In this document: positions 1 to 64,000 of the stretch, one piece after another
How positions within the stretch are numbered: position 1 is the first letter of the stretch
Layout of the letters: the number at the start of each line of letters is the position of its first letter
The notes under the pieces: model-generated
Databases searched by the model: none
Seen by the model: only the letters and a program-made list of their open reading frames with translations
Told to the model about the DNA's origin: nothing
Position numbers and translations under genes: made by a program
Assembly: GCA_030248295.1 (NCBI GenBank)
Contig: JASANH010000652.1
Span: 62,001 to 126,000 of the forward strand
Direction of reading: 5' to 3'
DNA length: 64,000 bases
Source: Mesodorylaimus sp. YZB2_4
Lineage: Eukaryota; Nematoda; Enoplea; Dorylaimida; Dorylaimidae

Positions 1-330
1 CAGCGCGTTAGCCATTGCAGCTAATTGGTTGGCCATAGCTAAAAAGGCATATCATTTGAGCTTGGAACAATTTTGAGAAACGTTAGCCTCACTCTATTAT
101 CTCATGCTCGAACCTTACTGTAATCCCAGCGCGACTAGCATAGGATTCAACAGCTTTATTCTTCCCTGGCACATAAAACACAGCCATCCTGCGCAGTAAG
201 ACTCACATGCAGAATGATGATCGAGAACAAGAAATAAGAGCGAAAACAATCTTTCTCACATCTCTTTGTGCCAGGGAACGAACTTCCTACTGCACTGCAA
301 CACATCTCCCATTCTATTCTTGACTTTATT

Positions 331-402
331 TAAGCGCACGCACGCACGCACGGTTTAGTTTATACACGCACTCGCAGGCACGCACACGCACAGTTTAGCC
401 CT
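331..402. repeat. (CACG)n-type microsatellite
   Basis: Short tandem units of cacg/cgca with interruptions. On the minus strand it directly follows the open frame of the neighbouring transposase remnant, so it marks where that remnant is cut off. Confidence 0.8.
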
Positions 403-671
403 ACCCACTCGTTCAGCATATCCAGGTATCTCACTCCATTAACTGTCACCGGCTCTGCCTCCCCGTTTTGATCTGGCTCCAAAAAGAAATATGGTTCAAG
501 AATAAATTCAGCGGTGAATCCGAGCCAAACAGTAACTTGCTCCGAATGAAGCGGTTGCTGAATGAATCGATGGGGATTATCGGAAGCCCATATTCGTGCG
601 TTCCATCGATTGACTTGTCCGCATAAGGTAAAATTCGCCTCGTCCGTCCATAAAATTTTGTTGACCCAATT
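403..671 (-). pseudogene. Tc1/mariner (IS630-type) DDE transposase fragment
   Basis: The minus strand reads openly for about 90 codons with no start codon and no natural end. It contains WTDEANFTLCGQVNRWNA (the block around the first catalytic aspartate), then IWASDNPH, then VTVWLGF, EPYFFLE and VTVNGVRYLDMLNEW. This order of blocks is typical of IS630/Tc1/mariner-type transposases in animal genomes. The segment before the first aspartate and the last acidic catalytic residue are both missing, and the 3' side runs into a microsatellite. It is therefore a dead remnant. The family call is strong; the exact clade is not resolved. Confidence 0.8.
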
Positions 672-1464
672 CGAAACTAACCATAACGAAAAACTAAGGC
701 TAAACTAAGGGACTACAGCAATGCCAACAAGACCAGGCGATGGGCCCATCTTTGTGTATCACGATATAAAGAATGCCGCCAGATAGCAGACATTACCCAA
801 CCTACAGCATGATCGTATTCCAAATGAGCGGCAGATTAAAATATTTTTAACAGTCAAAATTTGAAGATCTTTTTTAGATCATGCGTCTCCCCATGGGCGG
901 GAGCTACCGCACTCCGACTCTAGGTCCCTTATTTCAAACGGTTCCCGCGCTAATTGATGTCAAAGTAGGTATTTTGTGTATGAAACACCCGGTACAGCAC
1001 ACGTTCATGAGTGTACATACAATGGTCGTGGTCGTGGTCGTGCCATGCCCTATGTGGGTGACTTCACACTTCTGCTGGAGCCATGCAAATCGATTATTGC
1101 GCACAATTTATAAAATGCGAGAGCATGCAAATCAGGCCGTTGCTCAGTCACAGCTCATTTGCTGAATTTGAACTTGCCGCTAAACGCCTTGGCTCCTGAT
1201 GCGCAGGTTCATCAGCGCCTATAGCAGACAACTTCGCTGACCCGGAAGTAAGAAGACATTTCAAGTCCATTTCAAGTCATTGAATCTGGTATTTTCTTTT
1301 CCTTCGTCGGATCTAGTTTTTCTGAACCGAAAGATCGGCCTCATGCTTTCCTTTCTGACTTGGTGTCCAGGGTCGTCATTCGCTTTGTTTCTCCGCTCTC
1401 GAGTCGGCTGCTTTTGCCGACCAGCTTCGTCTCTGCTCGACTTCGATTGTGATCAATTTGTGGA
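672..1464. other. Upstream region of RING gene A, no gene seen
   Basis: About 0.8 kb between the transposase remnant and the first RING gene. A short open frame at 881-1165 has no recognisable domain and I do not call it. Only the last 20 or so bases before the RING start codon resemble the upstream sequence of the second RING copy (gatcaatttg just before the ATG). Confidence 0.5.
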
Positions 1465-3018
1465 ATGCAAGCTCGATGCCCGATTTGCCTCGATTTCTTT
1501 CTTCCATCCGACGTGGCAGCTCTTCGATGTGGTCACACATTTCATCGAGCGTGCTTGACGAGGTGGTTGGAACGATCGCGCTCGTGCTCGACCTGCCGCT
1601 TTGCAATTCGAGGGCCCGAAGACGTTATCAACCAATTGCATTTTGAATTCGGTCATAACGGTCCCATCACCGATCAATGCAAAGAATTGGCCGTAAAAGT
1701 AAGTGAATCATGATTTGTTGTGCAAGCCTTGCCCTAATCTAGATCACTACTATCCGAGTAGCGTTCGTTTGGGATCACTTTTTTCGGGATCTGGACTCGC
1801 TAAATTCCGAGCAGGACTTTTAAAGAAAGCTTTTTTCATTTTTTCAGTTTAAGTAGCCAGCAAATATAGAGCCAAAAAACTTTATAAATTTTCAGTTAAG
1901 TATTGCATTGCATTCAAAATCAGGCGAGCAAAAAGCGGAGAAGCAGCCACAAATTTGCAAACAAATTCCTTCCCTCCTCTTTATTAGTTCAATTATCCGC
2001 CAAAGTTTCTCCAGTTTCTCCTTCTTGAACATTCCTTTCCTCTCTCATTCCCCTTCTGAAACATCTCCACAGCGTTGAATCCCGATCATTTTTTTCGGGA
2101 TACGGTTCGTGCGGGGCAATGCCGACCGGGATCGGGTTCGGGATCTCAAACGAACGCTACTTAAAAGTTCAAGTTTCTAGAAATTGTCTCGGCCTATTCC
2201 TTATTGTGCTGTAGTTGGGTCCAGAGCAAGCTGCAAGAGGAGACCATAAGAAATGAGACAACACCATTCAGCAATATATGCTTGTACAGCTTGGTTTTAT
2301 GTATATTTTTCATGCTGATTAGGTGGACGAAAAAATGGCTGCATTGAAGAACAAAATCGATGAAAGAGTGAGTAATCTGCTCCTTTCTTTTCCCAATTCT
2401 TATATCTGCAACTGGATTAACTTTTTTTCGCTGTGAGTGAAATCCGTTTGCGTTTCAGAAGTCCCAATTGCGTGCGGAGGCCAAGAAAGTGCACGATCGA
2501 GTGACGAAGTTTTACGCGGATTTGGACAAGATCGAAAACGAAGCAAGTGTACTTGTTCCTTTCATCTCCCTCTTATAACGCTCCTCTTTTTTTTAGCAGA
2601 AAATGACCGCAGAATGCAATCGTGAATTAAAGACGGCCAACATTGGTTTGCGGGCGGAAAATATTCGTTTGAAAAGATTAGTCGTCGATTTACAAGCGTA
2701 AGAATTTCACTCTTTCAAAAATCCCTTTTTTAAATAGTTTTATTTAGTTCTCAAAAACCAAAACGTGCCATTCCTCTACCGCCACCAGCGCCCTCAGTGC
2801 GACGACCAGCAACTGCCAGGATTAGGCCTACGTCGACAAATAATACGGGTATCAACAGTGGAGATCCAAGAAATGAAGGTGGTCGTGGCCGACCAATCGC
2901 TCAACGCCAAATCGCACGTCCAGCAGCGTCGATGGAGAATGGACGTCGTCCAAATAGCAACGCGCGAGCGACTAGGATTCCGGTTGCGAAGGCAAAACAA
3001 TTCATGTCGAAGGAGTAG
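1465..3018 (+). CDS. RING-H2/coiled-coil protein, copy A (TRAIP-like N-terminus)
   Basis: Five exons: 1465-1698, 2323-2367, 2459-2542, 2597-2697, 2748-3018, giving 244 aa in frame. The RING-H2 finger lies at residues 4-45 with spacing C-x2-C-x13-C-x-H-x2-H-x2-C and a closing C-x2-C; FFLPSDVAALRCGHTFH resembles the RING of TRAIP E3 ubiquitin ligases. A short charged coiled-coil follows (about residues 80-150), then a basic, Pro/Arg/Asn-rich tail ending in KQFMSKE. It is about half the length of TRAIP, so E3 ligase activity is inferred and orthology is not claimed. Intron 3 starts with GC (gcaagt at 2543). Intron 1 carries a MITE-like insert. An inverted, intact paralogue sits at 30628-32399. 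Confidence 0.85.
1759..2159. mobile_element. MITE-like element with terminal inverted repeats in intron 1
   Basis: gcgttcgtttgggatc at 1761 is answered by gatctcaaacgaacgc ending at 2157, 15 of 16 bases complementary. Both ends are bordered by TA (1759-1760 and 2158-2159), the target duplication expected of Tc1/mariner-mobilised elements. No transposase frame lies inside the roughly 400 bp. The corresponding intron of the paralogue does not show it. Confidence 0.7.
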
Positions 3019-3753
3019 CTGTCAAGCAAGGGGCCGATTTGCCATTTTTTTAAATTCACACATTACATGCATTCAAGGTATTGACTAAGTTTTTCTAAAT
3101 TTTTTTCGAATTTACTGGTTTTTCAAGCTGCTAGTTGACTTTGATCCCGCAAGAAAAAGCCATGTAAAGTAGAGCATAGGGCTAGGATTAGGTCATGGCA
3201 TAAAAGTTTTACACGTTCGGAAGTTTTTTTTCATTTATGTGCGAATTTTTTGTATATTTTTTCAAAAGTGAAATTCGCATTTTTGTAATACGCGCTGCCA
3301 ATTTCTGGTTTTCGTGCATTTCAAGTGAATATTCAGGAAAAATAGGTACTTTACTGCTTATACAAGTCTGGTTGCTTATACTGGTCTATTGAGACATGCA
3401 GTTTTGGAATTCTTCGAGTGTAGGAAGAATCGAGCAGTCACTGTGATGGTTATAACTTTCCTGGAAAACTTACGTGTCACAACGCAGTCGATGGCCGCCA
3501 GACCTTGCCCTTTTGTTTTACTGCTTGTGCTGTACCCAAGGTTGCGTGGTCAGTGGACATATTCAACAAAGATGCCCCTCAGAGCATTGCTTGAGGACTC
3601 CTAGTGGCCATGTGCTTCACCATCCGTGCCAGGAGATGGAGGTTGCAGTCGTCCTTTACAGCCATCACAGTCTGCCACGTCTTCTGCAGGCACCAAGGGG
3701 GACCCATGAGTGTCAGGGTAAACACTGAGGGTGCGGCTGGCTACTTTTTTATG
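3019..3753. other. Region after RING gene A, no gene seen
   Basis: 3' flank of the RING gene, T-rich up to about 3360. Short open frames at 3389-3728 show no domain and overlap repeat-like sequence. Confidence 0.4.
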
Positions 3754-3881
3754 CCCGTTGTTTGGGTGACATGGGTCCCATAATCCCCCTTTTTTGTACT
3801 ATAGATCAGGCAGAGGAGATAAGGGGAAAGTTGGAGACTGGCAAGCTGATACCCCTCATTGGGGAAGGAGGAAGGGGTGTC
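3754..3881 (+). repeat. Dispersed repeat, copy 1
   Basis: Shares the order cccgt-gtttg-gtgacatgg-cccataat, then ttttttgt, atcaggcagagga, and a closing cctcatt-gggga-gaggaagg-gtgtc with 5149-5297. No coding potential is evident. Confidence 0.6.
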
Positions 3882-5148
3882 CGGCATTCGTTTGCCGCAT
3901 CATGCCATACTTACTCCCCAGCCAAGCACTATAGGGCATGGCCAAGGAACACATGCTTGCTAATCGTCATCAGTAAGAGTGCTCCTCCTGAGTATAGGCG
4001 CCGGTCCCTTCAGGCGAATCCTTGAGACATGTAGGTGGTGCCCCGGATGAAGCTCACGATCGGCCTCAATCAGTTTAACCATAAGACTGGTGAAACATCA
4101 ACCCGAGTGGTTGACGTGCCACTTGTGCCAATCGAATGGCACACCGCCAGCTCCGAGCACATGTTACAAGGGGATTCAGTGCTTGTGAGACGATACCTGT
4201 TACTCGTATATGCAATTGAGTAATTGAGTGATGATTACAGTCCGCATTTCAGTAGCGTTTTATCCTTGTTGTGACTGTTGCTGTTTGAGGGTGCCTTGGA
4301 TTCGAGGGGTTTGTCTAGGGTAGCATAAGAACAGGTCCCTGGGTGAGATTTGGGCTTTCCCTTGCTTTCGCTCACCCGCCTTGATTCCAGCTAGCTGTTT
4401 TGATTGAATTCGTGATGCAGCCCCCCCCCCCCCCGCGCCTGGTAGGTCATGGCGAGTGGGAGAGAGTAATCGATACTCTCCCCGCCTGGGATGCATCAAT
4501 CAGCCGTAGGTCTAGTCGTAAGACTTATATCTGCTTCAGTCGGACTTTTCGTCCCGCCGGCCATCTCCCTCCCACGCCTGTCAGGCTTGGTTACAGGTGG
4601 GAGGTCCCCTTCGTATTCGTCCAGCCCGTTTGGCAGATTTTTGGCGTGGGCCAGCCGGGGACTTCGATTGGCACACTCTGCAGGGCCTTTGGTTGATATT
4701 GAAGGAGTCCACGAGTGAACTCCGGGGCAGGTACCTACTTGGTTTGTGTATGGGTAAGATCTAGGACTGTTGAGACATGGTCGTGCATTGCTGTGCTCTT
4801 CTGGTTTTGACTGGTCTGTTCGACAGTGGAACTGGTGGCCAGCGAAGGCATCTTCGGACTGGGTGTATTCGACCAGCAGCCAGGCTAGTGTATGATTGCA
4901 CTGAGCACTTGCAGGAACCGAGAGGCTCATCATATACGCCTGAGGGGTTGTTTCAGGAATCGTGGTCTTAGTGATCGATACTCTGCAGGATAAGCCTTTT
5001 CACCAGGCTTGGGCTATACAGTAGAAGACCTTGGGCCACTGGCTTGTAAGATCGTCTCGAACCCGCCCGTCACGCGAGCGTAGGAGTATCTGTCACACGT
5101 TCACACAACTCTGGGGTCGCACTGGGTTCCTGGCCACTCGTCCACGTC
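3882..5148. other. Intergenic, no gene seen; holds a C14 run
   Basis: Several overlapping open frames on both strands (for example around 4400-4930) have no domain, signal peptide or splice pattern that I can support. A homopolymer of 14 C lies at 4421-4434. Confidence 0.4.
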
Positions 5149-5297
5149 CCGTCGTTTGAGTGACATGGCCCCCATAATTTTGCCTTGCTTTTTTGTGCTA
5201 TTGAACGTGCTTATCAGGCAGAGGATGGCAGAGAGTATGAAAAACAGGATACCAGCGAGGTGAAGCGCCTCATTTGGGGAAAGAGGAAGGTGGTGTC
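5149..5297 (+). repeat. Dispersed repeat, copy 2
   Basis: Same orientation and block order as 3754-3881, slightly longer because of small insertions. The pair lies about 1.4 kb apart. Confidence 0.6.
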
Positions 5298-5962
5298 AGT
5301 AAGGTGATTTGGTACTTTTGATACAATACCTTGACGTACTTTAGACCTAATCGAGTTATCATGTTATGATTGCGCTGTATGCTCCAGCCACGTTTTATCC
5401 TGAACGATAGTAATCGCGAGACAGACATCTCAAGTCAGACACATTTCACTCGCCTGTCAAGTTGAACTTTGAGTGTATACACCCTGCCCTAAAATTTATG
5501 GCTGTTGTTAGAAAAATTTAACTGCTCGTAGGCAAGTGATGATGACTGAAGATTCCTGTCCAGCAATCCTGCCTTGTAATGGGCACCTACTTTTACGATA
5601 ATAATATTAGATAAATTGTAATTTATAAACTTTGCTGCAGGCCCCTGTGCCGTCCAGACGGCTAGACTATCGAAATTATTTGACAAATACATGTCGAAAA
5701 GGCAGCCGAAATTTATCAAAACGAGAATATAGCCCATAATTGTGTGAAGTTATTTGTCATTATTTGCCTTGAAGTTCCATCGATGTACAGTATAGGCAGT
5801 CCGATCCTGTTTGAGGCAAATGAGAAACGAGCTGAAGAGAATTCACGAAATTATTCAGGCAGGTTTTGCCATCCATTGCTTACTCTATTTTACCTTTTCA
5901 ACTTTCTTTTCACATCCCGGGCATGAACGAATACTTGCCCGAAGAAACTGACTATATGTCTG
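5298..5962. other. Intergenic, A+T-rich, no gene seen
   Basis: No supported frame. The right end carries the target-site duplication of the next SINE. Confidence 0.4.
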
Positions 5963-6360
5963 AAAACTATTGTTTTTTTTTTAAATTTTCGTAGCCAGAC
6001 AGTAGGCAAACCTTCTAAGCAAGGCTGTGCGGGGACCCAGACACAGCAGCGTCTCCAGTAGGAGCTCCTGCTCATGAGGGCATCCTGGACAGGACACCGA
6101 CATCCTCGGACGATGGCGGGTGGGCTTTGAACCCTGTCCGTGTTCGACAGACGAGACTGTCTCCTCCTTTGGCTTCCGTCTCGACAGTACTGGGGAGTCA
6201 CCCACGGCCTGGCGTGCAAGGTCAGCGAGGGTTTATGGCTCGCAAACCGATCTCCATCACCGGGGATCGAACCAGGGACGAGTCCAGCCACTCGTTACCG
6301 AGAAATGGGGGTAGACCAATGCCGAACCGCCTGCACCACCGCGGCCGTAAAAAAACTATT
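5963..6360 (-). mobile_element. tRNA-derived SINE (subfamily 1) with target-site duplication
   Basis: On the minus strand a tRNA-like head begins near 6348 with a box-A-like TGGTGCAGGCGG and an exact box B, GGTTCGATCCC. A body follows with GCTGACCTTGCACGCCAGGC, and the element ends in an A-rich tail (T run at 5972-5982 on the + strand). The 9-bp repeat AAAACTATT at 5963-5971 and 6352-6360 flanks it as a target-site duplication. A related copy lies at 33311-33500. Confidence 0.85.
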
Positions 6361-6604
6361 TTCTATCGCCTTTTAAACTATTCTTCGATTTTAATTCAAT
6401 ATCAAAGCAGAACTCGAATTTCTGGAATTAATATCGTTAAAAAAATCGGTCATGAGTCAAATTTTATTTCAATTCCTTGAACGGTCATTGAGAAAAGCGT
6501 GATTTCTTCCTCTGAGTGTGCGGAAGATTTTTCTCTGATCGATTCATTGTAAAAAGGACTACCACCTTCGCTGGTTCTGGTTGAATTCTAGCTGATCAAT
6601 AAGC

Positions 6605-7002
6605 AAATCTTGAAGATCTTAGCCGCCTGGATGGTGTAGTGGTCAAAGTTGTGTTAAAGTTTGCCTGGCGGAGCTGAAAACTGGTCGGCCCTGAGTTCAA
6701 CTCTGGCCGTCTGAGAACTTGGTCAAGTTCTCTCTGCGCCTTGCACGCCTGGCGGTGGGCGGCTCACCCTTCATCCCTCCAGGAGAGGCCCTATGGGGAG
6801 GAGGGCTCTTAAATCTGGGTCCCCTCACGGGGCACTGGCCGGGTAACCACAAACATCGCGGAGTCACGGGCTCTTGCCCGGCATGCATCCCAGATGGACC
6901 CTGGTCGATGGCAAGAAGGCCCCCTTGCCCGCGGGAAGAGGGTCAAAAAACCGACCCTCCCCTGGACCGACCAGGATGTGTCAAAAAAATCTTGAAGATC
7001 TT
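6605..7002 (+). mobile_element. tRNA-derived SINE (subfamily 2) with 16-bp target-site duplication
   Basis: Perfect 16-bp direct repeats AAATCTTGAAGATCTT at 6605-6620 and 6987-7002 bracket the element. The head has a box A (TGGTGTAGTGG) and a weak box B (GAGTTCAACTC). The body shares the GCCTTGCACGCCTGG core with the other SINEs, and the 3' end is an A run. The perfect duplication suggests a fairly recent insertion. Confidence 0.9.
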
Positions 7003-7222
7003 GGGGAAGAGCTATACTTTTTCTGAATCTCCTGGAACTTGTGTTATTTTTATCAACAATCGCATCCGATGGAGAGTCTGTCCGTTTTCGAATTTTTAAT
7101 CTCTGAGGCCCCATGTAGCTGAACTGGTTATAGCGTGATTCGATAAGCTGAGAATTCTGCAGCATGTACTGGGTGATCCATTAAAATTTTTTTAGGATTC
7201 GGTGATTTAATCCTCACGCACA

Positions 7223-8870
7223 ATGTTCAAGGCGGGAGGCCGCCACGGTATTGCTCTGTTTTTCCTCAGTCTAATAGCCTGTGTTCCCGTCGTTAAGGCC
7301 AACCAACGTCATGAATACAAGAAAATGAGTTGTCGACCTGGCCAGGCGATTTCGAGGATGAGCTGGAAGGACCATGGGGGCGGAAATCTGGACGTATCTA
7401 TGGACTGCGTCAACTATACAGCGCTGGGTGTCGAAGTAAGTATCGCTGCTGGGCCTAATAACAGTCCTCTAACCTCGAATTTTGAGTACAGTATAGCCGC
7501 AGTGGCTCAGTTGGTCAGAGCGTTGGTCCCCCATTGCTGGGACCAGCTACCCTGACCGGGAGGCCGCAGTTCTGTTCCGGCTGGGGACGACAGTTTAGTA
7601 AGCCCGTTGTCAGAGTGAAAACCGGTCTTCGGTGGCGATTCAGTAGGTCTGTCGCTTGCCTTACGCGCTTGGCTCTGGGCCGCACTCCTGTACCGTCAAG
7701 TGGCGGACTCGGAACGAATATAATTCGGGAAGGGCCCTCGCCCAGTATCATCCTGGGATGCTGGTGCTGGCAGAGGATGCACTCGCGCGGTGGTGCTCCT
7801 AGTGGAGACTCACTCAGGGAAGCTGCCGTGAGAGCTGGTCACCTCACGGCCCCGTTTATCATATCATGACTGCTGGCCGGCTATATGCAAAAAGGGTTGG
7901 GAAGTCCCGTAGGGAACTGGGACTGCACAGGGCCCAACTCACAATTTTTAAAAAATGAAGTACAGTACCTCCAATCTCGCAGGCACAGTATGAGTGATCA
8001 TCTGATGCCTGCTAGTTTCAGCGAGGATCGTTTTCAGAAGTGCGATTGGGTCGAAAACTGCAACGTGGACTCGCACGCACTGGATGCTTATGTGCGAGGG
8101 ATAAATCCATTGTACGACCACCGCGAAGATACGCACAAGTCTGTTGCTCTAGATCTATATTTAGTGCATGTCTCGTGACTGTTTCAGACCAGCTTTTCTA
8201 TGCTGCAAAGCAACTGACAGTGACTGCAAAAGGCGCAAGGAGCTTAGTCAAGCGGACACTTCCAGGACAACATGCCAAAACCAGTTCAAGAATGTCATTG
8301 GCATACATGGAAATAAAAGTGTTACTTATTTTCGACAGGCACACCGCGAAGGGTAAGAAATCTTGATTTACTGATTTTCGACACGCGATTGTTGATTGAT
8401 CATGTAGGAACGAAGTATTTGTGGAAACTTGCGACATGAATCACACAGTTGCTTCTCTATGTCCATTGGCAAGCATGAAATCTGAAGTAACTTCTAAAGC
8501 AGGATTGGCAGGTCTCGCGGGGCTTGCTGGCCTTGCTGGATTGGCGGGACTGGCCTTGATTAAGAGGACTCCATTAACAGCCATCACAAGCACGACCACA
8601 GCAGCTCCCGTTACAGTAGGCCAAATTCAGTGTTCTGCAACTTCTGGTTTGCCGGGGCTTTGCTGTGGGTAAGATGAACATGATCTGCAGGACTCCGTCT
8701 AGTTTTCAAGCGCGGGTTTTGTTTCAGGTGAGATTATTATGCCACCAGGAGAAACGTGTCAAAGTTATTGTCCAGTCTCATTAAGTCCTCGCATCACCAT
8801 TTACGCAGCGCAGGAGGCTGCGTTTAGTGGTGTTTCTAGTGGCGACACTTGCTGTCAAGAACCAAAGTGA
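7223..8870 (+). CDS. Secreted Cys-rich protein with GLA repeat, 296 aa
   Basis: Not a family I recognise. Proposed exons: 7223-7435, 8026-8138, 8188-8352, 8408-8664, 8728-8870. The N-terminus has a hydrophobic signal-like stretch (IALFFLSLIACVPVVKA). The rest is extracellular in character, with Cys pairs (LCCK, LCCE, TCCQ) and further single Cys. A collapsed GLA tandem of six units in exon 4 is followed by a Thr-rich stretch. The frame is fixed by the continuity of the Cys-rich reading across exons 2-5. The exon 2 acceptor is the weakest point: gcgag at 8025 keeps phase 0, but the better-looking tttcag three bases earlier would need another donor. Intron 1 hosts a SINE. Three AATAAA signals lie at 9154-9178. 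Confidence 0.65.
7485..7967 (+). mobile_element. tRNA-derived SINE (subfamily 3) in intron 1 of the Cys-rich gene
   Basis: The head at 7496 reads GTGGCTCAGTTGGTCAGAGC (box A). The body carries CTTGCCTTACGCGCTTGG, and the 3' end is GGGCCCAACTCACAATTTTT followed by an A run. AGTACAGTA flanks it at 7485-7493 and 7959-7967. Copies with the same 3' end lie at 29014-29444 and 31415-31966. Confidence 0.85.
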
Positions 8871-10050
8871 ACCGCCGCTTTTTCTGGAAGGAAGGATTAT
8901 TACATGTAATATATAGTATTCGCTCCAACTCATTTTCGTCTCTAAATGTTCTTTCCTGATTAGTCTATTGGGTCAGACCTGGCAGTCTTCGAGTCGAACG
9001 CTCTTCCCTGTCTTTTGGTGGTGTCCTAATATGTGATGTGATTATGACACTTCAAAATACGCTTTGGATGAGTTTAAGAAAAAACACAATGCAATCTCGT
9101 ATCTTGATGAAATATGTGGGCTAGCAGTCCCATTCGATAACCTTATTACGTATAATAAACCTGGAATAAAGGAATAAACTGGATCAAACCAGTGTTAATC
9201 AGTATTTTTTGGTCTCAGTCTCCGATCCCTGGAGATCTCTTTGTGAGTAAATGGAAGACACGTTGCGCGGGTATTAGAAGTCCTAAATGTCCTCCAAGTC
9301 ATCACTGTGCCAAGTTGGTGCATATCCCACCCATCTGGCCCAGTCATCTAATAAGTGCCTAATAAGCGCCTAGTTTCTTTTGATTACGGTCCAGCGTGTG
9401 GCGTTTGCGTCCACGCTGGGTGCACTCTTCCGTGGGAGGGTTCGACTCCCGCCTTGGTAAAAAATCAAATTTGTTTCTTAGCTGTCGAGTGCTCTGTATT
9501 GTGTTTGCCTATGGATGAAGAAGGCACACTTGAAGAAGGAAGGCACAAGCACAGAAGGCACATTTGTTTTCTCAAGAAAACATTTATGGTCCACGTGAGA
9601 AGAAAATATAGGGGCGCCCAGGGTGCTGATGTACTGTAGACAGTCCCTGAGTCATCTCAAATAATTCATACCTATCCACTTGTACTTCTTCTAGTACACA
9701 CGTGTGACGTCTTTCTGGAAGTTTTTCTTTTGGCATGAGCACAATTTTCTGAAAGTCAAGAAAATTTTGAACTGCTTTGCACTCGATTCGCTTGAACCCA
9801 AAGTTCAAATGCTCGCTTGGAAGTCTTTCTTTGTTCAACTTTTCAGAGAGCTCAGTAAACAAAAGATGAAATATGAAAAAGATGAGCTTCTCGAATCTTC
9901 TTTAAATTCTAAACAGCTTTCAGTATTGGCTTCGGTGATTACGAGATAACCAGTTTGCCAAAGAATTTCGAGTGTTCTTATTTGCTTTCGGAAGATGAGT
10001 CCGTTCGAGGCAAACTGGATTTTGCCAAGGCTCTTGTTCAACTTTGAAGG
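8871..10050. other. Intergenic between secreted-protein genes
   Basis: Holds the poly(A) signals of the upstream gene at 9154-9178 and a partial SINE near 9400. Open frames at 9584-10131 have no domain. No further gene is supported. Confidence 0.4.
9395..9465 (+). mobile_element. Partial tRNA-derived SINE (subfamily 4)
   Basis: CCACGCTGGGTGCACTCTT and then GGGAGGGTTCGACTCCCGCC (box B) match the copy at 16233-16355 on the minus strand. Only the second half of the tRNA-like head remains. Confidence 0.6.
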
Positions 10051-10060
10051 GGTATATAAG
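10051..10060 (+). promoter_or_regulatory. TATA box of the Tyr/Trp-rich peptide gene
   Basis: TATATAAG lies about 90 nt before the ATG at 10147, a normal distance for a TATA box with a short 5' leader. Confidence 0.7.
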
Positions 10061-10146
10061 TTGAGCGTGCGAGACTGGGTCAAGCCATTGTCCTTGAATA
10101 AGCATTTGGGTATCACCGCACGACTAAGCACTGCCGATTGTCCAAA

Positions 10147-10646
10147 ATGAACAAACTGATCATCGTGCTGACATTGGCCTTGGTTTTGGCCGGCTCACAA
10201 ACTGCTGAGGTACGAGTGACTTTGACCAATCTTTCCAGTGCTTTGGAATGATAGCAAGGTTGTGGGGTGGCGGGTCGCAGTCTATGAGGCCCCTGGATTC
10301 GAACCCAGGTGACTTTTGGGGACCCCCAGGAGGGGATAAAACTCAAATTCCTGGTCGAGGTGTACCATGCCTCTGCAGGTCAGCCTTGCCTACGGCAGAT
10401 GGGCTCGAGTGAGGCTTGACCATAGCTCGATGGAGATTAGGACTGTGGACTCATGATGTCTATTTGTTTCAGGCTCAATGGTGGGGTTACCCGTATTACT
10501 ACCCAGCCTCCTACTACTACGGTTACCCAGCATACGGATATTGGGGCAGCTGGTGGGGTCGCCGACGCCCGGTAGATGCAGGCGCTGCAGCCGATGCACC
10601 ACTGGTGCCCGAATCTTTGATCGGACCGCAAGCACACCGCGGTTGA
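10147..10646 (+). CDS. Small secreted Tyr/Trp/Gly-rich peptide, 78 aa
   Basis: Two exons, 10147-10209 and 10473-10646. The first encodes a clean signal peptide (MNKLIIVLTLALVLAGSQTA). The mature part starts AQWWGYPYYYP and is dense in Tyr, Trp, Gly and Pro, ending at a basic WWGRRRP. A short Ala-rich acidic tail follows (DAGAAADAPLVPESL). The composition recalls Tyr-rich structural or antimicrobial peptides of invertebrates, and GRRR could serve as a prohormone cleavage and amidation site, but no family is assigned. A TATA box upstream and AATAAA at 10827-10832 support a complete, probably strongly expressed gene. The intron carries a tRNA-derived repeat. Confidence 0.8.
10255..10345 (-). mobile_element. 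tRNA-derived repeat in the intron of the small peptide gene
   Basis: The minus strand has an exact box B, GGTTCGAATCC, after GAGTTTTATCCCCTCCTGG. No clear box A or target duplication was found, so the limits are approximate. Confidence 0.5.
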
Positions 10647-10826
10647 TCTGCTCTCCCTAACCTTGTTGTGTGAGTGTACTCGGCACGTCTCACCTTGACT
10701 AGGGTATGAAATGTCATTTTTAATGCACGACTTCCCCACTTTGATATTGTTCTTAGATGATATGATAAGGTCAAGATCTATGATAAGGTACAGCACGCCT
10801 GCGCCTTCTTCCTTGTATTGTTATCT

Positions 10827-10832
10827 AATAAA
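10827..10832 (+). terminator. Poly(A) signal AATAAA of the small peptide gene
   Basis: Canonical hexamer 181 nt after the stop codon. Confidence 0.6.
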
Positions 10833-11994
10833 GGATCTTTAATGTGTTTTTCGAATGCTATGGTGCATACACGACCTAAACACTAGGCCCGTGTGCAAGA
10901 CTGTAGGGTGCCTAGAAGACATCTAAGCTACGAAGACCCGTTTTCAAGGCGGATATGTAAATTGTGGAATCTAATTTCTGTCTTTTCTTAGTTCTTCATC
11001 AAATCGTTGGAGAAAGCGATATGGCCAGATCGAGTGGGCGCCAGGATGTTGACGTGGATAGCCTTGGGAATATAGAGGGCTTCTTCCGACCACATCCTCC
11101 TTCGAGTCCTTTGACGTGTTCATATCGTGCTGGGCCTAACTATCGTTAAACTGATACGGTCAAATGAAATCGGGAGGGGGGGTGCCATTAGGAATTTAGC
11201 TTCCGGTCTCGATTTCATGATCTAGGCTCAATGCTCGACGGGCTAGTCTCGAGGCTAGTCATAGGTCGATTAGAGGCCGCCTCCGTTGTGCCCTAGACTC
11301 CGTGCAACACGTAGGAGTATATTAGCCTCGAGTCGAATAGCCATATCACCTGCTTGGGATCTATATAGAGTCTGAAATGTAATAATCTAGCTTACTGGCA
11401 TGGCGGACGGTTTGGCGCAGTATGTGTGTCGGAGTGCAGTACGCCATCGTCCAGTAGCTGTGCTTTGGAGGTGGGAGCAATAGTCCACTCGTTTGGCTGG
11501 CCGTAATGCTCACTCAGACAGTAAGGCACGTGCTTGTAAGTGATTTGATTTTGTAGTGACGTCAATCAGCACGTCACTAGTCGATTCTGTGTCACTTTTA
11601 GCACGTCTCCATCTATCCATCCATCTATCCGTCCGTCCGTTTGACATTTTTGAATATCTCACGTCCGGTCAGGAAAACATCCTTTGTCTCATTTGTCCGA
11701 TGGCTTCTTACTTTGTCACTCAAACGAGTCCCGCCGCCAGTACATAAACGTGGTCTGGATTCTTCTCGCCTCAGTCGAGACGAGTGTCGAGTCGTGCAAG
11801 GGTTCAGGGACTGTTTGGGCAGGATGATCCTAGGAGACGTGATCAGCAGGGGTTAGCTTAGTCGGCTTATACGTCATAGCTAATCCCGGCCAGCCCCTTA
11901 TCAGTCCTATCACGCAACAGCACTGTATCATTTCTTGTTTGTGTTGCTTCAGACGCGTAGACGCATTGTCGAGTCGACTTCGACTTGGTCAACG
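10833..11994. other. Intergenic, no gene seen
   Basis: No supported frame. A short (ATCC/GTCC)n tract lies near 11610-11642. Confidence 0.4.
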
Positions 11995-13175
11995 ATGGTT
12001 TCAATATTCGGTTCGAACATGCCCCTACTCGTCGCCCTGGTCCTTTTGTCAATTGGTAAGTCTCTCGCGAGGGGTGAGTCTGTTCAGGACATGAACAGCA
12101 CCCTAGGGCTGGCTAATGCTTTCATAACTCGTGCAGTGTAAAGTGGCAAAAGTATGGTGTAGGGGTCAGGGCAATGTTATCCAATGTTTTATGCCCGCTT
12201 AGCACTGATCGTGAGGGTGAGTGTTCAGGACATAGACATGCACAGCGCAGGAGGCCACCCTTGCTCGAGCCCCTGGTCAGTTCTAATGCACCCTAGGGCA
12301 GGCTAATGCTTTCATAACTCGCGCAGTGTAAAGTGGTAACAGTATGGTGTAAGGGATCAGGGCAATGTTATCCAATGTTGGGATGGCCGTGCCCTCTGGC
12401 TGTGAGTGATTATGCGTGCTCTAGTGGATGAGCGGATATAGAATATGACGAATGCAGGATGTGAGCTTATTACAAACACCTCATGACCTCATTCCTCATT
12501 AGCCATTTCCGCGCAGGAAGAGACAGCATTCAATTAGTGCCGGGTTGTTTAGTGCGTGCATGAAATGCTACCAGAAAGGGCTGTCACATCCGGCCCGTGG
12601 CCACTCCTCTCAACAAGCATATGTCATCCTCTCGGCGTTACCCCTTCAAACTCACAGCAAGGCCTACGCTCGTCCAACTCGGCTCTATTCCCTCCATCGC
12701 TCGCATCAATTACACAATTAGAAAAGCAAATTAATGCAAAATGCTTGCTTTATATTCCATGCTATTGATCGTGGAATTGACCATTTTAGTCACGGGCAAC
12801 AGGGCGATGCGAAAAAAGTAGACAGCTAGAGAATGGCATGCACACGTGCTGGTTCGATACCCACCAAGGCCTACAGTTTTGTACCCAGTTTCCTTTTCAG
12901 CTCTCACAGCCCAGGCTCGCTCGACCTACTGCACTGAAGCCGAAGCACTGGAATCGCCGTGCCAATGCTGTCGAGTACGATGTTGGTACGACGTGCAGCA
13001 AGAAGCATCTAAAGCTCTCGGTCACATCCCCGGAGTGGCTGGTGATGAGGAAGCCATTGAAACACTACTCGCTATCAAGAGATGTGTGCGCGCCTCGTGC
13101 AAACTTGCGTGCCCAGCCCTAGCTCCCAAGTCGAGGTTATTCATGAGAGGATCCGAGGGTGCCAGTAGCCGTTAA
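11995..13175 (+). CDS. Small secreted Cys-rich protein, 111 aa
   Basis: Two exons, 11995-12055 and 12901-13175, joined in phase 1. The hydrophobic N-terminus (MPLLVALVLLSIG plus ALTAQA) is a signal peptide split by the intron. The mature chain begins near RSTYCTEAEALESPCQCC and has eight Cys: four in the first 25 residues and one soon after CRVRCW, then three in a C-terminal CVRASCKLAC motif. An even Cys count suggests four disulfides. I do not recognise the fold. The long intron contains a duplicated segment and a box-B fragment. It is the third secreted-protein gene in a row on this strand. Confidence 0.75.
12073..12380 (+). repeat. Imperfect tandem duplication inside the intron
   Basis: About 120 bp at 12073-12199 recurs at 12212-12380. 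Shared blocks include ggctaatgctttcataactc, gcagtgtaaagtgg, agtatggtgta and cagggcaatgttatccaatg. The second copy has about 45 extra bases near its start. Confidence 0.8.
12838..12875 (+). mobile_element. Box-B fragment of a tRNA-derived repeat
   Basis: GCTGGTTCGATACCCACC resembles the T-arm of the local SINEs. It ends about 25 nt before the splice acceptor of the 111-aa gene. Confidence 0.35.
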
Positions 13176-13561
13176 TGAAAGGAGAAATGTGAAAGTGATT
13201 GCTCAGAAGAGATGATATTCCCCTGACCAAGTTTGCCCCTTTAAACTACACTCGGCACGAAAACAGGTTCATGCAATCAAGAGCACGAGTCTTGATGACG
13301 GAGACAGGTAACATCCTGTCATCACACTCGCGTCATTGCACCATGTTTTCGACAGTGAGAATTAGATATAAGAGAAGATTACAAAGGCGAGGAATCCCGT
13401 AAATGAACATAGCAAAAAGGACTTTTAGCTAAATTAATCCAAAAATTCTTATGAAAACAAGCCTAAAACTATATTCAGCACACAAACACGTTATTCAAAT
13501 TTGATAAAGCGGGGTTAGTATAGAAAACATAATCACACAACGAGGCACCATTCGAAGCTCA

Positions 13562-16500
13562 CTAACGTTCCCTGTTCAATTCACCTGGTTTGAAAACAGC
13601 CGAAAATTTTTGCACGCGACGTCGTTTCGGAGCTCCGCCTGGAGCAGGCATCTGCTGAATATTACCAGCGCATATATCACTCAATGCTTGGTCCAAACTT
13701 TTCGTCGATGACACGTTCGATGTTGGCGAGCAAGCGCTTTTTGGCGAGGCTAAAAATAGATGCTACTGTACTGCGCTGACCTAATGTTTTCGACGCCAAA
13801 TTGATTAGGGCCTGCTGTTTAATCGGACACACCCAGCCAAGTTTGATTCCCGCCAGATACGACTCTTTTACAAGCGGTGTACAGAAGATGTGTAGGTTAT
13901 CCTGCCTTATTCTTATCGAACAGAGTCCGATCGCCCACTCGGAAATCCATCATATCTCAGCTGGCCCATAATATCGAAAGCCTCAAGCCAAAAGTAGAGC
14001 GCGCATGGGATGCCATCCTACTTACCAAGAGCCTTCTTAGCTTCTTGTTTTTCTTTCTGTTTTGCCTGCCGTTCGGCTAATTGACGACGACGTTGAACCT
14101 CGACTTTTGCATTTTCCACTTTCTGAATCAAGTCGCAAAAGAAATTGAGTAAAGTTTCCAATGCCATCGTATCTTCCATATAATACTGTTGCAAATCACG
14201 AGCCGATGATTGCACTTCATCAAATTGTTTTTGCAAAGTTTCAATGTGAGAATCAGCTTTCTAAAAATCATAGAACCTGCAAAATTTTAGATTTATTTTA
14301 AATTTTCAACAAATTCGCACCTCAAGTTGTTTTTCAGCCGTTTTATTTAAATCTTCGCTATTCAATTGTTCCACTTTCGCCTTGATTCCATTCACTTTCG
14401 CTTTAAGCGAATTAAATTCCGCCATCAGATTATTCAGAGGTTGCCTAAAACATAACCCTTCCATCCGTTCTTCACGTACTCCTCATCCCATCTCTTACTT
14501 GGCAGCTTCTTTAAGAATCTCCAATTCCTTCACGAAATTCAACAGTCCATTGTTCAATGTCAAGGCATTGTCCACCAGGAAATGCAAAAGAGACACAGCC
14601 GGTGTACTCGTCGATTTCGTGTCCAACACGCTCGAAAGACTTGACAAACGAAAACCGCACACAATACTTTTCGCCGAATTCTAAAATGAAACTCTTACAT
14701 GTCAGGTCAAAGTGCAAAGCTCATCGTTTTTGAGCGAAGCTCTTCACTCATTCATGGGCTGCCAGCATCTAACTCTCGTCCCCACTGGGTGGGTGTCAGC
14801 TGGGAGTACCTTCGACAGTGAGTCCGCACAGCCAGGTCTGCACAGTCAGCTTTGGGTCTACCTACGGACAAACCGACCTGGGCAGGGGATAGAGCCTGGG
14901 ACTAGCCGAGCTGAGCACCAAGTCTAAATGGGTGTGGCAGGGACGCGCTATCGTGCTGAGAATTTGGACTATTACTGGTGGGAAGTAGGGAAAGCAAGAT
15001 TCGCGTGGTCAGCGGTCAAAGACGAGCTGCACTTTTTTGAAATATATTTTGTGCAAGGTACACCTGAGCATCAAAGTGGCGGGCCTTCGAATCTTGCTTT
15101 CACTACTTTTAACCTGTAATTATTCAAATCCCAGCGCCATAGTTAGGCTGCATTCATGCTTCCTTGTCAGTACGCGCAGTAAAATCCTTAATTCACCTGA
15201 GGTCCAAACTGGGCGATGTAGGGCTTGCCAGGCTCAACCCAGGAACAGCCCCAGTCCCACTAGCCAACGCACCACAAAGGCCGTATTAGACTCTCGATTC
15301 AGCAGTAGACGGGGTTGTGACAGACCTGAACCCAAAGTGCTTACAGAGTAGTTCAAACCAACTACTCAAGACCAGCCCTCAACCGATGCCTGCAAGCCAA
15401 ACCACTCATTCGACCTCGACTTCGCCCTCATGGTCAGTCTCGTGCCTGGCCCTGACTAGGAGAGGCAGATCGGTTTCCTGAACAGTGCATTGATAGGTGC
15501 AGATAGAAGTATCCGCGCCTATTACACAAGGAGTCTCCTTGGAAGCAGGATCTCAGAAACTTGCCAAAAAATTACAGATAGGAATGCTGTGCCTGCTATG
15601 CCTCCAAATCCCAGGCGTAGCTGTCCCTAGCTCTCCTCCGCTAGCTTACCGAATTCAAGTAATTTCCAGTATCCAAAACGAAGCGAAGGAATTTTGTGAT
15701 CGACTGATTCGTACGCAAATCTTTGCATGCTTTGATCAACAGGCCCACCGATTTGCTCAGATCGTTCACCTGAAATCGATTGATTTGTTTCGAAATTGCA
15801 TTAATTTGTTCTAGCGAGCGTAATATTCTCTAATCGCCAGCAAAATCGATCATGGTAGAAGGTTTTGGTTTTTTCTTTCCTATGCTGCGCTATTCTGGCT
15901 CCAATTTAAATGGTTAAAGGGACGTTTGGTCACTAAGATAGAACAGTGTACCACCAATATACGCATCAAATATGTACAAGTACAGTACAAGTGCCACCCG
16001 CAGACCCTGTGCCCACCAACAATGCAATACAGCAAGCACACCAGCATCGACCGATGCCCCTCAGTCTGGATTCCGATCCGACCTAACCAGCCCGCCTTGA
16101 CGTATGTGACGCCAAGCCTTCACCAACATGCTGTCCTATGTGTCACTGTCCAATCAGGCGACGTAGCAGGGACTCAGGGGAACTCGTGTCATGTCCTACT
16201 TTATCCATGGCCAAGCACCACTTGAGGGCCAAGGAACACATAGATTGGCGAACATTTTGTACCGAGGCGGGAGTCGAACCCTCCTCTGTAAGTGCGCACC
16301 CAGCGTGAGAGGCAGGCGCATTAACCCGCTAGGCCACGACCCGGGCCAGCGCCTACAAATAGGATTCAATTCCAAAGTTCCAGCAGGCCGATCCACCCCT
16401 CAAATCTGAATCGGTGGATGCTGTCCACCCACATCGCATACCTTCTCTTCCAGCGAATACCCGAAATCCAATAGCTCCAATCGAGTCGGATATGTTACAT

Positions 16501-19500
16501 CCAAACAACACAATCGAAAAAACTTTTCTTCTTCATCCAAAAGCGCCAGATCACCGTCAAAATTTTTGAAAGTTTCACGCTAAAAATGGAAGAATCAGTC
16601 AATTTATACAAAAGAAGACTTCAATCATACTTCTTCGTCCGTTGGCAAAATACCCAACAAGCCGCGCACCCTCTCCGGCGTCAAACGAGTCACATTGCCT
16701 TTTATTACGAAACCGAATACTTCCTGGGGAGTAGCATTTCGAAACTGAGCCAATTGCAATCCCAATCGCAATTTCCGTTTTTCATCCAGCAATGTGACCT
16801 TGAAAAACCAAATAGACATGGAGGACCTGGAGGAGGTGGCCCCCAGGGGGGAGGGGCGGGGAGGAGGCGGCGGTGGTCCACCAAATTTCAGAGACAGCGG
16901 GGGATGTGAATGAGAACATACCTTTGGCGCCTTGGCAGCTTGGGACACGGTAGAAGCTGTCGGAGACTGACCACCTTTCGAACCGTCGCTCGATGGACCC
17001 GCCGTCGCAGAAAAGAGACTTTCCAACTAAAAGCAGAAAAGGGACATCTTGTACAGTAGCCGAAAGAAAGTACTCCAGTACATACCTGTTCGAAATACTC
17101 CGCTTTCGGTACCATGTCCACACTGCTCTTCCACACGTTCTCACCTAAATGAACCACACGTCAAACGGGTCTGTGCATGAAAGAGCGAACTTACGTTGTT
17201 GGACGACGAATGGCTGGATGGCAGTCCAATGCACCAATCGCGTGTTCCGAGCCTTTGTTCGCGGGAACGTCTTGTATCGGTCTGGCACTTCGACAGTTGG
17301 CCTCGGCATACCGAACATTGGTAAGGCTGATGGAGGCGGGGGTGGGCCGCCTATCTTGCCACCAATCAGCGGAGGAGGTGGTGGGCAACCGCCAGGTGCA
17401 GGCGGGGGAAGAGGCGGAGGGGGTGGAGGTGGCGGCGGCCCACCAAATTTCCCACCAGGAGGTGGCGGTGGTGGCGGCGGCGGCGGCCCACCAAATTTCC
17501 CTCCAGGAGGTGGCGGAGGAGGTGGTGGTGGAGGCGGCGGCGGCCCACCAAAGTTCCCTCCAGGAGGTGGCGGAGGAGGTGGTGGTGGAGGCGGCGGCGG
17601 CCCACCAAAGTTCCCTCCAGGAGGTGGCGGAGGAGGTGGTGGTGGAGGCGGCGGCGGCCCACCAAAGTTCCCACCAGGAGGTGGTGGAGGAGGTGGCGGT
17701 GGTCCACCAAATTTCCCGCCAGAAGGTGGCGGCGGCGGGGGAGGTGGAGGTGGTGGCGGGGAAACCGAGCTGAGTGGCCCAGATGTCGGTGGTGATGGCG
17801 GCAATGGCGGCGGCGGTGGTGGTGGTGGCGCCGGAGGTGGACCACTGGATGCTGGAACAGGCGGCGGCGATGGGGGAATAATCAATTTCAGTGGCGTTAA
17901 AGAAGGTCCTTTCAATGGTCGCTTTGAAACTGACGGTGCCGGCAACTGCGCCATAGGCGGTGGGGGCGGCGGCGGCGGTGGAGGCGAAGGAGTCGCAGCA
18001 ATTGCCGTAACCACTGGCGAAGCCGTTTTATCGCTGGACGTCGACGACGGACTGCCTTCCACGTACGGCAAGGCTTTGGCAGACGAAGGCGTATCCACTG
18101 GCGTTGGGGCAATGCTAGATGACGCGGCTACCTTGGAACTCGCCTGGCTAACTGGCACCTTCGAACCATCCAAATTCAAATTCCTTTTGACTGTTGCGCT
18201 GGCTCTGCTGCCCTCTTTTCCATTCATCATCGTTCCAGCCTTCTTTGGCGAACTGGGTCTCGTGACGCTTTTCAGTTCTAATCCATTGAATGGACCAGGA
18301 CGGCGAGGAACTGCGGGCGATACCACTGGCGACTTGATCGAATGCACCTGCTTGATTCCGGCACTGGGGGACAACGAATTATGCCTCTTGACCCCGCTGG
18401 GAACTGCCAATTTGCCCGGCGACGATGTCCCAGTCGCAGTCGATTTTCGACTCGGTGACGGCGATGGTTGAACACTCGGCGATGGACTCTTGCCATCTTC
18501 GCTGGCACCACCACTCATCGTACGCAATCGATTACGTAATCGTTCATAAAATGATTTCTTCTTGACCAAAGTCGCATGCTGACTGGGTGTTTGACAAGCA
18601 GCATCCGAATACTTCTTGTTCGACTTCAAACTACTCACGGCCGATATCAATCGTTCCACGCTCGAATCGTCCGCCTCGACCATTCCCACAACAGAGCACA
18701 CGAACTCTGCAATCTGATCCCATATCAGTTCGCTGAAACCAATAAAAATGCGCCATTTGAACATTTTACATACAAAATTTCAGAAAGTAAAAGGGAGCTG
18801 CCTACTAGACCGAGCCCACTCTTCAATGTGCAGGCAGCTAAAGGCTGTCAGTGGCAAGGGTGTAAAGAGACTCGCCTGGAAATTTGCATGGAGCCATCAG
18901 CTGAGAGCGTCACCAGTCAGGGTGATGTTTCAGCCACGGACTAGGTCACAGGACTTGGTTGGATGCGGGTGGTGCAGAAGCTCTAGGTCACTCCGGCTAG
19001 GACCCAGACGTGCTACCAGCGTCAGCCTGCCGATCGAGAGGACCTCGGCTTGAACCCAGCGACCCAATGAACCATGCTTACTAGCCGCCACTGCCCATCT
19101 ACAGTTTGAAACCTTGGAACAGCAGGTGCCACTTTGGCGGGGAGATCAGACCCGCCCGCCTTGACCCCATTAGACTGCCCACAGGGGCTTTGACAAGTGC
19201 GAAGTAGCTTTTAGGCTTAGTTCTCTTACCTGCGGCGTTTCTTCTGATCCAAAATAGCCAGATGTTTCAATATAGATAAGAATTTTTCCATTTGCGGCGA
19301 GTTATCTATCTGAAAAAAGGAATATATCTCAGACTTAATGCGGATTCGAGAAAAATGTGCAAGGATTTACATTTGTCAATATGGCCTCGACCAAACTGAA
19401 ATAACTGCTGTTGGTCGAGTCAGCCATTTCTAGTCGTTCGGCTGCGTCCGTATCTTCTTCATCCTTTCCGATCAATCGATCGAACACACCGATCTGGATT

Positions 19501-21583
19501 AGCAGGCCGTCGTTGCTGCACGCTTGTTTCCATAACGATGGCATGACATCGGCAAAACCAACGACTGCAACAAAATCGATGATAAACTGATCTGATCAGG
19601 CAGATATCGATGCGCAGATCAGAGCAGAGAGATACTGATTAAAAACTGGTCATAAATCGATGAGAAAATGATCAGATAGATATCGATTAGAAACTGATCA
19701 GATCAGACAGACATCGATAATAAACTGATCGGATGATAGATATTGAAGAGAAACTAATCTGGTCAGACAGATATCGATAAAGGAAGTGATCATATCCGAA
19801 GATATCGATTTGAAACTGATCAGAAATCGATGATAAAGAGTCGATGCTGTTTAAATTACCAATAGATTGACTTACGAAAGAACTCCTTTATCATCAGATC
19901 ACGTTCGTCAGCATCGAGCGCCCTAGCGATCAGGCAGTTAATAAAGGCTAAAACATTAGCTCGATAATCTGGATCGGCATCGCTGCGTAATTCATCGACC
20001 AAGAACTCAGTCCAACGTTTTCCAAATGATGACTAATATGAAAAAAGCACATTTTCCATGCAAAATTATAAGTTACTAATTTTTTACCTGAGATTTTTTC
20101 AAGGCTTGCACAGTGGCTTCGTGGCCTTCGTTCGACGCGTATGTAACTGCGGCCAATAACTGCATAACATTGGAACGAACGACGACTTTCTCTGAGCTTA
20201 AACCTAAAAGTCAAAGTCTAAGTGTTGTAGAAAACCTACGAAAAACGCGCGTCTTACTTTGCGCAAGCTTTTCGATGTATTCTGTGCGTAAGATAAATTT
20301 TTCGACAGCTCGTTCGTTTTTCATGACAGCTTTGATACATTCGATGCAGTACAAGGGTAGCAGCAATGTGGACAGTTGCGCGTCGGTCATGTTGATGCTG
20401 GTGAGTTCTTCCAACATTTCGAACAGTACGTCCAAACCGCCCAGATCGAAGAATGCCTGCAATAATAGCAGAGGATCCAGACCCGCAACCAGGATGAGGA
20501 GCAAGCCAGACTGCCCCATGGTAAGGGACAGCCCTCCAAGCTCACAATCAGTGATTTCCCCCCGGACTCGCATGGAGCCCAGGGTGCCCATTGTGTGGGC
20601 ACAGGAGACTCCCTCCTGAGCTGGAAAAGGCTGTCAAGGGGTCCATCCTATCCAGCGGGTTGATTTATCGTGCACAGATTTATCGTGCAAAATGGCTAAA
20701 AAAACTTTTCGCCAAGAAATTCAAAATTTGTGATGGCGGGAAGATTTGAAAATTCAGGATTAAAGTCTCCTACACTTGTCTGCCTCTCATACCTCAATCC
20801 AATCAGCATCGGCCTCGGCGATTCGTTTTTTGACAGCCAAATAATTTTTCGATCTGGGCTTTCGTAACATGTCGATACATTGATCGGGCGTGACCACATC
20901 CATGGCCGAGATGGTCGGGCTAGGGGGCTGACTACTGGTCGGACTTTCGCACAACGCTGATGAAGATAAATCTGTTGTGCCTAGACTCGAAGAATCGCTG
21001 CTCACATCCGTGCTCGATCGAACCTTCCCTGGAAGAAGAGGGTAGGTTAACTGAGAAATATGATCCGCGAAGAGGAGCCACAAATCGATTGGTAAGTGGT
21101 CACTAATCGAAAAATCGATTGATATGGTCACGATTAACCAATGACCACTGGGATCGTTCAATGACGATTAGTCAGGTCAAGATTGATCACGGATCGTATC
21201 GAGATCAAACTCGATCAATAAATTTATCAAACTGTAGACTATCGTTGATTACGCCAAAATTGATAATCGATCGCACCAAAGTCGAGATCGATCAGTGATC
21301 GCGAGGAGGTCAAGAGATTACTATGGACTTCGTATGCAGATACAGAGATACCACAATGGATGACTCCACACAGCTCCTTCCAACCCTTCCGCGTCCCCTC
21401 GCATCGAAACGTACCTTTCAGTCGTTCCCACAACGAAGCACTACTGGGCGTATTGATTATCGATTTCGGTCGTTGCATATCGATTAGACTAGTTTTCGGT
21501 CTCATTGACACGGATGCAGATTTCGGTGCCGTCTCGCTACGATTTTTATCCGGAGGAGGCTTGCCACTCGAACTGGACGACAT
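13562..21583 (-). CDS. INF2-type formin (DID-FH1-FH2-DAD), 1355 aa
   Basis: Seventeen exons, minus strand: 21583-21415, 21028-20793, 20456-20258, 20203-20088, 20032-19876, 19564-19371, 19309-19230, 18732-17195, 17144-17086, 17026-16922, 16798-16631, 16579-16442, 15829-15650, 14680-14499, 14444-14321, 14260-14026, 13749-13562; 4068 nt closing in frame. Formins nucleate and elongate linear actin. The DID (about residues 100-400) has TPDQCIDMLR, ADADWIEAFFDLGGLDVL and MQLLAAVTYASNEGHEATV, which align with INF2. FH1 (about 630-870) is a polyproline tract with GG[KN]FGG spacers. FH2 follows with RLVHWTAI, FKNFDGDLALLDEEEKFF, ACKDLRTNQSITKFL, VLDTGNYLN and CGFRLSSLS. A Lys/Glu helix and a DAD-like SLDQALSDICAGNIQ end the protein. 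Human INF2 is 1249 aa. Several introns host repeats. Confidence 0.92.
14735..14950 (-). mobile_element. SINE-related sequence in a formin intron
   Basis: The minus strand carries GCTGACTGTGCAGACCTGGC followed by TGTGCGGACTCACTGTCGA, matching the core of SINE subfamily 1. A degenerate T-arm lies on its 5' side. No tail or target duplication was found. Confidence 0.5.
16233..16355 (-). mobile_element. tRNA-derived SINE head (subfamily 4) in a formin intron
   Basis: The minus strand reads GGTCGTGGCCTAGCGGGTTA (box A), then CCTGCCTCTCACGCTGGGTG and GAGGGTTCGACTCCCGCC (box B). It looks like a tRNA with a long variable arm, but arm pairing is poor, so it is scored as SINE and not a tRNA gene. Relatives lie at 9395-9465 (+) and 32958-33055 (-). 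Confidence 0.7.
17430..17720 (-). repeat. 57-bp tandem repeat coding the FH1 proline tract
   Basis: A unit of about 57 nt (19 residues: GGNFGG followed by 13 Pro) repeats, with near-identical copies starting at 17544, 17601 and 17658 (+ coordinates) and shorter variants on both sides. Every change keeps the frame. Confidence 0.85.
18935..19080 (-). mobile_element. tRNA-like repeat fragment in a formin intron
   Basis: The minus strand has GCTGGGTTCAAGCCGAGG as a degenerate box B followed by GATCGGCAGGCTGACGCTGG. Limits are approximate. Confidence 0.4.
19570..19845. repeat. Degenerate ATCGAT/TGATCA-rich tandem repeat in a formin intron
   Basis: A loose unit of 35-40 bp, built from aaactgatcagatcagacag and agatatcgat, recurs about seven times in the intron between exons 5 and 6 of the formin. 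Copies have drifted, but each keeps the palindromic cores. Confidence 0.75.
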
Positions 21584-23068
21584 TGTCGAAGATTCCAGTC
21601 GACTTCAAAAAGCGTAGAAAATGTCTAAAATCGAACAGATACACTACAATAAGTTAGAAACCCAAAAATTCGCAAGAATCGAAGAAAGTGTCAGCGCCAG
21701 AAGCCTTTCCCAAGACCACGTCATCAAACCGAGCTGCCGACCCAGCCGAGCAAGGAGTAAAGTGGCTGATGGCGTGGCGGTGAGATAATGCAAAGAACAT
21801 GCAAATGTGACATATTCATTCCCAGAGCACTGGACGAGGGGGGGGGGGGGGGGCAGAACTTGAAGGGATCAGCCGGCCATCAAAAGTGGTAGGACGCACA
21901 AAAAAGCGAACGCGGCGTGTCGATTAGTTCAAAACGGTTGCAAACCCGCCTCCCAAAAGAAAACATTCAAATAAAAGTTCCAAAATGAACTTGACGACTA
22001 TTGCGCTATAAACTCAGTCGTATACCTACGTAATCTAAACACAACAAAGATGGGAATGGGCGTAGTGAGAAGTAGGGTGTGCCCTTTAAGGCATGCCTTC
22101 CCACACGAGGTATGAATCAAAACTTGGTTCAATATGTTAATCCTATCCTTTTCGCTTTGCTGGCAAATGGCCGTTTACTATTCATAGTTGGAGCCTGGGC
22201 GAGAAGATTGGAAAATGCTCGACGTTCATAACTTTCGCGTTTAGTGAATGAAACACGGGCCAAGCACGCAGAGCGAAAGTGGCGAGATGATGCATGAGCT
22301 CGAGGTGAAAAAAACTTACTTTTTTCCTCGATTTTGCAGTAAAATAGTAATCGATATACCAAAAATTGATGAAGGAATATGCTACTATGAGCATAAGTTA
22401 GAACCGACCGCTCCCGACTAGAGCAGAAACGACAATGACTAAATCTGCGACTCAGGAGACAAAAAGTTCACTTTACAGTCTATTCTGCAAATGAAAAATC
22501 GGCATTTGTGTCTAATTTACCAAAAAATCGAATATGGATCGATATTCTTATTTGATTGTACTGAGGGTGTACTTGATGCATTTTTAAAAATACGATTCAA
22601 GTTTACCGCCTTTTCTGCTTACGTCATTTGAGTACTGTCCCAAATGTGCGCTTGAATGCGGCTTTGTGTCGTCTGCGTCTTACTGTAAGCGCCTTAAAAC
22701 AGGCCTCGTCGACGGGTACAGATAGGCGAGGGGCTCGTGTACACGAACGAGGCTAGGCGAATGGAATGATTCTGGCGTTGTTCGCCTTCGCGCGGGCGAC
22801 GGCAGCCCAGCCGCAGCCTTCATCGATCGCAAACGTTGTCGACGAGCGGTTGCCCAATGTCCCGGACTCGGCGTCTTTATTCTATACGACGAGTTTTAGG
22901 GTGAGGAGTTATTTTAACCACCTCATTTTTTCCTTCTCATACGAGACGTCAATATTCGTCCTTGAATTACGATCAGAATTTTCAAAAAGTCGTTTTAGAA
23001 GAAGAATTTTGTTAGTATTTTCGCTAAAAAGATTGATTCCGGACAGAAGAAACCATTAAACATCCGCT
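21584..23068. other. Divergent upstream region between formin and ACF1 genes
   Basis: About 1.5 kb separating two genes that point away from each other, so it should hold both promoters. A G16 run lies at 21838-21853. No TATA box at a useful distance was seen. An open frame from 22766 with a hydrophobic start has no domain and a splice-like end, and could only be a leader exon. Confidence 0.5.
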
Positions 23069-26000
23069 ATGCCTTTATTGCGTAAAGAGCCGTTCGAAAA
23101 GGCTCCCATTCCACCAAATCTACAACCTGACGACGAAGTATTTTACGTCGCTTTGACTGGAGAGATATTCACTGATTACGAGTAAGTATTATTCATTCTC
23201 ATGTTCGTTTTGCGACGATGTTGCTTGCCCGTTTTAGTGAATTTTTCAAACGGACCATCTTACTGAACTCGTTAGTTTGGGCGTGTGGTGCCACTGGACG
23301 ATCTGGGCTAACTTACGAGGTATGGTTTTCCTGTGATGAGGGAACTGAAAAAAGAATTTGAATGGCCGGCGAATTCCTTAATGTTTTGTTTACTATTATA
23401 GGAAGCCTTGAACTCGGAACGTGCAGCTCAAGAATCGCTGGACGTATTTCCTGACAGTTTGGAACGGCCCTTGATGTTCCTCGTTTCCATGACTTGTCGT
23501 GGACGTATCGACGATCTAGTGTTCGATATTTGGAGCTTTTGTCGCGAACGGTATTTGATCAGCGAAATTGTAGAAGTCTGTTATAACGGGTCCAAGTAAG
23601 TCCTTGCGACATGACCTAATTCCAGTTCGAGATTTGGCCATTGACTAATATCATTTTTTAGATCCTTCGCGCAAGTATTGGCAGTAAAATACGTGGGTAG
23701 CGATAATTCCAAAACTGGTTCACGATCCACCGACTCTGCGAGTACGTCGGCGAATAAAGGAGGACTAAAAGTGGACGAGGAGGATCAGGAGGATCAAGAC
23801 GAGGTCTATGCAAGGTTCGTATTTCGCATGTTCACCAGTGACCGAAACTCATCTTTATTTGTTTCAGTGGCCGACGAAAGCCGAAAGCTGATTACCGGGC
23901 CCCACCAGCCTCCGATTACATGTACGTGGTAGCAATCTTACCAAAAAAGGGCTTGGACGATTTGGTCTCGTTGGATCCCGATTCGCCCGCTTTGGCATCT
24001 TGTCCAAAAGCCGAGCTATCGCCTCAAGAAATTCTGTAAGTATTTTATTATTTTTTATGAAAGCTTTTCGACAAGATTTTGATTTCAGACGAAGGCGCCA
24101 TTTATTTACGAAACAGAAATGTCGTATATTTGTAAAAAATGTTTGCGAACCTCTGAATGGATTTTGGATCGTGCGGGTAAATCTTTTGCGATTCAGTCGA
24201 AATTTTTGCTATTTTAATTTTCTTTTCTAGGAGTCCACTGCTCGCGAGTACAACGTGGATCGTATGGATTGGTGTCGAGATGTGTTCGGTGGTCCATTAC
24301 CAATATTTCGTCGTACACCAGCCAGTCGTCGAAGCGTTCTGGCAACGACGCGAGAAGAAGCTCAACCGAGTACAACTAGTGGTCGAAAACAACATTCGGA
24401 AGGATCGAGCACGAAATCGAAACGTGCACCATCGCCCGTTCACATTATGACGGAACAAGAATTAAAATTAAGGCAAGTCGTAGAAAAACAACAATTGGCA
24501 CTGGCTTCACTCATTGACGAGTGTAATCGATACAATATCGTCGGTGGTGGAAAGCGATTGACTTTGGATGATTTCCCGTTGGATAGCATCGATGTAGAAT
24601 TGAATGAACAAATCTTGGCCGAATTACGGGAACGAGCTAAGAGGGCAAAAGATGAGGTGAGGTTTCTCAAATTTAAAAAAAAGGTTTTCGAAGAAAGTTG
24701 CTTTTTTTAAGGAAAAAGAACGTAGTCGAGAAATAAAACGACGAGAAAAAGAAGCTTTGCTGGAATGGAGGAAACCACGCGATGATTTGCTGTGCGACGA
24801 TCATCAACCGTTGCCTGATTTGCCACGAATAAAATGTGCGTCATTCCTACCAATAGAATATTTCGGCGATGTATTGACTCTTTTGGAATTTTTGACTTCG
24901 TTTGGTGATGAAATTAATTTGAAAGAATATTTTCCGATTGCTTTCGATGGCGGTGTTCGAGTGACGCTGTCGATGTTATACGAAGCATTGAAAACGAAGG
25001 ATATGGATCGAGTCGAGAACGAAGATGGTGCCAATGTGAATGAAGGTGGAGGGGCGTCCACGCTGACCAAACTATTCAAGATGTTTTTGGATCAAGTATT
25101 TCGTCGATTGGCCGAAGAGGATGGTGACGAAGCTAATTTGGATAATCGTGAAGATTTGCAACATGAAAACTGCGATCTTGATCATCCGTATTATGGGACG
25201 GTGATCGAAGAGGCTACGAGGGCGTCTGAAAGCGTTCGAAATACGCACGGTAAGTGGGAGTGTACTGGAGGAAGTTTTGGGTGGATAAAAATATCTAAAT
25301 TTTAGGTATGAGTATTCGTCATTTGCCCGTGGATAGCGTTACGTTGACTGAATTGCTTCGTCTGCACCTGACGGCCAGTGGTTATTATCCTGGCACGAAT
25401 CCGGGTCGGTTTCGATATCAAAGTCGTGGTGGATATCGGGTAAGAATGTTAGTTGATTCAACGCAGCTGTGTATATAGCTGTTGTGTTGTAGTGCTGGGA
25501 TGATCCTGGAATGACGTTTCGAACGCGTAATCCAGAATTGATGGACAAACTTGGACGATGTACCGTGTTCGAGCTGGACGCAGGTAATGACTTGGTATGC
25601 GGGGATAAAGTTGCCGATTTGTCTGACTTTTTCATCGTTTTAGTGTCTCGCTTGAAGCTATTGACAGTTTTGATGAATCAGTTGTTGACTTTTTCAACCA
25701 TGCGATTCCCGTTGCAACAAAAAACGGAACGATTACAAGCTTTGCGTTACGAAATTCGTCAATTACAATTGAATGATCAGAAACACGATCGCGAAGCTTT
25801 GACGGCCAAGATTTGTAAGCAAGAAGCACGTGCGGCGGCTGTTTTAGAGCATGGACAATTGAACGATGATCAAAAATATGATCCGGAGAGGCCGTCAACG
25901 TTTGTACAGCGTCTTCGTAAGTATTTGCCAAAAGCGTTGCCGAAGAATGAGAACGGAGAGACGAATGGAGAAATCACGTGGGACTCGATCGATGAAGCGA

Positions 26001-29000
26001 ATCAAGAGAAAATCAAGACTGTAATGAAAGAGGTCGATTATGAAGGAGTAGCGTTGGAAGAAATCGATGACATACGAGAAGTGCAAAGGCAAATATTCTT
26101 CGGCGACGAACGTCGTTTGGTCGAAGAGATTTATCGTCTTCAAACGGCGTGCGGTATGGTTATTTTGGGTCGAGATCGGGCCTATAGAAAATATAATCTT
26201 CTGGCCAGCCTGGGCGCTGTTATTGTGGAACGTTTCGATCGTACGATTGGAGAATGCGCCGAAGAAGAAGGGACTGCGATCGATCGAGTGGCTGGATACG
26301 CCGCAATCAAGTCGGACCCACGAGCTATTCTGGCGACGAAGAGGCAATTGTTGGTTTGCACGGGTAATATGGAGACTTGTCCTGTGCACGATACGCATTG
26401 GACTCAGGACGAATGGTATTTGATCAATACGAGGGAAGCGTTCGATGAATTGACGGCCGCTTTGAATCGACGAGGATTTCGGGAATCAGAATTATTGGAA
26501 AATTTGGAATTTTTCCGTCCGTTCATTGAACGCGCCTTCTCCCAGTGTCCGGCCGACTTGCTTCTAGAACCATCGATGAACGATGATTCGAAACCAGAAT
26601 CGATTGAGCAAGTGCAAGCCTACTGCGAGGAGACGTTGAAGGAGGCTTTGTTGGATTGTGAAGAACGATTGGCGTCGGGCAGTTTTGGTGGTTTGAGGGT
26701 GAGTAGGGTTGATGAGATGAGTAGTGGCCGGGCATTTATGCGTTTGGTTTAGGGTCGAGTTCGAGAGCAATGGCGTCAAGCAATCGAAAAGAAAACGGTG
26801 GTGCAAGCACACCCGGAAGTGAGAGAAATGGAAGACAAATCGGCATTGAAAATCGACTTGGGTGGCGATGATGTTGGGCAGGAGAATGTAAAGGATTCGT
26901 TGGGTGACTCGGTGAAAATTCGAGCTTACGCGAAGCATTTGTTGGATTTGGTGTTGGCACTGCACACGAAAGCTTATCGGAAAGCTTTTGTGGAACCGCA
27001 TGGGCGATATGTGGAAGGGGAGTTCATCGAAACAGGTAAGGAGAGGATGGGTCGTGTGAGAGAGGCGTGGTCAGTCCGTATTTGTAGGCAGTGCCTGGGC
27101 TCGTCGCAGGTTCGACTCCCGGCGCCTGGGGCTGGTTTGGAAACCCTTGTTGAACTTGCGCCACATACACCACATTGGCTTATGTAGGGGCGCTCCAAGT
27201 GGAGACACACCGAGGGAGACAGCAATGTGGCTGGTCTACAAGAGGTCGGGAGGAAAAAGGTCTCATTCTTCTCGATGATCGGAGGCATTCAAATAATGTT
27301 TGATTTTCAGGTACCAATTCTTTGGAACTGTGGAAGACGGCATTGAGTTCAGCCACTTCGTACGCCCAGTTGCATCTTCACGTGGCAACCCTGGACAGTG
27401 CTATCGCTTGGAACAAGTCGACGAGTCAAATGAAGTGTCGTTTATGTAGACGAAAGGGCGATGTGCAAACATTTCTGGAATGCGATGTGTGCGAGCGTCT
27501 TTATCACAGCGCGTGTTTGAAGCCGCCAGCTACGACCATGCCAGACCCGGTTACCCGTCGTTGGAGTTGTCCCGATTGCGTGCCCAAAACTCTGCCGCAA
27601 CAACGAGTTGGAGGAGCGATGGGGAAGAAAGGGGAGGACGACGATTTGGATGGAATCGATGATGAGTGAGTAGAGGGCGGGTGTGGGTCAGGGATGGGGT
27701 CGATTATGTTGTAAGATAGCGGGAGGTGCCTGGAGTTGGCGAATTTACAGTAGGCACGGGGAATCTGCATAGAAATAAGACAAAAGCACGCTTGGCTGGG
27801 AATTACTGTCTGATTGATCATAGCCTGTAGCAGCTCTGCGCAATTCTAGGGATGTAAGAGGAAAGCTGGCATGGCTTATCTGTCTTTGCAGTTTCTTTAG
27901 AAGTGTCACTGCGTGGATTGCGCTGATCCCGACCTATAGCCGATCGTGAGCGCACTTGTATCGTTAGTGTAGGTGTCTACCGATACAAGTGCGGGAAGGG
28001 TAAAAGTGGGCTTGGTACAGTATATTCTGACACGCATGACACATCGTTCGAGATCTGATGACTGCCTTGCTACTATTTTAGGGAGGAAGAGTACTGCGAA
28101 GGATGCCAAAGCTCGTTGAAAGGGGCCAAGCGTCGTTTTGCGTGCAGCGTTTGTTCCGCTGTTTATCATCCATCCTGCGCCGTGCCGTCCGGATCGTCAA
28201 AGTGGACGAAAGCTGATATTAGTCGATGGAAATGCGAAAATTGTGTCAGCGAAGCTCCGACACCGGCTGGTGGTGATAGCGACAGTGTGGCGTCGTTGCC
28301 TCGAAATCGATTGGCTGTCTTCAACGATAGCGATGCCGGGTCAGAGGTTGGTCAGCATTCAGTTACGTTGGACTATCGCGATGTGTCAAAGCGCCTTTTG
28401 GCGACTGCAAGTGCTGTGACGAGCACAAGGACTGGTCGAGTGGTGAAAAGACCCAAGTCGTTCGAGGAGATGGAAGCGGATCCGTCAAAGTAGGCTTTGG
28501 ATTTTTTGGTGGTGTGGGAGGGGCTAGGACAACAGCAGAGGTCTTTGGTTTTACAGGGCGAGGTTAGGAGCAAGATTTCCCGCCAGTTTTTAAATTTCGA
28601 ACTTTTTGGAAAAAGATGGGTTTTCTTTTTCATAAATACATTTTAGAATGGCGTCTGCTGGAGATAATTAGCTTTCTCAGTGTATCATTATTTTGGGTAG
28701 TGGGTAGAATTCTGGGCAAGGGAACTGACTGTGAACCCAAAAGAGAAATGATAGAGGCGCTTCTCTGTTTACAGATCGCCCAAAAAGAAAATCAGCGTCA
28801 CCAACAATGGTAATCATTCTCCGTCTGTGGGCTCGCTGAAGACGTATCATTCCTTGGCGCCAAGTCCAGCCAAGATAACGACGGTTGCTCCTGTCATCAA
28901 AAATGACAACTGGCAAGCGACTGCCATGCAGCTGTTGCAAGCGTTATCATCGCACGAGGATGCTTGGCCATTCCAAAAACCAGTGACGAAGAAAATTGTA

Positions 29001-29799
29001 AGTGGCTGCTTACTTTTTTAAATTTTTGTGGGTTGAGCTCTGTGTCCCGCAGTTCCCCACGGGTCTTGCAACCCGGTTTGCCTGGCTAAGCAGCAGTCAT
29101 GATGATAAGCCAGGGAGTGAGAGAGCAGCTCTCATGGCAGGTTCCCTCCGTCCGTCTTTACTAGGAGCACCTCCGCACGAGGGCATGCACCTCCAGCACC
29201 AGCGTCTGAGGGTTAGCGAGGGCGATGAGGGGGCCTTTCCGACTGGTGTTCGGGAACCAGTTTCCTGATCCTCTACTCGACTGTGGGTGAGTTATCCAGG
29301 GTCTGGTGTGCAAGGCCAGCGACGGACTTACTAAATCACCGTTGAAGTGACTCTGATCGTGAGAGCAGAACAGAACAGAACTGGGGGTTGCTGGTCCAAG
29401 CGATGCGGGACCAAAGCCTTGACCAACTGATAAGCCACCGCGGCTCAGTTGATTACCTGCAGGAGTATTTTTCAGGCACCGGATTACTTTACTATCATCA
29501 AGAGGCCCATGGATTTGAGCAGTGTGCGGACGAAAGTGTACAAGAACGCGTATGGTGGTGTGAACGAGTTTGTGGCCGATTTGGAATTGATATTTGAGAA
29601 TTGTCGAACGTATAATGGTCCAGTGGCGCCCGTCTATCAGTGCGGGGTGAGGTTGGAGACGTTCATGAAACAACGGATGGCCGAAATGTTCCCGTCGGCA
29701 TCGGCAAAGAGGCAGAGCACGGAGAATGGGAATGCGGTGGATGGAATGAATGGCGATGCTGGCCATGACACAAGGAAGAGAAAGAAACGAGCTGTCTAG
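23069..29799 (+). CDS. BAZ1A: ACF1/BAZ1A, large subunit of ISWI remodelling complexes, 1544 aa
   Basis: Sixteen exons: 23069-23181, 23238-23319, 23402-23595, 23662-23814, 23868-24035, 24089-24176, 24231-24656, 24712-25249, 25306-25439, 25493-25583, 25644-26698, 26753-27035, 27311-27665, 28082-28489, 28775-28997, 29476-29799. In order: WAC domain (about residues 20-130; MPLLRKEPFEKAPIPPNL, VFYVALTGEIFTDYDEFF, RTILLNSLVWACGATG), DDT (about 440-500), WHIM/WAKZ region, PHD finger 1 (about 1147-1195; CRLCRRKGD, CDVCERLYHSACL), PHD finger 2 (about 1230-1280; CEGC, CSVCSAVYHPSCA) and a C-terminal bromodomain (about 1400-1500; YFTIIKRPMDLSSV, ENCRTYN with the acetyl-lysine Asn). The length is close to human BAZ1A (1556 aa); two PHD fingers recall fly Acf1. 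With ISWI it spaces nucleosomes in the nucleus. Confidence 0.95.
27056..27250 (+). mobile_element. tRNA-derived SINE in ACF1 intron 12
   Basis: The tRNA-like head has an exact box B (GCAGGTTCGACTCCCGGCG). Downstream, GCTCCAAGTGGAGACACACC matches the body of SINE subfamily 3. The intron is correspondingly long (275 nt). Confidence 0.65.
27666..28081. other. ACF1 intron 13, no feature seen
   Basis: A 416-nt intron in a gene whose other introns are mostly near 55 nt. A short imperfect inverted repeat around tgtatcg...cgatacaag lies near 27957-27990. No SINE head was recognised. Confidence 0.4.
29014..29444 (-). mobile_element. tRNA-derived SINE (subfamily 3) in ACF1 intron 15
   Basis: The minus strand starts GCCGCGGTGGCTTATCAGTT, carries the CGCTGGCCTTGCACACCAGA core, and ends with GAGCTCAACCCACAAAAATT and an A run. 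Same 3' end as the copies at 7485-7967 and 31415-31966. Confidence 0.8.
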
Positions 29800-30627
29800 A
29801 AGGGTCTTTTCATGTTGCATTGTGTCCGAGTACGGACTTCCGTTTGACGGAAGTGAGAGGTTTGTGGCACGTATTTGTGTATAGGCGTAACTATTTCATG
29901 GAGTTCGTAACTAAAAATTAATTTGGACGAGTTGTCCCAGTGGGATCTGATGAACGGTCGTTCTGTGCGGCCAGGATGTGGATTGGCTGAAGCGCGCATT
30001 TCTGTCTGAGAATCGTACACGGAGGCGTCAAAGTGTACGAGTAGATCTCAGGCTAGACAGCTGGCGCACGTTTGCTAAAATGCTCAGAAACCTGAATTTC
30101 GAAAGCGAAATACAAAACGTGCATTGTTCCAAAAGAGAATTACAGAAATTCGCATATCGTTGAACGAACGTAATAGAAACTGCGAACGCGTAGTGTGCAA
30201 ATTTCATAACATAAGCGTGTGAATTTCGAAAAAATTCTCCCTTTACCACCACTTTCTTGCTCATTGCCATTTGGACATTGGAGGACGGTCGACCACGGCC
30301 ACTGTCCACCCATCCTCGTGAGTCTACAAGCAAGTCCCCTTTTCCCGAATCTTTATTGAAATGCACAAAAAATTGAATTAAAAGCGCGAAATATGAAAAA
30401 TGTGCATTTTGATTTGACAAATTTTAGACCAGCAGAAAATTTGCACATAAAGCAATCAAGCTGATAAAAGTTGCGAGCACGACGGCCTAATCCTGACCTT
30501 CCGATGAGGGACTGCACTTTGAAAACGCTCGCAAATTGGTAAGTTCGAAAAATATTTTGAATTACGAACTTGGTTATTTTTAAAAAAATGGAATGTGCAA
30601 AAAAATTGAATATAAATTTTGGTCTGG
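29800..30627. other. Convergent intergenic region, ACF1 and RING gene B
   Basis: 3' flanks of two genes that face each other. A minus-strand AATAAA lies at 30352-30357, about 270 nt after the stop of the RING gene. No further gene seen. Confidence 0.45.
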
Positions 30628-32399
30628 TCATTTCTTCTTCATGACTTGTTCGGCCTTCGCCACAGAAATCTTAGCTGCTTGCAGAGTGCTGTTTTGGCGA
30701 CGACCATTTCCCATCGACGTTATTGGAGGACGCGCGAATGGGTGTCGAGGGATCGGTCGGCCACGACCGCCTTCATTCTCCTGATCTCCGCTGTTGATGC
30801 CCGTATTATTTCTCGAGACGGTGGTGGTTGCATATCTTCGGGTCGGCCCAATCATGGTAGTTGCTGGTCGTCGAAGAGCATGCACTGAGGGCGATGGTGG
30901 CGGTAGAGGAATTGCACGTTTTGGTTTTTGAGAACTAAATAAAATCCGGTTTAAAAAAAGGGATTTTTTAAGAGTGAAATTCTTACGCTTGAAAATCGCT
31001 GACTAATCTTCTCAAACGAATATTTTCCGCCCGCAAACCAATGTTGGCCGTCTTCAGGTCACGGTTGTGTTCTACGATCTTTTTTCGCTAAAAAAGAGGA
31101 GCGTTAGTAAGAGGAAGATGACTGAGTAAGAGGCAGTAAACTTGCTTCGTTCTTCATTTTTTCCAACTCTGTGCCGAATTCGGTCATCCGATCGCGCACT
31201 TCCTTGAATAAGGAATCTATTTCGGAATTCTGAAAGAAAAATCGGATCTGCTTGGAGCGGCAGAAGACCTTGATTAGAGATAAAAGAATTCGGAAAAGAC
31301 AAACTCACTCTTTGATCCATTTCGCTGATCAATACGTCCATTTTTTCCTCTAATTCGTCCGCCTGAAACAAAGTTCTGTCAAACCCGTAGTGGACGCACA
31401 CACTGCACAGTCCTGATGCTTTTTTAAAACCTTTTGTAAGTTGAACCCCGTGCCGTCCCAACCTCCCCACGAGAGTTCTAACCCGTGTTTTGCCTAAAGC
31501 CGACCATAAGCGAGGCTGCGTGGTGACCTGCTCTCACAGCAGCCTCCCTCTGTGTGTCTCCAAACGAGGGCATCCTGCGCTAGCACCAGTGTCCAAGGAC
31601 GATGCTGGGCGAGAGGAGGGACCTCCCCGACTGGTGTTAGAGGGGCAGTTTCCTGATTCTCTACTGGTTTGGCTTCCACCACTCCAGAGCCAGGGTCTGG
31701 TACACGATCGCCTAGACTTCATGTCCTATCCTACATCATTATGATTTGATCATGCTAACTTAGGACATGCCCTAGCTGATTGCGAAACCTCCCCCGGAGT
31801 GCAAAGGCCAGAGGCGGCACCTACTAGATTAGTAGCCGTCGAAGACGACCGGTTCTCTCTCTAAAAACTGCCCGCTAGAGCCGGAGTAGAACTGCGGCCT
31901 CCCAGTCAGGGTTGCTGGCCCGAGCTAGGCGGGACCAACGCTTCAGCTAAGTGACGATGAGCCATCCCAGGTTCCACAGGCCTAATGCTGCTGCTCTATA
32001 TTTTATGACCTCAACTTGCAGCCTGCCCCTGCAGCAAGGAAACGAAGGAGGGCGAGGATATTGCACTAGAACTTCAAAGAATCAGCAGGGTGCTAGCAGT
32101 CCAGTTTAGGGTAGGTTTGGTTATCTCTTACTGTAAAACAGCCCAACCAGCCACGATTCACCTACCTTTACGGCCAGTTCTTTGCATGGATCGGTGATGG
32201 GGCCATTATGGCCGAATTCGAAATGCAATTGGTCGATAACGTCTTCGGGCCCTCGAACTGGAAAACGGCAGGTTGAACACGTGGGCGATCGTTCCAACCA
32301 CCTCGTCAAGCACGCACGATGAAATGTGTGGCCACATCGAAGAGCTGCCACTTCCGATGGGAGAAAGAAATCGAGGCAAATTGCGCATCGAGCTTGCAT
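30628..32399 (-). CDS. RING-H2/coiled-coil protein, copy B (TRAIP-like N-terminus)
   Basis: Five exons, minus strand: 32399-32166, 31362-31309, 31229-31146, 31087-30987, 30934-30628, giving 259 aa. Exons 1, 3 and 4 have exactly the lengths of copy A (234, 84, 101 nt). Exon 2 has three extra codons and exon 5 twelve extra. The RING (CAICLDFFLPSEVAALRCGH) is intact with all eight ligands. The best-conserved stretch outside it is the coiled-coil DLKTANIGLRAENIRLRRLV. The tail keeps NNTGINSGD and EGGRGRP. Intron 3 begins with GC (gcaagt), as in copy A. I chose ATG 32399 because it matches copy A; the upstream in-frame codon at 32408 is TTG. Intron 1 hosts a SINE. Confidence 0.87.
31415..31966 (-). 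mobile_element. tRNA-derived SINE (subfamily 3) in intron 1 of RING gene B
   Basis: The minus strand has TGGTCCCGCCTAGCTCGGGC and GACTGGGAGGCCGCAGTTCT like the copy at 7485-7967. It continues with TACCAGACCCTGGCTCTGG and a 3' end of GGGACGGCACGGGGTTCAAC. The middle of the element is longer than in the other copies, so a second insertion or rearrangement is likely. Confidence 0.75.
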
Positions 32400-32957
32400 T
32401 GTTTTCAAATTGATCGCAATCTAATTAATTCTAGCAAATAGGACGAGGCCGATGTTGCAAAAACAGATCAAGTATCCGATGCGGGAGCAGACAAACTAAA
32501 TGGCGACCACGAAAGCCAAGTGCAAAAGAAGCCTGGAGGCCGGTCTTTTATACGAGTATCAGAAAAACCAGATTCCATAGATCCCTCCAAAAAAAACTGG
32601 ATACCTAGATTCGATTCGAGAACAGCCGAAAAATGTCTGCTCAGGGCGCCCGCCGTTGAGCCTGCGCATCAATACCCTGAATAATTTGGCAGCAAGTTCA
32701 AATTTGGCAAAACTCCTTTCGGAGCTACAGAATAGGAATCAGCATGAACTCTATGTTTTGCAAGCAGGGCCTAACTACGCGCATGGACTGATAGTGGGCC
32801 ATAGTTATCAGCAGCCAGTTATGACACTTTTGCAAAGTTAAGCTAATGCGCGCTGGTCCAACCCTGTATCGGGGTACTGTGATGGGGCCATGCCACGTGT
32901 ATATAGCCAGGCATTGTAACAAGGTTTTGAGTGCTAAGGGATACCTTAATTAGCAGT
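32400..32957. other. Upstream region of RING gene B, no gene seen
   Basis: Only short unsupported frames. Similarity to the upstream sequence of copy A stops about 20 nt before the ATG. Confidence 0.4.
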
Positions 32958-33055
32958 CATTTAGGCGGCAGTCGAGCCCTCCCCAGTAGGAGCCAACCTA
33001 GCGTGGGAGGCAGATGCTATGACCCACTAGGCCACGATGCGGTGCAGTATTAGAG
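32958..33055 (-). mobile_element. tRNA-derived SINE head (subfamily 4)
   Basis: The minus strand reads GCATCGTGGCCTAGTGGGTC, CTGCCTCCCACGCTAGG and GGAGGGCTCGACTGCCGCC, aligned with the head at 16233-16355. Confidence 0.65.
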
Positions 33056-33310
33056 GAAGCCACTTAGGCAGCTATCTAGGTGCTTTCTGGCATAGAACAT
33101 GGTAGGCGAATCGTTTATTGGAGATTTGGTTCTTTTCCACGGCCTCCTTACCCGAATGCAACCGGGTCCACACTGATCGTCGTATCCATTTGGATGTAGC
33201 ATACTCGTTTTACCTCGCCGTCGTTGCACTGCTCTCATAGATATACCATGATGACCAAACGAGGAGGTCGTCCATCTTTCCGCGAAACCTATTTCCGTCT
33301 TAGCACAATG

Positions 33311-33500
33311 AGTAGCTCAGGACTCGTTCCGGGTGTGATACCCGGTGACGGAGGTCGGTTTGCGAACCATAAACCCTGGCTGACATTGCAGGCCAGGCCG
33401 TCGGTACCGTCAAGGTAGTCCGAGTGGAGAGATAGAGGCCAAACGAGTATACAATCTCGGCTGTCGAACAAAACAGAGTTTACAGCCCACTCGTCATTTA
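33311..33500 (+). mobile_element. SINE (subfamily 1), 5'-truncated
   Basis: GGACTCGTTCCGGGTGTGAT at its start replaces box B of subfamily 1. It then follows that subfamily closely: GGTCGGTTTGCGAACCATAA, CCTGGCTGACATTGCAGGCC and CGGCTGTCGAACA, ending in CAGCCCACTCG. Confidence 0.75.
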
Positions 33501-33815
33501 AAACAATATAACATCCTCTTATTCGACATCACACCGAGCTAGGCTACCCAGTAAACAGACAGACGGAACCACAAAGTCGACCACTAAATCAATCGACCAA
33601 CAGAAAAATCAATTTATGCTCGGCTAATCACGATCGGTCGTCAATCAGAAGAGATACCTACCTAAGCTAAATAAAATATGTTTCGCAAGCACTCCCAAGC
33701 AACCACTATTCGCACCCAGGACTTTCTGTACGGTTCCCTATCTTGCTTTCACTCGTCCGGCATATCCAGACCCACTGGCGTGGCGCGAATGATTCGACCA
33801 CTGACTTCCAACGCT

Positions 33816-34035
33816 TCGACCAATTGCTAGGACCGGCATCCTGCTCGACAATACAGCTGCGTCCGATCGCTTCGATTCGCTGCGGCTTAGATGGCTCGGT
33901 AGATTCATGCGATGGAGTGGACCATTTCCACGGTCACGATAAGTATGCGACCAATTGGTGGGACCAGTATCTTGCGCAACAATACAGCTGCGTCCTAGCC
34001 TCGATTCTAGCGCGATTCGGCACAGATGGCTCCAT
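33816..34035 (+). repeat. Tandem duplication, period about 132 bp
   Basis: gaccaattg-t-ggacc, caatacagctgcgtcc, cgcgattcg-like and agatggctc blocks at 33816-33900 recur at 33948-34030 in the same order. Confidence 0.75.
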
Positions 34036-34514
34036 ATTGGTGACTTTGCTGAAAGTAGCTTCCGAAAACACTTAGCTCAACAGAAAACTTGGCGCAGTCG
34101 GCAGGCGAGGCACATTTTCATTCCTGCGAGTCAGAACTGTCGAATGCAGGTTCTCCTCGAGTTCGACATCGTTAGCGGCATTCTGCAACAAAAGTTTTCC
34201 ATAAAACTAATGACAAGCACGCCTGTATAATTACTCTTCCGTAATAGCTTAGCCTCATCTTGCAATAAATTTTGAAAACGGAAATCGGCCGAGAAAATTT
34301 CCAGAAACTGAACTTTACGAGTCGAAACATCAGGGATCCAATCGAAGCATAGGATCTATGACCTAGACTACATCAGGATGTGAAGTGTAAAGTCACCGCA
34401 CATGAGTGCTCTGATCAGAATGCTCCCCAAATCAGTGTCTGCTCATCCGTCGTGCGCGGTCAGACTTGTGCTTCCTTGGAAATCGTTGGATCGAATCAGT
34501 TGATTGCAGTCGAA
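34036..34514. other. Upstream region of the OATP gene
   Basis: An open frame in phase with the OATP start extends back to 34380 but contains no upstream ATG, so it is treated as leader. No TATA box seen. Confidence 0.4.
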
Positions 34515-37460
34515 ATGTCTCAATCACCGACCAACCAATCGGTGAGTCAAACTGTCAGCAGCAGTCTCCCCTCCAGCAAAAAGGCAACTTCCGGTCCCGC
34601 GTCGAAAAGTCGAAGTAAAAGTAAAAGTAAGAGCAAATCGAAATCGAAATCCGGATCCAAAAAGAGGGATAAAAGTGTGTCAGCCGAGAAAAGTAGCGGT
34701 TCGAAAAGTGATTCGGCACTTGTGAATGCCAATGCCGAGTTTGCTATCGCCGTTATCGAGCGGGACGAAGGAGGTCGATACGGATGGGGATCGTGAGTAT
34801 TCAAGATTTACTTGCATTTGTGCTTAATGTGTCTTAGAATATTTTAGCTTCACGCCAGATTGCCTTCAATGGTGCTGCTCTCCTCAATTTCTGTTGGTCT
34901 CGTTGGCACTGATTGCCATCTCGCAGGGGTTCTTCGCCCATGGCATCTACAGCAGCTCTTTGCAAACGCTGCATCGCCGATATCACTTTTCCATGGTCTC
35001 CTTGGCCCTGATCAGGTGTATGTACGATGTTGGCATGGCTGTCGCATTTATTCCAGTCATCTACTTCAACATTCGAGGTAATGGTCTGAAAAGTTTGAAT
35101 TCTACTTCTGCGAAATCATGCTTTCTTGTTTCGACCAGGAGTAAATCGTCCGCAGTGGCTCGGTATCAGTTCACTGGTCACGGCAGCGGGATCTGCCTTG
35201 TGTGCGCTGCCTCATTTCCTGATCGATCCATACGAGCCGCCAGTCAGGCCTGAACAAAGCTGCCGGCCATTCACTCCCGAAGAGCAAACGTGTACCGAAG
35301 CAACCAACCTACGAGCCTACCAGTATATGCTCATGGCCGGGACATTCTTGAACGGCGCCGGGTCGGCTCCCTACTTCACGATGGCCATCGCCTACAGTAG
35401 GCTGTCTTGTTGTTTTCTGAGGTAAGTTGACAACCAGTTACGTTTTCAGTGGACGAGCACGTGTCCCCGGACTCTTCTATTCTGTATACGGGTGCGCTTC
35501 ACGCGTTCATGCTGTTGGGCTCTGCTATCGGCTTCATGATCAATGCGGAGATGGTCAGTGAAATCTATCTCGAGATCGATAAAGGCATGCGCGTGTAAGT
35601 CTTTCCTTATTCCACATGCTGTACGGATCGATCCGATTCCACATTTTTACTAGACCGCTGGCCAAAAACAGCCACGACTGGATCGGAGCGTGGTGGCTTG
35701 GAATCATGATCGCCACGTTTCTGTCGGTAGCGGCATCCCTGCCTATATTCGGATTCCCGAACTGTCTACCCGGCACCAACAAGAAAACTCCCATCCACAA
35801 AGCGGCGAGGCATGACGATGACGATGAAGGCGGAGCGAAGACCCAACGCGGCTTGCTGAAAAGTTTAACGGCAAGAGAAAATTTTTGCGTTATTGAGCAT
35901 GGAAGTTGCATTTGCATTTTTTTAGAGATGCCTAACCAACTGGACGTACGATGGGTTGCTGGTGGAGCAATGTGCATACATGATGGTCGTGACCAGCGTC
36001 TCCACATTCATGCCCATTTACCTGTGGTCCGTGTTCGGCACACCGCTCAAATGGAACAGGATTGGGACTGGTAAGTATGGGCTCTTCCTCGCACGCCTAC
36101 CACTGCATACCTTCTGTTCAGGGGTCGTGGTCATATTCGCCATGGTCGGCTCCTTGAGCGGCACATTCATCCACTATCATTTCCGGTTAAGCACATCCGC
36201 CAATTTACGCTTCTCACTCATCACTGCCGCGATTACCCTGCTTTTCTTGTGCGCCTCGTTCATCACTTGCGATGTGACTGAATTTGCGGGTGTGACGGCG
36301 GAGTATCCGATCATTAATGGGACCAAGTCACTGAATTCCATGTGCAACAAGCACTGCGGCGGGTGCAGTCTGGCAGATTACAATCCTGCCTGTTTTGTCA
36401 TGCAGGATCCCAAGACACGTATCAAAGAATACTACCAGTACTATTCTCCCTGCTTCGCCGGATGCACGAACGGGGTAAGTTGGTACTCGTACTACTCGTA
36501 TTTTGATGATAGCTGACTTTTTCAGACTTCCTTCTGTGGCTGCGCACCAGCCTCGAATGAGAGCGAGCCAAGGACGATCGGCGGCGGCAATGTCACTCTT
36601 CTGCAAGATGCGGAGTGCATCGCACCCAGGTGCTACTTTCGGTCAGTTGCTTTCCTGATAGCGTGTTCGTGGGCTGCCGTCTTCATCTTCGTTCGCATCA
36701 ATCCCCTCCAGCAATGCATGCTGCGGTAAGCTAAAGACGTTGATCGCTTATTCATTTCCTAGCGTTTTGAATTTCAGGTGCATTCCGTTCAAGGATCGTG
36801 TGGTCGGCTTGGCCGTGAGCGCTGTCGCTTCGCGTTTGCTGGGTATGTTGTGCTAAGGAGCATAGAAGTTGTGGCCATTCCACACTTTGATTCATTGCAG
36901 GCGCTGTGCCAGCAACGGCTGTGACGGGCCTGGTTATCATGCGAGCGTGCGATCAGTACGGAACCCACTGCGGTGAACAAGCATTCTGCGCCTGGCGTGA
37001 CGAAACCAAGCTCATGGTTCGTGCCAGCATAGGGGTCATTGTCGTTGGCCTCCTGGGCATGTTCGGTGTTGCCATGGCTCTTTTCGGTTACGAGGAGAAA
37101 CGCATAAAGAAGCCACGCGCCCCGAAGTTGCCCCGAACTGAATCAGGCTCAGACAGCAAGGGAAACGAAACGAAACCAGTCACGATCGAGATGGAAAATA
37201 TAAATCAAACGGATGCAAACTCGGCTACTGGCGCCGGTCAGAACAGGTCATCGAAAAGTATCATCGAGACATCGGTGATCGCCGGATCGAAGAAGAGCTG
37301 CGCCACGAAACAACGAACTTCTCGAAAAGGTATAAAGAAGGTGGTTGGAGGAAGCCCTGAAAAAAGCGCCAAAACTTCTTCGAAAAGTGTCAAAACAGTC
37401 TCAAAAGATGTCAAGACCCACTCGAAAAATGTCAAAAACACTCCCAAGTCTTTTGTGTAA
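34515..37460 (+). CDS. Organic anion transporter, SLCO/OATP family, 816 aa
   Basis: Ten exons: 34515-34792, 34848-35077, 35139-35396, 35450-35594, 35654-35870, 35926-36070, 36122-36474, 36526-36725, 36778-36842, 36901-37460. OATPs are 12-TM plasma-membrane carriers for amphipathic organic anions. Family marks: GRYGWGSFTPDCLQWC before TM1; the family signature region HDWIGAWWLGI at TM6; and a large Kazal-like extracellular loop with ten Cys from CNKHCGGC through FCGC to CIAPRC. The cytosolic N-terminus is unusual: about 90 residues rich in Ser/Lys with an alternating SKSKSK run. The C-tail is also Lys/Ser-rich (SVKTVSKDVKTHSKNVK). Intron 5 is GC-AG (gcaaga at 35871), supported because it restores KSLTRCLTNW in phase. 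Intron 6 is 51 nt without a stop, so its retention would keep the frame. Confidence 0.92.
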
Positions 37461-38633
37461 GGTCTGTGAAACTGCCTATCCATATACTAACCTGTGTGCG
37501 TGTTGAAGTAGCCATTTGGTTTTATGCTTGGTTCTCAGTGCAAGGCAGGACAGTGAGCCTGCATTCCTCGATTATATTAGATTCGCGTCTTTTTGTAGCC
37601 GGCTGTCCATCTAGTAATTGCGAAAGACCTTTCGGCTTTTGTCACAGCATTGTGCACAGCTCGCCACCACTACTCGTGACTGATCGGTCTGTGTGTGGTG
37701 GCCTGTGTGCTTGTGGCACCTTCCCTTTCCCAGAAAAGGTCGCCAGGTGTGACGTGCCAAATGAGATGCGCTTTTAGAAAACGAGCCACCAGCTACGAGA
37801 AAACTTGTTATTCTTCAGCTGAGAATTCATTGAACGGCAAGAAAAGTAAGAACTTGTTGTTTTAATCAATTTGCAATGCAGGAGGGCAGCCAGAGTATGC
37901 CAGTCAGTGTTTCAGGCATTGGTGTGGCTGATGTGCAGGCCTGGATAATGACTCTCATACGGTAGTTCTGACCCCAGTGCCACAGGCGCCAACTTGTCGC
38001 ACTAAATGCCTCTGATAAGTCACGCCTTGACTGGCATTTTACCACATCAGGCGTATACAGTCTCCAGACCGCGCTCCGTATGCAGCCCACGCAAAGTGCG
38101 ACTCCTGGGCCAGCGCTATCAGTATGCTACTGAAGACTGTAGTTGGTCGCGCTAAGATCATGCTGTCCACATGTTTTGCTACATCACCAGTCGATGCCCT
38201 CTCTAACTCTGGCTACAGCATGAGAGGCCGACGTCTATGTACACTGCATACCCACTCGTGCTTCGGTGCATTCGTGTACATTTCTGTTCTGGCACGTTAG
38301 CATTAAAGCACAAATTGTATCCTTGCTAATAGGGACCAGGTGGGCCAGCAGTGATAATGAATTCTGTCCCCGACGATACGTCAAAGTGACATTTTCTGTT
38401 TTACTCTAGGTGCGCTACACTAACAATGAATGTGCCATGCAACAAGGAACGAGCCTCGCTTCTTATCATTCATGCTGCTTGTCCTCTGCGGCATTGACAG
38501 GTGCCACCTGAATAGTACACGACACTGCTGACGGGTATTGAGAGGGAACGTGGGAAGGGATATTCGATCGGGTTCGAGGATCGCCCATTGTGCTAGCGCC
38601 TAAAAGAAACACGTCATTTCTGCTTTTTAAATG
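37461..38633. other. Convergent intergenic region, no gene seen
   Basis: 3' flanks of the OATP (+) and GPCR (-) genes. No supported frame, repeat or RNA. Confidence 0.4.
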
Positions 38634-39749
38634 TCAAATCCCACGCTTACCGATTTGATTTTTGTTGAAAACTTTGAAAAACGATTTTCGAAAACCACTA
38701 TGTAGAATAAAATACAAGTAGAACTTGCCACAATGCAGCAGTTCGCCTGTGATCACTTGCACTACTTCCACGCAATCCATCAATTGCTTGTAGCCCATGA
38801 AGATCACGGCACTCTCATAGCTCACACAATTCACGTCCGGCGTGGCTTGATCTGTCTTCAGAGCTAGCATTCGATAGGAGAACCAAGCAATGTGGTCGAC
38901 CAATGTGCTCACGGCCAAGATCAACTGCAAGTAACAACGCAGCTTGGTCGATTTCCATTGCTCTTTCTCGGACTGGTTCATGCTTCCTTGGGTCTTGTTC
39001 TTCAATTTAGCTACTCGTTTCGCCTTCATCCTCAGTCCCGCAACCACGCTAGCCGTCAGTACAGCCAGCACCGCGCACAGGGTCAACTTGATGTAGCCGA
39101 TAGCATTCTGGACCTGGGCGAATATAGAATCGTGACCATTACTTGAGTTATTGATCGAATCGATCAGAAATAGAACCAACGTGAAACCATGCACTCCACC
39201 CAGAGCCATGGACACTGCCACTGCGGTGTAGGCTGCGCGACGACGATCAACAAAAGCAGCGAACGTCATTGGCATCCAGATGGCCATGAACCGCTCGATG
39301 GACACGAACACGGTCAAAGCAGCCACGCTCAACTTGACCCAATCACCTAAGGACCAACCATACGCGAATGCTTGGTTCCAAATGTCCATCGCGTGACTGG
39401 GTGGAAAATGGAGAATTCTGATCACTCCATATTCGATCAGGACCACCATGTGCACGATTTCAATGGCAGATATGGCCTTGTAATAGGAGTATCCAGTGGC
39501 CGACATGGACTTATCGAGAAAGGTGACCAGCATGAGAACACTACCAATCAGGCCGATGATTCCCGATATGATCATGCTGTAGCCGATAGTGGCATCCAGA
39601 CTAGTAGTCACTTCGTCCCAATCAGATTTAACTCGACAGTAGGCTTCCAACTGCGGTTGCGTGAAGGCAGTGCTAGTGAAAAGGACAGTGTTCGAACACA
39701 GCGACGAGAAATCTCTGGCAGATGATTGTGAGTCAGAGCAATTGGCCAT
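38634..39749 (-). CDS. Rhodopsin-like 7TM receptor, intronless, 371 aa
   Basis: A single exon. ATG 39749 is chosen; the open frame continues upstream to 39860 but only through a GTG codon. After a polar N-terminus with Asn and Cys, seven hydrophobic segments follow: MIISGIIGLIGSVLMLVTFL, one around IEIVHMVVLIEYGVI, WVKLSVAALTVFVSIERFM, AVAVSMALGGVHGFTLVLFL, IKLTLCAVLAVLTASVVAGL, LQLILAVSTLVDHIAWF and VVQVITGELLHCGKFYLYF. SIERFMAIW takes the place of the DRY motif at the end of TM3. The tail is short and basic. This topology fits divergent invertebrate class A (FMRFamide-receptor-like) GPCRs; the ligand is unknown. Lack of introns in an intron-dense neighbourhood hints at a retrocopy origin or family-specific loss. 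Confidence 0.75.
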   Translation of the reverse strand: MANCSDSQSSARDFSSLCSNTVLFTSTAFTQPQLEAYCRVKSDWDEVTTSLDATIGYSMIISGIIGLIGSVLMLVTFLDKSMSATGYSYYKAISAIEIVHMVVLIEYGVIRILHFPPSHAMDIWNQAFAYGWSLGDWVKLSVAALTVFVSIERFMAIWMPMTFAAFVDRRRAAYTAVAVSMALGGVHGFTLVLFLIDSINNSSNGHDSIFAQVQNAIGYIKLTLCAVLAVLTASVVAGLRMKAKRVAKLKNKTQGSMNQSEKEQWKSTKLRCYLQLILAVSTLVDHIAWFSYRMLALKTDQATPDVNCVSYESAVIFMGYKQLMDCVEVVQVITGELLHCGKFYLYFILHSGFRKSFFKVFNKNQIGKRGI

Positions 39750-41708
39750 TTTAATCTTTTTCAATTTTGTCCAGCAATTTTTTAGATTTTCCTGATCGTG
39801 AGGTATTCTCAAAAATAAGTTGAACGCCTCGGCTGAACCAGTCGCTAGCCACTTGTTCACAGTGTCTCCTCGTCAGTGACAATCTCGTTCCTCTGGAACT
39901 CTGCCGATATCATTTACCTGAAATGCATATTCATTATTTATCGAACCAGCCAGCTGTTGGTTACTCATGTTCATTTAGAATTAATCAGAAATTTACAAGA
40001 AACTTAGATAACTAGTCAACGCAGGCAAATCTTTGAAAGCGCAGCTGCACTGATGAATAAGATGAATAACTGTGAGAAAAAAGGTAGTGAATCCCATAAC
40101 GTATGGAACACAAGGACTGTATGATTAGGGCCCATTATTTGGTACGGTAAACACTGGGCATGGCCATGAAGCCTATTGAAGGCTTTTGTTTGTGAAAAAC
40201 ATAAGCGAGTTTGTAAAAATAGGTGATTATTGGAATGAACGTGGAAAATGCAGCACATGGCATCCGCGTTTAGCACGGAAGGGCATATTAGGTGTTTTAT
40301 CGAGGTTTTGTATGCGATTCCTGCAGGATAAAGTCTGAGAGCTGAATTTGAAAAAAAAAATTAAATAAATAAAAATAAAAGTACAAAAATAAAAAATTTT
40401 GGTTAAAAGAGTGTCTTTTGTAGACTTCACAAGTATGCAGGGACAAGCATATCCTACTTTCCCTTTTTCATATGAGTGATTTAGAAGTCGTATAGCATAT
40501 TGATTTGCGGGTATTTTTTGTCCTTTGTCTCTTGTGAGCATTTGAGGATAGGTCTTCCAGTGACAGTGAAACAGGCATCATGGCTTTTGGAGAATGGGGT
40601 GGGTAGAAGGAGAAGGGCTGATAATATGATAAAATGTGAATAAGGCTATGATGCTTTTGGTTTTTGTTGAACTTATATTTTGCTTTGTGTCTCATAAACA
40701 TATTACATGTAAAAAAACATATTAGGTAGGACCCTACTGTATGCATAAACAGAAACAGATTATAATTCGGCATTCATAGATTGCCATAACAAAGGAGAGT
40801 ATTTTCTGGCTCATGTGTCGCGCCATGGACTTTGCTCCAAAGCGATTGGGACAATGACGGAATATCTGAGAACTTATTGGACTGGTTTAAAAAACTGTAA
40901 AATATCACAGCGTTTTCACATATGCCTCGCAACTACTGTACACCCACTCATTGAAGGCTGCATTGTCAGATAAGATAAACAGCGAGCCCATTTTGCTGAG
41001 GAACTGTAAACTATTTTTGCAGATTTGCGTTTTTCCGTCCAGAAAGAAAAGCCGAATCGAAAACAGAATAGTCAAATGTGGTCACACTGTATGCATAAAT
41101 AGAAACAGATTATAGCTCGGCGAGGGCTCGGCGAACAGATTATTGCGAAGGGCGAGTGCGGATATGAAGCGATGCAATGAAAGGTAAAAGAGTAAAAGTA
41201 GGCCCGCTAAAGCCATGGCCGTGGCTATTCGCAAAGCTCGCATGCTGTGACTCTAAGGACGTGAAGCATGAACGTAGCACTTTTTGATAAAAGTATTTTC
41301 TAGATGACTGTTTTAGTGATTCTCTCTGCTTGTCCGCAGAGGATATTAGTCGAAACACCGGATAATTGGACGTCGAATATCTGATTTTTCTGAGTGAGGT
41401 CAGGGCGGTACCTTTTAGAATCCATGTCCACACAGGCCATTCTACGATCAATGACGCAGATTGGCGAAAATAAAAACGTTGGTTTCACTGAAAACTTTTT
41501 TAGTACGACTGACACCTCATTAGGACTATCCTGCCCACCTGCAGAAACTTTACCATCCTGAAAAGAGCTCTCCTAAGTCGATCAACGACTTTACTTCAAG
41601 TTTGATTTTCGCACGCATTCAAGCATACAATTGTCGCAAATACGGGGAGTATTACAGACACAAGCATCCAAGAGACGGCTTCCCGGATCTCGCTGCGTCC
41701 ATGTGCGA
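39750..41708. other. Intergenic, A+T-rich, with a short direct repeat
   Basis: No gene supported. ctgtatgcataaacagaaac with agattataattcggc near 40737-40772 recurs with two or three changes at 41086-41121. Confidence 0.45.
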
Positions 41709-42857
41709 TCACTAAAATCGAATAAAAAGACACCGTATGCCAATAAGAAACACGATGGCGAGGCTCACCTTGGCATCGAAGACTTTCGACTCGGCGCCCC
41801 AGAGCGTCTTGTAGGCGGGGTTCTTTTGAGCAGCCGTCATCCCAGCCTAAAATATAAAATCTTCAGACGGAATCGAGGCTTAGCATCGATCTCTTACGTC
41901 GCTCCGTGCCAACGTTTTCGTTCCTTGGCCCTGAAACGGGACGAGATGACATCCTGTCTGACAACCAGCCCCCTGCTTACCTTAACGCCAGTTCGAGTAT
42001 TCCCTCGAGTCTGAAAAGAGTCAGCTACTTTCAGAAAACTAGGTTCCCATAGTTTGTACGCACCTTATCGAACACGCCCGACTTGGCGTCGTACAAGGTT
42101 TTATAGGCCGGATTCTGCTGAGCTGCCCGCATTCGCGACTGCAACGAAAGACGTGTGGGAAAGCGAATCGCCTTTTCCTACGAAGGACCTACATCTCCGA
42201 CGGCCACCGTTCCAGCGCCTCCAGTCTTCTAAAATGCGCAAAGTAAGTTGAGAGAAACGGGTCTCGAATCGACTCACCTGTCCTCCTTTGCCTTTGCCCA
42301 TGGCAGCATCGAACACGTCCGACTTGGCGTGGTACAAAGTTTTGTAGACCGGATTGTGGATGGACTTCTAAAAAGGCGGGGCTAAGATCAGAAAGCGCCA
42401 GCGGCTTCCAGTCACTTACGAAGCCTTGAGGCTTAGCGAAGGAGCGGGGATCGGATGGGACGCTGGGCGGTCTGGTCCTTCCTGAATCCTCATCGGACTG
42501 ACGATACTTGTCCTTCATGGTTCGCTGTGTCTGTCGGAGTCGATCATATTTGGCTCGTCCACCGTCTCTGCCCCTATTGTTGCCATGGAAGTCTGAGACC
42601 ATGGAGCCGGATCTTCGGTCGTCCCTGTCGGAGTAGGGTTCGTCTTTGGGCAGCCCGTACATGTGCACGTGGGCGCAATCGGCGCAATAATTTGGACTGT
42701 TTGGGTTGAGGCTATAAAAGCGTGCTGGCTGGGGTTTCTCCTCGCAGCAGCATTGCACAATGACCAGCATCATCGAAACGAGCACCAAACAACTCGCAAA
42801 TATCGCCAGTGCCAGCGGAAACGTTCCTGCCTCGATCGCTCCATTGATCGGCGCCAT
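41709..42857 (-). CDS. Single-pass membrane protein with NPAYKTL repeats, 260 aa
   Basis: Eight exons, minus strand: 42857-42420, 42367-42278, 42228-42193, 42138-42064, 42010-41981, 41930-41898, 41846-41769, and a final exon that starts with the stop codon 41711-41709. Every junction is phase 0. Residues about 13-35 form one TM segment (FPLALAIFASCLVLVSMMLV), followed by QCCCEE and a hydrophilic, Arg/Asp/Ser-rich cytosolic region. The C-terminal half repeats a motif once per exon: NPVYKTLYHAKSDVFDAAMG, NPAYKTLYDAKSGVFDK and NPAYKTLWGAESKVFDAK, with short linker exons (12, 10 and 11 codons) between. I know no family with this layout. NPxYKTL recalls phosphotyrosine/PTB docking sites, which would fit an adaptor role, but that is a guess. 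The in-frame upstream codon at 42893 is TTG. Confidence 0.75.
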
Positions 42858-43617
42858 CTCGCACGCGTTGAAGAGCACTCCAGCCAAAATCAAGACTGAC
42901 TGGTTTTATGGTTTGCCATCATGGGCATATGGTAGTGTAAAGTTGGGCTCGTTGCCCTGTCTTTGCAAGGTAAAAGTGAGTCACAGTCCAGTAAAGTAAT
43001 TTTTAGTGTGCAGGTCGGCCATATTCAAGTAAAGCGAAACAATTGCATGTAGTTAACGCTCATAAATCTGTGAATCATCAAGCAACATGCAAACAAAAGA
43101 TGGTGTTTTGTGTCTCATCAGCGCTGTTCAGAAGGATGAACAAGACCCGAGAAGATGACAAACGTTATGGTGAGAAATATGATTGGTGAGAGAGACTGAT
43201 TTTGGCAAAGCACATACACACTGTACATATCTCATCCTCGCCATTGTATGTTATTCTTTGAACTTTAAGACCAGCAGGTATAAATAATTTTTCAGAGTTC
43301 GTGGACACAACTGTTGATGCATGCACTGTGCTAGTAGTTATGAGCCAGCCGCTTAGGCTATATCGTTGCTCGGTCGGAAGCGGTAGTAGTACCCTAGCGC
43401 AAATGCTTGTAGAAATTTCCCCTTTTAACTTCTTGTAACGCAATGATAAAGCAGCTCAAGCATATGTCTTTTTCTAGACAAACGCGAATGCTGACACACG
43501 GCTGACTAAGCTTATGCTATTGTCAGAAGCCTGCTCACAGAGCGTTACGCTTATGCCCGATTGCTGCACTGGCAGCAAGCGGTGGCGGCACTTTATACAA
43601 AGCATATTCTTTCAACG
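42858..43617. other. Divergent upstream region, repeat-membrane gene and actin
   Basis: Should hold two promoters. No TATA box at a convincing position; no other gene seen. Confidence 0.4.
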
Positions 43618-45699
<2,082 letters not shown>

Positions 45700-47416
45700 T
45701 GCTTTTTGCGCAGGGGAATTGGATTTTGTACTCTATAAAGTGCAACCACTCCGCCAGACACTAACTTCACAAAAGCAGAAAACGCTCTCAGTCCATTCAG
45801 AATGTCATGATATAAATCATAAGTGGTGCTGGTTCATGAATTTCGTCGAAAATGTCAAACCTATCCTCTGGACAGCAGCATAACTACAACCAGAACACAA
45901 GTTAGAGGAAGCGCCCGCATATCTCATTCTCTCTGCTGACTAGTACTCGTACCTGTGGCCAGTTAGGATTAAGGTCCCGACGAAAATGGGTACCCTACTG
46001 CTGAGGGCCAGTTCACTTCAAGGATGCACAGTCATGCTAACTGTGCAAGAAATGGGCGGAAAACCACTAAAAGGGACAGCTTTACTAGAATAGGCAGCGT
46101 AACATTCTGGCGGTCGACAAAGCGTCACAGACCACCAATGGGAAGATTTGTAGGGTCTATCTGGTTTCTAGTTCACTCACACTCGGCACTAACCACTGAC
46201 TCGAACATACTCCGAAGAAAAAGATATGCTGGGTGGTATAGGGGTGGATGCGGTACTGTTTACGGCCTTTCGCCTGCGACATCGATTAAACTGACTCAGA
46301 CATGAAAGCGACCGCGAAAGGTGGATACCATGGCTAACCCATAGAGCACAGCCACCCAACTCGCTGGCTGTTCTCTATGGCTGGCGGCAGGCGAGAAGAC
46401 CGTGTCGCAGACTATACTGTACCTGGCGGGGTTCTATTTTGGCTCCCTGCTTTGGGGTGCTACTAATACGACTGCGGCTTCGATGCGACTGCGGCGACGA
46501 GCTCATGTAGTCGCCGCGGCATCGCTCGCCAGGTGCTGCTTCATTCGCGGCATGTTAGAAGCCACTCTCTCTGTCTGGGTCTCATGCAGGACCAGCCGCC
46601 TGCTAGAGCAAGGGGCGGGCTCGTGGGAGGCGTCGAAGGCTACTCAGGCTACTCACGTACGTCCACTGCGAGGACTATGTTAAGCGCCGCCTTATTTGTA
46701 CAACACTGCCAGGATGGGCAAGCACAAAAATCTTTGAGGGCCGTTCTCTATACGTACTGTAGTTCGCTTTAATGCGCAACTCTCGCACAGTGACGGCAAA
46801 TATTCGGCTCACTGCTCTGAGGTGAGTTCTGACCAAAGTCACCGCTACTGTACCTTCACCGTCGAGTGCGCATATCCGCGTTTGGTGACGTGGTACACGA
46901 ATGAACTGCTACATGCCTAGCTACTTTAAAAACCCAGGTGTTTATGAATGGGTGCACGAAAAAGAGTGACGGTAGCCCCTAATCTACTTACTGTACATAA
47001 TGTAGCATCTCAGCAGTCACCTCGTTTACCTAACTCGGAAGTAGCAGCGCTGTCACTTTGTATGTGAATCACTTCTTATCTGATTATTGTCTCAAAATGT
47101 GCAACCTCTCAATTGTTGCTACTCGTGTCGACTTTATTGCAAGAGCAAACGGGTCGTCACGCTGTTGTAAAAGTCACTTTATGGAGCAGAGTAGTGAAAA
47201 TTGAAAAGTTTGCTCCAGTGCGTCATGCCATTTAAAATAAACTAGTCGTTGGCGATGTGTCGGTGGAGACGATCGTATCTGTTCGCCCCTGTCGTCTGTG
47301 CGGTACGAGTACTTTCTTATAAACCTGAACTTGGCGTCTATATCAAAATATAAGGGCGTAGGCGGCCACAGTTTGGCAGCACCCCGTTCCTGTCCGTTAT
47401 TGTTTCACAGGCTGCC
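45700..47416. other. Intergenic, no gene seen
   Basis: Open frames at 46024-46772 have no domain, signal peptide or splice pattern. No repeat recognised. Confidence 0.4.
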
Positions 47417-47423
47417 TATAAAA
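47417..47423 (+). promoter_or_regulatory. TATA box of the metalloproteinase gene
   Basis: TATAAAA lies 66 nt before the ATG at 47489. Confidence 0.7.
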
Positions 47424-47488
47424 GGTCTGAGCTGACAACAGACGAGTAGTAGTGTTTAAAGAAGTGGAAGTAATCCAAAGTGACCAAG

Positions 47489-50269
47489 ATGGTTTTGACA
47501 GCGGCTGTCTTTTTGGTGGCCCTGATTGCCTTGGGAGCGAGTGATGGCGCGAGCAAGACTAAATTTACTGAGAATGATGCTGATGTAAGTTTGGCAAAAC
47601 CACCTTTGCTGGGTGGTATTTGACGACTTCTGATGTGATACAGGAAAAGACTGGTGTAAGGTGAATGCGTCTCGGCCCCGTTGCATAAAAGATACGACAA
47701 GTCAACTCAATAAGAAAACTGGTTTAAGCAGCAGTAACTGGTCTAGGAGTTTTCTTATTCCAGAAAATCTTCTTATCGCAGAACACGTGGGTATATAGTT
47801 GTCTTATCGAGCTGACTTGTCTTATCGTATATGCGACGGGGCCGTGGTTTTGGGCGTAGTGCCTCATAATCTCAGTCAGTATCCAAGGTTTGAGGGGCTC
47901 AAAAAGAAGAAAGGTCTCTCGCGTCAGGTAGGTAAGCTCATTGCATGGGGCAAAGGACTTAGTAGCGCTCTTATAATATGCAAGCCTACTTATAATAATT
48001 CTTGCCCACCCTATCAGTGATCCTTGGAACCAGAAACTAGAGTCGGCTCTAAACGCAAAGACTTACACTCTCAGCCTCTTTCAGGATTACCTTGCCAAAT
48101 ATGGATATATGGATCTGCTGCCAGCTGGCTCAAGGTCTGGTGTGCAAGACTCTGAACTGGACCATCAGCGATTGGAAACCAGGAAGAAAGCTATCTCGTA
48201 AGCTTACTGCGCAGACCCCTAGATGCAGTAGCAGACTGTAGAGGAAACTCGTTTAAGGCTATTCCAAGAATATGCTGGACTCCCTGTGACTGGCGACTTG
48301 GATGCCAACACTCTGAACCGCATGCAGCAACGTCGATGTGGCCAAAAGGACATCACAAGCAGAGGAGGTAAGGACACAGTAGACGGTAAAGATCATGAAA
48401 TTTATGCTCGTAATTTTTTAGCATTTGACTATAAATGGGACAAATCAACGTTGCAGTGGGCTGTGACCAGACCCAGCGGTCAACTAGAGCCTGGGCGGGT
48501 CAGGTATGAGCTGGCGAATATCCTCGTATGGGTGCGCGTATGTATGGGATAAGCAGTAGTATTGTCATTGCAGGGCCATCATGACCCAAGCCTTGGATGT
48601 ATGGAGCAAGGTGGTACCAATCGACTTCGTGGAAACCAATCCGCAAGCGGATCCTGAGATGCAAGTGGGTTTTGGAAGCGGGCAGCACGGCGATCCATGG
48701 CCATTCGATGGAGCAGGTGAGACCTACCCCAGCCAGACTTACAGGCACTATTTCAACCACTCTTTACAGGGAACGTTTTGGCTCACGCCTCGTACCCGAA
48801 AGACGGTCGAGTGCACTTTGATGAAGACGAGGAGTGGGTCATTGATGATCCAGCTAAACTGGCGGAAGATCCGAGGGCAGTCGATCTGCTGAGTGTGGCC
48901 GTTCACGAGATTGGTCACGCATTGGGTGTGCAGCATTTGCGTCAACGGGAGGCAATCATGTACGCGCTCTATATGCCGCCGTTGGATGAAAATGGCCACT
49001 CGAAGGCAGTAGAATTATCTCATTATGATATCGACGCTATACAGAGGTTATATGGTAATGCATACCTGCCCTGTTCGCATGGCACTATGTAAACCCTAAC
49101 TTTAACCTATTTCAGGGCCGCGAACTGGTTCCCGTCCAACTCATCCACGGCCTGTTGAGCCGAGCACAGACATACCACTTGTTACTGTCAAACCACCCCA
49201 ACGTCCACCGGACGATTCACCCACACCCACATCCGCTGAAGCACCAGAAGAGCCAGAAATAGAGCCCGATGGTCCACCCAGAGGAGGTGCATGCCCCCAT
49301 TTCCAGGCAGCAGTAACAGGTGAGCATGAAGCGTAGGATGAGCCTACTCCTTACTCATCCACCTCTTTAGCTATCGACGGTGCCACCTACTTCTTCCACG
49401 AGAACACAGTTTGGAGAAAGGCCAACGCCGAGAGCCTTTCCACGGCTGCTGCTCGATTCACTATGGATCGCGTGTTTCCAGGGGGGCCAACTGGCGTGAC
49501 TGCTGCACTCACAACGTCGATTAGTCAACTCACCTTGCTGTTCCAAGGTAAGCAGCCATTGCCTATGTAGGACTAAGGTCACGTGACTTATCTCGGTACA
49601 GGAAGCAAGGTTTACGGCTACTCTTGGCATCCAATAACTAAGAAGTTCACACTGCAAGAAGGCTTCCCCAAGACGTTGCAATCGGAAATCCCCTTCGAGC
49701 CGCATGGTGCCATGCAATGGAAGGACGGCAATCTTGTACTGTACAAGGTAGGCTACAACAGGAAAACTAGGAGTGAATCAGACCCACACCATGCCGTTTA
49801 GCTAGCATGAGCGACCAAAGTTTTTTAAGTCCGCCAGGGGTGGGCTTTCCTGTACAGTCCGCTATGCAATTTGGTGTGGCTTGGTCGTTACCCCCGTTCT
49901 CATAGCTCTAGTCAGGAGGCGTATGGGTGAGGATTCCCGTCACTCCGGGTTCAGATCTCTCACTTACAGCAATGCTAGCATTCCACAATTGCAGGGTGAC
50001 GAATTTGTTGTCTGGGATGATTATTGGAACAAAGGCACATTCAATAGCAAGATGAGCAGGTATTTCCCCGAGCTGCCAGTCGATGCCACGGCCACGTTTT
50101 CTGTTGGAGAGAAGCTATATTGCTTGAAAGGAGACAAGTAAGCTTATCAGTCTGTCAAGCCTTGGTCGATTCTGGATGACATGTCATTTTCAGTTACCAA
50201 ATCTTCGACATGCACCAAGAGAAGATCGTGCCGTCAGCGAAGACCGTTAGAACGCTGGTAGCCTGCTAA
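47489..50269 (+). CDS. Secreted matrix metalloproteinase (pro-catalytic-hemopexin), 524 aa
   Basis: Eleven exons: 47489-47584, 48085-48197, 48258-48367, 48422-48503, 48574-48716, 48770-49054, 49116-49319, 49371-49547, 49602-49747, 49995-50137, 50194-50269. A signal peptide (VLTAAVFLVALIALGAS) leads into a prodomain with a peptidoglycan-binding-like helix (LFQEYAGLPVTGDLDANTL) and a cysteine switch, Cys97 in QRRCGQKD. The catalytic domain has FVETNPQADPEMQVGFGSG (Ca/Zn structural sites), the zinc site HEIGHALGVQH (227-237, Glu228 catalytic) and a Met-turn AIMYALYMP. A Pro-rich hinge precedes a hemopexin domain that opens with ACPHFQAAV and closes with LVAC, the usual disulfide pair. No furin-type RxKR sits between pro- and catalytic domains. 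It should cleave extracellular matrix or surface proteins outside the cell. Confidence 0.93.
47673..47844. mobile_element. Palindromic MITE-like element in metalloproteinase intron 1
   Basis: CGGCCCCGTTGCATAAAAGA then CGACAAGTCAACTC on the left is complementary, with few mismatches, to the right end GAGCTGACTTGTCTTATCGT then ATGCGACGGGGCCG. Arms are about 36 bp in a 172-bp element, with no coding content. Confidence 0.75.
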
Positions 50270-53000
50270 GGCGATGCAGTGACTGGTTTATCCTTTCAGA
50301 CATGTATGCCTGCAACTCGTGACTGCTTTGTGATTTGTTATCAGTGACCCCATGTACCATGTGCCACTATCAATGCCCTTCGACCTGTGTATGTGCAGCG
50401 CCCAAAAGTATTGCCAAGTAAATGTAGACAATGTTTGTGCTTCTGTTTTTATAGAAAATGACACTAGTTTTCTAAAAGCAGGAAGGCTGGTTGAGTGGAG
50501 ACCACCCGTGGCACTACTAGCCACAGAATTGTTAAGAAAAGAACAAAAGAGTTGATGGATGTTTTCTTTTTTGAGCTATTATTTTGGGGGTGTACCTGGG
50601 CGGGCGAGGTGGGAAGTGAGCCAGCTTAGCTCAGACGTTTTTTCCAGCTCACCGGTCTCGTGCCATCTCGTGGCAACACGTTGAGAAAACGTACATAACA
50701 TTTTTTAAGAGCTAGATAAACGATGTGTGTCGCTAAAAAGTAAAGACAACACATGACGGCGGCGGCAGGTCTGCGTGCTCGGCAAGTCTGTTGGCTAAAA
50801 AATGAGCCAGGAACAAGCGAATTGCGGCCAGACGATTCACAGGCACGGCCAAAAAACGCAGATGCAGACCAAACGGTTTCGTACCAAGGCGTCGTTGGTT
50901 CGGCGCCGTATGGTCCCGAGCGCTCAGACAAGACGGAGGGCGATGCAGCTGGCTGACTTCAATCGCATTTCAGCGATCAATCAGTGATAAGATAACGGAC
51001 TGGAGGCAACAGTGATGAGACATACTCCACATGGACCTGGAGTCAGGGGGCATATCTGATGCAAACTGCACGCTGCTCAGTGTTTGGTCTGAGGTTCACT
51101 GGGTTCTCTATTACTCGGCCCCTACATCCAGCTATCACTTTTTGTTATACATTGGAGATATGGCTCTGCATTGACACAATGCAGGCTACGTCAAGTGATG
51201 CGGAGTTACACCTACAGACAGCACCGTGTGTGTGCGTGGGGTCTCCTGCGCGTGGTATAGCTCTGACAGGCAGACGCTGAACACAGTTTTGAACACCTGT
51301 TTGGCAAAGAAGCTGCCTTGTGTCGCTGGAGTGACTGGTTATGCAGGCTCCACCCTCACCTTTGAAGGCTCCATTGTACTTCATTTTTTCCCCACACACT
51401 TGTGCAGCAACATGGTAAAGTTGATTTTCGCCTCATCTTTTCTTCACAGATCCCACGTGTAAAGTGGCCAGCAGTGGGAGCGCACTGGTAAGACAGAGTA
51501 CTGCAAGGGGGAGCATCTGTGGCGGCAGATATGCCGACAATGGTCAGTCCATAGACGCGACCCATTGTGCCCACTGCAGGCTGGTTTGCACACCTGCTGG
51601 CCTTCCCTTTGTCAGTCTTTCCACCCCGCAAGTTTGGCGGTGTGACTTTTCTTTTAAAAACCGACTGTTTCCTATTCCCTATGGATGGAAAAAAGTGTTT
51701 TTTTGCCGCACCGCCTTGGACGAAGTGGCCAGACATTTTTCTTAACCCAGCCAGTGTTGTTTTGCTGACTGGCTGGCGACGGGTAAAAAACATGTCTCAA
51801 AATCGTCTGCTCGCTATCTCGTGTACACGAAGTATAGCCAACACAAAATACGTCGTCCTGGTCTTTTTGGCTGAGGAGTTAAAAAATTTCAAAGTAAACA
51901 CCAAAGTGAACAAGGGGAGTGTGCAGGCAGACTATATGGGTGTAAAATTTTTGAGTTTGGATCGAGGTCGTCCGGCTGGTATGAGGCCGTAGTGGCCGTC
52001 GAGGCCGCTAGACGGCGGCTGACGGCTGGTCACCGAACCTAGACTAGCCATTCGTCCACACCATCACACACCAAATGGCCTGCTCATTTTCAAAATGAGC
52101 TTCTTGCCATTCGACTTTACGGTCAGTGGTCCCGAGCGGCGAGAAATAGAAGAAATCGTGCTATTATGCAACCTTCCTTATGCTGCCCCTTTTGGAGTGG
52201 AGTGTTGTATGGTGGACACGACTGACATCGTGCACACCGATCCACCCTAACTGTCGAAACGAGACGACATTTTTCGGCCTGCAACACTCTTCAGTTTGTT
52301 GAAGCGAGATAAAATGAAGCTTTCAGGCCCATCCCTGTAGGAGCTGGTATCGTCGGGTGCTTACTGTGTTGGCTCGAGGACTGGTCTCGGCACACGACGA
52401 CGACAGTTTACTCACTTTTGTACACCAAGTCGATGAGTCGGAGTTGAAAAAAAGACCAACTCACATCCAAACCCTCAGCCTCCGAGTCGAGACACGCGTC
52501 CAAGTTTTGTCGACTCGTTATCGGAGGAGCGATAAACGAATATCGGCACTGTCTGCTCCTGCTCGTCGGCCCGGGACTTCGAAAAAGACAATTTTTTCTC
52601 CAATTTATAATCTCTTTAGTCTTACATTCTTGCTTGTCTTCGTTACACCAACCCGAGCCTGGCCTATTCAAAGTGTACTTTGGAAAATTTTGGTCACGCT
52701 CTGTGTCATTCAGCAGACGAGAAGACGGCGAGAAACGTTTTTGAGAACTTTTTAAAGAAAAAACGTTTTGTTTGAATATTTTTTCAACGTCTCACACGTT
52801 CTGTGGCCAACAAAAATTCTTAAATTCGAACGGAAAGTGGAAGAAAAGTTTCTTCGAAAGCGGTCGGACAAGGAACGAGTGGCCCGGGCCAGGATTACTG
52901 TAACCGCTGGCAAGGTGGTCAAGAATAAGACAAGGTCATAGAAACAAGTTTTGGTTTAAAAAACGAAATAAGAAGAAAAAGGTAAAAGATTTATGTATTT
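50270..53000. other. Region after the metalloproteinase, no gene seen
   Basis: Many short overlapping frames (for example 51356-51992, 52357-52755) show neither known domains nor consistent splice sites. No repeats that I could pair. Confidence 0.4.
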
Positions 53001-56000
53001 TTCAAAAGTGTTTTTTGTTATGGAAATCGTGGGAAGCGTAGTCGAGTTTCGACTAGGGCACTACAGTAGGATTTGAAATTTTCTGTTCTAAATCGAGGAA
53101 ATGGTGAATAATTTATTTTTACCTTTGCCTAATCTTTTTGCAACATTCGGATTGCGAGGTATCTTATTGGGCGGATGTGTTTTTTCGGATCGAATCGGGG
53201 GAGATGGATGGGGTCGGTGCGGGACGGAGGCGGACTGGGCTGAGATTAATGGAATTGTGTAAATGCGACCTTGTCAATCACGTGTCCCCTTTCGGCCATA
53301 ACAGATGGGCTTGGAAAGAGTTTTTGCTTTTGAAACAGTTCTTTTGTTGATATTTTTTCACAGGATCAGATCAAAGGGATTCGATTTAGAGGATTGATGA
53401 CATTCGTAAATGGCGTGCCTTGGTGAAAGTGGCTTGGGTATACTGTACACGCTGACGGTAGGACTGGGATTTGGTATGGGATTAGGTTGGACAGGACCAA
53501 CTCGGCTACTGTCTCTCTTATCTGCGCGGCCTGGACTCGGGTTGCGCAAGCTGCGCTCAGTCCCGGTCACCAAACAGCACTTTTTCACAAAGCATTGATG
53601 GTCCGATTGGCTGTTTGACCGAGGTAATCTGGGTCATCTCGTTGGGCCTATGCTCGGATGAAGAATGTTGCTTTGACGTTGTTCGAGTCGAACTGGCTTG
53701 GATGACTTTGCCCTTGATAAGATAGAATATCAGTAAGTTCGTTTTGCTGATGCCGCATCCAAACTTTTTCCACGGATGACCGTTATTGATAATAATGTAA
53801 CATTCCTTATCTGTTGCCTTCTACTGTACATATGTGAGCACGTCACGTCGGCCTGCTTGTATTCAAATCATACTCTGACTATGGCCATGACCTATCCGCT
53901 AGTCAGCTAGATGCCTAGGCGGTAGGGGCGTCATGCTTCGGACGGTTCTAGCACGCTAGACGCGGTGGGGCCTCGAAGTGGGTGCTCTTTCGAAGAGTAC
54001 CGGTTATTGTACCTGAGCATAAGTGGTCTAGGAAGGGTGCATAGGTGACTGTCACTAATGATCTAGGCGCAGCTTCGTTCCATCATTCTTCCTGGACTCG
54101 TCATTGCAGCCCTGTAGCGAGCAGTCGTCATTTTTTCTTCTCTTTTTCATTTTCTGGTGCTCATGCCGTCGTCGTCCCTCGGTCTTTGAAATCGATAGAA
54201 AACAGGGAAAAGTTTTGCGTTTGGGGGTTGGGGACGGTTGTTGTCAAAATAGTCCTTGGAGCGTCAAAGATGGCCGAGCGTGTCCTTCACTTTTGGCTGG
54301 CCGTCGTCCGGCGTGCCAGGCCGAGAAGAGTCGCCTCTAGTTGCTTCAACAGTTTCGTAGATTTTTAGAAAAAGAAGCTAAAACTAGACAAAACGTCGTG
54401 CCGGCCACGAGCCAAGCTAGGAGCGCAGACAAATTGATTTTTTAACTCCTTTTTTGTACACACTGATGCAGGGCAATTAGGGCGGCTGGCAGTGAGTGCG
54501 GCACGTGCTAGCGGAAGTCTGACCCAAACAAGAAATGTGCGACAGACTATTAGCAATGCTAAGATTACGTATGCCATCGTGTGTCGTCGCTGGCCCGCCC
54601 CGTGCTCGTCTAGACTATGAGAGAGGCGCGTGTTGGTACATGGACGATGTCCGGCGAGTTTGTGACTCGTTTTTTACGACTCTCCCATCGACCTTGGCCA
54701 TCGTGTCTGGACGCCATCCAGCAGTCGTCCAGACGTCATCAAAAAAGGCGGTGGAAGGAGGCACGGGGACACGGAGATCCGTCTCATGCCATGTAGGGGA
54801 TGGTGGAGGTGGGGACTGTTTATGCACAGCTCATGGCTAAGATTAGCCGAGGCGAACTTAGGCCTTAGCTAAGGCTGAGCGAGTAAAGAAATTATAAAGT
54901 GTGCGCCCAGGGTGGTCGGTCGGATGGTGACAAAAAACATTGGCCTAGACTATGTTCGATCGATACGGTGCTGCGACGGTGAAGGTAGTTTCCGGCTCGT
55001 GAGAAATGCCAAGAGGAAAAAAAAGCGTAAAAGAACATTCATTGTGTTGTGTGGACGAGTACAGGAAGGCGTGTCTACGAGTCGCGAGGGCGCGTGGGAC
55101 GATGACGACGACGACCAACGACAACTACGACGCAATGCCATGCTACTGTGCAGGCCAGCGACTACGGCGCATTGATCATTTTTCTCGTGGCTCGTTTTTT
55201 TAAAATTGCTTCCACTTGGTCGTAGTAAAGAAGGAGGGACGAAACGAAGGGCGAGGAACATTTTTGCCTGGGCTTTTCCCCCTCTTCCTGGTATAGAAAG
55301 CTGCTGAGCGAAAAGCTCGACGGCGGGGCCAACGAACGGCGACAGTTGTTTTTTCCACGTCTCCTGATTTAAAGTCGATGATTAGCTTGAGCGACCAAGC
55401 CGCACTGAAACTCGTGTCGGCACCTTATGCTTGGTGATTAGTAACGGCGTTTAGGGGAATTATTCAATAAATTCTTCATTTCTGCTTCAAATTTAGTTTA
55501 GTAGAAAATGAATTTTTGAAAGTGAGTGCAAAAAATTCGGAAAGGGGCTTTGGAGGACGGCACTCGTGTGAACAACTGTTGGCACTGCGATGCATTGAAT
55601 TTCTATCCGCTCCTACTTTGGTTTGTGGTTCGCACAGAGCTCGATTGGGTGATCGACATACTGGGCCACCCTGGGGGGAGGATGCACCCTGTCGTGGCCT
55701 GGTTTGTTGAGCGTGCTTGATGGTCAGCTCGAGCCTGGGATGCATATCCGCTATGCACGGCCGTGCAGGATGATGGCAGGGAATAATTCGGACTCGGAGT
55801 GGGCGGATTGCGTGCACGTTCCATCATCGATTGCGATCAGGGCATCGATTTCGTAGAGGTCGCAAGGATATAGTTGACCAGACGTCTGGTTTGAGTGTTC
55901 ATAAATTTTTTTCGAGTCTAGTTGATTTTCTTTAGCATAAATTTTTTTGTAGTGACGTATGTTGGAATGTGTTCGAGGAGCGCGGGCTGTCCAAGAAGGG

Positions 56001-58480
56001 ATGCGAACCATTTGTTGGCGCCTGACGGAGCGTGTATAGGAAAAAAGCGGGAGGTGCCTAATCGCTTGGCTCGGCGTGAAAGGGAAAGAAAAAAACCCGA
56101 ATCGCGTCGGCTTCTGGTCTGGCACAACTCGAAAAGGGTTGGAGCGGCGCAATGACGCAGCCATTGGGTTCGTAGTTTGTTTTGAGTAACGCAATCAATA
56201 GTCATTGGCATTTTTTACATTCCATTGGTGGACATGAATCTTGTCTCGTCTATTGGAGACTGCCTACTTTTGACCCGTCCCCAATGGCTGTCAATCGACG
56301 GGGCGGAGAGTCTGAACGGAATTGACCAATGGTCACTTTCTGACTGCCAGCCATCCTAAACGGGCTGGCCGTGAAGAGAGCTTGAACGAAAGATCCCTGA
56401 GGCAGAAAAGAGGTTCATTTTTCTGAGCCAGTCGGTTTTTTTTCGTTTCTCGTCAGGAATTTTTACGGGCGTGGGGCTGGCGACGGGCGTGTGGCTTGAC
56501 GAGTTCGTCAGTGCGGTTGGGAGGGTTTTGTGGCTACGCGGGCACCCGTTTACACCCGACTGCCTACTATTGGTATTAGTGGCGCGTGGGTCGAGATTCG
56601 ATCGTTGGTCGCTCGTCGTCTGCGTCCGCTTTTCAGCGCGACGCGTGCTTTAAACCTGTGGGCTGCTTGCGACCTTAAAGAGTGCGACGCGAGCTACCCA
56701 AGCGGCTAGTCTTGCGTGTTTCCTTCACTTTTTTTTCAAACTCTGGACAAAGTAACGAGCGGTTGGTTGTCCAGAATTGACGGCCTTGGACCCTCCTGCG
56801 TCCACGTCACACGGCGTGCTGTGGGAGGGCTCGGGATCAGGTCCTTGGTCTTGCACGTGCCCCTATTTGATAATGGGCTGTTTGGGTAGTTGGCAGAAAT
56901 GGAATGCCCTTAGCCAGTGCTGGATGGGTGCCGACAGTCGTGCCCAGTTTGGATGTGCTAATTGAAGACCAGTCATGGACAGACCGGAAGTATGTACTGG
57001 CGTCATGGATTCGTACTGACTTCTTGGACGAGTCCATATTAGGCCTGGTTAGGCATGCCGCAACGACAGCTGGGGTGACCAGCGTAAGCGCTGTTACGGT
57101 GTGGACAGTCGGTCCGTTGCCAGACATTTCCTGTTCGAGGGAGGGGCACGCTAGTCTGCATAGTATGGGGCGCTGGTACTGGACTGGATGCTCGGCGATG
57201 GCTTTTAGTTGGTCGACAGTTTTTTTGCGTTTGGTTTGGAAATGGACTCGGAAGGGATGAGAAATAGGAGTGTCCCAGTGGATGTGTTGATGATGGTGTT
57301 GAGGGGATTTGGATAGTCTGATGTGGATGGTTGGTCGATTCCGAGTGATTGGTTCTCATTGCGCGGTCCAGGTGGAACTTTTGGGATGTCGTGTGGCCAT
57401 AGCCTCGTCATCGACATTCGGCCAAGAGGTTGGGCCGCGTGCACGGATTGTGTAGTTGGCTAACGGTGGAGACGTTTATTGGACGAAGAGAGGCCAAGGA
57501 AGAAATTGAATCAAGAGTTTTTTATGGATTTTTTTGTGGAAAATTTGTGGCTAGTTGTCGTAGGTTTTCTTGCCGCCCGGGAGGGACGCCATTGGACGAG
57601 GGCCTTGAGCTGGAACGGTTGGGGCGATGTTGAAGTAGGAGCAATTGTGTTGGCTGGGCCAAGCTGGGCATGGAGGGGAAACCCCGGTAGATCGTTTCTC
57701 GGGCTTGGACTTCGTTATAGGTAGATGGCTAACTGGACGGACAGAGGCAGCCAAAACGGCGGGGCGATTGAGGTTTTTTATGAACTTTTCAAGAGCTTAG
57801 GAAAAGCACGAGCGTGAACAAGCTCATCTGCTCGGCAAAAACGATCCTAGTGGCTTTATCATTTTGAAACTATGCTTACTTAAGGTCGTATGTAGACTAA
57901 ATGTGGAGAAAAAATTTTGCGCTTAAAAAGAAAGATTGCAAAGTAATTTAGAAGTGAATAGGTGTTTTTTTATGAAAAGTCAACCCGCCGTCTGAACGCC
58001 TTTTTTATGGCCGGATTTGGACGATGTTTTAGTTTGTTGACATTTTTACAGTAAGGCTGTCTGATTTTCCGTTTGTAGTCTGGCAGGTGGTGATTGGAAC
58101 GAGCTATGCTTAGACTGGTTAGCTTATTTTGGAACGCACAGGTGAAGTGATTGGGGTTGGAAATGTGTTACGGGCTTGGAATTCATTCAAATAGTGTCAT
58201 TGGAGTCGTCGAGTCTGGCCGACTGGAGTGCAAGATTGCGTGGAAGACGGTCCGAAGGATGGACTGTTTCCACCTGTCACTCGTCTACTTGTCGAAAAAG
58301 GGTGGTTTGGCTTAAGGTTAGGAAGAAGATAGATACACCTGCTGGAATTGGATGGATGCACTTTCTCTAAACTGGGGTCGTGCGTGTCAATCGAGAAGCC
58401 AGAAGTGGTCGTGTTCTTGATGGCTTATTTATACTGTATTATTTTGGGGTGCGAGAAGACTGCGGGTCCTCCAGGCTGAA
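53001..58480. other. Gene-poor stretch, G+T-biased on the + strand
   Basis: No recognisable coding exon. G exceeds C and T exceeds A over most of the stretch by eye, unlike the genic part of the window. Confidence 0.4.
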
Positions 58481-58487
58481 GAAACAT

Positions 58488-58697
58488 CGTACCTTGCTAT
58501 GGTCTACTCAAACCCGACCTCGTTATCCATTGCGATATCCGAAGCTGAAAAGGACAACTGGCCCCCTTGCCTTGCCAGATTGAGCTGGTTCGATATTTCT
58601 GGCCAATTAGCATTCGATTTATCGTTTTGTTCATTCGGCCTGTTGTCCATTTCAGTTTTGGATATCGGAATGATAACGAGGTCCTGACAAGGTACGG
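58488..58697. repeat. Long imperfect inverted repeat (hairpin)
   Basis: ACCTCGTTATCCATTGCGAT, ATCCGAAGCTGAAAAGGACA and ACTGGCC on the left pair with GGCCTGTTGTCCATTTCAGT, TTTGGATATCGGAATGATAA and CGAGGT on the right. About 50 bp pair with roughly 85-90% identity, around a loop of about 70 nt. CGTACCTTG...CAAGGTACG extends the stem outward beyond a one-sided bulge. Confidence 0.8.
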
Positions 58698-60420
58698 TGT
58701 TCCTTTGAAGCCATATTTGGAGAGGGCCGGAAGAATAGGGGTGCTGTCGTCATTTGGCAAAGTCACCTTGTTACGAGGAGGCCCGGAGGCAGCTAATTAG
58801 GATAATGAGTGGCCTAAAGAAGAGGGGGCATTTTGGGAAGAGGAGTGGAGCGGCGTGCGTGATGTTGAGTGTTCGGATGTAGTCGGCATGTGGGCGGGGG
58901 AGCGTTTACAGTAGACGTCAAGAATGGGGCCATCAGTCAGTCGAATTGTCGGCATGGTTTTGACCTAGCAATTTGCGGTGTACTGTATTGGAATTGGGAA
59001 AGTGACCTGGTGTAAGCACGAATGAGATTGCAATGGTGTCCGGTTTCTATTATATGAATCTATTGGATGGTGGATACTGCTGCCAGTCCTATTGTGTCAG
59101 TTGAATCGATGCGTAACTACCTCAACTTTTTTGCCTTCCAGAGAGGCATAGAAAAATGAATTTTGAAGGGGCGAAAGAATTCGACGTTTTGATGGTACAA
59201 TAATTTTGTCATTTCTGGCGCAGGGTGTGGTGTTGGGACGAAGGCTTGTCGAAATGGTGATTCCTTTCTTGCCATGTTTGGTATGCGGGTCAGATAGTTT
59301 TTGCCAAAAGTTGGTAGGTACAGTCCTGGGGATGAAGGCGGTCGGAGATGGTGTATTTCTTTGAAGATAGTTTTTGACTCGGTCGATTCAGTTTGACTGT
59401 CTTTTAGGTTTGGATGAGTGAGTGGACTTGGTTTTTCTTGCACGAGGAAGTGCAATGGATGCAGGCCATAGTGTCGAATGTGAGCGGGGGGTAAGGTGAA
59501 GGCGATGGATAAAGAGGGGTGCTGGTTTGGCAACACGTTACTGTAACATAGTTTGGGGTGGTGGCATTGATTTAGTGAGTCCAGATGTGATCTCTGATTG
59601 ATCAGGTTAGGAAAATAAGATTGAGGAGATGAAAGTTTTTTTTGATAGTGAATAATCTAGGATTACTGTATTTTGCAGTTTTATCGTCAGCATTTTTTGG
59701 TGGTTTGACATTTAGAAATGTGAATCGAAGTTGGTGAGCTGTTTTTTGAATCATTAGGAGGACCTTTGGGGTTTTTAGTTTGAGATTAGTGATGCACGTA
59801 CATTTAGGGGGTGCTTGCGGTGATAAGGAATTTGAGATAGGCTAGTTGGGTTTTATTAGTTTAGAAATGAGATAAGGAATAGAAAACGATTTTGCGTTGG
59901 CGAAAAAGAACATAGGAAAATGAATGTACAGATATTTTTGCAAAAGGAAGAAAAACGTAGATTTTCAAGGGAATAAGTATGGAATGTGATTTGTGTTGAA
60001 GCTTGTTTTTAATGAGTGCTGATTAATTTGTTCAAAGAATAGGCTTTTCGTCCAGTGATAAGGGATGTGTTTTGAAGAATGCGAACCCGTTTTGGCATTG
60101 GCTTTTGAACTTGCTTACTAACGGGTTCTTTTTTATCGAAAAAGCGGTCACGCCCTTTGACGTACACACATTCTAATAATGGAGTAAAAATAGGGAAGAG
60201 ATAGGTTTTGGCCTTTTGGCTTTTCAAAACGGAGATACGAGGAAGAGTGCGAAAACAATGACTGGGCCTCCGAGGGGACTCCTTTGACTAGGGGCGTGGA
60301 AAAAAGACGACCTTTTTATGTTGGACTAACTGGCAAGCTTAGAAATTACGTTTGTCTGAATGGAAGTTTGAATTGGGGGGGTAGCTACTGGGAAGGGGGG
60401 GCTGGGGAAACTGAAAACCT
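58698..60420. other. Gene-poor stretch, strongly G+T-rich, no feature seen
   Basis: A minus-strand open frame at 59117-59536 (139 codons) is explained by the strong strand bias and has no domain. Confidence 0.35.
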
Positions 60421-60422
60421 TA

Positions 60423-61215
60423 GGTGGGATTCGAACCCTCTGCCGCGAATGGGCCAGAGTGTGTGCCAATTTCCGCTGGTGGGGTGTGGTGTGGTGTCGC
60501 TGCCAGTTCAGACTGGAGAGCAAGGGACCACTGAAATCCAAAATGTGCTATGCACAGGTGGGATTCGAACCTTCTCGCAAGTGCCGTCGTGGTGGGGGTA
60601 CCTGCGGTACATACTTGAGAGGTCTGTTGCGTTAAGGCCGCAGATATATTTGCTCAGGCGGGATTCGAACCCTCTGCGGCGAATGGGCCAGGTGTGTGCC
60701 TAGTGTCGCGGTGGGGAGGGGGTACCTACATGCTCGGGGTCTGTTGTGGTGAGGCAACAAACGTGGTTTGCCCAGGTGGGATTCGAACCTTCTCCCGCGA
60801 GCGAATGCAATCATCATAATATTTTACCCAGTACCCAAGCACGGACACGCAATCGAGGGAAACAATAAAAAGGGGGGCCGAGTGCCGCAGTGGGGCGTGT
60901 GGTGTTGTGCACGCGTTTCCACATGCCGTTCAAGACCGTGGAGCATGAGATTACTAGAAATCAAAATGCCTAGGTGGGATTCGAACCCTCCGCCGCGAAT
61001 GAGCAGGTGTGTGCTAAGTGCCGGGATGGGGATACCTAAGTGCTTGGGGGTCTGCTGGGTCACAAACATGTTTCGCCCTGGCGGGATTCGAGCTCTCTGC
61101 CGCAACGCCAACCAGTGAGGTACAAAGTCTTGGGTACCTAGCTAGTGTGCTGGGTGAGCTACTGTTGAGCGGTCACCGTCAGGAGGGAGAGAATGCCGTC
61201 CGTAAGTGCCGCAGG
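60423..61215 (-). repeat. Cluster of six tRNA T-arm-like modules (antisense)
   Basis: GGATTCGAACC, the complement of box B, occurs at 60427, 60561, 60661, 60779 and 60977, with a decayed sixth copy at 61084 (GGATTCGAGCT). Each is preceded by AGGTG or AGGCG and most are followed by CTCTGCCGCGAATG-like sequence. Between them recur GTGTGTGCC, GGGTACCTA, TGCT-GGGGTCTG and CAACAAACGTG/CACAAACATG blocks. No matching box A is seen on the minus strand next to them. Confidence 0.8.
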
Positions 61216-62757
61216 GGGTAGCTAGTGTAGGGAAGGTCAAGTGCGGGCTCGTCACGTGGCGCCGAGCAGTCTCCCATTGCCAGCCACTGTGTGTTTAGAC
61301 TGTTTAGAAATGGCATATTTGAACTTCTGAGTGTTGAGTGTGGGCGAGGAGAGAATGTAAGCAGTTATCTTTGCAGGCTCATCTCGGTTCGGTGCGTTGA
61401 TATTGTGTCGAAGTGTCGATCAGGTCGTATCGAATCGGTTGTCGGGCGTGTGGAATCGTAGTTCGAGGAGACAACAGGTAAACTTGTCTAAAAAAGAGGC
61501 AAAGAAGTGATTGAGGCTGGGCATTGTCTTATGGTGTCTAGACTGTGGGAGGGTCAATTATGGTCTGCAATATGGCCTGGCGAGTACTGTAGACGAGAGA
61601 AGGGTTTTTGCAGGGTCGGCTTTCCGTTTTGGTCGTTGTGTGATGGACGATCGTGTTGAGGCGGGTGCGTAAGGATAGGTAGTTTCTGGGAAAAAGGGTT
61701 GTATGCGGAATGGGCAGTTTTTGTGTTGTTTTGTAACCTATGGAGCAGATGACGGTTGATTGGTGTGGGCGATGCTAGATTACAGGCTCGGCACTGGCTT
61801 ATAAGAAATGCTGTCGGTGCTCATTCGGTTAGCGGCTAACAAATTAGGCGCATAGGCCGAGGTAATTTTTGCGAAACGCCGAGTGCCGCCTCATCATCCG
61901 AGAGCTAGGGCTAGGGTTTTTTCTTATTCTCAATTCGTTTGTGTAGTTTTTTGAGGGAAGAACGATCGGAGGAGAGGAGATCGTAAATCGAGGCCAGGTA
62001 GACAGGTAGGCGGTTCGAGTGCACCAACGAATCTGGCCCGTTCTCGCGCCTCGAACATAAATAAGGGGCAGAGTCAGTTGTGCGAGGCAGTGAGGCGAGG
62101 AACGAGGCTTCTACTGTAGACGGCCATTCGAGAGGTGGCGACCCTTTGGGAGACACTTTTTGAACGAGCAAAAGCGTGTTTGGAGGAGCGGTGAGATAAA
62201 AACGATGTGCTATTTGTAATTACAAGTTGATAAATAGGCGTGAAATGGATTTGCCATCGGAAAATGATGGGTGTTTTTGGCTCTGCCTTCCCCATCCCTT
62301 CTGTGTTGTGAGCGAAAAAATGCGAATATGTCCACGTGAAATTTCGTTACGAACGTACTTTGGCCAGTTCTTTAGGAAATTTTGAAAAATGACGAAAAAC
62401 GTCTGCTTTTCGAGGAGAGAAAGAGTTTTCTAGTCTGGATGTGTTCAGTGACGGTGCCAGGTACGTTCGCTCAGGGTCTGGGCACGCGAGGCGGTTGCGT
62501 CAGCATCGAGGCAGATGCGATCGAGGAATGGGATCGTGTATCATTTTATGTAGGCCATGTTTTAAAAATGAAAATCAGCTTATAAAAAAGTCAAGCTATC
62601 GAGAAACCAGTTTTCGCCAGGTGCTGCGAATTTGACAAGTTGAACATTTGGGTTTCGGAATTTTTGAATTTTTACGAATGAATGGTCAAAGTAGGATGGC
62701 GAAGTGCAGTGGAGGTTCGGGTCTGATGGCATTTTTCCCCCAACGAAGAAACTCATA
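61216..62757. other. Gene-poor stretch, no feature seen
   Basis: Short frames without domains or splice context. Confidence 0.35.
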
Positions 62758-62889
62758 TCTGAAACTATATTTTACGCACTGGTGCAAGAATGTGGCACTT
62801 GCGGTGACAGGCGACGTTTTCTCGCCCCGATCGCGTAAAATGTAGTTTCAGACTTTCTTTGTCTGCAAATCTGAAACTATCTTTTACGC
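62758..62889. repeat. Inverted plus direct 20-bp repeat trio
   Basis: TCTGAAACTATATTTTACGC at 62758-62777, its near-perfect reverse complement at 62833-62852, and a further direct copy TCTGAAACTATCTTTTACGC at 62870-62889. The first two can form a stem with a loop of about 55 nt. Confidence 0.85.
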
Positions 62890-64000
62890 GGTGCATAAAA
62901 GTAGCGCGTCCGTTCTGGTTTTGTGCAGGATAGACTCGTTGATGAACATGAAATGAAATAATCGTGTTGTTGACATAGAATGTGAAAAATTTGAAACCGG
63001 AAGTGACACATGATTGCGAGCTTGGTAAAAGTTAGTTGAAGGTAATGGATTCTTGGATTTTTCTCGTGGAAATATTCGTATTTTTCCTTTCTTCGTGTCT
63101 ACAGTAGATTGAGAGCGAGGCGCGCTGGTCCGTTCATTTTGATTCGTTGGTTTTTGTGCGTGCGATGTCGCTGGCCCAGTTTTCTCCGCCTCACTTGGTG
63201 ACTGGCGGGCGAAGGAGGAGGGAGGCCATGCCTAGTTTTTCGTCTCAACCTGGTTGCCATAGTTTTGGGCTTTGAAGAAATTCAAGTTTTGGGCAAAGGC
63301 GGCTGGCCCAGGCTGCCGTCGAGACGACATCTGCTCAGGCAACGTCAAGTTTTCGAAAAGGGGAATAGAGATGACGATAATCGGGGGCTCGGGCAACTGG
63401 TCCTGCTCGCTTCGACAAGATTAGTTCAGATACTGTGGACTTTTTTGGTGATTCAATGTGGGACAACCAGTGTCTCTTCTAAGTTGCAAGGTAATGGTCG
63501 AGGGGCATTGGACTTACTAAGCTTAGAATTCCCCAGATTCCTCGATCCACCACAGTCCAGATGGATCCAGTTGGATTCCCGGCTGGATGCGTAAAATCCA
63601 TCAGAATTCGAATTCGAACTCCTTGGCGCCAGGGGTTGGAGGTTTTCACATTCTTCTAGATGGAGAGACAGAAACATTAGTTTTTGTGCTTGAAAATGAG
63701 TGTGACATAAGTTTGAGATGAGGAAATGACCCAATGTCAGCGGGAGTCGTGCTGTCTATCCTTTAATGGGTATAAATTTTTGAGTATTTCCGAGTTTTTG
63801 TTTTCGAATATCTTGTTTCAAAATAGAATAGTTCTGGCGAGATGTTTCGCCTAACTGCACCTTTGGTAGACGAAAGAGGTGCGGTTGAGAAAATAGGCTG
63901 GTTTTCGTTGCATACCTGAAAAACCTGGGCCGAGGTCCTTGTTTGTGCCGAAGCGGTTACAGTATGACAGGGGCCCGGCGAATGACAAAGTATTTTGGGG
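62890..64000. other. Gene-poor end of the window, no feature seen
   Basis: Open frames at 63265-63734 on both strands have no recognised domain. Confidence 0.35.

Follow-up and report, generated by a model that had tools for sequence, protein, structure and literature searches.

The question raised by this locus is why several complements of the tRNA-gene box B stand close together with no box A near the end of the window, the whole stretch of 64,000 nucleotides (contig C143:62001-126000, in a genome of 145.1 Mb and 1067 contigs) that was analysed. A sequence-only reading had offered two answers, a TFIIIC-only (ETC-like) boundary element and a decayed tandem of SINE heads.

Six box-B modules in a head-to-tail array

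Exact copies of GGATTCGAACC start on the + strand at 60427, 60561, 60661, 60779 and 60977, and their minus-strand reading is box B, GGTTCGAATCC. A sixth module, starting at 61084, is GGATTCGAGCT, with two mismatches to GGATTCGAACC. The six complements that had been noted, five exact 11-mers and one with two mismatches, are thus real, and the start-to-start distances of 134, 100, 118, 198 and 107 bp are reproduced. On the minus strand the modules are M1 (60427..60437, box B GGTTCGAATCC, TTTT at +10), M2 (60561..60571, TTTT at +18), M3 (60661..60671) and M4 (60779..60789), both without TTTT within 49 nt, M5 (60977..60987, TTTT at +11) and M6 (61084..61094), which carries the degenerate box B AGCTCGAATCC with two mismatches and has no TTTT within 49 nt. 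All five exact array copies lie within 561 bp. The window contains 10 sites with at most one mismatch to the 11-mer, six of them exact and five of these in the array, against an expectation of 1.06, and 10 sites were reached in none of 100 shuffles.

The surroundings had been described as strand-biased, and this is upheld by GC skew, which ranges from +0.04 to +0.46 in the 28 one-kb bins from window position 55000 to about 19 kb beyond the window end and is at least +0.13 in 26 of them. A positive skew of up to +0.46 per kb is seen over window 54000-64000 and on C143 as far as about 143000. The label gene-poor for the surroundings of the array was judged from ORF lists only. ORFs over the array (window 60194-60703 and 60753-61118, + strand, and overlapping frames) carry GGIRTL, RWDSNP and VGFEPS, which we take to be common spurious peptides of antisense tRNA-like repeats. 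A coding repeat was rejected because the spacings are not multiples of 3 and none of the four ORFs that cross it has a Pfam match.

The array is a head-to-tail tandem of about 0.7 kb with two linker types, and the order of modules and linkers, read by eye, is M6-A-M5-B-M4-A-M3-A-M2-B-M1. Units M6-M5 and M4-M3 share 74% identity in an alignment of 144 columns, and M1 aligns with M3 over 66 columns and with M5 over 55 columns at 86-87% identity. The linker blocks common to the units form families D1-D4 and the self-alignments are significant, in agreement with the earlier claim of shared linker blocks. The type A linkers on the minus strand are M6-M5 (61083 to 60988, i.e. 60988..61083; block families and self-alignment), M4-M3 (60672..60778; self-alignment) and the short M3-M2 (60572..60660; block families and self-alignment). 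The type B linkers on the same strand are M5-M4 (60790..60976), recognised by block families and reading by eye, and M2-M1 (60438..60560), in which a CATTTTGGATTTC block resembles CATTTTGATTTC of linker M5-M4 by eye. Within linker M5-M4, at 60868-60896, a further A-linker block (66% identical) that adjoins no box B was found by eye, suggesting that one unit probably lost its box.

A GGTA motif is present on the minus strand 31-55 nt upstream of five of the six box Bs: at 61135..61138, 44 nt upstream of the box of M6, and with first bases at 61036, 60835/60828, 60726 and 60602, which are 49, 46/39, 55 and 31 nt upstream of M5, M4, M3 and M2, respectively; the motif is absent before M1. The SINE family S2, described below, has a counterpart, GGTTA, 46 nt upstream of its box B (counted by eye). 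These distances lead to the suggestion that the GGTA motifs may be a relic of the box-A side, that is, of a D-loop beside box A.

Repeats with box B, S2 included, are common in the genome, and so several such elements might have inserted independently at one spot. The units, however, share a single orientation and are separated by homologous linkers, which argues for duplication and makes independent insertion highly improbable. In a search with the array DNA, no other match was found in the 145-Mb genome, although very common words are passed over in searches of this kind; when up to 3 mismatches are allowed, the 28-nt module is matched within the array only. The block GAGGGTTCGAATCCC occurs in 59 copies, and only the three in the array stand within 1 kb of one another.

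The S2 SINE as the probable parent

The box A consensus is TRGYNNARNNGG, with 8 defined positions. The array has no place that agrees with TRGYNNARNNGG at 7 or 8 of these positions, against 1.2 expected from mononucleotide shuffles, and the statement that no box A is present therefore holds. ARAGORN reports no tRNA, no Rfam family reaches its gathering level over the window, and with an E limit of 10 Rfam gives five matches in 59500-62000, none of them to a tRNA family. Four modules were folded, and none folds better than its shuffles (z of 0.70 for M1, 0.47 for M3, 0.65 for M4 and -0.36 for M5). Neither a box A spaced from box B as in tRNAs nor a cloverleaf, the marks of a tRNA or other type 2 Pol III gene, is present in the array. 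tRNA genes and pseudogenes were rejected on the ARAGORN, Rfam and folding results. That the modules are what is left of Pol III genes or of tRNA pseudogenes in tandem agrees with a box B that is exact in five of the six and with TTTT 10-18 nt downstream in three of the six, but the lack of box A and of any ARAGORN or Rfam tRNA, together with z values of about 0 in the four modules tried, renders this origin unlikely. In a full-text literature search for GGTTCGAATCCC, nothing relevant was seen by title or abstract opening among the matches listed.

S2 is a tRNA-derived SINE whose 13-copy consensus has a box A-like TGGCCTAGCTGG as well as box B, together with a body. It has 2032 first-look candidates in the genome, 40 of which were scored. 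Fuller copies are present in the window at about 16182-16341, 9383-9533 and 32889-33039, with limits taken from an S2 profile that these copies helped to build, and partial copies are also present; blastn of the S2 consensus against the window gives the three fuller copies E values of 1.8e-50, 2.0e-24 and 3.5e-15. The S2 profile, built from 13 copies of which none is from the array, matches all six modules with window E values of 2.2e-5 to 0.0026 over aligned stretches of 27-66 nt, while the reversed window yields one match at E 0.88. Conversely, a model of the array run against 81 fetched loci gives its top scores, over 29-45 nt, to L087, to the S2 copies L081, L018, L040 and L070, and to L035.

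Outside the core, the likeness of the array to S2 appears weak apart from one linker. An S2-body-like stretch on the minus strand at 60801..60869 (coordinates worked out from the alignment) in linker M5-M4 has a local score of 52, which was equalled by none of 400 dinucleotide and none of 5000 mononucleotide shuffles. This linker is the fifth-ranked place in the window for the S2 body, after four S2 copies, and window regions outside those four copies score up to 48. The whole array scores 64.5 against the whole of S2, the best of 1000 shuffles being 59.5. When seven segments were compared with the S2 body and head (14 tests), the M5-M4 body comparison was the clear one; nominal values were 0.045 for the M4-M3 body and 0.03 for the M3-M2 head, and the remainder were at least 0.24. 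Summed over the module parts outside the core, the likeness to S2 has P of 0.056 upstream and 0.059 downstream, and the module consensus gives 0.18 and 0.12, respectively. A profile of the S2 body alone had no match in the array with the E limit set at 10. Position 59 of box B is C in the 13-copy S2 consensus and A in all six modules.

Tandem duplicates, a core that matches the S2 T-arm and one linker that resembles the S2 body bear out the decayed SINE-head tandem of the sequence-only reading, and the TFIIIC-only boundary that headed it is without direct support. The tandem structure, the lack of a second copy in the searches made, the S2 T-arm likeness of the core and the absence of box A are direct observations; S2 or a close relative is probably the parent, S2 would be the source of the linkers, and the array would be without function. 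We thus regard the array, with good though not full confidence, as a decayed, locally duplicated tandem of SINE-head fragments whose probable parent is S2 or a close relative. The starting piece would be a fragment of an old tRNA-derived SINE, antisense to the + strand, consisting of the 3' part of the tRNA-like head (the T-arm with box B) and some body or unrelated sequence, the box-A half having been lost or decayed. Local head-to-tail duplication, presumably by unequal crossing-over or replication slippage, would then have produced the array of about 0.7 kb at the single locus known from the searches made, and the copies would later have diverged through substitutions and indels.

Core conservation and the TFIIIC reading

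The core has 2 mismatches in 66 site-copies and the near flanks have 0.167 per site. In star-tree simulations such conservation has P of 0.0003 at the core itself and 0.004 when the best window is taken. If UPGMA trees are built on near flanks (three sets), the values are 0.00075-0.005 at the core and 0.004-0.03 for the best window, and the tree from all 37 full non-core columns gives 0 of 4000 and 0.00025, respectively. The better-kept core hints at constraint after duplication. This hint is weak because there are six copies, the alignment is centred on the core and gene conversion may have acted. Since plain decay does not predict a better-kept core, it counts against the decay reading. Position 59, which is free in box B, and columns -3, -2, +11, +13, +14 and +18 are equally invariant, so that the conserved block extends beyond a TFIIIC site and does not have the shape of box B.

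These data bear on the possibility that the array is an ETC-like cluster with box B only, in which TFIIIC, bound there and marking the edge of a domain, would have preserved the boxes. Both the star-tree and the UPGMA tests show stronger conservation in the core than in the flanks, and most yeast and human ETC sites have box B only according to PMC6950938. The same paper, however, gives both boxes to C. elegans ETC sites, and the invariant block lacks the shape of box B, the box is broken in one of the six modules, and no second copy of the array was found, the clustering of the modules being a consequence of tandem duplication. An ETC-like cluster is quite unlikely on this evidence. Its box B match is present as five exact GGTTCGAATCC, and of what characterises an ETC site the array would have only this sequence feature. 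The more specific proposal that the box Bs have been selectively kept while their surroundings decayed, so that a satellite has turned into an ETC cluster acting as a multi-site TFIIIC-only anchor or boundary, is very unlikely. The TFIIIC B-block family, PF04182, was not found in a search made exon by exon, which is hence no proof of absence. The genome is presumably eukaryotic, as it has SINEs and spliced genes. The nematode SL1 22-mer had no match in it at up to 1 mismatch, none of seven telomere-type motifs was repeated at 20 contig ends, and cuticle family PF00379 was not recovered in a search that also missed all of its 14 controls.

Under the preferred reading as a SINE-head tandem, box-B clusters without box A can form cheaply, by tandem duplication of SINE heads, and caution is due before a cluster of this kind is taken for a boundary element. 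Should TFIIIC bind the array, the locus would offer a natural test of whether ETC sites can originate through satellite formation.

Box B elsewhere in the genome and in known systems

The exact box-B 11-mer occurs 710 times in the genome (350 + 360), and its reversed control 39 times. The first 100 places listed yielded 93 boxes that were read, the other seven being left out of the counts. Five of the 93 lie inside ARAGORN tRNA calls (two in L001 and one each in L039, L067 and L082), and many belong to repeat families labelled S1 to S4. The first TTTT lies at +12 to +17 after the box in 51 of the 93, and any TTTT is found in a 40-nt control stretch farther downstream in 21 of the 93. A good box A (7-8 of 8 positions) lies within 75 nt upstream in 31 of the 93, compared with 10.8 expected by shuffling, suggesting that a good part of the relatives elsewhere retain box A. 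The two tRNA calls of L001 (1437-1522 and 1770-1853; 84-86 nt, anticodons TCT and TGT) start 333 bp apart and by eye resemble long-arm (Ser-type) bodies with other anticodons.

The S4 flank CTCAAGGCTCAAGTTTTTG with up to 2 mismatches occurs 208 times in the genome, against 3 for the control. In 30 S4 loci chosen by this flank, with column -1 excluded, the consensus is matched by 231 of 300 cells of box B minus position 59 and by 202 of 360 cells of twelve flank columns (Fisher 1.9e-8), and at position 59 itself by 16 of 30. Such conservation of box B is what Pol III-dependent repeats are expected to show. S4 box-B units also occur in outward-facing, TIR-like inverted pairs at L032/L102 (C10:706200-706296) and L067/L103 (C11:293307-293438). 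In a scan of 74 boxes, 19 of the 93 rows having been dropped beforehand, an inverted box B with at most 2 mismatches was found upstream of 17 and downstream of 2, the upstream reversed control giving 1; direct copies were found upstream of 8 and downstream of 7.

A second, independent box-B tandem exists, L033 (C11:866300-867600), which has five boxes 110-125 bp apart in units that are 88-100% identical pairwise, indicating that box-B clusters arose by duplication more than once in this genome. By eye, the antisense strand of L033 resembles the S2 head; the whole locus scores 63.0 against S2, within the shuffle range (maximum 64.5 in 300). At L170 (C38:496576-496692), two near-identical GTAAGTGTGATTRGGGTTCGATTCC units stand 92 bp apart.

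Three introns of 56-63 nt elsewhere in the genome consist mostly of a tRNA T-arm/box-B unit flanked by splice sites, and the coding sequence across the join of all three matches known proteins. They are the 63-nt intron of L077/L106 (C11:1018007-1018030; spectrin alpha-like, phmmer E 5.1e-32), the 56-nt intron of L059/L107 (C9:1201917-1201940; cGMP-dependent protein kinase-like, E 9.3e-27) and that of L183 (C88:34429-34456; GRDP-like, Pfam E 4.3e-7), which has 63 nt, a 31-nt choice also being possible. A scan of 105 rows gave 11 open spliced frames, including three duplicates that had been fetched a second time; among 144 control positions there were 7. GTRAGT lies 2-18 nt before box B at 38 places, one box being counted three times, against 4 in the control, the abundance of box B not being factored in. 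Of these places 16 were fetched and six peptides tested, with one Pfam match; one of the five Pfam-negative peptides had no match when compared with solved structures. It is possible that such box-B mini-introns are tRNA-derived introners. The words tRNA and SINE are absent from the main text of an introner survey (PMC9860276), which within animals and land plants describes introners in only two groups.

Among known systems, the array looks like a SINE-derived minisatellite. It is a head-to-tail repeat of at least four copies, and its units include part of a SINE head, box B among it, and differ from one another in having either of two linker types. Instead of long arrays or many loci, the searches made show a single locus of about 0.7 kb. 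In the snake satellite Squam3 sSat, as PMC10702118 describes it, a 67-nt unit present across 19 snake genomes joins the 3' portion of the SINE head, box B included, to a stretch of the body (SINE positions 42-108), a layout that would place box A outside the unit. The array resembles it as a tandem whose unit has the 3' portion of a tRNA-related SINE head, also with box B, and perhaps a body section, whereas the array units are 100-198 nt long, diverged and confined to one locus, and their body part is clear in one linker only. As to C. elegans ETC sites, according to PMC6950938 44.6% overlap repeats, nearly all of them CeRep3, and almost all have both boxes, most of those in yeast and human having box B only. 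The array shares with ETC sites and CeRep3 the character of tRNA-like dispersed repeats with a strong box B that are able to cluster; in contrast, box A is also present at the C. elegans sites, which were identified through TFIIIC binding. TFIIIC-bound mouse SINEs (PMC3744447) likewise present SINEs as a source of TFIIIC sites, and the evidence for their function comes from binding data and from experiments in which a TFIIIC subunit was silenced.
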